This document shows, in pieces, positions 1 through 64,000 of a DNA stretch of 64,000 nt. Each line of letters begins with the position of its first letter. Position 1 is the stretch's first letter. The position numbers were made by a program, and so were the translations under genes. The notes below the pieces were generated by a model. That model saw nothing but the letters and a program-made list of their open reading frames with translations. It was not told the origin of the DNA and did not search any database. The DNA is from Salinibacter grassmerensis (lineage in GTDB: Bacteria; Bacteroidota; Rhodothermia; Rhodothermales; Salinibacteraceae), in NCBI RefSeq assembly GCF_947077765.1, contig NZ_CAMTTF010000006.1, positions 62,001 to 126,000 on the forward strand, written 5' to 3'.

Positions 1-1
1 C

Positions 2-724
2 TCACTCGATATAGATGGATCGGTGAACCAGAACGTGGAATCCAACGTCACGGTCGCCCAGATCGGTCACATCCACCAGGGAAGCTTGGCGAACGCTCCC
101 GGTTCTATCTCAAACAGCGACAGTGACGGGTTCTCCGGCTATCTCGGTTCGGTGGCGCCCACCGACCCGGATGCCCGAAGCAGCCGCATCATCAACGCGA
201 GCTTCGACAAGCTTACCAGCTACAACGGCTACGTGAACATTCACCAGAGCATTGCCAACTCGCAATATAAGTTCGCGCAAGGCGACATCGGCTCCAACGC
301 CGAGAATGGCGGAGGGTCGTCCGCCGACGTGACGGTGACCATCAATAACGAGGGAAGTAGCGCGTGGGTGGTTGACAATGTCGAGGGCGCCAGTGGCGTC
401 GCCGGCAGTGGTCAGAATCCAACGCTCACCCTGAAGGTAGGTACCCGCTACCGCTTCGACAACAACGGGGGTAGCAACCACCCGCTGGGCCTCCAGAACA
501 GCAGTGGCGAGTATCTGCTGAACCAGACCGACTCCGGCTCCGGCAGCCTCGAAGGTGACAGCGGTATCAACTACGAGGAGGACAGCGACGGAGTCGCCTT
601 CACATACACCCAGTCGCTAGCCGATGCGGTGAAAACCTATCGATGCACCGTGCACTCCTCAATGGAAGGCACCGTCCAAACCGACGGGTCTGGTGGTGGT
701 GATGATGGCGGTGGTTACCCGTGA
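2..724 (+). CDS. Secreted CHRD domain-cupredoxin protein (5' end outside window)
   Basis: The frame is open to the window edge, so the N-terminus, probably with a signal peptide, is missing; a GTG at 23 is internal. The first third matches the end of a CHRD domain (HIHQG, then YVNIHQS before a short G-rich strand). The second half is a small blue-copper fold with a candidate type-1 copper set: His in NHPLGL, then Cys-x2-His-x3-Met in CTVHSSM. The tail is a Gly/Asp-rich stretch. CHRD domains occur in extracellular proteins; a periplasmic or surface copper/redox role is inference. Confidence 0.75.
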   Translation, partial: SLDIDGSVNQNVESNVTVAQIGHIHQGSLANAPGSISNSDSDGFSGYLGSVAPTDPDARSSRIINASFDKLTSYNGYVNIHQSIANSQYKFAQGDIGSNAENGGGSSADVTVTINNEGSSAWVVDNVEGASGVAGSGQNPTLTLKVGTRYRFDNNGGSNHPLGLQNSSGEYLLNQTDSGSGSLEGDSGINYEEDSDGVAFTYTQSLADAVKTYRCTVHSSMEGTVQTDGSGGGDDGGGYP

Positions 725-795
725 CTTACGCTGTTGTACTCAGCGGTGCTCTCGTGCCTGTGAAGAGCCGCGCCCCAGCACCATTTTTGAGCAGC

Positions 796-827
796 CGTCC
801 GGCCCGGGAGCATTTCCGGGCCGGATG
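796..827 (+). terminator. Rho-independent terminator after the CHRD-cupredoxin gene
   Basis: A 12-bp GC-rich stem (796-807 with 816-827, one G.T pair) with an 8-nt loop is followed within a few bases by TTTT. It lies 70 bp past the stop codon at 724. Confidence 0.7.
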
Positions 828-1471
828 CGGTTTTGTGAGAATGGACGCCAGCGCATAGGCAATACAAGGCCTCAGTGGAGACACGAAAATCGGCTGGCAT
901 GACGACACGTGGATGGATCCGCTCTATTGTGACTATGGCCGACCCCTGATGCGGGTCTTGAATTTGCCTCCTTCTTTACCCAGGGCGGCTTAATACGACC
1001 TTCCCCCCGCCGTCTGGGCGTCCGGGCATTCCTTCTGTAGGCTTTGGTGCTTTCGCCAGATGGGCCCGTTTCCTAAACCAAGGTTTCATGCAAACCCGCT
1101 GAAGGCCCCGGTGCAGGCCAAAACGCACCAACGCGTACCCCCACCGAACTTCAGCAGGCGGCGCCGTGTTACCGGTCACTAAAGGGAAGATTTCCCAGCA
1201 ATACGGCCCGACGCTTGTCGGAAACCACCCGTCGAACAATTGAAAAATGCCCTCTCTGATGAGGGGAGGGGGAACGTTTCTGCAAGTTTCTTGGATGACC
1301 CCACGGATCTGTCGGTTACAACCCACCCGCTGAGCATCGGTGTCTCCCTGCACCGGGCCTTTCCCACCAGCCTGTCTCCCCATGCCCGACCCATCTCGAC
1401 GCCCAACCAGCAAGGGGTTCTCTCGCCAGGAAAGTGATCGGAGCCGAAAGACCGGCGGCCAGGTGCCCAGC
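828..1471. other. Gap with no supported gene
   Basis: Open frames on both strands here are GC-driven and show no domain or compositional sign of coding. I see no repeat or RNA gene. Confidence 0.5.
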
Positions 1472-1942
1472 ATGGTCAATGCAACGCTCATCCAGGCCCT
1501 CAGCGGAGACGCGCTCAAAGTGGGTGTCTTACTTCCTGAGGCTTCCGGCCCTGACTTTCCGGAAACAGCTACTGGCCGGGATGTCGCCGTGGTCTACCTA
1601 TGGGGAGTCCAGGCCCCGAGGCCGGGCCAGCCGTTCGGGAAGGCCGCTACGGAAGCGGCCGCTCAGCTCTGCCGCGGAAGACATCTCCGCGTTGCGACGC
1701 GGAGCGCAGGGCCGGAGGGGTACATCAGGGGCAGCGTCGTTGCTGAAGAGAAGAGCACTGGGGGTGAAAACGCGGAGGCGCGGGACGTAGGACGAGCCCT
1801 GGTGCGCCGCGGGCTGGCATGGCAGGACCAGCGTGGACCCGCTTCTGCCCAGCTCCGAGCATTGGAGCAGGAGGCCCGGGGGCAGGAGGTCGGCCTGTGG
1901 CAACAAGAGGCGCCGACTCCTCCATGGGCCTGGCGAGGGTGA
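1472..1942 (+). CDS. SNase-fold protein with altered active site
   Basis: About 156 aa starting at MVNATLIQAL; an in-frame ATG at 1382 is an alternative start. The fold is recognisable from SGDAL near the start, the YLWGVQAPR strand, the late ALVRRGLAWQ segment and the PTPPWAWR ending typical of staphylococcal-nuclease-like domains. Against S. aureus nuclease, the Arg35, Asp40 and Glu43 positions read Tyr, Gln and Arg, while the Arg87 position (YIRG) is kept. It is therefore probably not an ordinary Ca-dependent nuclease; a binding role is possible. No signal peptide is visible. Compare the canonical homologue at 56876-57859. Confidence 0.65.
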   Translation: MVNATLIQALSGDALKVGVLLPEASGPDFPETATGRDVAVVYLWGVQAPRPGQPFGKAATEAAAQLCRGRHLRVATRSAGPEGYIRGSVVAEEKSTGGENAEARDVGRALVRRGLAWQDQRGPASAQLRALEQEARGQEVGLWQQEAPTPPWAWRG

Positions 1943-2348
1943 GCCCCGGCAGGTGTGAAATCAGTCTGGAAGAGGCTTCGTGGGACCGAACGTCTTTTCC
2001 TTTTTGACATTCACAACGCAAACGATTCTGCACGACATAGCCGAACTGAAAATACATTCCTCCTCAAAGTAGAAAGCGCCGGTACAGAAACCGAGCTTGG
2101 CATGACGGTTGGAGATCCAGGCGCGGCTGCCCAGCAAGTCTCAGGCCAGAGGGAATAGGAGCCTGCCTACTAGCCTGGGGCGCTGAAGCATGCTGAGATT
2201 ACGAGCAGGGGCTTGAGAGGTAGGCAGGCATCTCGCCACTTTTAGGATCTGTGCACGCCAAGCCTAACACGCCCGTTCACCAGACAATCCCCTGGCTGAA
2301 ACTGGGGGATATTGGCCCGAAGCAAGCAGCAAGAACGAGAAATCCGAT
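1943..2348. other. Gap with no supported gene
   Basis: No ORF here has a recognisable domain; nothing else is visible. Confidence 0.45.
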
Positions 2349-2711
2349 ATGGCAAAGACTGAGGAAAGAGAAACCGAGATGGAAGAACCCCGGATGGAGG
2401 TGGTGGAGGTGAAAAGCCTGCCCGAGAAGTTTCGCCCGACCGCCGGTAGTCCACCGACGACCAACGAAATGCCCGCGCCTCTCGCTGACTTGACTCGGGA
2501 GGCCACCTCCGGGTTGACGGCCGCAGAGCGCAGGGCTTTCCTGCACCGTCTCAAGGAGGAAAAACCAGCGCTCTTTTCGCGGGAGGCGAGTGGAGGGGAC
2601 CCACCCGGAAACCCGTCGTGTCAGTTCTCCGAGGAAGAGTGCCGTGAGATGCTGATCCGCCAGCTCAAAAAGGAGGCCAACCGGTTCATGGGGGCCGCCG
2701 CGCGCCTGTAG
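2349..2711 (+). CDS. Small charged protein of unknown function
   Basis: 120 aa with ATG start. Composition is Glu/Lys/Arg-rich and helix-forming, with a Pro-rich middle (GSPPTTNEMPAP) and no membrane segment, signal peptide or Cys pair. The acidic N-terminus fits the neighbouring proteins. I recognise no family. It stands alone between an SNase-fold gene and a convergent TonB receptor gene. The strand bias in charge suggests it is real, but this is not certain. Confidence 0.45.
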   Translation: MAKTEERETEMEEPRMEVVEVKSLPEKFRPTAGSPPTTNEMPAPLADLTREATSGLTAAERRAFLHRLKEEKPALFSREASGGDPPGNPSCQFSEEECREMLIRQLKKEANRFMGAAARL

Positions 2712-3035
2712 CCTGCTCGAGCCCGCAGCTCACTCGTAGGAAGGAGAATCTGCGGGGAAGCAGAGCCCCGGTAGACTGAGATCAGGGATCCACTTTCAGG
2801 ATCACCCAGGAGGCGCCAAATAGCAGGTAGCTGGTCAGCAGACAAAACAAGCACCAATGAGCAGGAGCAACGGTGGTGCAGGCACTGGTGAACAGAGTTC
2901 CTCATCGCAGCCCTGATGGCAGGACCGATCGCAGAGCTTTAGGTCCTTGTCGGAGCCCAGGAGATTGCCCGTGGATCGATAGCTGGTTCCCCTGATGGTC
3001 AACCGGGGGGTAGCTTTCAGAGGAAGAAAGTCCCA
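2712..3035. other. Convergent intergenic region
   Basis: Lies between a plus-strand gene and the end of a minus-strand gene. No gene, strong hairpin or repeat is seen. Confidence 0.45.
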
Positions 3036-5609
3036 TTAGAAGCTTGTGGACACACGCACGCCAAAGAAGCGGGGGTCTCCGGCAATAAATGTCGGAGTGC
3101 CAAATGCGGCCCCCGTGTTGCCCCCGTCGATGATGAACTCTTTGTCGAACACATTTTCGACGTATCCCTCGATTTGAATCCCCCTGACGGTAACGCCGCC
3201 ACGTACGTCCACGACCGCGTATCCGTCCTGGCTGATGTTCTCATTGTTCTCTTCTTCGAAATACACCTTCGACTTGTAACGGACGGAGGGACGCAGGAAG
3301 GCATTAACCTGCGGCGTGATGCTGTAATCAACGTTCACTCCTCCGGATATGCTGTGTCGTGGAGTTAGGCGGAACTGGTTTCCTGCCAGTTCCTGCGTTT
3401 CCCCGTCTTCATCCGTGTCGTCGAAGGTCGCATCGATGAACGCATAGTTCGAGAACACGGTGATGTCTTCCGTGACGGCCGCCCGTACCGACGTCTCCAG
3501 TCCCAGGGCCGACGCCTTTCCCGAGTCGCGTTGGCGACTCACAAACTCTCCCTCGTCATTGAGTTCAGTGACGCTGGTCTGGAAGTTGCTGTAGTCGTAG
3601 GCAAACCCACTTAGAGTGTATTCGAGACGATCGTTCAGGCTGATTCCCTTGATGCCCCCCTCATAGCTCCACACCGTCTCGGCATCCAGAATGTTGGCGC
3701 CCTCCTCGTTCACGTCAATAACATTGGGCCGCCGTCCGCGCGACAGCGTGACGTACGAGTTGATGTCGTCGGTAATGGCGTAGTCGGCAGCTAGGCGCCC
3801 AACGGCCGACCAGAACGTTTCGCTCTCGGAGAGCCGCCCGTTCGTCGGTTCAAACAGGTTATTGGGCGAGGCGCCTGTAAGGGCCCCCAGTCGTCCTGGC
3901 GTTTCACTGTTGGTGACCTTGTATTCGCCAGTCATGTCCTCGAACGTGCCCCGGAGACCAGCGGTGACCGAAAGCGCCTCGGTCACGTCCACGGTCCCGT
4001 CTAGAAAGACCTCGGCGGCGGTAGTGGACCCATAGTTCGTGTACGCTTCCTGATGGGAATCCTTCAGTTCAACCGAGTTGCCCGTCTCAGGGTTGGGGAT
4101 TGAAGGGACGAGCGTCGGCTGCCCATCCTCGCCAACCAGTGGGATATCGGAGTTCAAGAGCGCGATGAAGCTCCGCTCGTCGGTTCGAAACGGCACGCGC
4201 TGGGAGCCATCCTCCCAGAAGAAGTTCGCTCCGCCGAAGCCCGAAAACCGCCCGGTGCTTTCGTAGGTCACGCGCACCTCTTGGCTAAACTGCTTGCCCT
4301 CGGCATCCTCGTCAAATTGGAGGGCTGGCGCAGCCGTGCCGTCGGCATCAAACCGTTCTAGCGAGTCGAATTCACGGTACGCGGTGGTGGAGTTGAGCGT
4401 CAGATTGGAGGAGAGGGCCTGATCCACGAGAAGCGTCACGTCCCACACGGTCCGGTCGAGAAACAAGTCGTCGTCCTCCAGCACCGGGTCGGAGCCCATC
4501 GCGGCCGCGGAGCTAGGATCGGTGGTCCCCTCCGGGGGAGCGAAGGACCCGCTCTTAAATGAGGTGCCCGGCGGGGTGTCGCGCTGATAGTTTGCGATCA
4601 CGTCCACTACGGTGCCGTCTGTTGGCAACCAGCGCATCGATCCCCGCGACGCGAACGTCTCTTTCCCGTTCAGAGGATCGCCGGTCTTGTTGCTGACGAC
4701 ACCATCCCGCTTGTTATATAAACTAGCCACTCGAAGAAAAAGCTTATCCTCAACCACAGGAACGTTGGCGTGGCCGGTGACGTAGCGCTCGTTCTCATTG
4801 CCGATCCCACCCTCCAGCCGCAACGACTGGGTGTTCTCCGCACGGTTCTGAATGATGTTTACCGCACCAATCTGGGCGGCTCGGCCAAAAAGCGTTCCCT
4901 GTGGTCCCTTCAAGACCTCCACCCGCTCCAGGTCGTACAGTTCAACAACGGATCCCCGAGACTTGCTGATCGACACGCCGTTCTGGTACACCGACACCCG
5001 TGGTTGCACCCGCGCATCCCCATCGTCACTGGTAATGCCACGCACGACGAATCCCGGGTTATTGGGGCTTTGAATCTGCACCTGCAGTCCCGGCACGAAA
5101 TCGGAAAAGCGATCAAACTGCTGGACCCCAATGTCGTCCAGAAAGTCGCCCTCGTAGGAGGAGACAGCAGCCGGAATCTCCTGCACCTCCTGTATCCGCT
5201 TCTGTGAAGTGACTGTCAGGCCTTCCAGGGCAAGGGTTTGCGCCTCAAGCCGAATGGTGAGCGGAGACGTGTCGGGCCCGACCGTAATGTCTCGGCGCTG
5301 AGTCCGGTACCCGACGAAGCTGGCAACCAGCTCCTGCTCGCCGGCAGGGACCCCTTCGATCCGAAAGTTGCCATTGGCGTTCGTCTGGTCGCCGAGCGGA
5401 TCCACTCCGTCCTCATCAGACTGTGCGATGCGGACGGTCGCCCCGGGAAGTGAATTGCCATCAGGGGTCAACACCTGTCCGGTGACGGTCCCCTGTTCCT
5501 GTGCCCGGGCGGGTGAGGCAGCGACAACCAGAGACGCTAGGGCGATGAACAGGCAGAAAGGCGGGAGCCACCGGGTGGGGAAGGAAGAAGTCGAAGGAGA
5601 AGAGCACAT
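3036..5609 (-). CDS. TonB-dependent outer-membrane receptor
   Basis: About 857 aa. The ATG at 5609 gives a signal peptide ending at ASPARAQ; the frame also contains an upstream TTG at 5633. Domains in order: a carboxypeptidase-regulatory-like beta-sandwich (about 25-110, GTVTGQVLTPDGNSLPGATV), a plug (about 115-250, with GVQQFDRFSDFVPGLQVQ and the VLKGPQGTLFGR signature) and a 22-stranded barrel ending in Phe, as BAM substrates do. It takes up an unknown ligand across the outer membrane using TonB energy; a siderophore or organic ligand is possible. It is monocistronic as far as I can see, with an AT-rich upstream region. Confidence 0.9.
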   Translation of the reverse strand: MCSSPSTSSFPTRWLPPFCLFIALASLVVAASPARAQEQGTVTGQVLTPDGNSLPGATVRIAQSDEDGVDPLGDQTNANGNFRIEGVPAGEQELVASFVGYRTQRRDITVGPDTSPLTIRLEAQTLALEGLTVTSQKRIQEVQEIPAAVSSYEGDFLDDIGVQQFDRFSDFVPGLQVQIQSPNNPGFVVRGITSDDGDARVQPRVSVYQNGVSISKSRGSVVELYDLERVEVLKGPQGTLFGRAAQIGAVNIIQNRAENTQSLRLEGGIGNENERYVTGHANVPVVEDKLFLRVASLYNKRDGVVSNKTGDPLNGKETFASRGSMRWLPTDGTVVDVIANYQRDTPPGTSFKSGSFAPPEGTTDPSSAAAMGSDPVLEDDDLFLDRTVWDVTLLVDQALSSNLTLNSTTAYREFDSLERFDADGTAAPALQFDEDAEGKQFSQEVRVTYESTGRFSGFGGANFFWEDGSQRVPFRTDERSFIALLNSDIPLVGEDGQPTLVPSIPNPETGNSVELKDSHQEAYTNYGSTTAAEVFLDGTVDVTEALSVTAGLRGTFEDMTGEYKVTNSETPGRLGALTGASPNNLFEPTNGRLSESETFWSAVGRLAADYAITDDINSYVTLSRGRRPNVIDVNEEGANILDAETVWSYEGGIKGISLNDRLEYTLSGFAYDYSNFQTSVTELNDEGEFVSRQRDSGKASALGLETSVRAAVTEDITVFSNYAFIDATFDDTDEDGETQELAGNQFRLTPRHSISGGVNVDYSITPQVNAFLRPSVRYKSKVYFEEENNENISQDGYAVVDVRGGVTVRGIQIEGYVENVFDKEFIIDGGNTGAAFGTPTFIAGDPRFFGVRVSTSF

Positions 5610-6308
5610 GCGGCGACAGGACAAATGATGCAAAGCAATATGGGACTATCCACATCCCAATAAATCTTACTGGGGCTGCCGCATTGTTTTGTTTTATTTA
5701 TCTGAGTATTACCAAACGTTTATCGTCTCTCGACAAGTTGATTTTTTAGATAGTGCATTTCGTGCTGCATAGAACAGATCTCGTCGGCCATGGGGGCACC
5801 CCTTTCCTCCACAGCCGGTTCTAATGGACTCGGTAGAGTTGTCGTTAGTTGGGTCTGAACCCACGACCCGCAGCGGGTCGCTCGTGCAAGACACTCTCCC
5901 TGAGGCAAAAACTTCGGCCTAAAGGATCTCTCATTCACGCGTTCATGCATTCGTACTCTCCTTGCTTGCCCGCTTCAGCGTTTCCGGTCAACGCTTCCTA
6001 ACGCCCCTGCAGTGCCTGCTCGTCCTGGTCGGCCGGCCGCTTCGGGAGAAGATCGGGCGGGTTTAGATTTGGGCAGTGCACCCGATAACGGTGGTGGTCC
6101 CACCAACGTGCGTACATGCCTATCGCCCAGACCGTGATGCGGGCTCAGTCAGGCAGTCATTTGACCTTTCAACAATCGCTGAGTTACGTTCTCAAATGCG
6201 GCAATCAACGTCTCAAGTGGACGGCGAGGACCAACCCACAACCGGCATTGGGCCCTTTCAGCCGGTCGGGTTTTCGACAGACAGACTCCCCACTCTGCAG
6301 ATCCACAG
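5610..6308. other. Intergenic region with AT-rich promoter zone and tRNA-like scrap
   Basis: The stretch 5640-5760 is AT-rich compared with its surroundings and probably carries the receptor promoter. On the minus strand at 5833-5907 there is a tRNA-like string (D-arm-like, then a T-arm-like GTGGGTTCAGACCC), but no acceptor stem pairs. No gene is supported. Confidence 0.4.
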
Positions 6309-7322
6309 ATGCCCTCTTCCTCTGAGCCAAACGGCCCCGAGCGAGGTGGACCCGACTCGTGGGGGTCAAGTTCAATCGTCCCAACATCTCTGCTGAGACG
6401 CAGCGGCAGGCTGCTTCTTCAACATTCTGGGCGCAGCCTGCTGGCATACGCGGTTTTAGCCATCGGCCTTGGCGCCGCTACTCTCCTCCCGAGGGGCGCC
6501 GCGGCCCTGTTGGGCATTTCGGACGCCCCTGTCTTGCCGAACATTTCCTCCGAATCAGACATGGGGGCCTCCTGGGCAGTCAACATGCTGCCGACCTACA
6601 GTTTCAGCCCGCCGGACTACCCAGAGCAGTCCACTGGACAGGCCGTCGGAGAGGCGATCGAATCCCTCGAACAGATGTCGGTCGCCACGGTAGTGGAAAC
6701 AGTTCCCGAAGTTCTCGTCGCCGCTGCGGTGGGCATGGCGGTCCTCCTGCTGGCCGGGCCCGCCGTGGCCGGCGCCTATGCCCTGGCTCTTCCCTGCACC
6801 CGAGAAAAGGGTCTTGGTTCGGGCAATGAGGATCGCCCAGGCGATGCGTCCCACTCGGTCCGGCCAGCCCACGGGGCGGCCCTGGACAGCCTGCACGCGG
6901 ACGGCCTGAGCGCAGGGGTTCTTTTTTCCTCGGCGCTTGCTTTCGCGGCAGCGTCAGTCGCGACGCTCGTTGGACTTTTGCTTCTGGTGGTCCCCGGGGC
7001 CGTTGTGGCTGTCGGGCTCGCGCCGCTGATGCCACTGATTGTGGAGACCGGCCGGGGCCCTCGTGGGGCGATCCGCCAGGCATGGCGGTTGACCGAGGGA
7101 CACCGGTGGCAAGTCTTCGGGCTGTACCTGCTCGTCTGGATCATGTCGGCCATCGCCGCCGGGTTGGCCGCCGCCGTCGCCTTCGGGGTAGAAAGCCTGG
7201 GGGGACCGGTGGCCCCGGCGGCCGTCGGGGCGGGCCTGCTGCTGGGAACCGGCGTTGGGACGTGGGGCCTACTGGCGCGGTGCTGTCTGTACCGGCGTCT
7301 AAAGCACCTCGAAGGTGGGTAA
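6309..7322 (+). CDS. Multi-pass membrane protein, GDPD-membrane-domain-like
   Basis: 337 aa. A Ser/Pro-rich start is followed by hydrophobic segments near residues 44-70, 137-163, 200-245 (two helices), 270-296 and 305-325. The core segment LLLLVVPGAVVAVGLAPLMP followed by ETGRGPRGAIRQAWRLT resembles the membrane domain of glycerophosphodiester phosphodiesterase-associated and YciC-like proteins, where the conserved Ala-x3-Ser/Thr region ends a helix. The enzyme half is absent. An envelope role is likely but unproven. There is no clear ribosome site, so the start is uncertain. Confidence 0.6.
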   Translation: MPSSSEPNGPERGGPDSWGSSSIVPTSLLRRSGRLLLQHSGRSLLAYAVLAIGLGAATLLPRGAAALLGISDAPVLPNISSESDMGASWAVNMLPTYSFSPPDYPEQSTGQAVGEAIESLEQMSVATVVETVPEVLVAAAVGMAVLLLAGPAVAGAYALALPCTREKGLGSGNEDRPGDASHSVRPAHGAALDSLHADGLSAGVLFSSALAFAAASVATLVGLLLLVVPGAVVAVGLAPLMPLIVETGRGPRGAIRQAWRLTEGHRWQVFGLYLLVWIMSAIAAGLAAAVAFGVESLGGPVAPAAVGAGLLLGTGVGTWGLLARCCLYRRLKHLEGG

Positions 7323-7470
7323 AGCACGAGACTAAGGCAGTCGTCACGCGCTGGAAACGGGGCGTACGAGTCGAGCAGGGGGCAAAACTGATTCTCATCA
7401 CTGGCTGTGCTCATCATCGTCTAGTCTAGCGGCAGCCGCAGACAACAAAAGCCGCCATGACGAGTGCGAG

Positions 7471-8457
7471 TTGCACCGTCATCGCCTGCTTTTGTCAGTG
7501 GCCACCGCCTCTAAGCCTGTGTTTCAGACGCTTCTGGTTGCTCACGACTTCTCTCTCTCCTCACACCGTGCTCTGGGCCATGCGGTGGACGTTGCCTCTC
7601 GAACCGGGGCAACTCTCCACCTGATGTATGTGGACCGGACGGCCGAGGGCGTTCTATTTGAAGGCGGAAAGGCGCCCTCGGACGATGAGCTCCAGGACCG
7701 GTTTGAGGAGCGGTGCCGCACCTCGCTTGACCCGTATGACCTTTCGCCGACCGATGGACGAGTCACCTGCCACGCGGTGCGGGGAGTGTCCCCGGCGCCT
7801 CTACTGGTGGAAAAGGCAGAAGAGATCGAGGCCGACCTCATCGTGACGGGAACCGAAGGGCGCCGCGGCGCTCAGCGGCTCATCGTTGGGAGCGTAGCCG
7901 AAGAGGTGCTCCGCACGGCGCCCTGCCCGGTCTTGACGGTGCGGCAGCGAAAGACCGACGGAGCTTCCGATTCTACGGGCGAGGCTTCCGGCTCTGATGT
8001 GGAACAGATCGTCGCGCCCGTCGACTTTTCTGACCTCACAGAGATTGCCCTGGGGCACGTGACCCAGCTTGCCCCTCTCTACGATGTCCCCGTGAAGCTA
8101 ATGCACGTCGTAGAGAACCCGGCCCTGCCATCTGTTTATGAGGTGAAATCCTCCAAGGTGCAGGCCCGAGCGGCTGAACAGCAAGCTGAGGAGGAGCTCC
8201 GATCGCTGGGGGAGCCGCTCGCGGAGAAGGGCGTGTCGGTGTCCTACGTCGTCCACCGGGGAGAGACGACCCGCACTGTCGTGGAGGCCACGGGCCACCG
8301 AAACACGCTGACCGTGATGGGAACGAAGGGGTTGTCGGGCCTGCGTCGCGTGATGCTTGGAAGCGTGACCGAGGCTGTCATCCGAGAGTCCAACGGACCC
8401 ATCCTGGCTGTGCGCTCGTCCGCTCAAGTGGACAAGTCCCCTCAGGCAAACGAGTAG
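7471..8457 (+). CDS. Tandem universal stress protein
   Basis: About 328 aa with two UspA domains. Each keeps the ATP-binding G-x2-G-x9-G-S motif: GTEGRRGAQRLIVGS in the first and GTKGLSGLRRVMLGS in the second. Each also begins with a V/A-P-V/H-D-F-S strand (LLVAHDFS, IVAPVDFS). The longest frame starts with TTG; an in-frame GTG at 7498 would trim nine residues, and the Usp fold itself begins near FQTLLVAHDFS. Cytoplasmic stress or nucleotide-sensing role by family. It stands alone after the membrane protein gene. Confidence 0.85.
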   Translation: MHRHRLLLSVATASKPVFQTLLVAHDFSLSSHRALGHAVDVASRTGATLHLMYVDRTAEGVLFEGGKAPSDDELQDRFEERCRTSLDPYDLSPTDGRVTCHAVRGVSPAPLLVEKAEEIEADLIVTGTEGRRGAQRLIVGSVAEEVLRTAPCPVLTVRQRKTDGASDSTGEASGSDVEQIVAPVDFSDLTEIALGHVTQLAPLYDVPVKLMHVVENPALPSVYEVKSSKVQARAAEQQAEEELRSLGEPLAEKGVSVSYVVHRGETTRTVVEATGHRNTLTVMGTKGLSGLRRVMLGSVTEAVIRESNGPILAVRSSAQVDKSPQANE

Positions 8458-8658
8458 CTTGCGACGAAAACCGCGCGTAACAGGGCACTAATTTCTGTCC
8501 AGAAGCCATGCATTGCGGAAAGATGGACCTCCTGGCGGCGTTATACCGCAAAATGCTACTGTCTCCAGCGGTTGGGTTCTAAAATCTATCGAGGGCGACG
8601 CCACCAGCGGCACCAATCTTGATAACCAAATTCTATTGGACGCTTCCCTGTTCAGACT

Positions 8659-8976
8659 ATGACCGTGCAGGTCTACCACCGGCAACATTCCCTGAGAGAC
8701 ACCGGATACAACGTTTTTGAGGAACGGCCCGATGTGGCCTGGACCGACCGGCAGCACGAATACGAGTGCTCGGCGACTGTTGAGGTCCAGGCGGCCGACC
8801 GTTGTGATGCGCTGAGGCGGGCCCTTCGCCTGATGCGGCACAAGCCGTCGCAAACCGATTCTGGCGCTGTGGTGAAACTGTACCGCGAAAGCGTCCGTCG
8901 CTCGTCAATCGGAGATGTCCTCGTGGTCGATGGGGCGCCCTACGAGGTGCAGGACGGGGGATTCGAACGGATCTGA
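8659..8976 (+). CDS. Small conserved-looking protein of unknown function
   Basis: 105 aa, ATG start, no membrane segment. The ending SIGDVLVVDGAPYEVQDGGF resembles the strand-rich end of YodL-like plasmid and phage proteins (S-x-x-D-V-I/L-x-x-D-G ... Y-x-V ... G-F); this is a weak resemblance, not an assignment. The middle DALRRALRLMRH is a basic helix. A hairpin without a T-run follows at about 9021-9035. Confidence 0.5.
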   Translation: MTVQVYHRQHSLRDTGYNVFEERPDVAWTDRQHEYECSATVEVQAADRCDALRRALRLMRHKPSQTDSGAVVKLYRESVRRSSIGDVLVVDGAPYEVQDGGFERI

Positions 8977-9048
8977 GGCCTCTTTCAACCTCCAAGCATC
9001 CGATCCCAGAGCCGGCCTTGAGGCCACCGGGTGGCCCGGAAGAGAGGG

Positions 9049-9172
9049 GACCTGCCCCAGAAGGACCTCGGGCATACGCACTAAGGCGTGTCTGATCCTG
9101 CTGTATGCAGGCAGACGAACGCGGCCCGTCTCAGAGCAGTGCCGGCATTCCCCTCGCTTCTGGGGGCAGGTC
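9049..9172. repeat. Inverted repeat between convergent genes
   Basis: GACCTGCCCCAGAAG at 9049-9063 returns as its reverse complement at 9157-9172 with one inserted G, spaced by about 93 bp. It lies exactly between two converging genes and may stop transcription from both sides. Confidence 0.4.
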
Positions 9173-9563
9173 AGTCCAGGGTCTCCTGAAGCTGATGGAG
9201 CATTTCCTCGAGCTTTTCGGCTGCCGACCGGGCTAGTTCTTGGGAGCGGTGGCGACGGGCCTCCTCCGCTGAGTCAAACCCGTGGGTCAGCTGGTCCAAC
9301 TCGTCAATCTCTGGCTCTTCGCCGGCGGCCGCCGAGCGGGCCATCTCCAAACGGCGCTGGATGTCTTCGACTTGCTGGGCCGCTCGGGCAAGCGCTTCCG
9401 GCAGATCCGACGAGGAATCTTCGTGGGGGCCTTCGTCGAAACCTCCGTACCCATTCTCTTCCCTGTCAGTCGGGTCGAGCTCTCCGAGCAGTTGGGACTT
9501 CCGGCCGGTTCCATTCAGGTCGGTTCCGTTGAGATCGGCGTCGTCAAGGGTAGATTCGTCCAT
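9171..9563 (-). CDS. Acidic coiled-coil protein of unknown function
   Basis: 130 aa. The first 50 residues are Asp/Glu/Asn/Gly-rich and probably disordered. The rest is helical with heptad-like spacing (LPEALARAAQQVEDIQRRLE and LARSAAEKLEEMLHQLQETL), suggesting a coiled coil. There is no signal peptide and no Cys. It resembles small acidic proteins of halophiles, but I know no family for it. Confidence 0.5.
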   Translation of the reverse strand: MDESTLDDADLNGTDLNGTGRKSQLLGELDPTDREENGYGGFDEGPHEDSSSDLPEALARAAQQVEDIQRRLEMARSAAAGEEPEIDELDQLTHGFDSAEEARRHRSQELARSAAEKLEEMLHQLQETLD

Positions 9564-10053
9564 GTGCGGTCGGTGAGTTCGGGCGGGGCAGCGTTGTGGT
9601 GAGGGAGTCGTGGAGGTAAGGATAACTTGAACGCCGCTGCTACTGATTTAGGCTCGTGCTCTTCGCTAAACTCGCAACGTCAGGATGGCAAGTGCACGAC
9701 GCGATAAAAAGGCCTGAGGGTGATTTTCACCTGAGTAGAACACTGCACGCTGGATGGCCCCCTGCGCGCCAGGGAGGCAGGACCACCAAGTACCTGTCTC
9801 CCGCACCTGACCGCCGGCGATCGGCAGAGGACCCTGGCTGACAAGCCCGTCGCTTCCAGCCTCAATCCATCATCGGTTGGGCCGTGCCACTACACAATGC
9901 CGGCGCACTTGGAAGTGTCGTCTTCGAGGCTACAATCCGTGTGGGGCCCACAGCGGGGGGCGGTGTAGAACTCAGGTGGGCTCAAAACGGGCATCTCAAA
10001 ACGGGCATTTTGCCTGCGGGACCGCCTGTCGATGAGACCTCTGCAGTGAAGAC
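9564..10053. other. Gap; short direct repeat
   Basis: No gene is supported. A perfect 14-bp direct repeat (CTCAAAACGGGCAT) is tandemly repeated at 9981-9994 and 9995-10008, just downstream of the histidine kinase gene. Confidence 0.5.
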
Positions 10054-12015
10054 TTAGGCATCATCAGTCAGGGGAACTTCCACAGTAAAGCATGTCCCGA
10101 CGCCCTTTTCGGTCTCGACGTCAATCGTGCCGCCCAGTTCTTCGGTAAGCTGCTGCACGATGGATAATCCGAGCCCACTTCCTTCGTATTCGCGGGCCAG
10201 CCCCTGCGACTCTTGCTTGAAAGCCTGAAAGAGATCCGGCACGCGCTCCGGATCCATTCCGATGCCGGTGTCCTCGACCTCCAGGACCGCACTTCGGCCC
10301 TCATTCAAGCTCTCATCCAGGCCCTCGCCCCAGACCCGAACTTCCACGTGGCCTCCCTCCGGCGTGAATTTGATCGCATTCTCCAGCAGGTTCCGGCAGA
10401 TTCGGTAGAAACCGTCCTCGTTCAGAGAGACGATCACCGGTGGGTCCGGAATCTCCGTTGTCAGGATGAGGGACTTTTCAGAGATGCTATCACGGAGCAC
10501 TGTGGCGACGTCCTCGATGACAGCCCCCAGCGAAAACCTCTCGCGACCGAGCTTCTGGACACCGGCCTCCAATTTGGAGAGGTGAAGCACCGACTCCAGC
10601 GTCCGCTGAAGTCGCCGGCTGTTTTTGCGTATTCGTGCGGCGAAGTCCTCATCGCGGCCACTCAGGCTCTGTTCCAGTATCTCGGAGAAGCCGGTGATCG
10701 AGGTGAGGGGCGTGCGGATCTCATGGGTCACGTTTGCGAGCATCGCAGACTTAAGCCGGGAGGCCTCTTCTGCCTCGTCCTTCGCCTCGCGGAGTTTCTC
10801 CTCTCGCTTCTTCTGTTCAGTGATGTCGGTGTGGATGCCCAGCATTCGAATCGGCTCTCCACCGCCATCATACTCGACAGTGCCGCAGGCCTCGACCCAC
10901 CGCTGCTGGCCGTCGGGGATGCACACCCGAAACTCCGCCTCGTACTTCTCTCGGTTCTCGATTGCCTGTTCGACGGCTTTCTGGGCACTTGACAGATCAT
11001 CGGGGTGTACGCGCCTGGCCCAGGCCTCAAGCGTTCCTGGAAACCCTCCAGGCTCATACCCGAAAAGCCGCTCGGAGGTCTCGTCCCAGATCACTTCGCC
11101 GGCCTGGATTTTCCAATCGAACGTCCCGGTATTCGATGCGTCGAGGGCAAGCTGTAGGCGCGTGTTCAGCGCCCGGAGCTTCTCCTCTTGCCGCTTCCGT
11201 TCGGTGATATCCGTGTACACAGAGTACGTCTCTGGAGCCCCTGGGTCCAGAGCCTGCGCCACTCGCAGTTTAAACTCTCGCTGGCCATCCGGGGTCACAC
11301 ATCGAACCCTCGTCTCGGCAACACCCTCTTCAATGGCCCGGCGCTCAACGGCAGCGGGGCTCTCCTGGACATATTCTTTTGAATTGTCTACTGGGCGAAT
11401 GAGACCCTGCAGATTCTTTCCTTCGGACTCCTCGGCGGCGTGTCCAAAAACCTCTTCGAATGCGGCATTGGCGGTGAGGACGCTGACCTCTTCTCCTTCA
11501 AGCCGCCCGTGGACAACGGGGACCGGAAGCCCATCCAGGAGGTTTTCAAGGCGTCTGCGGTCTCCCTGCACTTCCTCCTTGGCCCTTTTCAGCTGGGCAA
11601 CACTGTACCCTACGTAGAGCCCGACGAATGCACCGATTGCGGCCAGTTGTAAAACAATGGCACGGGGGTCAATTTCCTCTTGCAGGACTTGCATCCCTAC
11701 CACGAGCCCAGCAAGGAGCGCCAGCCCAATGCCACCCGCCAGCGCGTATTTTATTGCTTCTGGTAGGTAAAAGGAGCCAGGCGAGTCTTGAAAAAGCCGC
11801 CATCCAACGTATGGAATCGCCAACGCCAGAAGGATGGACACCGAATTTTTTAGCGTTGCCGACCACTGCGGTTCGTCCTGGTGGACCCAGTCTACATACG
11901 CATCAAGCAGAAGGGCCGCAGCCAGCACCACACCGATCACGAGCAGTACCCAGAGGGCGCTGCGCCGGCCTAATTTCGCGGGACGAGGGCCAGCATCGGT
12001 TGGTGGAAAGAACAT
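10054..12015 (-). CDS. Membrane-bound PAS-PAS sensor histidine kinase
   Basis: 653 aa. Four membrane helices occupy roughly residues 20-140. Two PAS domains follow (about 150-275 and 285-405, the second with the PAC-like TDITEQKKREEKLREA linker). HisKA holds the phosphorylated His in NVTHEIRTPLTSITG (about 430). HATPase_c has the N-box NLLENAIKF, the G1 box DTGIGMDPERV and the G2 box GSGLGLSIV. No receiver domain or response regulator lies beside it, so its partner is elsewhere. The stimulus is unknown. Confidence 0.9.
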   Translation of the reverse strand: MFFPPTDAGPRPAKLGRRSALWVLLVIGVVLAAALLLDAYVDWVHQDEPQWSATLKNSVSILLALAIPYVGWRLFQDSPGSFYLPEAIKYALAGGIGLALLAGLVVGMQVLQEEIDPRAIVLQLAAIGAFVGLYVGYSVAQLKRAKEEVQGDRRRLENLLDGLPVPVVHGRLEGEEVSVLTANAAFEEVFGHAAEESEGKNLQGLIRPVDNSKEYVQESPAAVERRAIEEGVAETRVRCVTPDGQREFKLRVAQALDPGAPETYSVYTDITERKRQEEKLRALNTRLQLALDASNTGTFDWKIQAGEVIWDETSERLFGYEPGGFPGTLEAWARRVHPDDLSSAQKAVEQAIENREKYEAEFRVCIPDGQQRWVEACGTVEYDGGGEPIRMLGIHTDITEQKKREEKLREAKDEAEEASRLKSAMLANVTHEIRTPLTSITGFSEILEQSLSGRDEDFAARIRKNSRRLQRTLESVLHLSKLEAGVQKLGRERFSLGAVIEDVATVLRDSISEKSLILTTEIPDPPVIVSLNEDGFYRICRNLLENAIKFTPEGGHVEVRVWGEGLDESLNEGRSAVLEVEDTGIGMDPERVPDLFQAFKQESQGLAREYEGSGLGLSIVQQLTEELGGTIDVETEKGVGTCFTVEVPLTDDA

Positions 12016-13079
12016 TGTCGTGCGTGGTTTTCAGAGTTTCTGGCGGCGGAATGGCCCTTGGTCCGTGGTGGCACTTATAGAGCAAAATGGCTTTGTACCC
12101 GTTCTGTCAACTCTTTCCCTATCACTTCCTCGGGCGTAAAAGCCTCTTGTTGAGGTGTGAAAGCCCCCCGGTCAGGTACGGCAGCCGTCTGGTCTGCTCA
12201 TGGTTCTCCAAGGACCCCTGACAAAGGCACCAGAAAGCTCCTCTATAGTAAGTTCAACCCCTCAATTAGTTTCATTTTTTTCATATTTAGACCCATAAAA
12301 TTCGCTTCAGGTATACCGGTTTCGTTCTTTCTCGATCTTCCAGCGGGATTCCTGTAGCCGCCCGGTGAACTTCTCGCGCCCAGGTTGAAACCGGTTCTTT
12401 CCTCTAGCCCTAGCCGGTCGGACATTCTGAACGATAGCTTCTTGGAAATGGGAAAGCCGAAGAAATCTCTTCGTCGCTGACTTCGCGGTCGAATGGTTTC
12501 TCAAGGCTCAAGACGCCAATTCTGCTCGTCTTCTGATTTGCACGTACGGGCCTTCTCTGGAGTTGAAGTCTGACGGACAAATTGGGCCACTGAACAGAAC
12601 TGCCCGCGGCTCATCAGGGGAGGGGACGACCCGCCAGGGAGGTAGGAGGAGCAAGGCGCCGACACCGGGCGCCCACCCGATAGGTTGAGACAACTCTGTG
12701 GCGGGAGAGGCGGGGTGGCTCCCCTCCGCTTCTCTGCCCGGCCACTCTTGCCTTCACGTCCCACTCCTCCACATAGGCACGGTTGATCTTCTCCAGAATG
12801 TTCTGATTGTGCCCAACGATGATGGGAGGATCGTTAGCGTAAGAAAGAAGGCAGCGGTACTGCGGGTCTAGATTCCGGGCTCTCACTCCTCGAGCGTCAG
12901 GTTGAGGATTGGGTCCGTCGCTCCCTCACTGTCGATGAGCACCAGTGTGGCAGGCGGATCGCGAGACGGATCTGTCGTCGTAGAGTGGGGGTGGACGCTC
13001 TGCCGAGACACGCGTAGAAGTTGAGGGCGGGCACAATCCGAATTCAGGGAACAGCGAACCCGGCAGTGCCGCCCGGATC
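12016..13079. other. Long gap with no supported gene
   Basis: Part (about 12240-12330) is AT-rich, unlike its surroundings. Minus-strand frames here lack domains; the frame ending at 12883 has a protein-like tail (LVLIDSEGATDPILNLTLEE) but a nonsense-looking upstream part, so it could be the end of a decayed gene. Nothing else is seen. Confidence 0.4.
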
Positions 13080-13466
13080 CTATTCGTCCGACATTGACTC
13101 GTACTCGGCCTGTTGGGCAGGAACGACATACTGGTCGAAGTACCAGCTCGTCGCTTTCTCGAACGTGAGGTACGCACCGGTGCCGAGCGTCGCCACGAGG
13201 AGAGCAAGGAGCGCGACGTTTCGGCGCTTCCGCTTCGGATCGATCGAGCATTGATTCTGTCGCCGGTAATAGAGCCACGTGCCGACCAGTCCTACGAGAG
13301 CGGCCAGTCCCCGAAGCAGCCATGCCCCCAGGCCGGCTGAGCCGTCGGCAGCGTAGAAGAAGTCAGCGAACGAGATCGCGTAGATGCCCCCCATCACCCC
13401 CATCGCGAAAAGCACCGCAGGGGCCACGCAGCAGATCATGCCGGCCAGCCCCGCCGAGGCGGCCAC
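13080..13466 (-). CDS. Small membrane protein, MerT-like
   Basis: About 128 aa from a GTG at 13466. The frame is open upstream to a stop at 13578 with no better start, and the upstream codons (SLWSWGLK) still look like coding, so the true N-terminus may be longer. It has about four membrane helices; the first carries a Cys-Cys pair (GMICCVAPAVLFAMG) as in MerT-family mercury transporters. A cytosolic loop is Arg/Lys-rich (YRRQNQCSIDPKRKRR). It is last in a cluster with a ferredoxin and a bacilliredoxin, so metal or thiol transport is plausible; the substrate is unknown. Confidence 0.55.
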   Translation of the reverse strand: MAASAGLAGMICCVAPAVLFAMGVMGGIYAISFADFFYAADGSAGLGAWLLRGLAALVGLVGTWLYYRRQNQCSIDPKRKRRNVALLALLVATLGTGAYLTFEKATSWYFDQYVVPAQQAEYESMSDE

Positions 13467-13535
13467 TTTGAGACCCCAGGACCACAGGCTGGGGACAGTA
13501 TCATCGGTGTCGTCGGCTACGGGTGTGCTGATTGT

Positions 13536-13550
13536 ACTACGGGGTGTAGT
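13536..13550. promoter_or_regulatory. Short palindrome between ferredoxin and MerT-like genes
   Basis: ACTAC-GGGGT-GTAGT forms a perfect 5-bp inverted repeat. It could be a protein site or mRNA hairpin in the redox cluster; the evidence is only the symmetry. Confidence 0.25.
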
Positions 13551-13656
13551 GTTGGCGATATTACGGGAGGAGGGGCGCTACAGGGGGACGTTCGGCACGC
13601 TCAGGCTCTCGTTCGAGGACATCGGCCGGGACTCTCGCCCGTGTCTGCCTGGCGGG

Positions 13657-13887
13657 TCAAGGGACGATTTGCTCATCGCCGTCATAGACACGGAGCGCAT
13701 CAACCGGGCACACGGCACAGGCTTCCTTCAGGCGCTCCGGATCGATGTCCGGCGTCTCGTCCTGAAAGCGCACAAGGTTTTGTTCGTCAATCTCGAAGGT
13801 TTCGCTGGCGAGCCCGACGCAGCTACCCGACCCGATGCAAAGGGTCCGGTCGATTTCGATCGTCAGGTCACCGATGTCGCGTTCCAT
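13657..13887 (-). CDS. Small ferredoxin with a Ser in the cluster motif
   Basis: 76 aa, ATG start. The cluster motif reads Cys17-I-G-S-G-S-Cys23, and the later ACAVCPVDAL supplies Cys57 and Cys60-Pro. The usual second Cys of C-x2-C-x2-C is Ser, as in single-cluster [3Fe-4S] or unusual [4Fe-4S] ferredoxins that serve monooxygenases. Cytoplasmic electron carrier by family; its partner is not in the window. It lies between the bacilliredoxin and MerT-like genes on the same strand, suggesting co-transcription. Confidence 0.8.
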   Translation of the reverse strand: MERDIGDLTIEIDRTLCIGSGSCVGLASETFEIDEQNLVRFQDETPDIDPERLKEACAVCPVDALRVYDGDEQIVP

Positions 13888-13964
13888 AGTTCACGGGAGG
13901 ATTGTGACGGCCAAACGAGGAGAATGTCTCGCGTCCGGAATGGGACCGAGCACGGGTGGAGGCG

Positions 13965-14483
13965 TCAACCGATGGATTGGAACGTGGAGGGCAGGCCCCC
14001 ATCGGTGGACGGGGAGTCAAGGCTGGGTCGGTTCGGGGCATCTGAGGGCGGTGCCTCGTCGGTGCAGTACGCCTCGAAGGCCTCGATCAGATCCGCCCCG
14101 ATTGCTCCTGGCTCACGGCCTTCGATGTGTTTCCGCTCGATGACGTAGACCGGCTGGCCGTTTCGGAAGAGGGCCATGAACGGCGAGGAGGGGGGAATGC
14201 CGGGCAGGTACGCTTCCCGGACGTGGTCGGTGGCCTCCAGGTCCTGCCCCGCGAACACCGTCACCTCGTGGTCCGGCGTCGGTCCGGCCTTCAAGGCACG
14301 GGCTACGGCCGGTCGAGCACTGCCCGCTGCGCATCCGCATACGGAATTGATGACGAGAAGCAGGGTCTCATCCTCGGCGGCCTCAAAGGCGGTGTCCACC
14401 TCGTCGGGGGTGGTCAGTTCCTTTACACCGAGGCGCGTGAGTTCTTTGCGCATCGGTTCGACCATCGCTTTCGGATAGGGCAT
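13965..14483 (-). CDS. Bacilliredoxin (BrxA/BrxB, DUF1094 family)
   Basis: 172 aa, somewhat long for the family because of an acidic C-terminal tail after about residue 145. The family signature NSVCGCAAGSARPAV with its Cys-Gly-Cys active site is intact. Known members remove bacillithiol from mixed disulfides on proteins. It fits the redox cluster: unknown protein, bacilliredoxin, ferredoxin, membrane protein, all minus strand and divergent from a Cys-rich regulator. Confidence 0.85.
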   Translation of the reverse strand: MPYPKAMVEPMRKELTRLGVKELTTPDEVDTAFEAAEDETLLLVINSVCGCAAGSARPAVARALKAGPTPDHEVTVFAGQDLEATDHVREAYLPGIPPSSPFMALFRNGQPVYVIERKHIEGREPGAIGADLIEAFEAYCTDEAPPSDAPNRPSLDSPSTDGGLPSTFQSIG

Positions 14484-14645
14484 GGTACGAAAAGTGGGGA
14501 CGGTGAAGTAGATGGTGGGAATGCGTACAAGGGCACCGTTCTCGGCATCGTGTTCTTCAGAACGCTTGGCGCTCGGGGCTGCGGCGGGCCGTTACTGGGC
14601 GACACTGACGAGTTCGCCGCGCCGAGTTGCCCCTGCTCTTGTGTC

Positions 14646-14897
14646 TCACGTAGAGCCCTCCTGCGCCTCCTCCGTGTCGTCAGACGACCCGCAGTTACGG
14701 AGTGCCCGAAGCCCGTCCGCGCTCACAGCGAGGAGGCGGTGACGGCCACGTCCGGCCTCAACAAGAATAGAGGTTGGGGCACGCCGGTAGAGGCACTCCA
14801 GCACTGAGGCGGGTGTAATCCGGAAGTGAGCAGAGAACCGTCGGAGCATCCCTACGGCTTCTCCATCTTCAGCGACATGAAACGCCGGAGCCTGCAT
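14646..14897 (-). CDS. Possible small protein heading the redox cluster
   Basis: 83 aa, ATG start, preceded by the only large intergenic space of the cluster. It has a strand-helix-strand look (ITPASVLECLYRRAPTSILV) and an acidic tail. I recognise no family. It is the first gene of the minus-strand run and faces the regulator gene at 15081. Confidence 0.4.
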   Translation of the reverse strand: MQAPAFHVAEDGEAVGMLRRFSAHFRITPASVLECLYRRAPTSILVEAGRGRHRLLAVSADGLRALRNCGSSDDTEEAQEGST

Positions 14898-15080
14898 TCT
14901 GGAAGTAGGGCCATATTACCGTGGAAACGGATCTACTAAGAAAAAAGGCCTGCGCGTTTTTTCAACATTTACGTGCCGATAACCTTTTTATTGATACTCT
15001 CTCCATAAAACCCTACCCTGACGGGTCCTGTACACGTGTCTCAATGTTGTCGTAGTAAACTTTAGTTCGTCCGACTCTCT
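14898..15080. promoter_or_regulatory. Divergent promoter region of the redox cluster and regulator
   Basis: A 183-bp AT-richer space lies between divergent genes. It contains a GAAAAAA ... TTTTTTC inverted repeat near 14938-14965. If the regulator at 15081 is SufR-like, its operator should lie here; I cannot point to it with confidence. Confidence 0.45.
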
Positions 15081-15728
15081 ATGTCTTTCCTTGGCCTTCT
15101 CCAGTCCGAGACGAAGCGTCGGCTTCTCCAGCTCATGAAGCGTCAGGGAGAGATTACGCTCAACGACGCGACTCAGGACATCGACCGCGCCCGACCGACG
15201 CTCCGCGACCACCTCGACCAGATGGGGCGTGATGGGCTTGTGGCCCGCCGTTCCAAGAGACAGGGGCGTGGACGCCCGAGCATATGCTACCGCATCACTC
15301 CACTCGCTGAACGCCTCTTCCCAGGACGGGAAGGGACGGTCTTTGCTGAGTTTCTGAGCTACCTGCAAAGCCAGGGACAAGACCGGCTCATTGAGGAGTT
15401 CTTCCAGTCGTTCTGGAACGACCGCCTCGGCGAGGTTGAAAACCGCCTTGCCGATCCACTGGAGTCCGCTAGCATCCGCGAGATCGTCGATGTCCTCGAA
15501 GAGGTCCTCGAAGAGAATGGATTTATGCCTGAGGTTCGCGTCGAAGAGAAGGAGGTGACCGTCAAGGCCTGCAACTGCCCGTTCGCGGAGATCATCAGCA
15601 CTACGGAGCTCCCCTGCGCTTCCGAGACCTGCTTCTACGAGGCTCTGTTCGAGCGCGTAGAGCGGACGCGTCACATCCCCGACGGAGACACGGCCTGCGC
15701 CTACGAGTTGCCGGTGGTTCAAACGTAA
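15081..15728 (+). CDS. SufR-like Fe-S-sensing HTH regulator
   Basis: 215 aa. An N-terminal winged helix (residues 1-80; ETKRRLLQLMKRQGEITLND and the wing SKRQGRGRPSICYRIT) matches the ArsR/DeoR-like fold of SufR. The C-terminal third carries a Cys set: CNCPF, then LPCASETC, then a final Cys in DGDTACAYEL, the pattern expected for an Fe-S cluster. SufR proteins repress Fe-S assembly operons when their cluster is full. Here the divergent neighbours are ferredoxin and bacilliredoxin rather than suf genes, so it may sense redox or thiol state. Confidence 0.75.
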   Translation: MSFLGLLQSETKRRLLQLMKRQGEITLNDATQDIDRARPTLRDHLDQMGRDGLVARRSKRQGRGRPSICYRITPLAERLFPGREGTVFAEFLSYLQSQGQDRLIEEFFQSFWNDRLGEVENRLADPLESASIREIVDVLEEVLEENGFMPEVRVEEKEVTVKACNCPFAEIISTTELPCASETCFYEALFERVERTRHIPDGDTACAYELPVVQT

Positions 15729-16739
15729 TTGGGTCTCGTCTTTGATAGACGCCACTTCTCTTTCAGGGGCCGACGTACGCCTTGCCCAGAAGAACATGTC
15801 GGGACTGAGACCGGACGGCCGCCCGTACGCGTGCTGCACGGTCTAGGGCAAATCCTTTCTTCAGCCGGAACCTGTTGTCTCTCGCCAAAGGGCCCAGGGC
15901 CAGAGGAGGTAGTTCCAGCCATCGAGGAAGTGCGGGCCTCGTGGGTACCCTTGGCTCTGTCTGAGAATTACCGGTTCGGGTGTTTACCACCGGGTACCGA
16001 GCACCGCCCTGAAGCCGCCGTTTCTGAGTTCTGGGCGGTGTCCCCTCTTTGCCGAACAGACGTTATATCGGATGGACGGTCGGTCAAACCAACCGGTCGG
16101 CCCTGCCGGGGATATCAGCTTCTGGAGGCATCGAACCGTAGCTGACAGTTGGTTGCCGGTTGTAGGCAACAGTCGGCCGCAACCGAGCGGGCCCACTGGT
16201 GGCAGCAGTCCGCGCGAGACTCGGACATGAAAGATGGTAAGCACGGAAGGCTCGAATGTGAGAGCGGCTCACCCAAAAGCGGGCGGGGGAGAAGAGTCTC
16301 TCAGTCACGTGCGGGAAGGGGGCGATACCGCACCAGGCGTCAGCGAATTGCACGAGGCCTCTCGGCCATCACAGCGCGGAGACCCGCGCGGGAGCCATCA
16401 ATCCCCACGGTGCCTTTAGCGAGCAGGCCGTTGGGGAAGAGACCTCGCTCGACAGTGAATTAGTCACTCAACCGACCGCGGGGCCTGCTTGCACGGAGGG
16501 GCTGGCAGAACTGCAGTTATACGAGATTTGGGGCTCGGCGCGAATATTCCTGCGCGGACTTAATACAACCATAAAGATGGGGTTTTCGAGGCCTAATCTG
16601 GGCTTGTTATCAATCACGTGTTGCAACTGGGCGGAAGTCTCGCACGGCTGTGCAGGAGGCAATTAGCCCGTCTCTCAGTCCGGGGTTTGTCTCCGTCTGG
16701 ACTTCATTCGCACTATTTTGCAGCAAGCCTAGAGGACAC
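15729..16739. other. Long gap with no supported gene
   Basis: No frame has a convincing domain. A 6-bp-stem hairpin (GTTGCC/GGCAAC) is at 16151-16169. The region just before 16740 is AT-richer and probably holds the receptor promoter. Confidence 0.45.
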
Positions 16740-19724
16740 GTGATAAAACCTCGCTACCGATTGCTCTACTCCATCCTTGCACTCTTTGCGTTCACTCTTG
16801 TCACTCCTCTTCACGGACACGCCCAGCCGACTGGAACTGTGCAGGGCCAGGTCGTTGATGCGAGCGAGGGCTCGCCTCTTCCCGGCGCCAATGTGATTGT
16901 GGAGGGCACGTCGATTGGAACGTCCACCAATACAGACGGCCGGTTCCAGCTCACGGACGTCCCGACCGGGTCGCAGACGCTGACGGTGTCCTTTGTCAGC
17001 TACCAGTCCAGCAGAAAGACCGTCGATGTACAGGCGGGACAGGCCCAAACGATTAATTTTGAGCTCGCCAGCGAGGTGCTGGAAGGCGGGGAGGTCGTCG
17101 TTCGCGGCCTCCGGGAGAGTCAGTTCCGGTCGGTCAATCAGAAGCGGCAGTCCATGAACATTGTCGACGCCCTGGCGGCCGACCGCATTGGCAACCTGCC
17201 CGAGAAAAACGTCGCCGAAGCTGTGCAGCGCCTGCCGGGCATTGTACTCCGCAACGACCGCACCGAGGGACGCTTCGTGTCGATTCGCGGCGGCGCGGCG
17301 AACCTGAACAACGTGACCCTGAACGGCAACACCCTTGCCTCCACCGCCGGCTCTCGGGCCACCGCTCTCGATCTGCTGCCGGCCGAGATGGTCTCGAACG
17401 TTGAGGTCACGAAGGCCGTGACGCCAGATATGCCTGGCAATGCGATTGGCGGCTCGATTAACATCAGCACGCTTTCGGCCTTCGACCGGGAGGGGTCCTT
17501 CGCGTTCGGATCTGTTCGGGCGCTTTCCCACAACCAGACGGTGCCCGAACTCGGCGAGTCGAAGCTTCCGTTCCGTGCAAACCTGACTGCCGGGACCAAG
17601 GTTGGCCCGGATGACTCGTTCGGCCTGCTGATCTCCGCCAGCGGCTCGCGTCGAGACTTCACGACTTCGGGGCTAAAGGGGGAAGGGTGGGGCGAGTTCT
17701 CCGGTGAGGGTAGTATCGACCTCCGCCCCGATTTTGGCGGCACCGTCGTCCCGGAGGCCCAGGAGCAGATTGTGGAGCGCAACCGCCGCCGTCGGTTTGC
17801 GATCAATTCCACCATTGACTGGCGCCCAGACAACACCACGGAGGTGTTCTTTCGTCCCTACTACACGTTCAACGACGAGAAGAAGCTTGATAATGAGCTG
17901 GAGTACAACATGGTGTACGACCCGGAGGACTATCCGGAGGATCCGCGGCCGTCCATGACCGAGTCCGGAGCCCGCTTTGCCCGTGGATTCGGCTCAGTCG
18001 ATCTCAGCGACACCGACGAGGACGAGTCGCTCTGGGGCGGGAATCTGGGGTTTGAGCAGAAGTTCGATGGAGCCATCACTCTTTCGGCGAGCGGCACGTA
18101 CTCGCGCGGAGTGACTGATCAGCGGCAGGAAGACGCCGAGTTCGAGACGCCGGAGACCACCCAGGCGGCAGGGGTCGCCGACATGGGGAATTTCCTCTTC
18201 GACTACTACCCAGAGAATCCGGGGTACGTCGGGGACGGCTCCAACTACGTCGCCAACGAGGTTGACCTGGAGTACGCCGAGAGCATCGAGAACACGTACG
18301 CGGCACAGGCCGACCTCCGAATTCCGTTCTCGGCCGGCGGCGTCTCTGGCTTCGTCAAGACGGGAGGCCAGTTTCAGACCCGCGATAAGTCGATCGACGT
18401 GGCCGACACCGGATACGACTACGTCGGGGACGGTAGCCTGACGCTGGCCGACTTCGAGGCGCCCCGCGTGCAGACGGTACAGGTCGGAAATGGACTGATG
18501 CCGTTCGCCAACACTGGAGCAGTGGAGAACGACTTCCTCGGAGACCTCTGCAACCCCACAACTGAGCAGCGCTTCTCGGGGGAGCGGCGTTGCCGGGCCC
18601 CCAACGCGGTGTATGAGCGCGTCTCGGCGCAGGAGCTTGCGGTGTCCGACATTGAGGACGACTCCGAGAACGCGGAGTCAATCTATGCGGGCTACGCCAT
18701 GGCTTCGGCCGAGTTCGGGTCGCTAACGGCCCTCGGGGGACTTCGCGTCGAGCATACCGCCACCGAGACCGACCGCTTCCAGCTTCGGGACGACGGGGAG
18801 TTCGATCCCGACGAGGACGTTGTCAGGCAGACATTCGAAAACTCCTACACGAACTTCCTGCCCTCGCTGCACCTGACCCTAGAGGTGGCAGAAAACATCC
18901 AGCTGCGTGCCGCCTGGTCCAATACGATCGGCCGGCCGGAGTACGACGACCTTGGCGCGTTCAGTGAGGTGGAGGTTGTCGAGGAGGGCGGGTCCCTTCG
19001 AGCGAGCGTGAACGAAGGGAACCCCAACCTCGACCCATTCACGGCCATGAATTTCGACCTTGGGGCCGAGTACTACTTCTCAAACGGCGGACTTGTGTCG
19101 GCCGGCGGCTTTCACAAGCGCGTCAACAACGCCATCTACAGGTTCAGCTCCGAGCAGCGCAACGTGCAGGATCCGTTCGGCCAGGGCCGCACATTCGAAG
19201 TTGTCAATCGGTCGCAGCTGCGCAACGCAGACCTGGGCACGGTGACTGGTCTGGAGGTCGCCTACCAGCAGCCGTTCACCTTTCTGCCGGAGCCGTTCAA
19301 CGTCTTGGGCCTCAACGCCAACACGACCATAACGACCTCGAACGTGGACGTGCCGGAGTACGAGAACGATCCGAACCGGCCCGACTACTCCTTCTTCCAA
19401 CAGGCGGACCTGGTGTACAACATCATCCCTTACATTCAGACCGGCGGCTTCGAGGCCCGCGTCGCGGTCAACTACCAGGGCGACTACCTTGAGGACATCG
19501 ATGGCAGTTCGCCTCTCGAGGACGAGTACGTGGGGGATCGCACCACCGTAGATGTCAACGCCACCTACCAGTTCCAGAGAGTGTTAGGCAAACCGGAGCT
19601 GATTCTGCAGGTGCAGAACATCACCAACGATCCGGAGGTCTTTCAGACAGGGCAGACCAAACGGCTTGGCTTCCATTACCTGAGCGGTCGCACCCTGACG
19701 GTCGGCATCTCTACCGAATTCTAA
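16740..19724 (+). CDS. TonB-dependent receptor, possibly for phosphorylated substrates
   Basis: 994 aa. The GTG at 16740 is preceded by AGAGGA at good spacing and opens a signal peptide (YSILALFAFTLVTPLHGHAQ). A carboxypeptidase-like beta-sandwich (about 30-120) precedes a plug with NVAEAVQRLPGIVLRNDR and SIRGGAANLNNVTLNG, typical of the long TonB receptors of the Caulobacter-type subfamily; the barrel ends in Phe. It is followed at 120 bp by a secreted phosphatase gene. Caulobacter-type receptors are often found near hydrolases for their ligands, so uptake of a product of that phosphatase is a reasonable inference. Confidence 0.9.
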   Translation: MIKPRYRLLYSILALFAFTLVTPLHGHAQPTGTVQGQVVDASEGSPLPGANVIVEGTSIGTSTNTDGRFQLTDVPTGSQTLTVSFVSYQSSRKTVDVQAGQAQTINFELASEVLEGGEVVVRGLRESQFRSVNQKRQSMNIVDALAADRIGNLPEKNVAEAVQRLPGIVLRNDRTEGRFVSIRGGAANLNNVTLNGNTLASTAGSRATALDLLPAEMVSNVEVTKAVTPDMPGNAIGGSINISTLSAFDREGSFAFGSVRALSHNQTVPELGESKLPFRANLTAGTKVGPDDSFGLLISASGSRRDFTTSGLKGEGWGEFSGEGSIDLRPDFGGTVVPEAQEQIVERNRRRRFAINSTIDWRPDNTTEVFFRPYYTFNDEKKLDNELEYNMVYDPEDYPEDPRPSMTESGARFARGFGSVDLSDTDEDESLWGGNLGFEQKFDGAITLSASGTYSRGVTDQRQEDAEFETPETTQAAGVADMGNFLFDYYPENPGYVGDGSNYVANEVDLEYAESIENTYAAQADLRIPFSAGGVSGFVKTGGQFQTRDKSIDVADTGYDYVGDGSLTLADFEAPRVQTVQVGNGLMPFANTGAVENDFLGDLCNPTTEQRFSGERRCRAPNAVYERVSAQELAVSDIEDDSENAESIYAGYAMASAEFGSLTALGGLRVEHTATETDRFQLRDDGEFDPDEDVVRQTFENSYTNFLPSLHLTLEVAENIQLRAAWSNTIGRPEYDDLGAFSEVEVVEEGGSLRASVNEGNPNLDPFTAMNFDLGAEYYFSNGGLVSAGGFHKRVNNAIYRFSSEQRNVQDPFGQGRTFEVVNRSQLRNADLGTVTGLEVAYQQPFTFLPEPFNVLGLNANTTITTSNVDVPEYENDPNRPDYSFFQQADLVYNIIPYIQTGGFEARVAVNYQGDYLEDIDGSSPLEDEYVGDRTTVDVNATYQFQRVLGKPELILQVQNITNDPEVFQTGQTKRLGFHYLSGRTLTVGISTEF

Positions 19725-19766
19725 ATCCCCCTCGGATCCGTCCGTTGGGGTCCTCACCCACCACGC

Positions 19767-19796
19767 CCCCTTCTTCCCTCCACAGGGGAGGAGGGG
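19767..19796 (+). terminator. Terminator-like hairpin between receptor and phosphatase genes
   Basis: A 12-bp stem (two G.T pairs) with loop TCCACA is followed by a T-rich but interrupted run. It may terminate or attenuate transcription from the receptor gene into the phosphatase gene. Confidence 0.55.
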
Positions 19797-19844
19797 TTGC
19801 GTGTTGTATTTTCCTCTTCCCGTTTTTGAAACGAGCATCCACTT

Positions 19845-21626
19845 ATGCATCGACCCTGCGCCTCCCTCCTCACTGCCTTTCTCATGCTGCTCACGCTGGG
19901 GCTACTGGCAACCGCTTTCTCGCCCTCCTCGGGCTCGTCGCCGGAGAACACTGGGGCGGCCCAAGTCCCGGACACCTCGGTGACCCCGGCCGAACTGCCG
20001 TCGACCGCACCCGGCCCCTATCCGGACCGCATCGTGCTGAGTCACGCCGAGGATCCGGCCTCCTCCCTCAGTGTCTCCTGGCGCACCGACAGCACCGTGA
20101 CGGGCGCGAAGGCCCAGGTCGCCCTGGCCACGAGCAGTCCTTCCTTCCACACCCAGGCCCGCACCGTCGAGGCCGAAACACAGGGCCTCCACGCCCACAA
20201 AGTCACCGGTGAGCACGTGAACGCCGAGTACCATTCCATCACCTTCGATGGCCTCATGGCCGACACCCTCTACGCCTACCGCGTGGGCGACGGGACCCAC
20301 TGGAGCGAGTGGTTCCACGCTCGCACCGCCAGCCGGCAGCCCGAGCCGTTCAGTTTCGCCTACGTCGGCGACGCGCAGAACAACGTGCGCTCCCACTGGT
20401 CCCGCCTCATCCGGCAGGCCTACTCCGACGCCCCGGCGATCGACTTCATCGTTCACGCCGGCGACCTGATCAACAACGCCCACCGCAATGTCGAGTGGGG
20501 CCACTGGAACGAGGCGGGGGGCTTCATCCAGAGCATGGTGCCCAACGTGGCGGTGCCCGGAAACCACGAGTACGCGGGCTACCGCACACGAATCGTCGAG
20601 GACACCTTTGAGGTGGAGGTGGAGGCCTCCGGGCAAAAGATGACCGGAACCATCTTGGAGCCGGACGGCAACCCTGAGCCACTGGAGGCCACCACCAGCT
20701 CCGTCAACCCCTCGGCCGATGCCTACCCGGCCGGCAACTGGAACTACAACGTCGACAACGGCGAGTACGTGGGCACCCTCGAGATCGAGGGCAGTGCGTC
20801 CGGCTACCGGGCCACCCTCGTTAGCGAGGACGGCCGGGAGCTCCCTCTCCGCGACGTGGCCGTGGACGGCAACACCCTCACCGGCCACTTCATGATGGAG
20901 GTGGAGAAGGAGAGCACCGAGAAGCTGTCGATTCACTGGCACCGGCAGTTTACGCTCCCAACGAACGGCCCGGAGGGCATGGAGGAAACGGTTTACTACC
21001 TCGACCACCAGGGCACGCGCATCATCGGGCTCAACTCTGAGGCGGCTAAGATGGACGATGAGGTCCTGGCCGCGCAGACTGAGTGGCTACGGTCGACGCT
21101 CCAGGACGCGGAGCAAGACCCCGAGATCCGCTGGACGATCGCGACGTTTCACCACCCGATGTTCTCTTCCGGTGAGGGCCGCAGCAACGAGGAGCTCCGC
21201 GAGGCCTGGCGCCCGATTCTGGACGAGCACAACGTGGACCTCGTTCTGCAGGGCCACGACCACACCTATGCTCGCGGCCAGACGAAGAACCTGAAGCAGG
21301 GCGTGAGCGCCCGGTCTCCGGAGGGCGGCACCGTGTACGTCAACTCCGTCAGCGGCGCGAAGATGTACGAGATCAAACCCGACCGCTGGGAGAACTTCGA
21401 CGGCGTCGACATGGAGCGGGGCGGGGAAAACACCCAGCTCTACCAGGTGGTGCGCGTCGGCGCGGATACGATTAAGTTCCGATCCTACACGGCCACCGGC
21501 GCACCCTACGACGCTTTTGACCTTGTGCGGCCCGGCGACGGCGGCCCCAGCCGCATGATCGAACGCCCGCCGGCCAACCAGCCGGAGCGCACACACGAGA
21601 ACACGCTCGAGTATTCGCGACCGTAG
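19845..21626 (+). CDS. Secreted purple-acid-type metallophosphatase
   Basis: 593 aa with an N-terminal signal or anchor (LLTAFLMLLTLGLLATAF). A fibronectin-III-like PAP N-terminal domain (about 55-150) precedes the calcineurin-like domain. Metal-ligand motifs in order: GDAQ, HAGDLI, GNHEY, FHHPMF and LQGHDHTYARG. An insert of about 120 residues rich in beta strands sits between GNHEY and the later motifs. It hydrolyses phosphomonoesters outside the cytoplasm by family. It follows a TonB receptor on the same strand. Confidence 0.9.
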   Translation: MHRPCASLLTAFLMLLTLGLLATAFSPSSGSSPENTGAAQVPDTSVTPAELPSTAPGPYPDRIVLSHAEDPASSLSVSWRTDSTVTGAKAQVALATSSPSFHTQARTVEAETQGLHAHKVTGEHVNAEYHSITFDGLMADTLYAYRVGDGTHWSEWFHARTASRQPEPFSFAYVGDAQNNVRSHWSRLIRQAYSDAPAIDFIVHAGDLINNAHRNVEWGHWNEAGGFIQSMVPNVAVPGNHEYAGYRTRIVEDTFEVEVEASGQKMTGTILEPDGNPEPLEATTSSVNPSADAYPAGNWNYNVDNGEYVGTLEIEGSASGYRATLVSEDGRELPLRDVAVDGNTLTGHFMMEVEKESTEKLSIHWHRQFTLPTNGPEGMEETVYYLDHQGTRIIGLNSEAAKMDDEVLAAQTEWLRSTLQDAEQDPEIRWTIATFHHPMFSSGEGRSNEELREAWRPILDEHNVDLVLQGHDHTYARGQTKNLKQGVSARSPEGGTVYVNSVSGAKMYEIKPDRWENFDGVDMERGGENTQLYQVVRVGADTIKFRSYTATGAPYDAFDLVRPGDGGPSRMIERPPANQPERTHENTLEYSRP

Positions 21627-21831
21627 CGCCTGGCGGACTCTCTTTCTGATCGGGCAGACGGCCGGTACGCACCTCTGCTCACCGGCTCCCTCGGCGACAC
21701 CTAGCACTCGTCGAGGGAGCCGTGGGCTTTGGTGCACCGTCGGCGTGCCTCACAACTGCGCGTGCTCTCGCGTGAGGGCATGGGAGGAGCGCGTTCCGAC
21801 TGACTGCTAATTCTCTGATTGACGAATCACC

Positions 21832-23601
21832 ATGGTCTCCACGACTCGCTCCTCGTCGTTTTCTCTATGCCTGCTCATGCTGGGGGGGTTTCTCCTCGTT
21901 TTAGGGACCGGCTGCAAAAACGAACCTAACAAGTCCGACGGAACGGAAGACGTGTCTCCCGCCCGCCAAACGGCCTTCCGGGTGCGCTCAGACATTGACA
22001 CTGGGCTCAACGCCGATCAAGGATGGGCAGAATCCCTTGACCAATCCGCAACGCTGCCAGTCGAGCGCCCGTTTCGCATCCGGTTTGAAGTCGAAACGCC
22101 CCTGAACGCACCGTTCGTGGAGCGCTTCCGGCTGCAGTACCGGCGCAATGAAGGCCAGTGGCGCCCGGTCCCAGCCGCGGGCTTTCCCAAGGCCGCGTCG
22201 GAAGTCACGCCTCGGGTGAGCGTGGTCTCCACGCCCGCCTACAACGACCGCGCAGAGGCTACCGATCTCCTTGACGGCTCGACGGCATCGTATGCGGGCG
22301 GCACCGGCATGAGCCTCTCTGCCCAAGGCCCCGCCCTCCCGGATCGCGGGGTGCAAAGCGAATGGGAGTGGCCGCTGGTGATTCGTCGCTACGCGGATGG
22401 GGCCGTGACCAACGAGAGGGGGGACCGGTTCACATTTCGGATGGTCGATGCACAGGGCCGCCCGTTGCCGGCCAGCGATCTCCCGACCGTTACGGCGACC
22501 GTTCCGTCTCGTCTGCTGGGTGGCACCTTTCCCGAAACCCCGGGTCGCCTCGGGCCCTGGGAGGCGCCCGATGGCAGCCTGTACTTCCTCATGGAGCCGG
22601 CGGAGTCCTACAACAAACTGATGACCGTGAAATCGACCGACGGTGGCCAGACGTGGCAGGAGGTAGACGGTCCTCATCGTCCGGAAACGGGCGATCTGGA
22701 GGGCTTCGCCTCGGCTATCCACGACGGGACGATTCACATGCTCCACCAGATCGACGCCGGGGTGCTGCACCACTCGTTTCAGACGACGGAGCACCCGGGC
22801 GATCCGGACACGTGGGCCGTGCGAGACGACACGGTGGCAACGCCTGAAGAGCCGCCGGTGCAGGTCACCTCCCTTACTGCGCGGCCGGACGGTAGCCTCG
22901 TGGGAGTATACGGCGGCCCCCAACGCATCCACTACAAGATTCGCAGTCCCGACGGCATGTGGGGAACTGAGACTACGATTCCGAGCCCGACCGGAGACGC
23001 GCTTTCCGGCCCTCAAACGACGCTCGGCGCCAACGGGACAGTGCACCTGGCGTATACCCGCCGCGACGGCACCGGCTGGCATCGCCGCATTCGGCCGGAT
23101 GGCAGCCTGTCGCCTCCTACGCAGGTAACTTCCGGTCTTGGGACGGCCGAGACCGACGTTGGCTCCATCCTTCCCCTCGTGTACCTACCCGAGTCGAACG
23201 CGACGGTGATCCTGCACCGCCGCGCCTCGGGTCAGATTTGGGCGCGCCGGATGGCCGATAACGGCACGCTGAGCAGTCCAGCGCAGGTTACCGAGCGCCC
23301 GGTCGCACAGAGCGCAGTCGACTCCGACCAGGTAGGGGCCGACGCTGTCGCCATTGGTTCGTCCGTGCACGTGCTATTTATTGAGAAAGGAACCGGACGG
23401 CTCTACCACACCAGCAGCTCCCGACGAGGTGAGTGGGGCGCCGCGACCGTTCAGGTCGACAGCGCAGATGCCCAATGGGTTCGAGGGAGACCGCTCCGCC
23501 TAGGGAGCCCAACGCCCGACACGTACGGCTTTGTGTACGACGCGGGATCGAATGGCGGGTCTGGAATGAACTGGTATCACGAGGTGTCCGTGGAGCGGTG
23601 A
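21832..23601 (+). CDS. Lipoprotein with BNR/sialidase-type beta-propeller
   Basis: 589 aa. The lipobox is LVLGTGC with Cys near residue 27. After an immunoglobulin-like front part (about 55-220), repeated Ser-x-Asp-Gly-Gly-x-Thr-Trp (STDGGQTWQEV) and related blades (DGSLVGVYGGP, NGTVHLAYTRRDG, IWARRMADNGTL) mark a BNR/sialidase-like propeller. I cannot find a clear sialidase Arg triad, so enzymatic activity is not supported; glycan or protein binding at the cell surface is possible. Confidence 0.75.
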   Translation: MVSTTRSSSFSLCLLMLGGFLLVLGTGCKNEPNKSDGTEDVSPARQTAFRVRSDIDTGLNADQGWAESLDQSATLPVERPFRIRFEVETPLNAPFVERFRLQYRRNEGQWRPVPAAGFPKAASEVTPRVSVVSTPAYNDRAEATDLLDGSTASYAGGTGMSLSAQGPALPDRGVQSEWEWPLVIRRYADGAVTNERGDRFTFRMVDAQGRPLPASDLPTVTATVPSRLLGGTFPETPGRLGPWEAPDGSLYFLMEPAESYNKLMTVKSTDGGQTWQEVDGPHRPETGDLEGFASAIHDGTIHMLHQIDAGVLHHSFQTTEHPGDPDTWAVRDDTVATPEEPPVQVTSLTARPDGSLVGVYGGPQRIHYKIRSPDGMWGTETTIPSPTGDALSGPQTTLGANGTVHLAYTRRDGTGWHRRIRPDGSLSPPTQVTSGLGTAETDVGSILPLVYLPESNATVILHRRASGQIWARRMADNGTLSSPAQVTERPVAQSAVDSDQVGADAVAIGSSVHVLFIEKGTGRLYHTSSSRRGEWGAATVQVDSADAQWVRGRPLRLGSPTPDTYGFVYDAGSNGGSGMNWYHEVSVER

Positions 23602-23696
23602 CGGCGCGACACCGCTGGGGCGTGTTGCTCTACGAGATACTGTTTGAAAAAGCCGGGATGGGGTGGCCTGTCCCAAACAGCAGCTCCCCCCGACGG

Positions 23697-24737
23697 CTAT
23701 CCCCCGACGAACAAAAGCCCGAACGCCCCGAAGTAGAGCACCAGCGCCAGGAAGCTCTCGAACCCGATCCCGAATGCCCCGCGGCGCTCCCGGCGCAACA
23801 GGCCCATCAGCAGGATGCCGGCCAACAAAAGCGTAAGGGCAATGATGAACACCTGCTGCTCGGTCATGGCATGGTAGATTGACCCCTCCTGGTAGCCGGC
23901 GTCCGAAAACGCCACGAACAGGACGTCGAAACTATTGCCTCCGATGATGCCCCCGACCGCCAGGGTCAGGGCCCCGCGGCGCACTGCCGCCACCGACGTG
24001 ACCAGTTCCGGAAGCGAGGTAGACACGGCCGTAAATAGCCCGCCGACGATCCCTCCGGAGAGGCCTGTTCGGGCGGCCACCTGCCCCCCAGTCTTCGCGA
24101 TCACGTATCCCGCGACACCGACGACGAGGGACAGGGCCAGAAACTCCGTCCAGAGCTTCGGGAGGGAGGCGGCCTCGCGGTCCTCCTCTTCGGTGTCCTG
24201 GCGGGTCTTGTCGGTTTGTCGTGCCATCCAGTACGGAGTCGACCGCGCCTCCGCCACGAGATGAATGCCGTAGAGGTAGCCCGCGACCAAGAGCACGGAG
24301 GCAGGGTGGATCCCAAGCAGGTCGATCTCTGGGCCTGCCATGCCGAGCAGGGGAATGGCCAGAAGGGTCGACAGCAAAGCGCCCTGCAGGAGGTTCTCGA
24401 CGGAGGCGGCCGCGTGTTCGAGATTCGCGGGCCGGTAGGCCATGTCGGCCACCGCAAGGAAGACGGTCTGGGCGGCGATCCCACCAATCGCGTTGCTGAT
24501 GGCCAGGGACGGAAGACCGTCCACCGCAGCCGTCACGGACGTCGTGATGCCGGCAATGGAGGTGGCGCTCCCGAGCAAGACGGCCCCGAAGATTGCTTCC
24601 CCCAGACCGGTCTCATCAGCGAGGCGGTCGGCGGCCCGGGTCATCCGTGTCCCTACCACGGCGACGAGGAGGGCTGAAGCCCCAAACGCAACAGAGATAA
24701 ACGGGAGCGAGAGCCTGTCCCAGGCAATAATCTCCAT
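23697..24737 (-). CDS. CaCA-family cation exchanger (Na+/Ca2+ antiporter-like)
   Basis: 346 aa, ten or so membrane helices. Two alpha-repeats are clear: GLGEAIFGAVLLGSATSIAG with a following AISNAIGG, and GLSGGIVGGLFTAVSTSLPE with GGIIGGNSFD. The second repeat keeps the Glu of the family (SLPELVTS), while the first has Ile-Ala-Gly where Pro-Glu is usual, an oddity that may change ion selectivity. An acidic loop (TEEEDREA) separates the halves. Inner membrane. Its start faces the 3' end of the alkaline phosphatase gene on the same strand. Confidence 0.8.
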   Translation of the reverse strand: MEIIAWDRLSLPFISVAFGASALLVAVVGTRMTRAADRLADETGLGEAIFGAVLLGSATSIAGITTSVTAAVDGLPSLAISNAIGGIAAQTVFLAVADMAYRPANLEHAAASVENLLQGALLSTLLAIPLLGMAGPEIDLLGIHPASVLLVAGYLYGIHLVAEARSTPYWMARQTDKTRQDTEEEDREAASLPKLWTEFLALSLVVGVAGYVIAKTGGQVAARTGLSGGIVGGLFTAVSTSLPELVTSVAAVRRGALTLAVGGIIGGNSFDVLFVAFSDAGYQEGSIYHAMTEQQVFIIALTLLLAGILLMGLLRRERRGAFGIGFESFLALVLYFGAFGLLFVGG

Positions 24738-24957
24738 AAGACAATAGTCCCCACAGAGCAGTAGGCTTTACAGAGCGGCACCGCAAGGAGAGAGCAAAGC
24801 GACCTGTCGGACACAGCCAGCCAGGAATAGCCGGCTGCAAACGGCCTGCGGGAGTGTCCTGTTAGAAGGCGAAAGGTCGTTTCCAGGAGCACTCTTCTCG
24901 GGCGCTAGCCCCCCTGGACATTGGTCCCTCCGGGCGTGGGTCCATCTGGGCAGTGGC

Positions 24958-26427
24958 TTACTGGGTCTCCCGCCCCGCTCGCAGCGTGCCGGTGAGCGCC
25001 TCTAGGTCCACGTTCATGAGGTTTGCGAGCTTTCGGGCAATGGCGGTATTGTCGTGGTGGCCGACAAAGGCGTTTGCACCCGGCCCGTAGGCGTAGAGAT
25101 TCACGTCGACCGCCGTGTGGGCGTGGCTCGTCCATCCGACCAGGGCGTGCCGGTTGACAAGTGGAGAGACGGCGTTTCCGACGGCGTAAGGCCCCTCGAC
25201 CTCCATCAGGTTGGAGACGATCTCCGTCGGCACGTCTTGAATGCCGGTCAGACGGGTCAACGTGCCCTTAATGCGCTTCCGCTTGACAGAAGAGCTTGCT
25301 CCGGCGGAGCGAATCGAACGGACGCTGTCTGCGATGGCGCCGCTGGAGGCCTCGACACCGGCCAGCTTCTCTGGGCTCCAGGAGTAGATTCCTTCGCCAT
25401 TGCGGTTTCGCCCCAGCGTGAGACCACCGGTCTCGTGGTCCGATACGATCACCACGAGGGTGTTGTCGTCTTCGCGGGCGGCCTCCAGCGCGCTCCTGGT
25501 CGCCTGATTGAAGGCCTGAATGTCTCGGAGATGAGAAGCAGCGTCGTTGCCGTGGCCGGCATGATCGATCCGACTGCCCTCGACCATCAGAAAGTACCCG
25601 TCCTGGCTACTGGAGAGCCGGTCGATGGCGGTTTCCGTCATCGCCGCGAGGCTGGGTTGGCGCGTGTGGCCACGGTCGATCTCGTATGCCATGTGCCCCG
25701 GGCTGAACAGGCCCAGAAGGCTCTCCTCTTCTGCTTGGTTTTCTTCTGCCTGATTCAGTTCGCTCGCCGTCTGGACTACCTCATAGCCCCGATCCTGGGC
25801 CACCTGCAGGAGGTCGAGGCCGTCCTCGCGGTCACTCTCCTCGGCCGACTGCGGTAGGAAGTGTCGCCGTCCCCCACCCAGCATGACCTCGATGTCTTTG
25901 CGTAGCTGCTGGCGAGCGATGCGGTTTTCCTGGTCGCGGTCCGGCACGTGGGCCGAGAATACCGCCGGGGTGGCGTGGGTGAGTCGGCTTGTCACAACGA
26001 GCCCAGTGGACATCCCGCGCCGCTCGGCCCCTTCCAGCAGCGTCGCTACGGCCTGCTGGGAGGTGTCCACAGCGACCGCTCCGTTGTAGGTTTTTGTGCC
26101 CGTGGCAAGGGCCGTGCCCCCGGCCGCCGAGTCTGTGATGTAGCTGTCGGAGGCGTAGGTGCGGATGCTTCCTACCTGGAGGCTATCGTAGGGAAGTTCC
26201 TCCTGGCCGCGGCGCCACCGGAGGTAGTCCCGCGCCATGGTCACGCTGGCCGGCCCGAAGCCATCGGGGATCATGAGGATAACGTTCGGCGCCTCCTCGG
26301 GCGCAGGGGCGTCCGGGGCGGTCTGCGCCGGGGCTGGACGGACCAGGAGCAGACAAAGGCCAAGGACAGTGAAGAGCAAGGAAGTCGTAGAAAGCAGGCG
26401 GGACGTAGGTGGGCGCACCAGGTGCAT
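24958..26427 (-). CDS. phoA: Alkaline phosphatase, PhoA family
   Basis: 489 aa from the ATG at 26427, which gives a clean signal peptide ending VRPAPAQ; an in-frame ATG at 26502 would add 25 residues in front of it. Motifs: first Asp in MIPDGFG, nucleophile Ser in ITDSAAGGTALATG, metal ligands in RIDHAGHGNDA, VSDHETGG and TSHAHTAVD. The position two after the catalytic Ser is Ala and no E. coli-type Arg follows directly, as in many Bacteroidota enzymes. Periplasmic or secreted phosphomonoesterase; with the PAP-type enzyme nearby it suggests scavenging of organic phosphate. Confidence 0.9.
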   Translation of the reverse strand: MHLVRPPTSRLLSTTSLLFTVLGLCLLLVRPAPAQTAPDAPAPEEAPNVILMIPDGFGPASVTMARDYLRWRRGQEELPYDSLQVGSIRTYASDSYITDSAAGGTALATGTKTYNGAVAVDTSQQAVATLLEGAERRGMSTGLVVTSRLTHATPAVFSAHVPDRDQENRIARQQLRKDIEVMLGGGRRHFLPQSAEESDREDGLDLLQVAQDRGYEVVQTASELNQAEENQAEEESLLGLFSPGHMAYEIDRGHTRQPSLAAMTETAIDRLSSSQDGYFLMVEGSRIDHAGHGNDAASHLRDIQAFNQATRSALEAAREDDNTLVVIVSDHETGGLTLGRNRNGEGIYSWSPEKLAGVEASSGAIADSVRSIRSAGASSSVKRKRIKGTLTRLTGIQDVPTEIVSNLMEVEGPYAVGNAVSPLVNRHALVGWTSHAHTAVDVNLYAYGPGANAFVGHHDNTAIARKLANLMNVDLEALTGTLRAGRETQ

Positions 26428-27224
26428 CGAAAGTTGGTGTGTCGAAAAGCGAGTTTGAGCTTTAAAGAGGACTACAGAATTTATCAGAGACAGCCCCCAC
26501 AAACAAACTGGCTCTCGCGGCCCTGGAGCCTACACCCGGGAATCGCGGGTGGCAGGAGGTCTGTTCCGCGAGGAATCACATTCCGCCGTATTGTCTAATC
26601 GGCTCGCGCGCGTCAGAACTGCATCTTACCGGTTGGCGTCTGGCCCCGGCTCATCGCCAGTTGCAATGGGGGGCTGTGCCTTCTCTAACACCAGATCACT
26701 GACAACCAGCATGGACCAACCCCCACAACTGTGCAGATGCCCCACCATTTCCGGCGTCGCCATGTAGGAGCGACTGTCTTCCAGGCGGTGTGCCAGACAG
26801 CTTCTCGGTAGAAGGCCCGACCTGCTCAAACGACCTGTGCAGTGAACGTACCTAGCCAAGTGCCCCCTCCACGTCACCGCCCAGTTCAGCACCTCAGCCA
26901 GCCGTCGCAGCCCCATCAGCGGTCGCTATCACGAGGATGTTTTGCGCTAGAAGGTGTAGCAAGAGGGCGTAGTTCTCAGTCAGGGTCAGACCGCCACTAC
27001 GATGGAGCAGCCATCGGCCTGCGGCAACAGGTATGGCGACGACTGCACATAAAAACTGATCTGAATAGCCATGAAATGAGCGGCCCAGAACCGATTTCCG
27101 CTGTTCGCACCGGCCGAGGCGACATCCGTCGTAAGGAAGAGATCGGTTGCTCTAGTCACTTCATCCGTCTACGTGTCTGGGCCGAAGGTTAAAGACCTGG
27201 AGGGTCTCGCTTCTCTTCCGAGGC
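26428..27224. other. Gap with no supported gene
   Basis: Upstream region of the phosphatase plus about 600 bp without a convincing ORF. No repeats or RNA genes are seen. Confidence 0.45.
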
Positions 27225-28820
27225 TCACTGGTGCCCATTCCGGGCTTCAGGTCTCTGCCGATTGGAGGTTGAATCGAACGTACCGTCCCCCGATGGATCC
27301 TGCCGAGTTTCTTGGTGGATTTTGAACGCCTGAACCCGCCGCTGAAGCTTGGTGGTTACTTCTTGAAGGCGCTCTGAGGTGCTTGACACTTCCGTCACGC
27401 CCTGAGCAGACTCCCGTGCAGCCGTTGAGATGGACTGAACGCTCCGGGCGATCTCTTCACTCGTGGTGGACTGCTCTTCGGAAGCGGCTGCGATCTCGTC
27501 GGCTTTTGCCTCGACCTCCTCAATTGACTGTACAATCTCTTCAAGCCTGCCGCTGGCCCTCCGGACCAGGTCGATGCCCTCCTCTGCATTGCTTCGTGAG
27601 CGCCGGGCCGATTCGACCGTGTCGTCGATCTCGGACTGCACCTCTCCGATGATTTCGGCAATTTCGGAGGTCGCCTTGTCGGTTTCCTCTGCCAGTTCTC
27701 GCACCTCCTCCGCAACCACTCCAAAACCTTGTCCAGTGTTGTCGCCTTCTTGCCCATCGCCCGCTCGCGCTGCCTCAATCGCCGCGTTTAGAGCAAGGAG
27801 ATTGGTTTGTCCTGCGATGTCGTCAATCGTCTCTACCACCTGGCTGATCTCTTCGCTGGAGACTTGGAGCCGCTCGATCCGATCGGCCGTTTCTTGAACC
27901 TCTCCCGCAATCTCTTCCATCTTCGCGGTGGCCTCCAGAACGACCTCTTGTCCGTCTTGGGCCTGCTGGCTGCCTTCACTGGCCGATTCAGCAACAGACT
28001 GAACGCTCCGGGCATTTTCGCCGATCGTCTGGTTCAGCTCCTCAACGGCTGCGGCTACCTCTTCTGCCTGCGCGGATTGCTCTTCGGCGCTAGCGGCCAT
28101 CTGCTCGGAGGAACTGTTGATCTCCTCCGTCGCCGATGCCGTGGATCGAGCTGCCTTCTGGACCTGCTCCATCGTTGAGCCCATGGTGCCTGCCGCCTCG
28201 TTGAAGCCTTCAAACAGACGCCCAATCGCTCCTTCTTGCCGGTTCGGTAGACGAACCGTGAGATCTCCTTCCGCAAGGTCATTGATTGCCCTCAGCGTCT
28301 TGTCAACGCCTTCCTGAAGACGCTCTTTCCGCTCGGCTGCCTCTCGCTCGGCCTTCCGGGCCTGCTCGGCTTCTTTCTCGGCTCGCTTTTGTGCCTCGTT
28401 TGCTTCTTCTATCGAACGCCCTAAATCCGCCGCTACTTTCTCGAAGGTGTCGAAGATCACGCCAATGCTGTCGATCCGTTCGTAATCGAAGGAGATGTCA
28501 TAAGATCCCCCTTCGACCTCAATGACCTTCTCGTTCATCTTCCGGAGAAGCCAGTACATTTCGGCATACACCATGAACCCGGTAATGGCCACGCCGCCTC
28601 CAGCGACGACAAAAGAGAGGTGAGCGTTCTCTATCAGATATGCGGCGGCGAACGGGAATCCGATCACCGAACAGACCGGTCCCGCCAAGAGGACCCTGAG
28701 GTCCAAACGGCGCCGCAGAAAGTCCGGGGTTGCTTTTTCCAGTGCCGTGGCGAGTGCGCCAAAACTGTACAACGCTTTCGAGATGATTCCACCTTTGCCC
28801 TCAGTTTTCGTATCGCGCAT
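27225..28820 (-). CDS. Methyl-accepting chemotaxis protein without a large sensor domain
   Basis: 531 aa. Two membrane helices (about 45-65 and 70-95) are separated by only a few residues, so there is no periplasmic ligand domain. Then come a long charged coiled coil, a HAMP-like segment ([13 protein letters not shown]) and the signalling hairpin with [17 protein letters not shown]. The hairpin tip differs from the canonical ARAGE-x2-GRGFAVVA form: about ten residues ([10 protein letters not shown]) sit between ARAG and GFGVVAEEV. It probably senses cytoplasmic or membrane signals and controls CheA; no che genes are nearby. Confidence 0.9.
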
Positions 28821-29296
28821 GGTCTAGAGAGACGAGGCACATGATCTGTGAAGTGAAATTTGCCCCCGTTTTGAATCATCGACCTTTTGGGGCGCGCGTT
28901 TAAACCAGTCCGTGACCTCCCTGGCTGCTTCTTTCCAACTCTGCCCGATCAAACTCACGTATTTCGGGAGCAGACTGTCCTCCGGTAGCTCCAAATTGGA
29001 GAACACGGTGCCGGTACCCTCCGCAAAACCGACAGGTCGAGGTCAAGGGCGTGCAGACCCTGTGTCTCATATTCACCGTGAGGGCCGGCTCTGTCTCATC
29101 GGCCGCCTTGGAGAGGCACGATGTCGATCCGGAGGGTGGGGTTCCCAACGCTCATCTGCCAAACGCCTGACTTCAAGCTCCGGAGCGCATTCGAGACGCT
29201 TGTCGTCGCCCAGATCTGAACTTGTCTCTTCGACCCGTGGCAGGTCGCTCGCACATGCCCGAGACGAATACCGGTCGCCTCCCCTTGAGAAGGATT
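28821..29296. other. Gap with no supported gene
   Basis: No convincing frame, repeat or RNA gene seen between the chemotaxis receptor and a small membrane protein gene. Confidence 0.45.
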
Positions 29297-29794
29297 CTAG
29301 CCGTGGAGATCTGGCGACAGCAGTTTCCACATCCCACCTCCGACCACACCGCCGACAAATCCTCCGAGCGCATCTTTCCAAGGCAGTTGCAGCAGGAGCA
29401 GCCCGCCGGCCCCAGTACCCTGCTTCAACGTGGCCACGAGCAGCGCGGCCGTCCCAACAAGCACCCCTGCCGTAAGGCTGGACACCAAAGCAACTCCATG
29501 ACGGGACAGCGAAAACCGAGCGGCCGCCCACCACGTGGTCGCCTGCCAAGCGCTCACCATCGCCCCGCCAAGCACGGCGTGGAGGAAGACCCAGCGAACG
29601 AGCGCGGGGTCTGTGAGAAATCCAGGGCTAAGGTGCTGAATGATAGCGAAGACTCCGCCGCCGAGGACACCGCCCAAGACAGCCCTCAAAACCTGGCGAG
29701 TGGGAGGGGCCGACGCCACGTGCTCCGCCGGGCGGGTCACTGAAGCCATGTCTGTTGGGGCTGTGTCCTCGTTGTTCACGTTTCGGTTGTCCAT
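29297..29794 (-). CDS. Four-helix membrane protein of unknown function
   Basis: 165 aa, ATG start. A polar N-terminal 30 residues precede four hydrophobic Gly-rich segments (AVLGGVLGGGVFAII; WVFLHAVLGGAMVSA; LTAGVLVGTAALLVA; LGGFVGGVVGGGMWKLL). The Gly-x-x-x-Gly spacing suggests tight helix packing. No family is recognised. It lies between the metallopeptidase-barrel gene and the chemotaxis receptor, all minus strand. Confidence 0.6.
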   Translation of the reverse strand: MDNRNVNNEDTAPTDMASVTRPAEHVASAPPTRQVLRAVLGGVLGGGVFAIIQHLSPGFLTDPALVRWVFLHAVLGGAMVSAWQATTWWAAARFSLSRHGVALVSSLTAGVLVGTAALLVATLKQGTGAGGLLLLQLPWKDALGGFVGGVVGGGMWKLLSPDLHG

Positions 29795-29934
29795 GACAGA
29801 ATAGGGTTTGCAAAGCGTGGAAGAGAGTCGGAGGATTCTCGTGTGCTGTCTCCGAACGCCGGCCCCCTCTTCGTAGCACGAGTGCTTTTGAGACAGCCAC
29901 CCGCCCGGTCGAGCACTGTCAACTTATCAGGCCT

Positions 29935-32900
29935 TCACTCGAGGTGAGGAGCCCACCGGGGTTCGCCGTGAGCATCGATGCGGTAGGAGACGCCGAACTC
30001 CAGGGCCAGGCTCATGCCGCCGAACGGGCGCAATCGCAGTCCCAGCCCGGCCCCGACCGAGGCGCGCCGCTCGCCGAGCGTCGGGCCCACGCCGCCCCCG
30101 ACTCGGTACTGCGCCTGCCCAAGCCCATATCCGTAGAGGGCGTCGACGGCCACCGGTAGCATTACCGACCCGGTATCCATGCACCAGAGCGGTTGGGTGA
30201 CCTTCGCGCCGAGGCGAAGGTAGTTGCCGGATCCTGGAAGAGCACCGGCGAGGTCTCGGTAGCCGCGAGGCGCGAACGACTGGACGTCGAAGAACGACCG
30301 GCGGCTCTGCGTGAGGAACGATGCGCTCGTGCGCAGCCCTACATTGTGCCCCGAGAGCAGGGGCCAGAACACGTCGACCCGCTGCCGGAAATACCGGCTG
30401 GGGGTGGTGCCCGTGGGAGTAAGCACGTCCGTCTCGGCGCTCGCGTTTAACCGGACGCCGGTGTTCGGCACCAGGTCGCGAATGTTCTTCTGGACGCGGT
30501 ACTTAAACGTCAGCTCGGAGCTTATATTGGCTCTGCCCGTGAAGCCTCCCTCCGCCTCGCCGCTCGCCGTGATGGGACGGGACTGGCGGTACCCGCCCTC
30601 CAGGCGTGCCGTTAGGCTCGTTGTATATACGTTCTTCTCAAACAAGAACCGCTGGCCCACCCCGAGGCCCAAGCCTCGGAGCTCGAATGCCTCTAGACGC
30701 GAGGCGCCTTTGCCCGTCTCTCGCACGACTTCCACCGGACCGTTGAAGGCCGTAAGCGACGGGGTGCCAGGCAGGAGACCGGTCTCGACGGAGAAGTCGC
30801 CCCATAGCCGATCCGCCTGGTAGAACCCCTGGGCGTTGTAGGCCCATCGCCCGAGCGGGTCGGTGCCGGACACATTCAGCCCCGCTCCAACGCCCAGGTT
30901 CTCACCGTCGAGAGAGGTGCCGAGCAGGTCACCGATGCCTCGTAGAACAGGCGCGGCCGATCGTGGGAAGAGGTGACGCCAGCCCTCATACGGCCGCGAC
31001 TGCTCGCGCAGAGAGGCCGCGTCGGCACCAGAACGCGACCGTTCCGCCGTGACGCCGACCGCGCCCGACGCGTTCTCCTTGTCTTGTGCCAGGGTCACGG
31101 CCGGCCCAGCCGAGGCCATCAGGACGTCTCCCTGCGGAGCCCAGGCGCGCTGGGGTTCGGCGACGGGCCGCGGCGATTCCGGCTGGAAGGGAATCGTGGC
31201 GAGTTCGAAGCGCTCGTGCTGGTAGCGCGCGAAGGCCACCTGCTCCTTGTCGGGCGAGAGGGCTGGCTCCAGCGCGCCGTAGCGCACGGTCGTCAGGCAC
31301 CGAACGTCCCCGTCGCGGCGGTCCAAAGCGTAGATGTTTGCAATGCCCGAGGGGTCGGCCGCAAAGAGCAGGTAGCGCCCCTCCGGCCCCCAGCTCACGT
31401 CGTAGATGGTGCCCTCCTCAAACCGAAGCCACGGCTCGAGCGTCGAGGTAGACGGGTCGAAGCGGTAGAGTCCCTGCTTCCCACCGGCATTGGCGAGCAC
31501 CGCAACCGTGTCGCCACAGGGAGAGGGGGCGACCTGCTTATAGCGGAGGCCCGGGCGGTGGGCCTGTGGGATTGCGCCCTCTTCGCCCAAGGTCACCAGC
31601 TCGCTAAACGAGCCGTCCCGCCGGGCCGCCCACACCGGCCCGCCTGGCGCCTTGGCCGGGGTAAATACGCCGCCGGTCTCTGACACGAGCCGGGCCTCCC
31701 CAGTCCGGAGATGCAGGCGATGCGTCTTCGGTGTCGTGGCCCTACGAACAAGCAGGTCCGGGTGCTGGCGCGCGAAGTAGAGGGCCGTTGTGTCCGGCCC
31801 CAGCGCGTAGGTGTATCCGGACGTGACGGCCTGGTGGCTAACCGCGTGTCGCTCGCCGCTGTGGGCATCGATCCGGTAGAAGCCCGGCTGCGTGGCGTAG
31901 CCGGAGGCGTAGGCCACAAGGGTCGAGTCGCTGGTCCAGTAGGGACGGCGGACGTGCAGCCCCTCGGTGCCGACAAGGACCGCAGGCTCGGTGATCCCGT
32001 GCTCGGCCGCCTGCCGAAGTGAATCGAGGCGCCGCCGCTCTTCCTGCTGCTCGTCCTCGAGAAACGAGTCGCTAAGCTGGGCGGGCGTCTGGCCGGTCCC
32101 CATCCAGAGCGCCATCCCAAAGCCCAAAAACGGGAGGCGGTGATTCCACCGGGCCGCGCGCCGGAAGAAGCCCGTGTCCCCGCGCTCTTCGGCCATGTGC
32201 TCGATCAGCTGCCCGCCGCCGAGATAGTGCCGACGCAAGGGACGCTCGTAGAGCCCAGAATACATCACCTCTCCAACGCTCCAGGGATCATCCGAACCAA
32301 GCGCGGCGCGGTACTTCATCGTCTGAAGCGGGGCATTGAGCCGCCCGGCCCCAGGCTTCAGCTGGCTCTCGCGGTAGACGGCGATGCCCTCTGCCCACCC
32401 GCTTGGCTGAAAGTTATGGAGCCCCCGGGAGAGATCCTCCGAGAATAGGCCCGCCAGTCCGCCAAGGCCAATGCCGGAGTCAATCTCGAAGTGCATCGCG
32501 TGGGTCAACTCGTGGGGCGCGACCGTCTGCGCCCAGGAGTCATACTTGGCCCCAAACGAGAACGTGGGGTGAGCCGTGAAGAGGTGTGACCGGAAGTTGA
32601 TCGGAGTCACGAAGCCGTTGGCGCGGCCGGAGGTCGGGTCGACCACGACGGGAAGTTCAAAGCCCTCCGTGCCGGTTCCCACGATGGAACGGGTGCCCTG
32701 GAAGCTGCGCTGGAGCGCGCCCTGGAAGAGGGCTGTCGTCGTATCGGCCCCGGCCGGGTAGATCATCTCGAAGCGGCTCGTTTCCGCAAACCGGTAGTCG
32801 GCCTGCGGGCGGTACCGGGCGTCGTAGCTGACCTGCGCCTGAGCAGTCGGTGCCACGAGCGTGAGAACGCCGGCCAGCAGTGTCGTCAGGACCAGCGCCC

Positions 32901-32970
32901 AGAGGAACGCGCGATCGAACAGTGTGGGGATTGATGGGCGTTGGCAACGCAATCCGGTGAAAAGAGGCAC
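29935..32970 (-). CDS. Metallopeptidase-beta-propeller-outer membrane barrel protein
   Basis: 1011 aa from a GTG; the signal peptide ends near TAQAQ (about 46). Residues about 50-280 form a peptidase-MA-like gluzincin: zinc motif HELTH in VAPHELTHAMHFE and the third ligand in GWAEGIAVY. Residues about 330-650 contain TolB/WD40-like strands (RRPYWTSDSTLVAYAS, PEGRYLLFAADPSGIANIY, SPDKEQVAFARY). The last about 330 residues show alternating aromatic strands with Gly-Leu-Arg repeats of a beta-barrel (ERRASVGAGLGLRLRPFG). It would thus place a protease and propeller at the outer membrane. The substrate is unknown. Confidence 0.75.
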   Translation of the reverse strand: MPLFTGLRCQRPSIPTLFDRAFLWALVLTTLLAGVLTLVAPTAQAQVSYDARYRPQADYRFAETSRFEMIYPAGADTTTALFQGALQRSFQGTRSIVGTGTEGFELPVVVDPTSGRANGFVTPINFRSHLFTAHPTFSFGAKYDSWAQTVAPHELTHAMHFEIDSGIGLGGLAGLFSEDLSRGLHNFQPSGWAEGIAVYRESQLKPGAGRLNAPLQTMKYRAALGSDDPWSVGEVMYSGLYERPLRRHYLGGGQLIEHMAEERGDTGFFRRAARWNHRLPFLGFGMALWMGTGQTPAQLSDSFLEDEQQEERRRLDSLRQAAEHGITEPAVLVGTEGLHVRRPYWTSDSTLVAYASGYATQPGFYRIDAHSGERHAVSHQAVTSGYTYALGPDTTALYFARQHPDLLVRRATTPKTHRLHLRTGEARLVSETGGVFTPAKAPGGPVWAARRDGSFSELVTLGEEGAIPQAHRPGLRYKQVAPSPCGDTVAVLANAGGKQGLYRFDPSTSTLEPWLRFEEGTIYDVSWGPEGRYLLFAADPSGIANIYALDRRDGDVRCLTTVRYGALEPALSPDKEQVAFARYQHERFELATIPFQPESPRPVAEPQRAWAPQGDVLMASAGPAVTLAQDKENASGAVGVTAERSRSGADAASLREQSRPYEGWRHLFPRSAAPVLRGIGDLLGTSLDGENLGVGAGLNVSGTDPLGRWAYNAQGFYQADRLWGDFSVETGLLPGTPSLTAFNGPVEVVRETGKGASRLEAFELRGLGLGVGQRFLFEKNVYTTSLTARLEGGYRQSRPITASGEAEGGFTGRANISSELTFKYRVQKNIRDLVPNTGVRLNASAETDVLTPTGTTPSRYFRQRVDVFWPLLSGHNVGLRTSASFLTQSRRSFFDVQSFAPRGYRDLAGALPGSGNYLRLGAKVTQPLWCMDTGSVMLPVAVDALYGYGLGQAQYRVGGGVGPTLGERRASVGAGLGLRLRPFGGMSLALEFGVSYRIDAHGEPRWAPHLE

Positions 32971-33061
32971 AGGGGATGATAGGTGCTTTTTTGCGGAGGA
33001 AAATCAAGCGGAGAAAGACAATGACGATCTCTCGCAGCTTTCAGATCTCTCTCAATTCGGA

Positions 33062-33898
33062 TTAGTCGGTGTCGGCCAGGCGGAGGCTCACGCCGAACGT
33101 CGGCTGTAGGAAGGTCGTCCGCGAGCGACGAATGTCCATCTCGCTGCGGTCGAGCTGACCGTTGCCGTTTTGGTCGTTTAGCGCTCCCTCGGTGAGATAC
33201 TCCGCCTCCTGGCCCAGCAGGTACTGCACCCCAAAATGCAGGTCGACCCTGCGCAGTGTCTTGGACGGATTGTCCTGCCGATAGACCTGGATGTCGACGC
33301 CTGCCCCGACCCCGCCGCTGAGGGCAAAGTCATCAAAGTTGGTAGAGCTGGCAACCTCGTCCCCGAGATCACCGCCAACGTCGTCCTCGTCGATGCGGGT
33401 GCGGGTGAACAGGTACTTGAAGCCGGCCAGGGCCTCGGCGTAGGGCCGAAAGCGGCCCGTCCGAGGCTGAAGGCGAGCCGTCAGGTGCGTCTCCAGCACG
33501 TTGTTGCTAGTCGATACCTCCACCGGCACGCGGGGGCCGACCGTCGAGCTAAATGGCACTGACTCTTCCGTGTGGCCGTAGCCGAAAAATCCGAGGTCGA
33601 GGCCAAGCAGGACGGGGCTTCGGTTGATCCACTCGGCAAGGGAGAGCCGGATGCCACCTCCGGTGCCGACGTTGTTGCGGAGGCCGCCAACCGGAACGCC
33701 GCCGATAAGCCCTCCGCTGAACTGACCGGAAATGGCTGGCGCGTCAGACGTGTCGGCCGGACTCTGGGCGGTAAACTTGTCTTGACCCATGGCGGGCGAG
33801 GTAGTCAGCGTGGCGGCCCCCGCCAGCAGGAGGACGGAGACGAAAAGGGCCCTCACCGTAGAGAACCGAGACTGGGAGAAGGAAGCGACCGAGAACAT
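33062..33898 (-). CDS. Outer-membrane beta-barrel protein
   Basis: 278 aa. The ATG at 33898 opens a signal peptide ending SPAMGQ; the long upstream extension of the frame to 34237 is low-complexity and rejected. The mature part has amphipathic strands with Gly-Gly starts (GGLIGGVPVGGLRNNVGTGG, ALSGGVGAGVDIQVYR) typical of eight-stranded barrels. Near the C-terminus, NDQNGNGQLDRSEMD is a Ca-binding-like Asp/Asn loop. Function unknown; it is 91 bp upstream of the metallopeptidase-barrel gene on the same strand, perhaps co-transcribed. Confidence 0.7.
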   Translation of the reverse strand: MFSVASFSQSRFSTVRALFVSVLLLAGAATLTTSPAMGQDKFTAQSPADTSDAPAISGQFSGGLIGGVPVGGLRNNVGTGGGIRLSLAEWINRSPVLLGLDLGFFGYGHTEESVPFSSTVGPRVPVEVSTSNNVLETHLTARLQPRTGRFRPYAEALAGFKYLFTRTRIDEDDVGGDLGDEVASSTNFDDFALSGGVGAGVDIQVYRQDNPSKTLRRVDLHFGVQYLLGQEAEYLTEGALNDQNGNGQLDRSEMDIRRSRTTFLQPTFGVSLRLADTD

Positions 33899-34467
33899 GA
33901 CGGCAAAGATTTGTTTTGCTTGGGCGGAATACACTGAAGAGCCTGTCGGCGGGAGCGTGGCGTCTCCGGCGCAGGCCCGAGTGCCGAACGTTGCGGGGGG
34001 TTGTATTGAACGTCGGAAGGGGGGTTTGGGCTGTTCGATTGGCGTAGAATGTCGTTTGTGAACGTTCACGTCGCTAGACGGGCGTAGTGAGGATGCAGGT
34101 GTCCACCGCAGTGCCGGGGGTACAGGGAGGATCGTTCCAGATTTTCCCGGCCCAGCGGAGCACCTGCGCAGTGGGGAAGGAGATGCGTCACCGGGGGAAT
34201 GCATCGCCGTTTGGAGAAGACTGGCCTTGAGGTCCAACCCGTCATTGAGCCCAGCGGCGGCGCACGCTCATCGAGCTATGTTCGCGCTCATCGGACGCCA
34301 CTTCCGTCTCTCCACGCGTCTTGGTACACTGCATCCACAGCGATACACTGCATCCACGACGATAGGACATTCACGACGAGGAAACGGCCTCGCCTGCGCC
34401 CGGCGCCCTCTTCCGCCTACGGGGGGGCGCCGGTTCGCGAGTCTTTCGAACCGAGCCTCGACGATCG
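33899..34467. other. Divergent intergenic region
   Basis: 569 bp between the divergent barrel gene and the double kinase gene; should hold both promoters. No small gene is supported. Confidence 0.45.
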
Positions 34468-36939
34468 ATGAATCGCACACGTACCTACTGGCTGTGTCAG
34501 GTCGCTGGATGGTCAGTCCTTGGAATTGCCTTGGGGATTCATCCAGAGAACTGGGCCCCCGGTGAGATTCAGACAACCCTCCTTTCGTGGCTCTTGGGAA
34601 CTGCCCTCGGCATCGGCCTCACTCATGCTTTCCGGGCGTACGCGAAACGGCACGGTTGGACACGCCTTCCTCTGAAGCAGCTCGTTCCGCGGGGCGTGAC
34701 CGCCGCCGTCGTCATTGGGGGACTCTTTACCAGCTTCAAGCTCCTTTTCGTGGCCCTCGGCCCGCTGGGGAGAGTTGCGCACAACCGAGCAGAGCCCTCA
34801 CTCGCTGAGGGATCAATTGGAAACGTGCTTGTGGTAGGGGCCTGGATCGCAATCTATTTTGGAGTGCATGCGGCCTGGAACTACCGGCAGGCCGAGGTCG
34901 ACCGGTGGAAGCTGCAGGCCCGGGCCGAGGCGGCCCGGCTCGACGCCCTCAAGCTGCAGCTTAATCCACACTTCTTCTTCAACAGCCTCGCGAGCGTTCG
35001 CTCCCTCATCAGCGAATCCCCTCCCCGGGCCAAGGAGGTAGTGGCGCGCCTGGCCCGTCTGCTCCGAAAAACGCTGCGGGCAAGCGAGGAGGGAACCGTT
35101 CCGCTTCGAGAAGAACTCTCGACGACTAAGACCTACCTGCAGCTCGAAAAGGTACGCTTCGAGGACCGCTTGGAGTGGACTATCGACGCCTCTGAGGCGG
35201 CCCAAAGCCGCTCGGTACCGTTCATGCTGGTGCAGACCCTCGCCGAAAACGCCGTTAAGCACGGCATTGGGCAGCGCCGGGGCGGCGGCACCATCCGCGT
35301 GGAAGCAATCTTGGATGACGCTTCCTCTGAATCACCGGAGGACGCGCTGCGCCTGCGCGTTGCAAACCCGGGCCAACTGGAGGAAGGCGCGGGATCCACT
35401 CGGAGAAACAGCATGGGACTGGACAATGCACGCGAGCGATTGCGCCTGCTGTACGGAGCCAACGCCTCGCTAACTTTGGAGCAGAGCAGTCCGGAGACGG
35501 TAACTGCGACGGCTCGACTTCCGCCCTCCTCGGAAGCCTTTGCAGAGGGCTCCGGAGAGGCAGAACCGATGCGGCACGCCCCTCTGCCTGGGGAAGAGCA
35601 GCCACAGGACGCGAGGCGTTCAAACGGAACGCCCCAAACTGGAGCCGATGTGTCTTCGCTGGAACCTACCACGGAGCGTCCCTCTGCACCTCCGCGGGAG
35701 CGGGCGAAGAGCGGCGGCCTGACCGACGCCGACGACGAGAACGTGACTCGCCTACTGGTGGGCTCCCCCCGCTACTGGGTCTGCCAGGCAGGAGGCTGGG
35801 GAGCACTCCTGATAGGCGCAGTATTATACGCAGGACTCGGACAGAATACAGGCTGGAAGACGCTTTTGGAGACGGCACTTGGAACAGGAGTCCTTGTTGC
35901 GCCGGGGGTCGGGCTTACTCACGCCTTCCGGATGTACGTAAAATGGCAGAACTGGTCGACGCTTCCCCCGCGACGACTCCTCCCTCGGGCCATAGCCTCC
36001 GCCGTGCTTTTGGGAAGCACGTATGTCCTCGTTACCTCTCCGCTCGCGCTGGACCCAGCGGATTTGCCGACCGCGTGGGCCCCTTGGCTGTGGGCTGTCC
36101 TGGATGAGATGCTTCCCGCAGCACTCGGCTTTTCGATCTTCATGGGCATCTGGATAGCCATATACTTCGGCGTGCAGGCCGCCCGGAAGTATCAACAGGC
36201 TGAGATCGACCGGTGGAAGCTGCAGGCCCGGGCCGAGACGGCTCGCCTCGACGCCCTCAAGCTGCAGCTCAACCCGCATTTTTTCTTCAACTGCCTCGCG
36301 AGCGTACGGGCGCTCGTCTCCGAAGAGCCCGGCCGCGCAAAAAAGATGGTCGAGCGGCTGGCCCGTCTGCTGCGCAAGACGCTGCAGGCGAGTGACCAAA
36401 AGACCGTGTCGCTTGAGGAAGAGATCTCGATCACCCGGACCTACCTGGAGCTCGAGAAGATGCGTTTCGAAGACCGACTCGGCTGGACCATCGACGTGGG
36501 GGAGGCGGCCCTGCAGCGCCAAGTTCCGTACATGCTGGTGCAAACCCTCGTCGAGAACGCCGTCAAGCACGGCATCGGGCAGCACCGGGCGGGGGGAACC
36601 ATTCGAGTCGAAGCAGACGCCGAGAGCCGGGCGTCCATCGAGGGCGAAGAGTCCCCGCTTCGTCTGCGGGTCACCAACCCAGGGGAACTCGGCGAGGAGG
36701 CCGGTGCAGAGCGCGGAAGCGGCACCGGCCTGGAGAATGCCCGCGAGCGACTGCAGCTTCTCTTCGGCGAGGAGGCCTCGCTGAGGCTTGCCCAAATCAA
36801 GCCGGAGACGGTCGCGGCCATCGCCCGGATTCCACGCCCGTCGGCCCTCGACGACCGGCTCGCCAGGGACGGGGCGGCATCGTCCGGATCCACGCCTGTC
36901 CTCCGCGACACAGTCCCCACCGGGGGCGGCGGTCCGTAG
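34468..36939 (+). CDS. Double LytS-type histidine kinase (two kinase units in one chain)
   Basis: 823 aa. Unit 1 (about 1-350) and unit 2 (about 425-810) each have a YW-x-CQ-x-GW start, membrane helices, the His_kinase signature with the phosphorylated His (LQLNPHFFFNSLAS, His168; LQLNPHFFFNCLAS, His604), an N-box with ENAVKHGIGQ, and a G-box (GLDNARERL; GLENARERL). A Pro/Ser/Glu-rich linker of about 70 residues joins them. The frame is unbroken. DNA of the two units is still close around 34909-34972 and 36214-36276, so duplication is recent or maintained. The response regulator gene follows at 83 bp. Confidence 0.9.
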   Translation: MNRTRTYWLCQVAGWSVLGIALGIHPENWAPGEIQTTLLSWLLGTALGIGLTHAFRAYAKRHGWTRLPLKQLVPRGVTAAVVIGGLFTSFKLLFVALGPLGRVAHNRAEPSLAEGSIGNVLVVGAWIAIYFGVHAAWNYRQAEVDRWKLQARAEAARLDALKLQLNPHFFFNSLASVRSLISESPPRAKEVVARLARLLRKTLRASEEGTVPLREELSTTKTYLQLEKVRFEDRLEWTIDASEAAQSRSVPFMLVQTLAENAVKHGIGQRRGGGTIRVEAILDDASSESPEDALRLRVANPGQLEEGAGSTRRNSMGLDNARERLRLLYGANASLTLEQSSPETVTATARLPPSSEAFAEGSGEAEPMRHAPLPGEEQPQDARRSNGTPQTGADVSSLEPTTERPSAPPRERAKSGGLTDADDENVTRLLVGSPRYWVCQAGGWGALLIGAVLYAGLGQNTGWKTLLETALGTGVLVAPGVGLTHAFRMYVKWQNWSTLPPRRLLPRAIASAVLLGSTYVLVTSPLALDPADLPTAWAPWLWAVLDEMLPAALGFSIFMGIWIAIYFGVQAARKYQQAEIDRWKLQARAETARLDALKLQLNPHFFFNCLASVRALVSEEPGRAKKMVERLARLLRKTLQASDQKTVSLEEEISITRTYLELEKMRFEDRLGWTIDVGEAALQRQVPYMLVQTLVENAVKHGIGQHRAGGTIRVEADAESRASIEGEESPLRLRVTNPGELGEEAGAERGSGTGLENARERLQLLFGEEASLRLAQIKPETVAAIARIPRPSALDDRLARDGAASSGSTPVLRDTVPTGGGGP

Positions 36940-37022
36940 CAAAACGCCCCGTCGTCGCACCCGCACCCCGGAAATCGACTCGCCCTTCCATTCTCTCACG
37001 TGCAGACATTCCTCAGTCCGCA

Positions 37023-37784
37023 ATGCCTACGCTCGACACCCTCATTGTCGACGACGAACGCCTCGTGCGCAGCGAACTCCGCCGCATGCTTGAAGAGATC
37101 AATTCCGCCGAGGTCGTCGGGGAGGCCGCCGACGCCACCGAAGCCGAGGCGGCCGTTGAGGAACTCGATCCGGATCTGCTCCTGCTCGACGTGCAGATGC
37201 CGGGGGACAGCGGGTTCGACCTCCTCGAACGTTTGAGTGACGTGCCGCACATTGTTTTCGTGACCGCCTACGACCAGTACGCGATCCGCGCCTTTGAGGT
37301 CAACGCGCTGGACTACCTCGTGAAGCCCGTTGAGAAAGAGCGCCTCGCCGACGCCCTTGAGACCGTTCAGAAGCAGGCCGCCCTGTCGGACGAGGCTGCA
37401 GGGCCGGTGCCCCAGCCCGGCACCGACGAGAGTGAGGAGCCTGACACACTCACCGCCGAAGATCAAGTGTTCGTGAAGGATGGGCGCCGCTGCTGGTTTG
37501 TCCGCCTGGGCGAAGTGCACCTGTTCGAGGCCGCCGGCAACTACACGCAGCTTTATTTCGGCGACGGAGAGCCCTTGATCCACCGCTCGCTCAATTACCT
37601 TGAGGAGCGTCTCGACCCAGACCAGTACTTTCGGGCCAGCCGCCAGCACATCCTCAACCTCGACTGGGTCCAAGCCATGAACAGCCGCCCGAATGGCAAG
37701 CTAGTGGCCCACCTTGCCGGTGACACTGACGTGGAGCTCTCCCACCGGCGCTCGCGGACGTTTCGAGATGAGATGAGCCTGTAG
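37023..37784 (+). CDS. LytTR-family response regulator
   Basis: 253 aa. A receiver domain (1-120) has the acidic pair in IVDDERL, the phospho-acceptor Asp in LLLLDVQMPGDSG and the Lys in DYLVKPVEK. An acidic linker leads to a LytTR DNA-binding domain (about 150-250; YTQLYFGDGEPLIHRSLNYL, FRASRQHILNL). It is the partner of the double LytS kinase just upstream, on the same strand and likely the same mRNA. It binds DNA as a regulator of unknown genes; LytTR systems often control envelope or transport functions. Confidence 0.95.
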   Translation: MPTLDTLIVDDERLVRSELRRMLEEINSAEVVGEAADATEAEAAVEELDPDLLLLDVQMPGDSGFDLLERLSDVPHIVFVTAYDQYAIRAFEVNALDYLVKPVEKERLADALETVQKQAALSDEAAGPVPQPGTDESEEPDTLTAEDQVFVKDGRRCWFVRLGEVHLFEAAGNYTQLYFGDGEPLIHRSLNYLEERLDPDQYFRASRQHILNLDWVQAMNSRPNGKLVAHLAGDTDVELSHRRSRTFRDEMSL

Positions 37785-37925
37785 TGCCGGCCCCTCTAGC
37801 ACGACGAGCAGGCCCACGTCGCAGTTGGGCGTGGCTTCCCTACGGGCCTGAGAGCCAAGAAGAACCAGGTGCTTCAAGCGAGGACCGCAGATCTCTCCAA
37901 AGCGGCAGGAAGGGACGTTTCTCAT
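37785..37925 (-). pseudogene. Fragment of a minimal nucleotidyltransferase (MntA-like)
   Basis: The minus-strand frame starting at 37925 reads LKHLVLLGSQARREATPN then CDVGLLVVLEGP, matching the GSxARGEA ... DxDLLV core of MNT-type nucleotidyltransferases. The second catalytic Asp of D-x-D is Gly, and homology stops where the frame runs into the end of the LytTR gene. It is a truncated relic of an MNT/HepT-type module. Confidence 0.55.
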
Positions 37926-38220
37926 GCCCGATCAACACCAGTCTAAGGCTTATCTCTACTGGTCACGGCCCCCTATCTGAGAGATAGTTTCCTAGAATGC
38001 GCCCACGCAAATCCACTGGTTTGCCGGATTTCCGCATAGCGGCGCGTATCCGCTTACGGAAACGAGGGTCTACTTCAAGCGGCTGGGGATGGGTGAGGAT
38101 GGAGGCCTTGTTTACGTGGCGCTGTAGCGAGAGCGCCAATGGATGAAGCGTTTCACGGCGGTGCTCGTTATTTTAAAAAGTGACCAAGGCCGATCGCTCG
38201 CTGAGTGTCTTCCCGTTAGC
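37926..38220. other. Upstream region of the TolB/TPR gene
   Basis: No further gene is seen. The in-frame extension from 38143 to 38220 is not needed for the family. Confidence 0.4.
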
Positions 38221-40686
38221 ATGCCGGTGACCATGCCAGAGCTTCCTCGCCTTTTCTCAGAACTGCGTCGAAGGAATGTTTTCAAGGCCGGTGGGGCCTA
38301 TCTGGCCAGCGGGTGGGTGCTGATCCAGCTCGCTGACACGGTACTGCCGGTTCTGGGGGCACCGCCGTGGGTCCTCCCTGTGTTTTTGTTTCTCCTGGCG
38401 GTGGGCCTGCCGTTCATGCTGGCGTTCTCGTGGGCCTTCGAGCTGACACCCGAGGGGCTGAAGCGCACCGAGGAGGTCGATCCCATGCAGTCGCAGAGCC
38501 AAGCGACAGGGAAGAAGATTCAATACCTAATTGCCGCGTTACTGGGGGTCGTCCTCATCGGAGTGGCCGCCGACCGGTTTTTTGGGAGTGCATCGGTGTC
38601 TTCAACCGCCGAGACGTCGGTGCTGCCTGGAGCCGTCAGCCTGCCTGAGGGTGTGCAGGTCATCGCGGTGATGCCCTTCACCGTAAGTGGCCCTGACACG
38701 GAGGTCTGGCACAAGGGCATGGTGAGTATGCTGACGACAAACCTTGACGGCATGAGCGGCCTGTATGCCATCGATAGCCGCACCGTATTGGCACGCTGGC
38801 GGGAGCATGCCCCCGATGGCGCCGCCGCAGACCTTGCCACCACGCTGGTCGCCGCCCGTGCCACGCAGGCTGCGTTAGCCGTTGTGGGCGACGTGGTGTC
38901 TGTTGGGAACACGATGCGTATTTCGGCCTCGGTGCACGATACGCAAACAGGCCAGTCGCTGCGGCGGTTGCGGGCTGAAGGGGACGCCGATTCGTTCATG
39001 GCGCTCATCGATCAGGTCACCGTGCAAGCCGTCGAAGCTGCGCGCGGCAGTGAACGGGATGGACAGGCCCTGCCCGCCCCTGACGTGTCGGCGTTGACGA
39101 CAGAGTCGCTCCAGGCGCTGCGTGCCTACCTTCGGGGCGAGGAACGGCTCCGGCAGTCGCGTTTCGAGAAGGCCATTCCTGAGTTTGAGCGTGCCGTTGA
39201 TCTCGATTCCACCTTTGCGATGGCCCACTTGCGTCTCGCGAAAACCTACCCGTTGGTTCCATCGTCTGCCCTCTTCGACGATTTACAAGAGGCTCAGGTG
39301 CAGGCCCGACTGCATCTGCGCGCGGCCGGCCGCTACGGCAGTCGCCTTCCGGCCCGGGAACGGGCCCTCCTCCAGAGCGCGGTCGCTGCCGGAGAAGGGG
39401 CCCACGTCCGTTCAGCTAGGATTATGAAAGATGCCGTCGAGGCCTCCCCATCTGATCCGGAGCTATGGTACGAGTACAGCAACGCCATCTACAACCCGGT
39501 GGTTGCCCAGGCGGTAGACGCAGGGACCGACGGGCATTTCACAGCTGCTTTTCGCGATGGGCTTCGCCGGGTGCTTGCGCTCGACTCTACCATGACGCCA
39601 GCCTATTTCGCCCTTACCCAGGCGGCCATTGCCCATGGCGACACGATCGAGGCCCGTCAGCACCTGCGCGCATACCGGCATTATGTCGACCGGGAGAGTA
39701 GTAGAGACGACCCAAGCGCGGAGCTCGTGTCCCTGGAGGGGGCGCTGCAGATGGCCTATGGCGACTCGACCCAGCAGGCCGAGGTCCTCCGTCAGTTTGA
39801 GTCTGGATCCTATCCTGCAGGAGGACGATTCCTCGGAGGCGCGCTGATGCGTGATCCTACGGCGGCAGCGCTCCAAGCGCAGGCGCGGATAGGCGACGTG
39901 TTTGCCGAGCGGAACGGGCTCCTTACCTTTCGCACCATCGCGTGGCTCCGGGCCGGACACTACGATAAACTGCGCAGCTTCGTGCAGGACACGTCGCAGG
40001 TCTCTGCCTCGGCGCGGCTCTCCCGCCTGGAGGCCGCCACTCGGCTAGTCAGTCGTGAGGCGATGCCCGCCGCCGATGTCCCACTGGGCCTGGCTGACCC
40101 CTTATGCAGGACGGAAGCCCCACCTTTGTATCGCCTGATGGGCTGCTACCGCCAGGCGCGCCTGACCATGATGCAGGCACCGGACTCGTCCGCTCAGCAC
40201 TCGGCTTCGGTCCAGAACGCGCGGCGTGTGCTACAGGAAGCCATCCCGGAGCTCGAGCAGTCCGGTAACGCCGACCTCTCCAACGGGGCCCGCGGTTACC
40301 TGGCGTCCCTGGACGGACTGGCGGCGCTTCGCGCCGGGCAGCCCAGCGCCCACTCCGTGCTGGATAGCGCTCACGTGCATCTCGGCCCCTTGGTCGTGAT
40401 CTTCGGTGGTGAATGGGAGGCCGCAGAGCACCAACTGAAGGCGTACATCGACGAGGGTGAGCCGCAGTCCGCACTGTCCCTTGCCCACATCATTGCAACC
40501 ACCGACCCGTACGGCCACCACCTCGCGGGCCGGGCGCACGAGGCCGCTGGCGACATGGAAGCTGCCCGCGCCGACTACGAGCGGTTTGTGGGCGCTTGGC
40601 GCGACGCCGACCCGAACATCCCTGCCCTGCAGTACGCGCAGGCCGTGCTCAACGGCGAGGCTTCCATTGAGGCGCCACCGCTGTAA
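38221..40686 (+). CDS. Membrane-anchored TolB-like/TPR protein
   Basis: 821 aa from the ATG at 38221 (ATGs at 38143 and 38233 are alternatives). It opens with FSELRRRNVFKAGGAYLASG, one helix, then three more hydrophobic segments, and FELTPEGLKRTEEV, a block common in the anchors of proteobacterial TPR/adenylate-cyclase-like proteins. Residues about 150-310 form a FlgO/TolB-like alpha/beta unit (VIAVMPFTVSG ... LAVVGDVVSVGNTMRIS). The remainder is TPR-like helices (FEKAIPEFERAVDLDSTFAM). No cyclase domain is present. A scaffold role at the inner membrane is likely. Confidence 0.75.
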   Translation: MPVTMPELPRLFSELRRRNVFKAGGAYLASGWVLIQLADTVLPVLGAPPWVLPVFLFLLAVGLPFMLAFSWAFELTPEGLKRTEEVDPMQSQSQATGKKIQYLIAALLGVVLIGVAADRFFGSASVSSTAETSVLPGAVSLPEGVQVIAVMPFTVSGPDTEVWHKGMVSMLTTNLDGMSGLYAIDSRTVLARWREHAPDGAAADLATTLVAARATQAALAVVGDVVSVGNTMRISASVHDTQTGQSLRRLRAEGDADSFMALIDQVTVQAVEAARGSERDGQALPAPDVSALTTESLQALRAYLRGEERLRQSRFEKAIPEFERAVDLDSTFAMAHLRLAKTYPLVPSSALFDDLQEAQVQARLHLRAAGRYGSRLPARERALLQSAVAAGEGAHVRSARIMKDAVEASPSDPELWYEYSNAIYNPVVAQAVDAGTDGHFTAAFRDGLRRVLALDSTMTPAYFALTQAAIAHGDTIEARQHLRAYRHYVDRESSRDDPSAELVSLEGALQMAYGDSTQQAEVLRQFESGSYPAGGRFLGGALMRDPTAAALQAQARIGDVFAERNGLLTFRTIAWLRAGHYDKLRSFVQDTSQVSASARLSRLEAATRLVSREAMPAADVPLGLADPLCRTEAPPLYRLMGCYRQARLTMMQAPDSSAQHSASVQNARRVLQEAIPELEQSGNADLSNGARGYLASLDGLAALRAGQPSAHSVLDSAHVHLGPLVVIFGGEWEAAEHQLKAYIDEGEPQSALSLAHIIATTDPYGHHLAGRAHEAAGDMEAARADYERFVGAWRDADPNIPALQYAQAVLNGEASIEAPPL

Positions 40687-41049
40687 AGCCCCGCCACGGG
40701 CGGAGCGAAGTATGCCTGAAAAGGTGGGCGTGGAGATAGCTGTTTAGACCGGGCGCAGAAGCCGGGATCCCCCAGGCGGTAGACCAGCATTCAACCCCAA
40801 TTCTGCCTGCGCAATTCCGGCGATTGGCGGTGGGGATGTCCAAGGTCGCGCAGGCGCTGAAAAAGAGACTTTCCGTAACAATCGGGCCCCAAGGGTCTTG
40901 GCACTGACCGGTTTTGATCGCCTTTCCGAGCAGCTTCTCGTCCGATGCTCCCCAAATCTTCTCGGAGCCGTCGACCTGATCCGGAGCCGCTAAGGGCTAG
41001 AAGATTGGCCTGAGCACGAGATTTCACCTGGCCTCTGGTAAACTCCCGA
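40687..41049. other. Gap with no supported gene
   Basis: No ORF with recognisable content and no repeat; it borders the toxin relic on its right. Confidence 0.4.
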
Positions 41050-41451
41050 TCATTGAAATGAACGTCTCGGGGGCGTAGGGAGCCAAGGGGCACTTGCAAA
41101 ATCCTTCTCGTTCTGCGTGACGACGATCGCAGCCCCGACCTCCCTGCCCACTGCGGCAAGGTAGACGTCTTCAAAGTCCATCTCTCGGGAGGCGCTCAGT
41201 GCCTTCCGCAGGGCCTACCGGTTCATGAGGGCAAGGTCGGAGATCGACTCGACGGTCTCAAGCAGAGGTCTCGGATCCACGTCGTGGTGAGCCGTCGCCA
41301 CATACCAGCACGTTGCCAGGGAGATGGGGGCGATTAGCCCTGAGATCCAACCTCGCTCCGCCTCGGCCATGAGCCGGAGAGCGAGTCCGTGACTCATTCG
41401 GTCCGGGACGGCCGCGTCGATAACGACGTTAGTGTCGAAGAAAGCGCGCAT
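41050..41451 (-). pseudogene. PIN-domain toxin (VapC-like) broken by an in-frame stop
   Basis: The start MRAFFDTNVVIDA carries the first catalytic Asp. After LALMNR the frame hits TAG at 41215-41217, then continues in the same frame as ALRKALSASREMDFEDVYLA, then AAIVVTQNEKDF, the normal second half of a PIN domain, to a TGA at 41050. Joined, the product would be about 133 aa, the family length. It lies downstream of the antitoxin relic at 41532-41840. Confidence 0.75.
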
Positions 41452-41531
41452 GGGCGAGAGACAAGAGCAAAACAACGAGCGGACTTGTCAGGCCCGAGAG
41501 GGCGCGCTTGAGAGAAGGGGAACAGTTACCT

Positions 41532-41840
41532 TCACCTCTCGGAAGCATCGTCGATCCAGCGCTGGGTGTCTTCGTCCATGTCTACCGCAGGAGATGGCGT
41601 GTGAAGGTCCTTTCCAGTTCACAGGTCCGAGGAGAAAGCGTTTCTTCTGGGACATGCCGCCCACCTGAGGTATCCGACAAATACAAGATCCTCAGGTGAG
41701 TGACCGTCTTCATGGTCGTGGAGGAGGAGGCGGAAGTCGTCTTCGACGAGCCGCGAGACAGACATCCCCTGCTCCTTGGCAGGCCGCTTGACCTACTCTT
41801 TCAGGTCCTCACTGAGACGCAGGGTGAGCTTCGATTTCAT
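41532..41840 (-). pseudogene. Antitoxin relic (DUF6364/RHH-like) with two in-frame stops
   Basis: From the ATG at 41840 the frame reads MKSKLTLRLSEDLKE, then TAG (41793-41795), then VKRPAKEQGMSVSRLVEDDF, the pattern of DUF6364 antitoxins (K-L-T-L-x-L-x-E-x-L ... SVSRLVEDYF). A second stop (TGA) follows later in the same frame, and the frame ends DEDTQRWIDDASER at 41532, a normal-looking tail. It precedes the PIN relic with the order and spacing of a VapBC operon. Confidence 0.7.
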
Positions 41841-42614
41841 AACCTCTGGGCTGCACATCAAATGTTCAGATCTGTGACGCACGCCGGTCAAAGGAGACCC
41901 AGTTCTTCTTCCAAACCGCCTCGGCGCAGGGGATTATTCGACAGAAGACGCTGCCTGGCGGAGGACGTTTCCGAGCGGAAGGCGGTTCTTCCTGCAGGAT
42001 CGCCTCAATTCTACCTCCGGCTGCGGCGGAACTCATCCGCAGTCCAAGCCCTGAATTTCTTTTGCTCGGGGGGCCGTTGTGACCGTCTGGAATGCTACTG
42101 TTCCGAAGAGGAGGGACGACACCGCTTACCGAGACCAAGCTCGTCATCTTTCGAGACTATAGCAGGCGCTTTTCAATCTAGAGTCGAGTACGTGGAAGGG
42201 CAGATCGATGCGCACGTAAGACACCCAAATAGTCAATCGAGCAAGAGAGTACGGGCACAGTCTCATTTCATCCGGACATGGACCGACAAGGCGAAGCTCT
42301 CGCCCAAGTCATTTTTGGCAAAGCGGCAGGCCTTAGGCTCAAGAAGTGCCAAACCCCTGGATTTTCGGAAAAGAGCTTTCCTCAAGGGAGCCCTCAGGGC
42401 AAAAGGCACGTGTCAAAGGATCCCTCGAGGGAAAAGGCAAACGGGAGGTGCCTGCAACTGGCTAAACACAACTGACTGGTAAACACAATCGCGACTCTGG
42501 ATCAGGCCCTTCGATCACATAAATGAGGATTCAGGGCAAGAAGGGCTGAATGCATGCATCGGCGGCACTTAAGCTTACGTTTTCGCGCTCTACAACAAAC
42601 CATTCTATTCGGCT
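41841..42614. other. Gap before recA
   Basis: 774 bp with no supported gene. It should contain the recA promoter; I cannot identify a LexA site for this lineage. Confidence 0.4.
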
Positions 42615-43661
42615 ATGGCAGACGGAAAGGATAGAGCACTTGAAATGGCAGTCGATGAGATCGAACGGGAGCATGGAGAGGGAGCCATCATGACCCTCGA
42701 CGAGGACCCCCAGGACATCGAAGCCATCTCAACCGGCTCGCTTGCGGTCGATGACGCCTTGGGCATTGGGGGCGTCCCGCGCGGCCGCATCATTGAGATC
42801 TTCGGGCCAGAATCTTCGGGCAAAACAACGCTTGCGTCCCACATCGTGGCGGAGGCCCAGAAAGCGGGCGGTGCTGCGGCGTTTATCGACGCAGAGCATG
42901 CATTTGACCCCAGCTACGCAGAAGACTTGGGGATCAACGTTGACGAACTACTGATCTCTCAGCCCAACACAGGAGAGGAGGCGCTCAGCATCGTTGACAC
43001 CCTTGTCCGAAGCGGGGCCCTGGACGTGCTTGTTGTTGATTCGGTGTCGGCACTAGTGCCGCAGGCCGAACTGGAGGGAGACATGGGGGACACCCATGTA
43101 GGGCTACAGGCTCGCCTGATGAGCCAGGCCCTTCGGAAGCTTGCGGGGAAGATCAACCAGACGAAGACATCGCTGATCTTTATCAACCAGATCCGGATGA
43201 AGATCGGGGTTCAGTTCGGAAATCCGGAGACAACCTCCGGTGGGCGAGCTCTGAAGTTTTATTCTTCGGTTCGAATGGACATCCGCCGGATTGGAGCAGT
43301 CAAGGATGGGAAGGACGTTGTCGGAAACAAGACCCGAGTCCGGGTAAAGAAAAACAAGGTGGCGCCCCCCTTTAAGGACGCCGAATTCGATCTGATCTAT
43401 GGGGAAGGGATTTCCAAGCTGGGTGAAATAGTGCAGATCGGCGTCGATGCGGGAATTCTGGAGAAGCGGGGGTCCTGGTACTCCTACAAAGGGGAGACCA
43501 TTGCGCAGGGCCGCTCCAACACAAAAGAGTGGCTTAGTGAGAACCCTGAGGAGCGAGAAGAGATCGAGCGGAAGGTCAAAGCCGAGCTCGGAATCATTGA
43601 GCTGGAGGAAGACCCTGAGGCCGACGAGGATGGCTCCGGTGAAGACAGCGACGAGGACTAA
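42615..43661 (+). CDS. recA: RecA recombinase
   Basis: 348 aa, the usual length. Walker [10 protein letters not shown] (about 66-74), Walker [13 protein letters not shown], and the L2/ATP-sensing segment [19 protein letters not shown] are intact. The C-terminus ([18 protein letters not shown]) is strongly acidic. Its role is homologous pairing, LexA cleavage and repair. It stands alone: no recX follows, and the flanks are gene relics and a recombinase, which is unusual for a core gene and may mark the edge of an island. Confidence 0.97.
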
Positions 43662-44857
43662 CAGTGCCGGGCTTCTAATGAAGTCTGACTGGGTTGGAGA
43701 GCGCTCCTTGAATAACCCCACCATATATATACCTAATACTGAGAGCAATCCGTCCTCTAACCGGCCTGTTGTCTGGAGGAGAGCGGCCCCTCCAGAGTCT
43801 CTAAATGAGGAATCCTCAGATGGAGTCGCCCTGCTACCAGATCCACGGCTTAGCAGAGGACTGTAGAAAGGCTCCCCAGCCGGACGGACCGTCAAATAGT
43901 AGCTGTTCCTTTGCGGTAGACCGAGGCCGGGCTACCCGCACCAACGGGATGCAAGAGCGAGACCTCGAAGCGGACTGCACGGGCCTCTCGGCTCGAGGGG
44001 AAGTCGCTAGTCTACCGCTCTACTGCAGCTAAAACCGCCGATGGCCACACAATTTTACGAAGAGCCCGTTTTTGACAGTCTCGAACGCTTCTTTGACTTC
44101 TGTGGCGTTCTCTTTTCCGGAGAAGACCACAGTCACCAGCAGACCGCCAACATAGTTGCCCGCAATCCTGGGATATCCGTGGCTTTTTCTATGTCATACC
44201 CCGATACACTTGCCAAGGGCCGTAGCGATACACATGGACTGGAAAGAGCACTGCCCAATCAACGAAGAAAAACGGCCTGTCCAGCGTCAGGCCTGGCACG
44301 CCGGTTGGGAATACCGTATGCAGCACAGCGGCGCCGATGCTGCATACGTTGACTCGATTGTCCAGCGTGTGATGGAGGAGTACAGTCCAGAGGTTCTGTC
44401 TGTCTGGGTTCAAGGCTATTCGGCTGCGGGCAAACGCAAAAGCGGGAGACGACAGGGCTAGTTGGTGCAAAAGTCCACACGGAGGGCCACCTGCACGCTC
44501 ATGTATATGACGTGTGGATTAAACCCGTTGCAGAGCCGGTCACCGAGGTTTCGGCTTCGCCATGTCCGAGGGCGAATCTGGAGCACGGCGAATAATCAGA
44601 GTCTACCTGTTCGCTGAAGCACCCCATGACAACTTCACCGAGGGGACCTTCAACGCACGTCTGCGCCCTTTCATGAACCGGCACACCTCACTTCCGGGCA
44701 CTTCATTTCTCTGTGGTATCATGAGTACTGATGCCCACCTCCCTTAACATTGCAAAAGAGAAGGCCCACAGCGTTGCGGGCGTCTACGCATCGTAGCCAC
44801 CTCCATGCCGTGGTTGCCTCTAGCGCGTGAGTTCCAACGGTTCGCAGGCCAGAGTCT
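43662..44857. other. Long gap with no supported gene
   Basis: A CTGGAGG/CCTCCAG hairpin at about 43772-43795 may end recA transcription. A plus-strand frame within 44246-44461 (MDWKEHCPINEEKR ... YVDSIVQRVMEEYSPEVL) looks protein-like, but its upstream part is not; it may be the end of a decayed gene. Confidence 0.4.
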
Positions 44858-46063
44858 TCAGAGCCCAATATCTTCGGCCGGATTGTCCTGGAAGGTTCCC
44901 GCCTCTTCCACATACTGGTTGAATGTCTCCCACGAGGCGTGGCCGGAGTGCTCCTTGACGCGACGCTCGGGCTTGCCGGCGCGGATCGCCTGCGTGATAA
45001 AGCCCGCCCGAAGGGAGTGGGCGGAGTATGACTCTGGGTCCAGCCCCGCGCTCTCGGCGTGTCGTTTTAAGACAGTCGAGACGTACTGCGCGGTCATTGC
45101 GCTCTCCCCGATCGATTCGCCCCGATAGAAGCGGCGGAAAATATCCCCCTCAAAGTCGCCTTGGGCGTTCCGCTCTGCGGCTTGAAGCCACTGCCGGAGG
45201 GCGGTGACGGGGCAGGTCTTTTTGCTCGAGCCGTAGGGTAGGCCCTTGACAAGGCCCTCCGCTTCTTGATCGCTCTTCGACTTCCGAATGTGCACATTTA
45301 CGCCCTCGCCTTCGATGAACTGAATGTCTTCCACGCGGAGCGCTACCAGCTCGCTTCTCCGGAGCGCCCCGGTCCAGCCGACCAAAAGCAATGCTCGGTC
45401 GCGCAGGGCGGTCAGCGTGAGGCGCCCAGTGGGGCCGCCGTCGGAGCTGGAGTATCGCGGCAGGTGCTCAATAATAGACCTTAGGTCCTCCACCATAAGC
45501 GGCGGCGCGCCATCTTGCTGGCGGGTCTTCTCCCGGACGATGCCTTTCCAGATCTTGCGGAGCGGCCCCTCGGCCACCGAGGCCGGCGACTCGTGGCCTT
45601 CCTCTTTGTGAAGGGACGCGATGGCCGCAAGCCGGCGCTCCAGCGTCGCGAGGCTGAGCTCATCGGCCCGCGCCCCGAGGTAGAGGCCGATCGTCTTCGG
45701 GGTGGCCGGGAGCCACTCGCGCTCGTATTGTGTGCACCAGTGGCGAAAATCCTCCAGGTCCGCCGCGTAGGCCCGGATGGTGTTTTCCGCCTGGGCCTGT
45801 GCGGCAAAGTCCTCCAACCGGCCCAGGCTTTCTTGAAGCTCGCGCAGGCGCTCCGGGTCTTCCAGTGCCTTGGAGGCTTCGCCCGTGTCGGCGCTCCCAG
45901 AGCCCTTGTCCGGGCCATCAGGATCGGAGGCATTCTGCCTAACCTCAGAGAGTGGAGGGGAAGCCAGTTCGCCTGACCCGTCAGTCTGTGTCTCCTCCGA
46001 GCCATTTTCGCTGGAAGATCCGTTTCCGCCGGAAGGAGTGCTCTTTTCGTCTTTGCTGTTCAT
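44858..46063 (-). CDS. Tyrosine recombinase/integrase
   Basis: 401 aa. A Ser/Glu/Asp-rich disordered front of about 75 residues precedes a SAM-like core-binding domain (about 80-180; NTIRAYAADLEDFRHWC) and the catalytic domain. Catalytic residues: Arg in TGALRRSELVALR, Lys near IRKSKSDQ, His-x2-Arg in AHSLRAGF, the next His in GHASWETFNQ, and Tyr in NQYVEEAG. It performs site-specific strand exchange by family. No attachment site or partner is visible. Upstream and downstream are toxin-antitoxin relics, consistent with a mobile or formerly mobile segment. Confidence 0.92.
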   Translation of the reverse strand: MNSKDEKSTPSGGNGSSSENGSEETQTDGSGELASPPLSEVRQNASDPDGPDKGSGSADTGEASKALEDPERLRELQESLGRLEDFAAQAQAENTIRAYAADLEDFRHWCTQYEREWLPATPKTIGLYLGARADELSLATLERRLAAIASLHKEEGHESPASVAEGPLRKIWKGIVREKTRQQDGAPPLMVEDLRSIIEHLPRYSSSDGGPTGRLTLTALRDRALLLVGWTGALRRSELVALRVEDIQFIEGEGVNVHIRKSKSDQEAEGLVKGLPYGSSKKTCPVTALRQWLQAAERNAQGDFEGDIFRRFYRGESIGESAMTAQYVSTVLKRHAESAGLDPESYSAHSLRAGFITQAIRAGKPERRVKEHSGHASWETFNQYVEEAGTFQDNPAEDIGL

Positions 46064-46200
46064 TTCAGGAGGAACGCTTTGGAAAACGCGTGAGCGGCGA
46101 AGTCAGGAACGGAAAGGTTGACTCTTGGGCACTCTACTACTGTCGAGGGTTATGTCGTTACAACGCAATACAGAACGTCTTCGCTGCCAACGCCGGGCCT

Positions 46201-46422
46201 GCTACGAAGTCAACCGTGACCGTTCGGCTCGATGACGACCTCGACCGGGATCTCACTGAAGTGTCGGAGACTCTCGGGCAGAGCCGAAGTGCAATCGTCT
46301 GCAGCGCACCGCGCCAATAACTTTCAGTACTTCGGTTCGAAAAGCTCAAAGGTCAGGTTATGCCGTTTGCCGAAGCACGAGGGTGTCTCACTAACGAAGA
46401 TGGCTTTGAGAACGTGTCTTGA
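46201..46422 (+). pseudogene. RHH antitoxin relic with in-frame stop
   Basis: The frame reads KSTVTVRLDDDLDRDLTEVS, a ribbon-helix-helix antitoxin core, then TAA at 46318-46320, then in the same frame LSVLRFEKLKGQVMPFAEAR and LTNEDGFENVS to TGA at 46420-46422. No start codon survives near the front. It sits 63 bp before a PIN relic. Confidence 0.65.
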
Positions 46423-46485
46423 CGCTTCAGAGGAAACCCAATTCGGGAAAAGCCCTGAACAGGTCTTTGAAATCGTCTGAAGCCG

Positions 46486-46749
46486 ATGCGCGTATTTCTT
46501 GGCATGAACGTCTTGACGGGCAGCTTCGCGACTCGCGGGCTCAGCGCCGATGTCGTCCGGGCTCTCATGGCAAAACACGAGCTTTTGACTAACGAGGTGG
46601 TCCTGGAAGAAACTCGGCGGGTGCTGACCGAAAAGTTTAGGGGGCCTGAGGAGAAGACCGCCAAGATCGAGCGGCTTCTGCGGCGCCACCACGTGGAGCC
46701 CACGCCGAGTTCGGACTCGCCGGTCCAAAACCACCGATTCGTTTCGTAG
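46486..46749 (+). pseudogene. Truncated PIN-domain toxin (VapC-like)
   Basis: The 87-aa frame begins MRVFLGMNVLTGSFATRG; the family has F-L-D-T-N-V-L, so the first catalytic Asp is Gly. It matches PIN domains through VVLEETRRVLTEKF and RLLRRHHVEPTP, then loses similarity and stops, leaving out the C-terminal acidic residues. With the relic antitoxin upstream it was once a VapBC pair. Confidence 0.65.
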
Positions 46750-46750
46750 A

Positions 46751-46897
46751 CTAGGGTAGAGGTGCCCTGCCCACACTCCGGTGGTCCTTCCGAGCTTCCT
46801 CGATCATCTGGTCCAGCTTCCCGCTCCTGGCGTCCTCCTCTATCTGCTTGTCCCACTTATCTTTCCGGTGCCGAGCCTTGCGGAGAGCGTCGACACT
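46751..46897 (-). pseudogene. Possible tail of a small antitoxin-like protein
   Basis: The end of a minus frame, WDKQIEEDARSGKLDQMIEE then ARKDHRSVGRAPL, resembles the GKLDxLxEEAxxDxxxGR-x-x-L ending of short antitoxin-like proteins. The front of the frame is not protein-like. It converges with the PIN relic. Confidence 0.3.
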
Positions 46898-47373
46898 GGA
46901 ACGGGATCCGGAGCAGGTCTTGGAGGCAAGGGACTGGTACGGCTTCTCCGCGCCCCCACGCTCAAGCCGCATGCGCCCGGAATGGAGACACGCTACCAAG
47001 TAGTCTATGTCCGGCCAGGTGGGGCTCAGCATGTCTTCCATCGTTCCTAGAGGCCTCTGGAGGAAGCTGTTGAGAAGGGCCCTGTCAGCGGCGCCTGCAG
47101 CCACGGCCGCGGCAATTGCCATGACAGCGTTGAAGCGGCATAGCGTTGAAGCGGCGGCTGCTATACCTGCGTGTGCATATTTGTTTCGCGTGTGGAACGG
47201 CTAATCTTCTCTGGCCTCTCGGCCCAACAGGGTGATCTGGGCGATGACGGAGACGCTGAAGCGCGCAAATTCCTTCCTTGCGGCTTTCGGCTCCAAGCTC
47301 TTTGTATCTTTCTCTTGACAAACTGGAGATCGGTTTTGTCAGTTTGATAGCTGCATTGAGGATTAAAAAGTCA

Positions 47374-47399
47374 CTCGCCTCCCAACAGGCGGGCTTTTT
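47374..47399 (+). terminator. Hairpin with T-run in the leader of the first DUF3667 gene
   Basis: CTCGCCT (47374-47380), loop CCCAAC, AGGCGGG (47387-47393), then CTTTTT. An ATG (47402) follows at once. The same design recurs upstream of the second DUF3667 gene and of the HTH gene. It may end upstream transcripts or act as an attenuator. Confidence 0.6.
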
Positions 47400-48665
47400 C
47401 CATGTCTGATCGGCTCGTGTCTGGGGCCTACTTCCTTCAGGGCCTGCCTCTACCGCTTGTCTTTCCGCTAAAAAAAACTTGCCGCTGCCTATGCCCTCCC
47501 CGGAAAGCCCCGACAGGCAAGACAGCCGACAGGACAACCGACGAGACGACCGGGCGGAAGGAGAGCCCCCGGTGGAGGATGACCCGACGGGAGACGACCC
47601 GGTAGAGGACACCACCGAGGCAATGGTCAGAACGACTCAGTGCCTGAGCTGCGGGCGGCGGTTCGTTGGCGACTACTGCCCGAGTTGCGGCCAGGAAGCT
47701 GGCCCTCCCGATTCGGTCCTCAGGGTGCTCAGCGTCTTCTTCCGCGAGTTGATCGATATCGAGAATGGGTTGTGGCCCACCCTGCGGGCCTTAACCGTTC
47801 GTCCCGGCCCGGCCCTGTCCCGATATCTGAGCGGGGCTCGTCGCCACCTCATGCACCCCGGGCGCTATCTCCTCGCTTCCATCGTCGTGGCTTTCGCTAC
47901 AGAGCAGGCGCTCGTGTGGCTTGGAGTGCAGGAGGCTTACGGCAGGCAGTTTTCCGTGACCTCCTCTGGAGAAACGGCGGGAGAAACGGTAGGAGAGGGC
48001 GCATCGCTGTTGGTTGCAGCGGCAGGGCGTATCTTCGGATCTCAGGCTTACCTCATCGGGAGCGGCCTGCTGCCTACCGGTCTTTTTGCCCTCGCGGCCT
48101 GGCGGCTGTTTCGAGACCGGTTTACGTGGGGAGCGCAGGCCGTATCCTTCTCGGCGTTTTTGGTGGCCCACGCGACGTTTTTGGAAACCGCCGCTACGCT
48201 GCTCTGCGCGCCAGCTGCCGAGTTGAGCGCCCGCCCGGAGGGAGGGCTTCCCCTCAAGGTTTCGCTGCTTATCACCGCCGTCTACTTCACGGTAGCCACC
48301 GCCAGGGCGTTTGGCGGGGGATGGAAGGGCGCGGCTAAGGGGCTTTTCGCGCTCGGCTGGGCGGCCTTCGAGCAGGGGCTTGCCGTGGTGATCGCTGTGT
48401 ACGCCAGCTGGTTTCTGTACGCCCGTCTCGTGGGAGAGCTGCCCCCACCAGGGGCCTTCAGCTATTCTGGAGGCGGCTTGTCGTTTTCGCTAGGGCTTCC
48501 TTCTCTGATTGGCGCCTGCCTGATTCCGTTTGTTCTCCACGCGGGAGTGGAAGCGTACTACCGCCTGCGGTAGCCTGCCCACGCTGGCGTAGCCGCCGAA
48601 CGGCGTTCGACCCGCAGAGAGTGCGGCCTGCGAAGGCATCGGGGTTCGCCACGAGCGGATCATCG
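47400..48665 (+). repeat. Left arm of a 1.26-kb diverged inverted duplication
   Basis: Pairs with 51768-53030 in inverted orientation. Similarity starts in the leader before the DUF3667 start codon and runs about 90 bp past the stop, including the shared block GCGGTAGCCTGCCCACGC after the coding region. Confidence 0.75.
47491..48573 (+). CDS. DUF3667 family zinc-ribbon membrane protein (copy 1)
   Basis: 360 aa from the ATG at 47491; a TTG at 47479 also lies in frame, but the second copy starts at the matching ATG. A polar, Gln/Asp/Arg-rich front (about 1-45) precedes the zinc ribbon CLSCGRRFVGDYCPSCGQ (about 50-67), a conserved block (FFRELIDIENGLWPTLRALT and RYLSGARRHLMHPGRYLL) and about five membrane helices. 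The family is common in Bacteroidota and has no known function. The inverted copy lies at 51843-52934. Confidence 0.8.
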   Translation: MPSPESPDRQDSRQDNRRDDRAEGEPPVEDDPTGDDPVEDTTEAMVRTTQCLSCGRRFVGDYCPSCGQEAGPPDSVLRVLSVFFRELIDIENGLWPTLRALTVRPGPALSRYLSGARRHLMHPGRYLLASIVVAFATEQALVWLGVQEAYGRQFSVTSSGETAGETVGEGASLLVAAAGRIFGSQAYLIGSGLLPTGLFALAAWRLFRDRFTWGAQAVSFSAFLVAHATFLETAATLLCAPAAELSARPEGGLPLKVSLLITAVYFTVATARAFGGGWKGAAKGLFALGWAAFEQGLAVVIAVYASWFLYARLVGELPPPGAFSYSGGGLSFSLGLPSLIGACLIPFVLHAGVEAYYRLR

Positions 48666-48897
48666 GCTGTTGCATCCGCCCGTGCGCTTCACGCAGAGCC
48701 GCGCAGCCGAAAAGGATCGCCTCTCCTCAACGTGCCGGGCGCGATCGTCCCAAGCGGCCAGATGCCTGGCCCTGGTACTCGCCTCCCGAGGACGTGGCCT
48801 CAAGGATTCGACAACACAGCCGCCCCCCCTAAATTCGGTCCGAATCTGTGCCTTCCTGGCTCTCCGCGCGTTTGCTCTCTACGAGTTTTGAGGATCT
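48574..48897. other. Gap between convergent genes
   Basis: Its first 90 bp belong to the inverted duplication; nothing is seen in the rest. Confidence 0.4.
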
Positions 48898-49143
48898 CTA
48901 CGCGTTTTGAGGGTCAATTCCCACGACGTTTGCGGCAAACAGCTGCATTTTCCCGCAGTCCTCGCAGGTTGCAACGACCGACGGGATGCCGGCCCCCATC
49001 TGGGTATTTCCATCCTCAAGCATTTGAGGCATGACAAGATGATCCTCAATTCTTATGTCTCCGCCGCAGGCGGTGCACCCGCCTTGGACATGCTTTTGGA
49101 GATAGTCGACAACGTCTTGCTTTTGGTCTTGATCTAAAGCCAT
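48898..49143 (-). CDS. Small zinc-ribbon-like protein
   Basis: 81 aa, ATG start. Two Cys pairs, GCTACGGD (Cys-x2-Cys near 23-26) and TCEDCGK (Cys-x2-Cys near 60-63), frame a middle with MPQMLEDGNTQMGAGIPSV, so a treble-clef or ribbon zinc fold is likely. The first 20 residues form a helix (QDQKQDVVDYLQKHV). I recognise no named family. It may bind nucleic acid or protein. Confidence 0.7.
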   Translation of the reverse strand: MALDQDQKQDVVDYLQKHVQGGCTACGGDIRIEDHLVMPQMLEDGNTQMGAGIPSVVATCEDCGKMQLFAANVVGIDPQNA

Positions 49144-49809
49144 GGCGGGGACGCTTTTTGCTAGAGATATGACTGTCCTCCCATAGGCACAAGAAATCAG
49201 GTGTTTCCGGTTCTCCCACTAGCTTCAAACGCAACATAATGAGGCATACATCCCGTGGGGACGAATAGGCCGATTGTCAACACACGGTTGTCAACACAAC
49301 GGTCTGCAAACACTGCGAAGGCAGGCTGGCGGAAGTGGAAAAAGCCTGACTTGGTTTTTGTTGTGCCCGGCAGTCAAATCTGATGCGCGGCCATCCATTC
49401 GCTGGTGGGGAAGCCCTCCTGTTTGGCGTTGCCGAGGTCGGCCGGCACCTCGCCCTCCCAGATGCGGCGCTTCTTTTCAAGGCGCTTCTGGACGGTCTCT
49501 TCGGCGTCCTGTACGCCGCGCCCTGGCAAGTCCCCTCCGGCGGTGCGGTCTCCTCGCGGAGCTGCTCGGCTGCCTGAGCGCCGCAGAAGGCTTCGATGTC
49601 GTCGGCGCCTGCGCAGGACTTCTCTGCCAGCTCAGCGCGGGTGACACCGCCCGCCTGGCGGGCCTTCTCTGTGGTGTCGTCTCGGTGATGGCAGATAGGA
49701 TCTCGCCCTGCTTGGTCGGCGTAGACGCCCTCGCCAAAAAGACATCCTCGCCGAGAAAACGCCCTCGCTGAGAAAACGCCCTTGCCGAAAAGATGCAAGA
49801 CCAAGCCTG
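49144..49809. other. Gap ending in a minisatellite
   Basis: No gene is supported. The last part carries a 17-bp tandem repeat (separate entry). Confidence 0.4.
49726..49793. repeat. 17-bp tandem repeat, four copies
   Basis: Units begin CGCCCTCGCC and end GAAAA or AAAGA; the four copies differ by a few bases. A 17-bp period does not keep reading frame, so it is unlikely to be a coding repeat. It ends 16 bp before the next start codon. Confidence 0.75.
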
Positions 49810-50322
49810 ATGAACGAGACCGACGTCCAGCGCGCCATTGCCACGGAGGTGATCGGCCGCGGGCACACTCACGTCGTGCCAAACGTCTTCCTGTGGGGTA
49901 GGTCCTGGGAGTCAGATCTGATCTCCCTCACGCCAAGTGGGTACGCCGTCGAGTTCGAGATCAAACGCACGACTGCCGACTTCCGCCGAGACAAAGAGAA
50001 GCCTCGGCACAAGAAACTGGCCCGTGCCCACGACGAGGGCCAGGCCATGTCCACGCATAGAGGCCAGGGCCCGACCCGGTTTTTCTACGTCATCGGCCCG
50101 GGCGTGGACCAAGCCAAAATCGAGGTGCCTGGCTACGCGGCACTCATAACGCCCAGCGGGCAGCTCGGCCAGCGCGAGCCCAACGCCGTGGAGTCCATCA
50201 AGGATAGCCTTGAGGAGCTCAGTCTACCGATGGCGCCGCTCCTGCACAGTGGCAAAATCCAAGAGCAGGCCAAGAGTTACCTCTCTCGGGGCCTCATGCA
50301 CCGGTTCTGGGACAACGGGTAA
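49810..50322 (+). CDS. PD-(D/E)XK-fold nuclease-like protein
   Basis: 170 aa, ATG start. A candidate catalytic set is Glu near residue 6, Asp in SWESDLISLT and Glu-x-Lys in AVEFEIKRT, followed by DFRRDKEKPRHKKL; the E-I/V-K-x-(S/T)-x-x-D-F-x-x-D-x-K run is typical of MmcB/VRR-NUC-like proteins that act on DNA in repair or phage defence. It lacks a partner methylase or helicase nearby. The upstream minisatellite leaves little room for a promoter, so the leader may matter for its expression. Confidence 0.65.
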   Translation: MNETDVQRAIATEVIGRGHTHVVPNVFLWGRSWESDLISLTPSGYAVEFEIKRTTADFRRDKEKPRHKKLARAHDEGQAMSTHRGQGPTRFFYVIGPGVDQAKIEVPGYAALITPSGQLGQREPNAVESIKDSLEELSLPMAPLLHSGKIQEQAKSYLSRGLMHRFWDNG

Positions 50323-51054
50323 CGACCGGCCCTTCCAGACCGGCCTTCTCGGAGCGTCTCCATTTTGCGGCACCTCGCCCCCCACGACCTTGCCCTCGCG
50401 ACCTCGCCCTGACGCACGCGCCTTTTCTTCCAGACAGGCCTGGACGCTCTTCTAAACGACCTGGAAACCCGATGACCCAAGCTTTGGGCGCGGCGGCTCT
50501 ATTCGTGGCGGCTGTTGTGGCGGGCGGGTGTTGGCATGTACGCCCGACCGTTCGATTCCATCTGGCGGCCGGGTGATGTTGCGCTGCTGCGGTGCGCGCA
50601 CAGGCCTCTACTCTCTCCACCTGAACCGACCCGTACCGATGCCCACAGCCGGTACACACCCCCAACCGGCACGCACAAACGCTACGGCGCCCGATCCAAG
50701 TGGGGCGAGAGGTTTGGGCTTAGGGCGGGATCGTCTCTGCCCGCCTGGGAGACATGGCCAGGGCCTTCAACGCCACGCCCGGGGACGTCTCAGGCGCGGT
50801 CGAAGAGGAAGGGATTATCCCGGTTCTGGACACGGCGGAAAAAAGCAGGGAAAAAACTTCGGCCGCCCTGCGGCCCCACAGCCCCGTTCTCTGGCCTTCA
50901 CGCTGGGGGACTCTGAGGCACTGGCAGAAGCAGGCAAGTGCCGAGAGTGAAATTAGGCTGTCATAGGTGGCCTACACAGGTGGCCCAAGCGCGGCTGGAG
51001 GCTGGTGATCTATTGGAAACCGATGATCTACTCGCGGCGCGCCCCGACCGCCAT
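50323..51054. other. Gap with no supported gene
   Basis: A short frame at 50754-50966 begins MARAFNATPGDVSGAVEEEG, weakly like an HTH, but I do not accept it. The stretch 50370-50450 has loose CTCGCC-type repeats. Confidence 0.35.
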
Positions 51055-51657
51055 TCAGAGAAGAATCTGCCTGGCTACTCGCCACCCGACCAAGCCGATG
51101 GGCACCGCCGCGGCTCCCCAGTGCGCCCAGCGCCGGTCTGTAAAAATAGGGATGGCTATAGTCGCGGCAAGTGCTCCTACCGGCAGTGCCGATGCCAGGC
51201 GGCCCGAAATACTGTTTCCTTCGATGGTAGCTTGGTTCACCACTCCCACTACTGTCAAGAACCCGATTAGAAGACCGAAAAACCACCGTCTGTGCTCCGG
51301 GGAGAAATAGAAAGCTTCCAGGTCCACGCCTTTTCCTGAACCAGCAGGAGACCCCTCCCAATCGGGGTCCGGGAGCGCAAACGCGCAGCAGAGATACAGG
51401 ATGAAGAAAAGCAGCAGGTACGTCAGGAACGTTGGTCCAGCCGCGTCTGCGCTGCTCGCGCCCACCAGAACACCGAACCCATTCCACCAGACGAGAAGGG
51501 TCATGAAGAACACGAACACTGACCAAGCGAGCGGGAGACCATCCCACTTCACGTCGAGGCCGGGGCGGATCAGTTCCCGGAAGCTCCGGGCCAGATCCGT
51601 CAGGCCGAGGCCAACGATGATCGAGACGAGGGCGACGAGATACTCAAGCTGGCTCAT
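51055..51657 (-). CDS. Multi-pass membrane protein of unknown function
   Basis: 200 aa from the ATG at 51657 (MSQLEYLVALVSIIVGLGLT). Six hydrophobic segments are visible, with aromatic-rich helices (WSVFVFFMTLLVWWNGFGVL; LTYLLLFFILYLCCAFALP) and a polar loop (PDPDWEGSPAGSGKGVDLE). Similar short proteins occur in many bacteria as unnamed membrane proteins. It lies between the arms of the inverted duplication, same strand as DUF3667 copy 2. Confidence 0.65.
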   Translation of the reverse strand: MSQLEYLVALVSIIVGLGLTDLARSFRELIRPGLDVKWDGLPLAWSVFVFFMTLLVWWNGFGVLVGASSADAAGPTFLTYLLLFFILYLCCAFALPDPDWEGSPAGSGKGVDLEAFYFSPEHRRWFFGLLIGFLTVVGVVNQATIEGNSISGRLASALPVGALAATIAIPIFTDRRWAHWGAAAVPIGLVGWRVARQILL

Positions 51658-51842
51658 CGGGCCGAGAGGCACTAGCGAGAAAGGAGCTGAAGCGCCCGGC
51701 GAGAGGATGCTCGACAGGACACCGACGGGGAACGCACTTCCGCTGGCTTTCGATGATCCAAGCTCCCGATGATCCACCCGCGATGAACCTCGGTGCCTTC
51801 GCAGGTCAAGCGCCGCTCGGCAGCTACGCCGGCGTGGGCAGG

Positions 51843-52934
51843 CTACCGCAGGCGGTAATACGCCTCCACTCCCGCATGCAGGAGAAGAGGCACCGAAAAG
51901 ATCCCAGCAAAGATAAGCAAAATCCAGCGCGGGACTCCTTCGGGGCTGGAGATGTGGTATGCGCCGGGGTAGGCGGTCAGAAGCCAGTAAGCAGTGCCTG
52001 CGGTAACAACCATCACAATCGCAGCGAACTCTGCCCACGCCCAGGCCCCGCTAGGCGCTCCTTTCGCTGCGGGCTTCCAGCCCGGCCCAAAACACCGCCA
52101 GCAGGCAATTCCGATATATCCGGTCACAAGCGCGACGGCAGCCCCGAAGGGAAGCTCAGCGGAGGGGAGACCTGAGAGGGATCCCGTCCACGCAAGAGCC
52201 AGACCCGTTCCTTCCGCCAGGAAAAGCGTATGACCTGTCAGAAAACTTCCGACTGCCAGCGCCCCGGCCCCTCCATTGGAGCGGTCTCGAAAGAAAGTCC
52301 AGAGGCCAGCCGCGAGAGGCACGGCGATGAGCAGAAACGGGAGGAAAGGGACCTGTTCTACCGCAGAGCCGAAATACGCCACGGATGCGTCGAACGCATT
52401 CCTCTTCCCATCGGCTGCCCGCATGTAGGGATCAACCACTGGGGGTGGCAGAGCGCCGACCCATCGGCTAAGCTGATCGGCTCCAACAGTTACGACGACT
52501 GCGGCAAGCAGATAACGCCCCGGGCTCACCAGTTCCTTCCGGACGCCGCTCAGGTATTTGTGGAGGGTTTTTCCTGGGCAAAGGCTCAGCCCGATGAACG
52601 TCGGCCAGAAGCCATTCTCCACGTCGACCAGCTCCCGCAGGAAGCCCCCGGCCACGCCGGTGACCGTGACGGACAGGCCCGCCTCCTGGCCGCAACTTGG
52701 GCAGTAGTCCCCGACGAACCGCCGCCCGCAGTTCGGGCACTCAGTCGCACGGACCACTGCCTCAGAGGTAGACTCTTTGGAGGTAGATCCCTCAGAGACA
52801 GATCCCTCAGAGACAGATTCTTCAGAGCTGGCCGCCTGGGAAGCGACCTCCGTCGAGGGCTCTCCTTCCGCCCGGTCGTCTTGCCGGTTGCCCTGTCGGT
52901 CGTCTTGCCTGTCGGGACTTTCCGGTGAGGACAT
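51843..52934 (-). CDS. DUF3667 family zinc-ribbon membrane protein (copy 2)
   Basis: 363 aa. Zinc ribbon CPNCGRRFVGDYCPSCGQ is nearly identical to copy 1, as is the front (SPESPDRQ ... RAEGEP). Between them is a Ser/Glu repeat (SVSEGSVSEGSTSKESTSE), five 15-bp units at 52752-52826 that copy 1 lacks. The membrane part keeps FLRELVDVENGFWP and KYLSGVRKELVSPGRYLLAA but has diverged elsewhere. Function unknown. Confidence 0.8.
   Translation of the reverse strand: MSSPESPDRQDDRQGNRQDDRAEGEPSTEVASQAASSEESVSEGSVSEGSTSKESTSEAVVRATECPNCGRRFVGDYCPSCGQEAGLSVTVTGVAGGFLRELVDVENGFWPTFIGLSLCPGKTLHKYLSGVRKELVSPGRYLLAAVVVTVGADQLSRWVGALPPPVVDPYMRAADGKRNAFDASVAYFGSAVEQVPFLPFLLIAVPLAAGLWTFFRDRSNGGAGALAVGSFLTGHTLFLAEGTGLALAWTGSLSGLPSAELPFGAAVALVTGYIGIACWRCFGPGWKPAAKGAPSGAWAWAEFAAIVMVVTAGTAYWLLTAYPGAYHISSPEGVPRWILLIFAGIFSVPLLLHAGVEAYYRLR
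52752..52826 (-). repeat. 15-bp tandem repeat A (in DUF3667 copy 2)
   Basis: Five units of 15 bp, for example TCTGAGGGATCTGTC on the minus strand. Same period and related unit as repeats C, D, E and F to the right. Confidence 0.8.
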
Positions 52935-53024
52935 CGGCAGCGGCGGGTTTCTTGGCCGGGAGGCAAGCCCTGAAGAGGCAATTCCTGAAAGAGGTAGGCC
53001 CTAGACACGGGCCGAGCAGGCATA

Positions 53025-53051
53025 GGAAAGGCCCGCCGGGTAGAAGGCGAG
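53025..53051 (-). terminator. Hairpin in the leader of the second DUF3667 gene
   Basis: On the minus strand CTCGCC, a 7-8-nt loop, GGCGGG, then CCTTTCC and an ATG. It matches the hairpins at 47374 and 53791 in sequence and position. Confidence 0.5.
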
Positions 53052-53103
53052 TGGTTTTCTTCAACTACCCTTTCTGGTGAAGGGGCTGTAACCTTGCCAC
53101 CAG

Positions 53104-53259
53104 TTACAGCCCGCCGGGAAGGGATTCGCAGGCTTCCCCGTCGCCGTTTCCATCGAGGCCGTGCGGGTCTCCTGGTTGGCGGGCCTCGAAGAACCGCTGT
53201 GCTTCTGGCTGCGTGTCGAAGTCCGAACAGTCCCGCTCTTTTTTGTCGGCTGTGGGAAG
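53104..53259 (-). pseudogene. Excalibur calcium-binding domain relic
   Basis: The frame reads DCSDFDTQPEAQRFFEARQP then GDPHGLDGNGDGEACESLPG, an Excalibur domain with its D-x-D-x-D-G-x-x-C-E motif, to TAA at 53104. Upstream the frame meets TAG at 53260-53262 with no start between, and coding-like sequence (LLVLHNGE) precedes the stop. The N-terminal secretion part is lost. Confidence 0.65.
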
Positions 53260-53378
53260 CTATTCCCCGTTGTGGAGTACAAGAAGGCCAGCCTGACTCG
53301 AACCGCCCTCGGGCGTTGCTCAGAAAAGCGTCAGGCGTCCTCCAAACTCCCGCGCGCGGCGCGGGGAGGTCTACTGCA

Positions 53379-53621
53379 ATGAAAAGGCACAAGAAGCTCT
53401 ACACAAGTCTTTTCCGTAAAACCCACCGGCGTCGCCCCAATGGGCGGCTCCAGTACCTTCGGGAGCGCCGGAAGACCCGCGCAAAAAAAGTCAAGCGTGC
53501 CCTTGACAAGGCGAGACTTCGCTCCTCGGAGGAGGGCTCCAGCAATCTGAGACAGAAGAACGATCTGAGACAGAAGAACGATCTGAGACAGAAGAAAAGG
53601 GCTCGGGGAGGTGGCGACTAG
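53379..53621 (+). CDS. Small very basic protein
   Basis: 80 aa, ATG preceded by GGGGAGG at good spacing. Rich in Arg/Lys (KRHKKLYTSLFRKTHRRR; RERRKTRAKKVKRALDKAR) with a C-terminal 18-bp repeat encoding DLRQKN three times, then a GGG-Asp end. It may bind nucleic acid. No family is recognised. A strong terminator follows, supporting transcription. Confidence 0.5.
   Translation: MKRHKKLYTSLFRKTHRRRPNGRLQYLRERRKTRAKKVKRALDKARLRSSEEGSSNLRQKNDLRQKNDLRQKKRARGGGD
53543..53596 (+). repeat. 18-bp tandem repeat, three copies
   Basis: Units CGATCTGAGACAGAAGAA, the first with one change, in frame in the small basic protein gene. Confidence 0.85.
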
Positions 53622-53661
53622 GCGTAGAACGACTAGGCATGTAGAAGGCCTGCTCCAATAG

Positions 53662-53690
53662 AAGGCCCGCTCCAATTTGGGGCGGGCCTT
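53662..53690 (+). terminator. Rho-independent terminator
   Basis: A 12-bp stem (AAGGCCCGCTCC with GGGGCGGGCCTT, one G.T pair), loop AATTT, then TTTGTTT. It ends the small basic gene; a partial copy of its left arm precedes it. Confidence 0.8.
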
Positions 53691-53790
53691 TTGTTTGCTG
53701 CAAGGTTACAGCCCCTTCACTAAAAAGGGTTGACGACCCGGGGAGCAATTTTGTTACTATGTACAATCAGTTAGCAGTCGAAAAAAAGAC

Positions 53791-53817
53791 GCTCGCCACC
53801 CGGCGGGCTTTTGTTTT
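53791..53817 (+). terminator. Hairpin with T-run in the leader of the HTH gene
   Basis: GCTCGCC, loop ACCC, GGCGGGC, then TTTTGTTTT. It is 38 bp before the HTH start codon and follows GAAAAAAAGA, an arrangement shared with the DUF3667 leaders. Confidence 0.65.
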
Positions 53818-53826
53818 ATCCCTGCC

Positions 53827-53843
53827 GTTGTCCTTAGGACAAC
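53827..53843. promoter_or_regulatory. Palindromic operator candidate of the HTH gene
   Basis: GTTGTCCT-T-AGGACAAC is a perfect 8-bp inverted repeat with a 1-bp centre, 11 bp before the start of the HTH gene. Its position overlaps the expected ribosome-access region, fitting autorepression. Confidence 0.6.
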
Positions 53844-53854
53844 AAAAAATAAGG

Positions 53855-54100
53855 ATGGAGCACCGGGAGCTCTTTTCCAAAGCACAGGAAGCGTTTCAGA
53901 GCGGGCCTGAGTCCCAGAGTGATGTAGCCAAAGCCCTCGACGTGAACCGCTCCTCCGTCTCGCGCGCGCTCCGCAACGCCGGGCTGAAGCACGCGGCCAT
54001 GCAGGCTCGAATCTTGTCTCTTCTGGAGAACGTGCGCGTGCAGCGGCGTTCGACCTACGAAGGGGACGAGGTGCGGCACGAGTGGATCATCTCGCCTTAA
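53855..54100 (+). CDS. Small helix-turn-helix DNA-binding protein
   Basis: 81 aa from the ATG at 53855, preceded by ATAAGG. The HTH is SQSDVAKALDVNRSSVSRAL (about residues 19-38), as in Fis-like and resolvase-type helices. The C-terminal half (ARILSLLENVRVQRRSTYEG) has a basic helix and strand. It probably binds the palindrome just upstream or the long inverted repeat just downstream. Confidence 0.7.
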   Translation: MEHRELFSKAQEAFQSGPESQSDVAKALDVNRSSVSRALRNAGLKHAAMQARILSLLENVRVQRRSTYEGDEVRHEWIISP

Positions 54101-54105
54101 GGCCA

Positions 54106-54176
54106 TGTGAGCGCATGTTCATTACAACAACCGATAAACGTCACTTATCGCTTCTTATAATGAACGTACGCTCACA
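54106..54176. repeat. Long imperfect hairpin (32-bp arms)
   Basis: Arms 54106-54137 and 54145-54176 match as inverted repeats at 27 of 32 positions around a 7-bp centre (ACGTCAC). Outer part GTGAGCG and inner part TTCATTA are conserved. It starts 6 bp after the HTH gene stop and lacks a T-run, so a protein site, recombination site or stable RNA is more likely than a plain terminator. Confidence 0.75.
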
Positions 54177-54992
54177 CTTGTCCCCCGGACCTCGGCGGTT
54201 CTCTGCCTCCTGCAGAAGCCCCCTGAACTGTGGGCTTGAACTGGAGCCTCCTGTCCGGCAAGACAGGCTCCTTGTCGGGACCTACCTCGGAGGATGCTAC
54301 ACGGACCACCCTCTGGGAAGCGCAGGCTACTTGCCCAACTTGTTGGGAAGTTGGTGAGAACAGAAACGGATCTCAGCGCTCACCATACCGGAACGGATCC
54401 CGGCGCTCACCATCCCGGGGGATTGTCGACCTGCCTGTTGCTCAGGGATACTTCTTGACCAGCGCGTGTCTTGAGGGCAGCATGCTCTTGAGGTCGGTAT
54501 TCCCGGGCTCATGCCTCAGGTCAGCTGCCTCAGGTCAACAGAAAAGACGACCTCACGGCCGATGAGATGCCATCCTGGACACCGCCATGAGATGGATACC
54601 ATCACAGGAGTGGGCCCACTGTACCATCGGGCAGGCGAGCGTGAACGAACAGGAAGCCTGAAAGCTGCTGCGCATAGCCAGCGAGCGGAAGCCTCATTTG
54701 GGAAAGGGTCCAGCGTGACGCGTACATTCGCACACCAGGACGCGTACATCAGGAAGTGGAGAGCTGCAGCATTCATCTCCCTAACGCGGCCCGTACTGTA
54801 GCACCGAGCATTCAGACTGACCCGTCTTAAGGTCCTCGGTAATCGCCTCGGAGGGCACTCCGTAGCTTACTTTCGCTGTCGCTCGCTGGTCTCTCTCACC
54901 GAGTCCCCCACGAATTCTACAATTGAGGGCGCGAAGCACTTCTGCCCGCAGGAACATGGCAGCTCCACGTCCCAACATTATGGCAGCCCGCC

Positions 54993-55072
54993 GTCCCGGC
55001 GTGTTGCCGTCCCAGCACACAACGGTCCCAACACGCTGCGGTCCCAACACACTGCGGTCCCAACGTACCTGC
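54993..55072. repeat. 16-bp tandem repeat, about five copies
   Basis: Units such as GTCCCAACACGCTGCG are repeated from 54993, best preserved from 55009 to 55056. A 16-bp period does not keep reading frame. Confidence 0.75.
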
Positions 55073-55165
55073 GTCCTAAACACTGACAAGCAGGATAGCA
55101 TTGGCAACGGGATCGCCCTCGCCGGCTCTCCCCTCACTGGCTTCCGCCATCCAAACCCACAGGCA

Positions 55166-55468
55166 ATGGAAAACCTGCCGGGCCCCGACCGCCCCGACGC
55201 GGACTGTTTAGCGGGCCACCTCCGCCGCAACGAGTTCGTTCTCGAGAGGCCAACGTCTTCTTCTGGCCCTTCTGCCCTCCACCGACGAAAGGATCCCCAG
55301 GATAAACGGGACCACCACGGCTGTGCCGTGATGGAAGAGGCCCGGAAGTACCGCGGGAGCTCTGCGGGTACTCGAACCGATGAAATCGAGACGGAGGAGG
55401 AGGCGGGCGAATACCTGAAAGGTTTGAGGCGCCGCTACGAGGAAGGCGAGACAACCCGCCTTCCCTAA
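55166..55468 (+). CDS. Possible small charged protein
   Basis: 100 aa, ATG start. Only the last third (TDEIETEEEAGEYLKGLRRR) looks like a real helix; the front is Arg/Pro-rich and may be noise, and a later ATG at 55331 would give a 45-aa product. No family, no ribosome site. Confidence 0.25.
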   Translation: MENLPGPDRPDADCLAGHLRRNEFVLERPTSSSGPSALHRRKDPQDKRDHHGCAVMEEARKYRGSSAGTRTDEIETEEEAGEYLKGLRRRYEEGETTRLP

Positions 55469-55893
55469 CGACCTGGTGGCGCCGCGCGCCTCCACGAGGC
55501 CTGCTTCGCAGGGCTCACGCTTTCATGTTGGAACTCCCGTGTCGAGGGTTCCATGTCGGGATTCCCATATCGAGACTCCCCTAGGTGGGCAACTCTCAAG
55601 TGGGCAACTCTCAGGGTATGCCTTCCTGCCTCGCGCCGCGTCCGGTGATCTCTGTGCTGGAAGGCATGTGCTGAAGCACCACTCCCACAGGCTCATCGAG
55701 GCTTTACAGTACCTGGACCGGCGCTTTCCCTTGTCCCCGGCGGCGAGCGTCGACCACTTGCAGTCAATAGGGCCTGAATGTCTCCGCGAGATTTGATCTG
55801 GCCCGAACGGTCCAGCACATCGCAAGCCCTCACAGAGCTGCCCAGAGCCTCTCGGAGGAAAAGCCAGGCAGGCCCGCCCGTTGGAAGGCCACG

Positions 55894-56718
55894 CTAGTTT
55901 TTGATTATCGTCTCCGGGTGCTCCTCGATCGTCTGGTGGCCGGTATCAACCGTGATAGAAAAGGGGCCCGCGGACTTGTTGTCCCTCCGGTTCATCACCA
56001 TGCTCATGTAGGCAGCCCAAATGACCGCATCGGTCTCGGTAGGTCTATTGTCCCGAGTCCCGGTCCACGCAAGCGAAGCATCCTCTTCCTCGACCCTGCG
56101 GTAAAAGGCCTCAAGCCGCTCTGTGGCCGCTTCGGCTAAGTGCTCACTCGCATCTGTGGTCGTTCTTTTCTGCCGCGCGATGCTATCCACTGTTGTCAGG
56201 GCCTGGCATTCATCGACTCGGGTAGGCGGGCCCCCTTCGAGATTAGCCATTTTATCCCGGACTCTCTGAATCTCCGTAAGGAGCCCGAAGTCGCCACGGC
56301 GCCGGACTTTTTCTTGATCCTTGATCACGTCGTAGTACTCTTCCCGCGCATCCAAAATAGCCTCTTCTGCCTCCATTAGAGAAGACAGCGAGGGCAGGAG
56401 GCCACCTTCTCTCGATTCCGCGATCGTTGTTTTCTCGTCATGAGCTGCGTCGCGAGCTGCGGTTACTGCATACGACAGAGGCCGCCGATCGTCCTCGAAC
56501 ATGAGGTGACTCATCAACTCGTCGACGGCCTCCTCCGGCGCCATGTCGCTAAAAACGCGCCGTGCCCAGTGGACAGAACTTTCCGGCAGCCCGGTCTCGA
56601 CAAGGCTGACAAACTCCTGAGCCTTATCCTCGAGCTCTCTCCACACCTCGTCGAGATCGATCATGAGGTTGTGATGCTCGACCATCTTCTGAATGTCGTC
56701 AGACTGCCCGATCATCAT
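55894..56718 (-). CDS. Alpha-helical protein of unknown function
   Basis: 274 aa from the ATG at 56718; the frame is open farther upstream, but there it overlaps the nuclease gene in low-complexity DNA. It is acidic and helical throughout (LEDKAQEFVSLVE; LMEAEEAILDAREEYYDVIK; LAEAATERLEAFYRRVEEED). No signal peptide or membrane segment. It is the last gene of the minus-strand run after the thermonuclease. No family is recognised. Confidence 0.65.
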   Translation of the reverse strand: MMIGQSDDIQKMVEHHNLMIDLDEVWRELEDKAQEFVSLVETGLPESSVHWARRVFSDMAPEEAVDELMSHLMFEDDRRPLSYAVTAARDAAHDEKTTIAESREGGLLPSLSSLMEAEEAILDAREEYYDVIKDQEKVRRRGDFGLLTEIQRVRDKMANLEGGPPTRVDECQALTTVDSIARQKRTTTDASEHLAEAATERLEAFYRRVEEEDASLAWTGTRDNRPTETDAVIWAAYMSMVMNRRDNKSAGPFSITVDTGHQTIEEHPETIIKN

Positions 56719-56763
56719 GGCTGGAGAGGTACTTATGTGAAGGTAACACGCGTCTGCGCCAAA

Positions 56764-56853
56764 TTGCCCTCTGCGAGGTGCCGTCCGCAAAAGGCTCCGT
56801 GCTGGAAGGGGCTGTGCTGATAGGAGCCCTGCTAGAAGCAATCCAGTAGCCAG
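56764..56853 (-). repeat. 15-bp tandem repeat C
   Basis: About six units; on the minus strand they read CTTCTAGCAGGGCTC, CTATCAGCACAGCCC and so on, as if coding for LLAGL-LSAQP-LPARS. It lies between the nuclease gene and the alpha-helical protein gene. Confidence 0.65.
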
Positions 56854-56875
56854 ACGTCCCGCAGAATTCGGGCTT

Positions 56876-57859
56876 TCAGGGGCGTTCCCAGTAAGGATTT
56901 TCGACGTTGCTCTCGTTTTCGTCATCTCTGCTGGAACGCCGGTCCTGGTTTTCTGGCCGGCGATCAGTGGAGTGGCCTGTGGGAGCCGGCTCTGGCAGAT
57001 CCGGCTCTTGGGAGTCTGGCCCTGGAGAGTCCGGTTCTGGAGAGTCCGATCGCGAAAAAACCGTCGCCCAAAATTCTTCGGAGCGCTGCGGGCGTTGCTT
57101 TTCACTGGACTGCTTTTTTCGTGAGGAATCGCCTTCTCCTCCACCGCCCTCGGAGGCTTCTTTCTCCGCAGTACCTTTGCCAGTGGAGTTTTCTCCGGTA
57201 TCATTCTCTTCGGTAGGGTCCTTCACAGAGTTCTTTCCTGCCTCCCAACCGGATGGAGGAGTAATCTCCGAAGGCGATGCCTGATTGTCAGAAGGTGTCT
57301 CTTGCCCTGAGCGATCGGGAAGTCTCATGTGTGTAGGGAGCGGGACCCCAAGATCGTAAACTTCTTCTCTCCGCCCGGCCTCCTGGAAGGCCTCCCGGAT
57401 CCTGTCTTCGTACTTGTGGGCATGATCGGTGGGAAGAGCGTGCCGGGCCCAAATCAAAGACTCGGCGAGAAGGCCATCTCGTTTTCCGTCGGAGGCAACG
57501 GTCCATACGTGGGCAAGCGTCCGGTCATACCAGTCCGTTTGGCCTGCCTCGCGGTCAAGTTCGAGCTCAACCTTTCGGCCGAGGACCGCCTGCGAAAGCC
57601 AGCGATGCGCTTCCTGTCCGTTCTTGATGATCTGCTCTGCCGGTACCTTGGTGATTATCTCATCACGCCGGCACTTATCGTTCTTTTCCTTCTCTGGGGC
57701 GTCCACCCCGATAAGCCGAATGACCTGATCTCCGTCTACTTCGATTGTATCTCCGTCGAACACGCGGGTCACTCGCCCCCTAAAGACTCGGTTTTCCACC
57801 GACCGGGGCCCCAGGAAGCTCCAAAGGGAAGACCCAGACCAAAACGATTCTCTTCGCAC
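56876..57859 (-). CDS. Thermonuclease-family (SNase) nuclease with acidic Ser-rich tail
   Basis: 327 aa from a GTG. The SNase domain (about 27-170) keeps the metal Asp in FDGDTIEV, Arg35 and Glu43 equivalents in IRLIGVDAPE, and Arg87 in YDRTLAHVW; EDRIREAFQEAG is the late helix. The last about 140 residues are disordered, Ser/Glu/Asp/Pro-rich, including DSPEP-type 15-bp repeats. There is no classical signal peptide, but a 46-aa membrane microprotein gene ends 6 bp upstream. It cuts DNA and RNA with Ca by family. Confidence 0.88.
   Translation of the reverse strand: MRRESFWSGSSLWSFLGPRSVENRVFRGRVTRVFDGDTIEVDGDQVIRLIGVDAPEKEKNDKCRRDEIITKVPAEQIIKNGQEAHRWLSQAVLGRKVELELDREAGQTDWYDRTLAHVWTVASDGKRDGLLAESLIWARHALPTDHAHKYEDRIREAFQEAGRREEVYDLGVPLPTHMRLPDRSGQETPSDNQASPSEITPPSGWEAGKNSVKDPTEENDTGENSTGKGTAEKEASEGGGGEGDSSRKKQSSEKQRPQRSEEFWATVFSRSDSPEPDSPGPDSQEPDLPEPAPTGHSTDRRPENQDRRSSRDDENESNVENPYWERP
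56973..57047 (-). repeat. 15-bp tandem repeat D (in nuclease tail)
   Basis: Five units such as GGTTCTGGAGAGTCC (plus strand), encoding DSPEP-DSPGP-DSQEP-DLPEP on the coding strand. Confidence 0.85.
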
Positions 57860-57865
57860 ACCCCC

Positions 57866-58006
57866 TCAGTAGGCAGTTGCATGCCAAAGCACATAGACAA
57901 GCGCTCCGACCGACATCGATAAGACAAACTCCCACTGCTGAATCTTCAGCGCGCGAGCCGTGCTGCCCGCGACCGCCTGAACGATTCTAACTGCAGTATC
58001 CAGCAT
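57866..58006 (-). CDS. 46-residue membrane microprotein
   Basis: ATG at 58006, TGA at 57866-57868. The N-terminal half is an amphipathic helix (VRIVQAVAGSTARALKIQQW) and the C-terminal half one hydrophobic helix (EFVLSMSVGALVYVL) ending HATAY. A homologous stretch of identical length, with two in-frame stops, lies at 60030-60170 in the same place relative to a decayed ankyrin gene, so the gene was conserved as a unit. It ends 6 bp before the nuclease start. A membrane anchor or holin/toxin-like role is possible. Confidence 0.65.
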   Translation of the reverse strand: MLDTAVRIVQAVAGSTARALKIQQWEFVLSMSVGALVYVLWHATAY

Positions 58007-58222
58007 GCTAGTTAACCGTTGCTTGCGCGAGATGAAGTGAAAGTTCTAAAGCAGAGAGGGCCGCCTCCAGCAATTGGAAAAGCCATGTGTTTAGGAGAAC
58101 ACGTTTCCTCAAGTGCCCTGATACTGCGCTTCTGGCACCGCACTGCCACCACGTTGCTCTCATGCCAAACCCCTCCCACGACGTTTCCCACATGTCACCT
58201 CCGGCGCGTTGGCACATCTCCG

Positions 58223-59557
58223 TTAGCGTTCTTTTAGCTCCCCGGACGGACTTACGACCGCATCCGAAAGCTCACTGGACCTTCTTGCCCCGAAATGCCG
58301 GAGAATCATTCTCGCGTTTCGGTTTGGGCCTTCGCTGGAGGCAGCTAAATCTAGCGGAGTGTCCCCGGCTGCGCTTTTGGCATTTGCGGCTGCTCCAGCG
58401 CTCAGAAGAGACGTGATCTTTGGCACATGCGTGCTGCGGGCAGCCTTATGGAGGGGTGTCTCCTCCATCGCGTCCCGCTTCTCGAAGCTTGCTCCCTTTC
58501 GCACGAGGGTCTGAAGGGCCGCCGGGTCATGGCCAAAAGATGCCGCCAGGTGTAGGGGGGCACGGCCTGCCGCATCGGTCTCTTCAACGCTAGATCCTGC
58601 CTCAATGAGACGCAGAGCGGACCTCTCGTTTCCGGTTCGCGAGGCTTCGTGCAGAGGCGTCCGCCCAAGCCTGTCGCGAGCCTCAACCCTCGCGCCAGAC
58701 CTGAGTAGCAGTTCCACTATTTCCGCTCCCCTAGAAGACGAGTTGCACGAGGCTGCCCGGTGCAGAGGCGCCTTTCCCCACTTGTCACGCACGTCCAGTC
58801 TTGCTCCTTCGTCGATCAACAGCTCTGCCACGGGCACCTGTCCCTCTTCAGCGCATCTGTGGAGCGGAGTTCTCGACTTTTGGTCACATCCGTTAACATC
58901 TGCCCCACAATCGATGCAGCGTTTGACCAGTCCTGTGTAGCCTGCTCTCACCACATAAGGAAGACCAGGAAGCGAAGTCGCGCCAGGTGAGGCTAGATTC
59001 CCTGATGAAGAACTCACCGGAGAACTGTCTGGCGAAGAACTATTTGGCGAAGAATTACCTGACGGAAAATCGCTTGACGAAGAATCGCTCGGGGAGGAAC
59101 CAGCTGGAGAAGAGGAGAGGTCCGGAGCGCCGAGCAGATCATCGTAGTTGTAATCCAGTCCCGTCTCTTCGCTTTCCTGACTGCCGGATTTCTCATCACT
59201 GCCGCCAGATATTTGGGAACTGCTAGCGCTCTGAGAATTGCAGGAAGAAACGGAGTCGCAGGAGGCTGTAGAGCCCCGGGAGGTCGCGAGGAGAGAGCTA
59301 GGGTTTACCTCCAGCTCGCTCTCCCGCATCTTCCCAGTGTTGGGAATCCTGCGTCGCTTCTCTTCAGAGGACATCTCGGGAGTGTTCTCATGGAAATCCA
59401 GCCCACCGGAGACTGCGCCCTTGCCTGCCCGCGCTCTGTCCTCGCGAGAGGCCGAGGCCCAGCTCTTGCTCTTCTCCAGGTCACGCTGCGTGGCATGGCT
59501 GCGCACAGCAGGCCGGAGTGCCATCTGGTCGATAAGGTTGGGAGTTTGAGTCCGCAT
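58223..59557 (-). CDS. Ankyrin-repeat protein with Ser-rich spacer
   Basis: 444 aa from the ATG at 59557, the start kept in the decayed copy; a TTG at 59608 is also in frame. Residues about 1-110 are basic and polar, about 110-195 are Ser/Asp-rich and repetitive (repeat E), and about 200-430 hold about six ankyrin repeats (SRTPLHRCAEEGQVPVAELL; GRTPLHEASRTGNERSALRL; EETPLHKAARSTHVPKITSL). There is no signal peptide. Protein-protein binding by family. It lies upstream of the microprotein and nuclease genes on the same strand, suggesting a joint function. Confidence 0.85.
   Translation of the reverse strand: MRTQTPNLIDQMALRPAVRSHATQRDLEKSKSWASASREDRARAGKGAVSGGLDFHENTPEMSSEEKRRRIPNTGKMRESELEVNPSSLLATSRGSTASCDSVSSCNSQSASSSQISGGSDEKSGSQESEETGLDYNYDDLLGAPDLSSSPAGSSPSDSSSSDFPSGNSSPNSSSPDSSPVSSSSGNLASPGATSLPGLPYVVRAGYTGLVKRCIDCGADVNGCDQKSRTPLHRCAEEGQVPVAELLIDEGARLDVRDKWGKAPLHRAASCNSSSRGAEIVELLLRSGARVEARDRLGRTPLHEASRTGNERSALRLIEAGSSVEETDAAGRAPLHLAASFGHDPAALQTLVRKGASFEKRDAMEETPLHKAARSTHVPKITSLLSAGAAANAKSAAGDTPLDLAASSEGPNRNARMILRHFGARRSSELSDAVVSPSGELKER
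59007..59108. repeat. 15-bp tandem repeat E (in ankyrin gene)
   Basis: Seven units, one of 12 bp, for example GAAGAACTATTTGGC on the plus strand. On the plus strand they read EELFG-type pentapeptides; on the coding strand they give Ser-rich sequence. Confidence 0.8.
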
Positions 59558-59608
59558 TGGATCTTGAGGTCTCTTTCGTGAGAAAGCTTCGGTTTTAGGT
59601 AGGCTCAA

Positions 59609-60029
59609 GCCTCAGGTCCTGCTCAGCCACCAGCGTATGGCCCATTTTGCATGCAGCACGCTTTGCGAGCGGGCAGTCTGCTCCAGGAAACCTGGCAGAA
59701 ACGCCTTCTGGCCGTGTGATCAGGAGCCGATAAGTTCTCTTCCCTCTTGGGGTTGCATTAGGGCGAGAATAGGCGGCAATGTGAGCCTCTAAGTATGAAT
59801 TGAGAGTTAAGGAAGTGCGTTACCCTACATCTGATTCACACCCGATGCGCACAGATGCCTCAGGCCAAGACGACACTGGGTCAGAGCGCGACAGAGAACA
59901 CGAAGCAGGAAGGGAGACATTTCAGGAATCAGATCGAGGCTCTCCCCCTCGCAAGACCTTGTCCTCCAGGCCACCCAGCTTAGAGAGACCGAGGATTGCA
60001 GAACTGGAGGAGAAGGACTGTACTCTTGC
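59609..60029. other. Gap between the two ankyrin units
   Basis: A weak plus-strand frame at 59800-60033 is not accepted. The first 50 bp resemble the DNA upstream of the decayed ankyrin gene. Confidence 0.4.
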
Positions 60030-60170
60030 CTAATGGGCAGCTGCCTGCCACAGCCCGTCGGCAAGCGCCCCGGCCGACATCGACGTAGTAAATTCTCACT
60101 GCTGGAGCTTCAGAGCGCGGGCTGTGCTGTTCAGGGCTGTCTGAGCGGCCTAAAGTATGCTGTCTACCAT
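60030..60170 (-). pseudogene. Decayed copy of the 46-residue microprotein gene
   Basis: Same 47-codon length as the intact copy. It reads MVDSIL, stop, AAQTALNSTARALKLQQ, stop (where the intact gene has Trp25), then EFTTSMSAGALADGLW and a TAG at 60030. It lies downstream of the ankyrin relic as the intact one does. Confidence 0.75.
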
Positions 60171-60508
60171 GACGGTTAGCCATTACTTGTCAGTCATTGA
60201 TTGCGTCAGTCATTGCTTGCGAGGGAAGAAGCGAAAACCTGAAGGCGAAAACTTTTCACGTGGAGAGGCCGCTTCTCAATCGGAGGAGCCGCTCGTGTGA
60301 AGTGGGATCCTTGCTCTCCGCATCAATGCCTTCCACTTTCGCCGGTCAGTCCTGATCAGCATCGTTGCACGACTGAGGCGCGCTCCCTTGAACTCTCTCC
60401 CGCACAAGCGCTCTCTTGAGTGCTTTCCGCTGGGCGCACTGACGCTGCATCTCCACTGAGGTTTTTGCCGGGGTGCCTGCCCTTGACATGCCAGCATCTG
60501 CCCACTAG

Positions 60509-61691
60509 CTACATCTTCAGCTCTCCGGGCGGGCCTGCGACCGCATCCGAAAGCTCACCGGCCTGCCCCGAAATGCCGGAGAATCATTCTCGCGTCTCGG
60601 TTTGAGCCTTCGCCAGAGGCAGCCAGGTCCAGTAGAGCATTCCCGGCCGCGTTCCTGATGTTTACAGGTGCCTCAGCGCCTGGAAGACAGGTGACCTCCG
60701 GCGCGCATGTGCTGCGGGCAGCTCTATGAAGAGGCATTTCTTCCACGGTGTCCCCCTGCCCGAGATTTCCATCTTCTACGCGAACGTTTGAAGGGCTGCC
60801 GGGTCGTGGCCGAAGAAGACCGCTGGGTGCAAGGGAGAAAGGCCCTCCGCGTCAGTCTTTTAGGCGCTAGATCCTGCATTCACGAGGCAGTTCTTTCATT
60901 TCCGCTTTTTGAGGCTTCACGCAAGGACATCCGCCCGAGCCTGCCACGGGCTTTGAGCTTTGCGCCGAGCCGGCCCACCATCTCCGCTCCACCGGGAGAC
61001 GAGCGGCAAGAGTCTGCGCGGTGTAGAGGCTCCTTCCTCCGTCTGTCTAGGGCGCTCAGGTCTGCCCTTTCCGTGATCAACAGCTTCGCCGCCACTACAT
61101 GCCCACCTTCGACACATCCTTGGAGCGGAATCCTCGATCCTTTTTGGAGTGGAGTCCTCGATCCTGAGTCACGCCCGTGACATCTGCTCCACGGTCGATG
61201 CAGCGCTTGACAAATCCCAGGCGACCGGCTCTCGCCATGTGGGGGAGACCAAGGAGCACCACACCACAGGAATCTGGTTTCTCCACCAGAGAACTCGGGG
61301 ACGGATCGGCTGGCGAGGAACTGGCCAGCGAAGACTCAACCGATGAAGAACCTGCCGTTGAGGGATTTGCTCCCGAAGAGTTGGCTGTTGAAGAGTCGTC
61401 TGTCTCTTCCTGCTTGCTGCATTCCTCATCGTCGTCGCCAGAGTTCGCCTCCATCCCGCTCTCACGCAACTTCCCAGCTCCGGGAATCCTACGTCGTTTC
61501 TCCTCGGAAGACATCTCGGGGGCGCTCTCGTGAAGGTCCAGCCCGTTGGGGGTCGCCTCCACGCTTGCCTGCCTGACGTTCGCGTAGGAGACCGGGGCCG
61601 GGCCCTTCTCCAAGTCACGCCGCGTGGCATGGCTTCGCACGGCAGATCGGAGTTCCGTCTAGCCGATGAAGATAGGAGTTTGTAGACGCAT
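60509..61691 (-). pseudogene. Decayed ankyrin-repeat gene (second copy)
   Basis: The ATG at 61691 begins MRLQTPIFIG followed by a stop; the frame then resumes with AVRSHATRRDLEK and SSEEKRRRIPGAGKLRESGM, clearly like the intact gene. Several frameshifts follow (frames ending at 61095 and 60880, then MPLHRAARSTCAPEV to ARMILRHFGAGR), and the tail GELSDAVAGPPGELKM ends at 60509. It cannot make the full protein. Confidence 0.8.
61315..61404. repeat. 15-bp tandem repeat F (in ankyrin relic)
   Basis: Six exact-length units such as GAAGAGTTGGCTGTT (plus strand), corresponding in place to repeat E of the intact gene but with different unit order. Confidence 0.85.
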
Positions 61692-61939
61692 TGGATTTTG
61701 GGTCTTGGCTGGATTTCGGGTCTTGTGAGAACGCTTCGGTTTTGGGAGACCTCTGGCCTCAAGCTCTGCTGAGCCAGCATCCCACAGGCGAGACGACCTT
61801 ACAGGCTAGGTACAGGTAAGCTGCCTGACCGCTCGATCAGACCGGTCCTCTCGGCTCAGAGAAGCTCGTGTCACAGGACTCGTATCGCAGGAAAAGCCCG
61901 CACGCACGGTCACCTGTGCCGTCAGGAACGCTCACGCGA

Positions 61940-62356
61940 TCAAAAGAGCTCGTACTGGCGGTCATTGCACTGGGGGCACGACACCTCGGCTTCCATTCCT
62001 TCAGGGCGCCTTGGATGGTTTTCATTGTCCAGTTCGTCTCTGTAGTAGTGCCACAGCCCGCATAGGCGCTTGAAAACCTCCTCTTGTGAGGTCATGTGCT
62101 CAAGAGCGAAGTAGTCGTACTTTCTGCGCCGAGCAAAATGTAAAATATCCCCCATGACGTCCTCTCTCTCCCGAAAGCGCACTATGTAGCGAGGAGAGTA
62201 GCTTTTGTATTTCGAAGTGTAGAGCCTAAAGATGCCAGGCCTGTCCTCTTCGAGCACTTCTTCGATCCATCCGATTTTGTGCCGATCGTCGGCGCCGAGG
62301 CTTCCGGTCTCGGTTGAAGGTCTTAGCGAGTCGCGTCCGTTCTCGTGTAGCTGCAT
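61940..62356 (-). CDS. Small protein of unknown function with C-terminal Cys pair
   Basis: 138 aa, ATG start. A mixed alpha/beta core (IGWIEEVLEEDRPGIFRLYT; YDYFALEHMTSQEEVFKRLC) and a C-terminal SCPQCNDRQYELF, with Cys-x2-Cys as half a zinc site. No signal peptide or membrane segment. It lies between the lipoprotein gene and the ankyrin relic on the same strand. No family is recognised. Confidence 0.6.
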   Translation of the reverse strand: MQLHENGRDSLRPSTETGSLGADDRHKIGWIEEVLEEDRPGIFRLYTSKYKSYSPRYIVRFREREDVMGDILHFARRRKYDYFALEHMTSQEEVFKRLCGLWHYYRDELDNENHPRRPEGMEAEVSCPQCNDRQYELF

Positions 62357-62523
62357 CGGTCGTGGAAGACTTGTTTGTGATCTTGAGCTGTGTGTGATTC
62401 TGGCCTGCCCCTGGCCCTGAGGTCGGCCTGAAGGCGGAGGAAAGGCTCGGGCCTATGGAGATTCGGCCTGCGGAGAGCAGCGTGCTGCGCCCGTGGCTGG
62501 CCACCGTCCTTTTTCCAACTCAA

Positions 62524-63321
62524 CTACCATCCCATGAGCGTCGGACCGTAGTGAGACGGCTCGATTTTCGCGCCAGCTGCCCGGAAGAACTGGATCCAAA
62601 ATTTTTCGATGGACCGGGCGCGCTCAGGAGGAATGTCTGTCGTCGACGTGGCCCCTGCGACCCACACGTGAGCGCCTTCCAGGTCTGGGAATCGGTCTTT
62701 CTCGCGCAGGCGCTGGAAAAGGGTGTCGGCAGTCTCTGTGGTCAGCGCGCGGCGGCGCAGGTTCGGGCCACAGGTCTCGACCATGTCCGACGCTACGAGG
62801 AGGCGCTTTTCTGCGCCGGGTTCAGCGTTCCGGAATACCTTCTGGGCGATTTTCATCGAGCCGATAAGGTCGGTGCATTTCGATGACCTGCCTCCCAAAA
62901 GCGCCTCTTCGATGAGGGATTTCGCCTGCGCCTGAAGCTGTGCCTGTGCCTCTTCCTTAGCCTTCCGGTGCAAGCCGGTAGTCTGGGTCAAAGGACTGAA
63001 GGCGGGCACCTTCACGTCCACTGGGAGGCGCGCATCTCGCATCGAGGCGCCCGTGATCTGCCCCATGACGACACGCTCCCCGTCGCTGAGGCTTTCAGTG
63101 ACAGTCTCTGCAACCTCCCCGTAGCGGTCTTTCATCGGGCCCGCAGAGTTGCTGTCGTCGAAGAGCACCAGGGTCACTCTCTCCGTCTCAGGTCCGCCAC
63201 ATCCGGCGAGGAAAGCTACTGCAAGTAAGGTCATTGCGGCAGCCATCAGGTGTGAGGCCACTGGGCGTGTGTGATGAAAGGCGTGAGTTGTGCCTGTTGG
63301 GTTCGAACTTGTCTTCTTCAT
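62524..63321 (-). CDS. Lipoprotein with von Willebrand A-like start
   Basis: 265 aa. Lipobox VAFLAGC with Cys at about 41 after a long, His/Thr-rich signal. The mature part opens VTLVLFDDSNSAG, like the D-x-S-x-S metal site of VWA domains, and later has KRLLVASDMVETCGP, a second VWA-type strand. The middle is a charged helix (KAKEEAQAQLQAQAKSLIEE). Surface or periplasmic location. It may pair with the coiled-coil protein encoded just upstream. Confidence 0.7.
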   Translation of the reverse strand: MKKTSSNPTGTTHAFHHTRPVASHLMAAAMTLLAVAFLAGCGGPETERVTLVLFDDSNSAGPMKDRYGEVAETVTESLSDGERVVMGQITGASMRDARLPVDVKVPAFSPLTQTTGLHRKAKEEAQAQLQAQAKSLIEEALLGGRSSKCTDLIGSMKIAQKVFRNAEPGAEKRLLVASDMVETCGPNLRRRALTTETADTLFQRLREKDRFPDLEGAHVWVAGATSTTDIPPERARSIEKFWIQFFRAAGAKIEPSHYGPTLMGW

Positions 63322-63568
63322 AGCGTTTGGGCGCTTTTTTTGTGCTGTCGTTTGGTGTGCTGCTGCTCAGTGCGATATGCGTGTCACGCAAGTTGGTGAG
63401 CGCTGAGTCCAGGTCAGCTGGCACCCAGTTGCCTTGAGAGCCCGGTGCGCTTTCCAGGAAAGACTCAGGCCGGCTTTGGCCCATCATGGGCCTCAGCGCG
63501 ACGTGGGTCTCAGTCCGATGCAGGATTACTCGGACGCAGGCTCACCTGGAGCTCACCCGGACGTAGGC

Positions 63569-64000
63569 TCATTTGGGGGTGACCTCGACTGGGCCGTCCG
63601 TCTCTCCTCCGGAGCCGTGGGCGTTTGCCCTGGCGGGCTTTGAGGCATTGCCTGGAACAGAGGCATCGCTCGGAACGAGCGTGTCATCAGCCGAGAGCCC
63701 GTCAGCGACTGACCAATCGATTTCCTCCAGTTCCTCTGGTGTCTTTAGGGCAAGATCAGAGCCTCGCGGTGGTAGGTTAGGCTTCTCTTCCCGGCTACTC
63801 TGGATCTGATCTTTGCTCTGGCCACCCGCTCTCGAGCGCTTGCTTGAACGGGCTTGTAGATTGCAGTCGCGGTAGCGCTCCACCAGGGATCGGAACGTCT
63901 CCTGCAGGCTCTGGAACCGGGCGCGAGTTTCCTCAAAGGCGTGTTGGCGCGTAGTCGCGGTTTCAGCGCATCGGTCTCCAGCATCCTGGTACCGCTCGCG
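63569..64000 (-). CDS. Coiled-coil protein, start beyond the window
   Basis: The minus-strand frame is open to the window edge, so the N-terminus is missing; a GTG at 63883 is internal. The visible part is 143 aa. The front is helical and heptad-like (HAFEETRARFQSLQETFRSL, VERYRDC) and the rest is a disordered, acidic and Ser/Pro-rich tail (TPEELEEIDWSVADGLSADD). It precedes the lipoprotein gene on the same strand with a gap of about 250 bp. Confidence 0.6.
   Translation of the reverse strand, partial: RERYQDAGDRCAETATTRQHAFEETRARFQSLQETFRSLVERYRDCNLQARSSKRSRAGGQSKDQIQSSREEKPNLPPRGSDLALKTPEELEEIDWSVADGLSADDTLVPSDASVPGNASKPARANAHGSGGETDGPVEVTPK

What the first reader, a model, noticed from the sequence alone, without database searches (positions are those of the whole stretch)
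34468..36939. Two complete LytS kinases fused in one polypeptide
One unbroken frame holds two full units, each with membrane helices, phosphorylated His (168 and 604), N-box and G-box, joined by a disordered linker. LytS kinases normally work as dimers, so this may be a built-in dimer in which one unit phosphorylates the other, or two sensors feeding one LytTR regulator. The DNA of the two units is still similar in the His region, pointing to recent duplication or gene conversion.
Basis: partly seen in the sequence, partly recalled or inferred. Interest (0 to 1): 0.75.

Follow-up and report, generated by a model that had tools for sequence, protein, structure and literature searches.

The report
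Two sensor kinases in one protein
A salt-loving bacterium makes one membrane protein holding two complete copies of a signal-sensing kinase; some relatives keep this rare arrangement together with a gene regulator and an outer-membrane protein gene that the regulator probably controls.

Summary
One open frame (34468-36939, 823 aa) holds two PF06580 kinase units, each with 4 predicted membrane helices, QLNPHFFFN (H168, H604), an N-box and a G-box, joined by an 83-aa linker. It is not an assembly error: two same-genus genomes carry the whole fusion at 74% identity, and a genome of another genus reads through the linker into unit 2 before its contig ends. The duplication is old: N units group with N, C with C, no gene conversion is detected since the split from G002/G003, and dN/dS is about 0.2 in both halves. 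'LytS' fits the kinase core only; the 5TMR-LYT sensor is not detected. New here: a conserved module of divergent outer-membrane barrel gene, double kinase and LytTR regulator, with 20-bp-period direct repeats (candidate LytTR operators) on both sides of the divergent promoter in four genomes; an Asn-to-Ala change 7 residues after the His in all seven tandem units seen; and a probable plasmid location in the window species. Most likely it works as a built-in asymmetric kinase pair feeding one regulator; the intramolecular step is inferred. New variant of a known kind.

The parts
34468..36939 (+). double sensor histidine kinase gene, 823 aa
34468..35523 (+). unit 1: 4 predicted TM helices, signalling helix, His168, N-box, G-box (RNSMGL)
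   Evidence: AF2 mean pLDDT 90
35524..35772 (+). 83-aa linker (residues 353-435), rich in A/P/E/S, poorly conserved
35773..36939 (+). unit 2: 4 predicted TM helices, His604, N-box, G-box (GSGTGL)
37023..37784 (+). LytTR response regulator (Response_reg + LytTR), 84-85% identical in G002/G003, where it also follows the fused kinase
33062..33898 (-). divergent outer-membrane beta-barrel gene with signal-peptide-like start (the longer ORF runs to 34237); weak OMP_b-brl match below its cut-off; 68% identical to the G013 copy over 346 aa of the longer ORFs
34264..34293 (+). candidate LytTR operator, kinase side: ACGCTCATCG-N10-GCGCTCATCG, period 20
34036..34085 (-). candidate LytTR operator, barrel-gene side: three half-sites at period 20, the middle one weak in the window, G002 and G003
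29300..29923 (-). small ORF (no Pfam match) whose relatives follow the barrel gene in G002, G003 and G013; in the window a 3-kb gene (29935-32970) lies between

Best explanation
An ancestral 4-TM PF06580 kinase gene was duplicated and joined in frame, giving a double kinase found in two genera. Shown by sequence: the fusion, its age relative to the G000/G002/G003 split, purifying selection on both halves, the conserved module, and a conserved 20-bp-period repeat in the divergent promoter. Inferred: the two halves pair inside one chain, the 83-aa cytosolic linker keeping the two dimerisation helices close, so that one molecule is an asymmetric ready-made kinase dimer whose two diverged membrane sensors (36% identical) are read together. 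It phosphorylates the adjacent LytTR regulator, which binds the period-20 repeats on both sides of the divergent promoter, controlling its own operon and the outer-membrane barrel gene.
For: Fusion in full in 3 genomes plus a fourth cut by its contig edge. Tree: N units together 99/97, C units together 100/100, N+C together 100/98, single kinases outside (one tree). Whole-unit dN/dS between G000 and G002 is 0.106/0.516 (N) and 0.141/0.713 (C). All 13 invariant columns of an 80-sequence alignment, both window units included, are by definition kept in both. The N unit folds as a complete kinase (pLDDT 90; best PDB matches the GanS kinase domain 6swk/6swj, TM-score by target 0.62 and 0.65). The sensors are 36% identical and the DHp segments 77%. 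Even TM number and positive-inside loops put both kinases in the cytosol. Barrel gene and kinase are kept in G002, G003 and G013, and the regulator in G002 and G003 (in G013 that side is off the contig), while no other ORF of window 20000-52000 matched those stretches apart from the small ORF 29300-29923 and frames overlapping the module. The kinase-side repeat is at the matching place in 4 of 4 genomes; in the own genome it is the best of 18 hits at up to 3 mismatches (control pattern 8), and a 3-mismatch hit lies 166 nt upstream of the single-unit paralogue, on the opposite strand. A tested LytTR operator (YpdB) is two GGCATTTCAT repeats at 21 bp (passages of PMC4847170).
Against: No result shows intramolecular pairing: the full-length model was useless (pLDDT 42.8) and the tools gave no coordinates or contact maps. 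Among 25 pairs of single kinases whose sensors are under 40% identical, 17 have DHp segments more alike (79.6-94.6%) than the two halves (77.4%) and 8, all with G023's kinase, less (63.4-66.7%): this could mean separate pairing or relaxed constraint. The N unit of this species has lost a G2-box Gly. HATPase_c is not listed for the N half alone at E 0.1 and scores below the Pfam cut-off for the C half alone. Operators: the consensus was read from the same sequences that were then scored, so the shuffle counts are optimistic; in G002 a pair at period 45 scores higher (19) than the one at 20 (18); on the barrel side the best pair in the window, G002 and G003 is at period 40, because the middle half-site matches only 6 of 10 there; only 3 of 12 single-kinase loci reach 16/20, and L014, a near relative of L002, does not.
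Confidence: 0.5

Rival explanations
1. Two sensors, one regulator: the chains dimerise with each other (N with N, C with C), giving a four-kinase complex in which each unit reads its own signal and both feed the same LytTR regulator.
For: Sensors strongly diverged (36%) while the kinase cores stay similar (DHp 77%, ATP domain 64%); one regulator gene beside the kinase; the invariant residues kept in both halves.
Against: The fusion would then bring little that two genes could not; the DHp helices are still similar enough that they might cross-pair. Both points are inference.
Confidence: 0.3
2. One unit is becoming a pseudokinase: the N unit mainly senses or restrains unit 2.
For: G2 box RNSMGL in the window's N unit, GSGTGL in G002 and G003; its G1-to-end segment against G002 has dN/dS 0.250/0.496, against 0.120/0.590 for the C unit.
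Against: N units of G002, G003 and G013 keep the Gly; 13 other units of the 80 lack it too; all invariant residues are present.
Confidence: 0.12
3. The chain is cut or re-initiated, so the cell really holds separate kinases; an internal start just before unit 2 makes a free C unit.
For: At the junction a GTG codon in the window (35743-35745) aligns with ATG in G002 and G003; the linker is poorly conserved.
Against: The same place is GTT in G013; ribosome-binding evidence was not sought; the in-frame link is kept in four genomes.
Confidence: 0.08
4. Assembly or sequencing artefact (collapsed or fused tandem genes).
For: None found.
Against: Other genomes carry the same fusion at 74% identity without in-frame stops, dN/dS about 0.2. 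The only directly adjacent pair of kinase frames among the fetched loci (L019, G006) is of two kinases far apart on the tree and from the fused units.
Confidence: 0.01

Closest known systems
PF06580 (His_kinase) sensor kinases with a short membrane N-terminus, e.g. the single-unit paralogue L002 in the same genome
   Same: Same kinase core, 'YWxCQxxGW' start, adjacent LytTR regulator
   Different: One unit per polypeptide; Asn kept 7 residues after His; barrel gene not matched in the 6 single-kinase stretches compared
LytS/BtsS-type kinases with LytTR regulators
   Same: LytS-type name and LytTR partner; BtsS dimerises in a two-hybrid test (PMC10653868, passages)
   Different: 5TMR-LYT sensor not detected here; two kinases per chain
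Non-hybrid kinases with two transmitters
   Same: Two transmitters and no receiver; a 2010 census found 2 of 15,704 non-hybrid kinases (PMC3018481, passages)
   Different: The identity of those two was not seen, so it is unknown whether either is of this family
Dual histidine kinases of Basidiomycota (Tco2) and myxobacterial TRTR/TRTTRT proteins
   Same: Two or more kinase modules in one chain (PMC4965123; PMC4603909; passages)
   Different: The myxobacterial ones carry receiver domains; the fungal ones are treated with hybrid kinases; no LytTR partner in the passages seen
YpdB LytTR operator
   Same: Two direct repeats of 10 bp at 21-bp period (PMC4847170, passages)
   Different: Here 20-bp period, another sequence, two or three half-sites; binding untested

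Membership tests
PF06580 His_kinase sensor kinases | His_kinase domain above curated cut-off | tested here: met
   85.6 bits (N half) and 90.6 bits (C half), cut-off 25.2
PF06580 His_kinase sensor kinases | ATP-binding domain with N-box and G-boxes | tested here: met
   Invariant E260 N261 K264 H265 G266 G317 R324 in both units; HATPase_c 32.4 bits for the whole protein, cut-off 26.4, but 18.1 for the C half alone and not listed for the N half alone; N unit folds as a kinase; C unit not folded on its own
LytS-type kinases (5TMR-LYT + His_kinase) | 5TMR-LYT input domain | tested here: not met
   No 5TMR-LYT match at E 0.1; 4 KD helices per unit. Definition from PMC10653868, passages
LytS-type kinases (5TMR-LYT + His_kinase) | LytTR response regulator encoded alongside | tested here: met
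   37023-37784, Response_reg 89.2 bits, LytTR 58.4 bits
Non-hybrid double-transmitter kinase | Two transmitters, no receiver, in one polypeptide | tested here: met
   two His_kinase stretches, no Response_reg; kept in orthologues
Histidine kinase dimers | Dimerisation before autophosphorylation | not testable with these tools
   AF2 of the full chain pLDDT 42.8; no contact output
LytTR operator | Direct repeat of about 10-bp half-sites spaced about 20-22 bp before a regulated promoter (spacing range recalled; 21 bp for YpdB) | tested here: inconclusive
   Period-20 repeat in 4 of 4 genomes on the kinase side; on the barrel side three half-sites in 4 of 4, the middle one weak in 3; binding not testable

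The most novel reading that the evidence does not exclude
A natural single-chain asymmetric histidine-kinase dimer: two kinase protomers encoded in one polypeptide with separately evolving membrane sensors, a lineage-specific Asn-to-Ala change two helical turns after each phospho-His, and a plasmid-mobile regulon (double kinase, LytTR regulator, outer-membrane barrel) held together by a shared 20-bp-period operator.
Probability: 0.4. Interest if true: 0.7.

Novelty: new variant of a known kind. Interest (0 to 1): 0.52.

Why it matters
Histidine kinases are normally homodimers, so cis/trans phosphorylation and the role of asymmetry are hard to study without mixed or engineered dimers (general knowledge). 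A natural chain with two distinguishable protomers lets each His, ATP site and sensor be mutated separately in one molecule. It also shows that a non-hybrid double kinase, nearly absent from a 2010 census, can be stably kept and probably moved with its regulator and candidate target.

Tried and rejected
Recent gene conversion: rejected by site patterns. The lower N-C dS in the DHp segment (0.71-0.86, against 1.48-2.64 in TM) is similar within and between genomes, so it is old or due to constraint. The 19-nt tandem repeat at 34325-34362 as operator: dropped, its second copy is absent from the other three genomes. Operator hit at C3:408419 (L098): inside a frame that reads as an ABC ATPase (by eye), treated as chance. 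Full-length AF2: pLDDT 42.8, not used. Search for other double kinases: none seen in the order (114 genomes, at most 8 candidates each scored), class (244, at most 4, E 1e-70) or phylum sample (395, at most 2, E 1e-45), nor among 159 kinase frames in 194 partly overlapping loci (six double rows, which are three genomes). These searches rank by similarity and report above a threshold, so a double PF06580 protein of another sort could be missed; a Pfam-wide census was not run. NCBIfam gave no family for the kinase. Tblastn against PLSDB plasmids: 278 records with matches, all below 60% identity; the 10 best listed span about 1 kb each, that is one unit. Literature on natural single-chain kinase dimers or double LytS-like kinases: none seen in the listings (20 of 31 listed; 4; 15 of 485; 0; 4); only open-licence PMC papers are held and matching is literal. 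PMC13322254 was looked at in passages and not used. The script timed out and that had too strict a filter; both were redone. The tree was built once, with long-branch warnings for rows outside the group of interest; no clade test was run.

Full report
WHAT IS THERE. The window holds one ATG-started frame of 823 codons at 34468-36939 (+). Pfam His_kinase (PF06580) matches each half (85.6 and 90.6 bits, cut-off 25.2), and the halves align at 56% identity over 359 residues. Each half has four hydrophobic peaks, with K/R-rich loops where the cytosol is expected, a long helix leading into QLNPHFFFN (H168, H604), ENAVKHG and a GL-N-ARERL box. An 83-residue linker joins them. A LytTR response regulator follows at 37023-37784.

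IS IT REAL AND HOW OLD. The fusion recurs in full at 74% identity in G002 and G003; G003's contig has the same length as a named record, Salinivenus lutea DBO, which encodes a double frame of the same length. In G013, of another genus in the family, the frame runs through unit 1 and the linker into about 70 residues of unit 2 and then off the contig. In all, 3 of 13 genus genomes have the whole fusion and 1 of the 14 other family genomes has this cut copy; three of the 13 are only 62-83% complete. Of this kinase clade, G001, G004 and G005 (99% complete) carry only a single-unit kinase, while G000, G002 and G003 carry both the fusion and a single-unit kinase with its own LytTR regulator. On a 41-row tree the N units form one group (99/97, with G013), the C units another (100/100), and both together a third (100/98), with single kinases outside. 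One duplication therefore preceded these lineages. With G002, informative sites give 190 for orthology, 11 for within-genome similarity and 14 for the control pattern; with G003 174, 11 and 14. No gene conversion since that split is detected. dN/dS over the whole unit is about 0.2 in both halves, so both are kept by selection. The 'recent duplication or gene conversion' reading is rejected.

ARE BOTH KINASES COMPLETE. In an alignment of 80 units, both window units included, 13 columns are invariant, among them H168, N172, E260, N261, K264, H265, G266 and G317. The N unit, modelled with this alignment, has mean pLDDT 90 and pTM 0.75, and its best solved matches are the GanS kinase domain (6swk, 6swj; TM-score by target 0.62 and 0.65). 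The C unit was not modelled on its own. One caution: the first Gly of the G2 box is Ser in the window's N unit but kept in its orthologues; it is also missing in 13 other units of the 80. One unexpected mark: seven residues after the His, 78 of 80 units have Asn, and the two with Ala are the window's own. Among 126 distinct units with an N-box, 115 have Asn, 4 His, 1 Thr and 6 Ala; 5 of the 6 Ala belong to the double kinase (G000 N and C, G002 N and C, G013 N), and the sixth is a single kinase, L159. The two G003 units show the same Ala in the sequence printed. The change lies two helical turns after the phospho-His. Its role is unknown; an effect on the dimer core or on phosphatase activity is inference.

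THE MODULE. Around the fusion, G002, G003 and G013 share with the window a divergent outer-membrane barrel gene (68-74% identity) and a small ORF after it, and G002 and G003 share the LytTR regulator (83-85%; in G013 that side is off the contig). Apart from frames overlapping these, no other ORF of window 20000-52000 (150 aa or more, E 1e-15) matched the stretches compared. The barrel call rests on a sub-threshold Pfam match (19.2 and 23.0 bits, cut-off 28.7) and a signal-peptide-like start (by eye). The divergent promoter contains ACGCTCATCG-N10-GCGCTCATCG at 34264-34293 reading toward the kinase, with matching sites at the same place in 4 of 4 genomes. Reading toward the barrel gene, three half-sites stand at 20-bp steps at 34036-34085; they score 27 of 30 in G013 and 23 of 30 in the window, G002 and G003, where the middle one is weak and the best pair is therefore at 40 bp. 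In the whole own genome the kinase-side site is the best of 18 hits at up to 3 mismatches (control pattern 8 hits), and one 3-mismatch hit lies 166 nt upstream of the single-unit paralogue on the opposite strand. In 3 of 12 single-kinase loci a weaker form scores 16 or more of 20 (L002, L016, L017, which are close relatives), on the strand facing the divergent gene; L014, as close, lacks it. The divergent gene of L002 is an amidase. The shuffles used a consensus read from these same sequences and so overstate significance; the fixed spacing and position across genomes is the better evidence. The LytTR regulator YpdB binds two GGCATTTCAT repeats 21 bp apart (PMC4847170, passages).

WHERE IT LIVES. 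The window's contig C6 (164,605 bases, GC 0.604) carries Rep_3, ParA-like and plasmid-actin-like genes plus an integrase and a second RecA. It is very probably a plasmid, though no exact terminal repeat was found, and its GC is not clearly set apart: 20-kb samples of three other contigs have 0.61-0.66. The G002 and G003 contigs with the module have GC 0.67, and those plasmid genes had no match there (E 1e-20). Transfer between lineages would explain why the module is absent from G001, G004 and G005, whose single kinases are the closest to the window species' own; this is inference.

HOW IT PROBABLY WORKS. Both kinase cores face the cytosol on one chain, held within reach by a probably flexible linker. 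The LytS-type kinase BtsS dimerises in a two-hybrid test (PMC10653868, passages). The simplest use of the fusion is that the two cores pair inside the chain, giving a ready-made asymmetric dimer that reads two diverged sensors (36% identical) and phosphorylates one regulator, which acts on its own operon and the barrel gene. Against this, of 25 pairs of single kinases with sensors under 40% identical, 17 have DHp segments more alike than the two halves (77.4%) and 8, all with G023's kinase, less; the halves may thus form separate homodimers or be under relaxed constraint. The full-length model was too poor to decide. I put the single-chain pair at about one half, and chain-to-chain dimers with two sensors at about 0.3.

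WHAT IS KNOWN. A 2010 census found two transmitters in 2 of 15,704 non-hybrid kinases, against 51 of 4,650 hybrids (PMC3018481, passages). Myxobacteria have TRTR proteins and one TRTTRT protein, the latter described as apparently a tandem duplication and fusion (PMC4603909, passages). Basidiomycete fungi have dual kinases (PMC4965123, passages). My literature searches (capped listings) showed no double LytS-like kinase. It is not a LytS-type kinase in the strict sense, because the 5TMR-LYT sensor is not detected (definition in PMC10653868). I file it as a new variant of PF06580 kinases with LytTR regulators.

Noticed in passing
window 42615-43658 (+): A second RecA (PF00154, 439 bits), 76% identical to the genome's other RecA (C3:46053); the other 12 genus genomes searched have one match each at E 1e-40.
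   Followed up: partly
contig C6 of G000 (loci L197-L202 and the window): Rep_3 initiator (C6:40866), ParA-like protein (C6:37221), actin-like protein (C6:47647) and an integrase (window 44861-46063) make the window's contig a probable plasmid of about 165 kb or more.
   Followed up: partly
L076 / G003:C76:103114-106593 and G000:C6:15217-19721: A second kinase/LytTR pair with an apolipoprotein N-acyltransferase-like gene lies about 2 kb from the module in G003 and is also on the window's contig, 77 kb away, at 69-78% identity.
   Followed up: partly
L019:1387-3869: In G006 two kinases of this superfamily sit next to each other with overlapping stop-to-stop frames; they lie far apart on the tree and far from the fused units.
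   Followed up: partly
window 47491-48570 (+) and 51846-52934 (-): Two DUF3667 proteins with similar starts in opposite orientation, about 3 kb apart.
   Followed up: no
window 29935-32970 (-): A 1011-aa protein with weak TolB-propeller similarity sits between the barrel gene and the small ORF that follows it in relatives; 79-81% matches lie in G004 and G005.
   Followed up: partly
window 35743-35745: A GTG codon near the linker end aligns with ATG in G002/G003 and GTT in G013: a possible internal start or relic of the second gene's start.
   Followed up: partly
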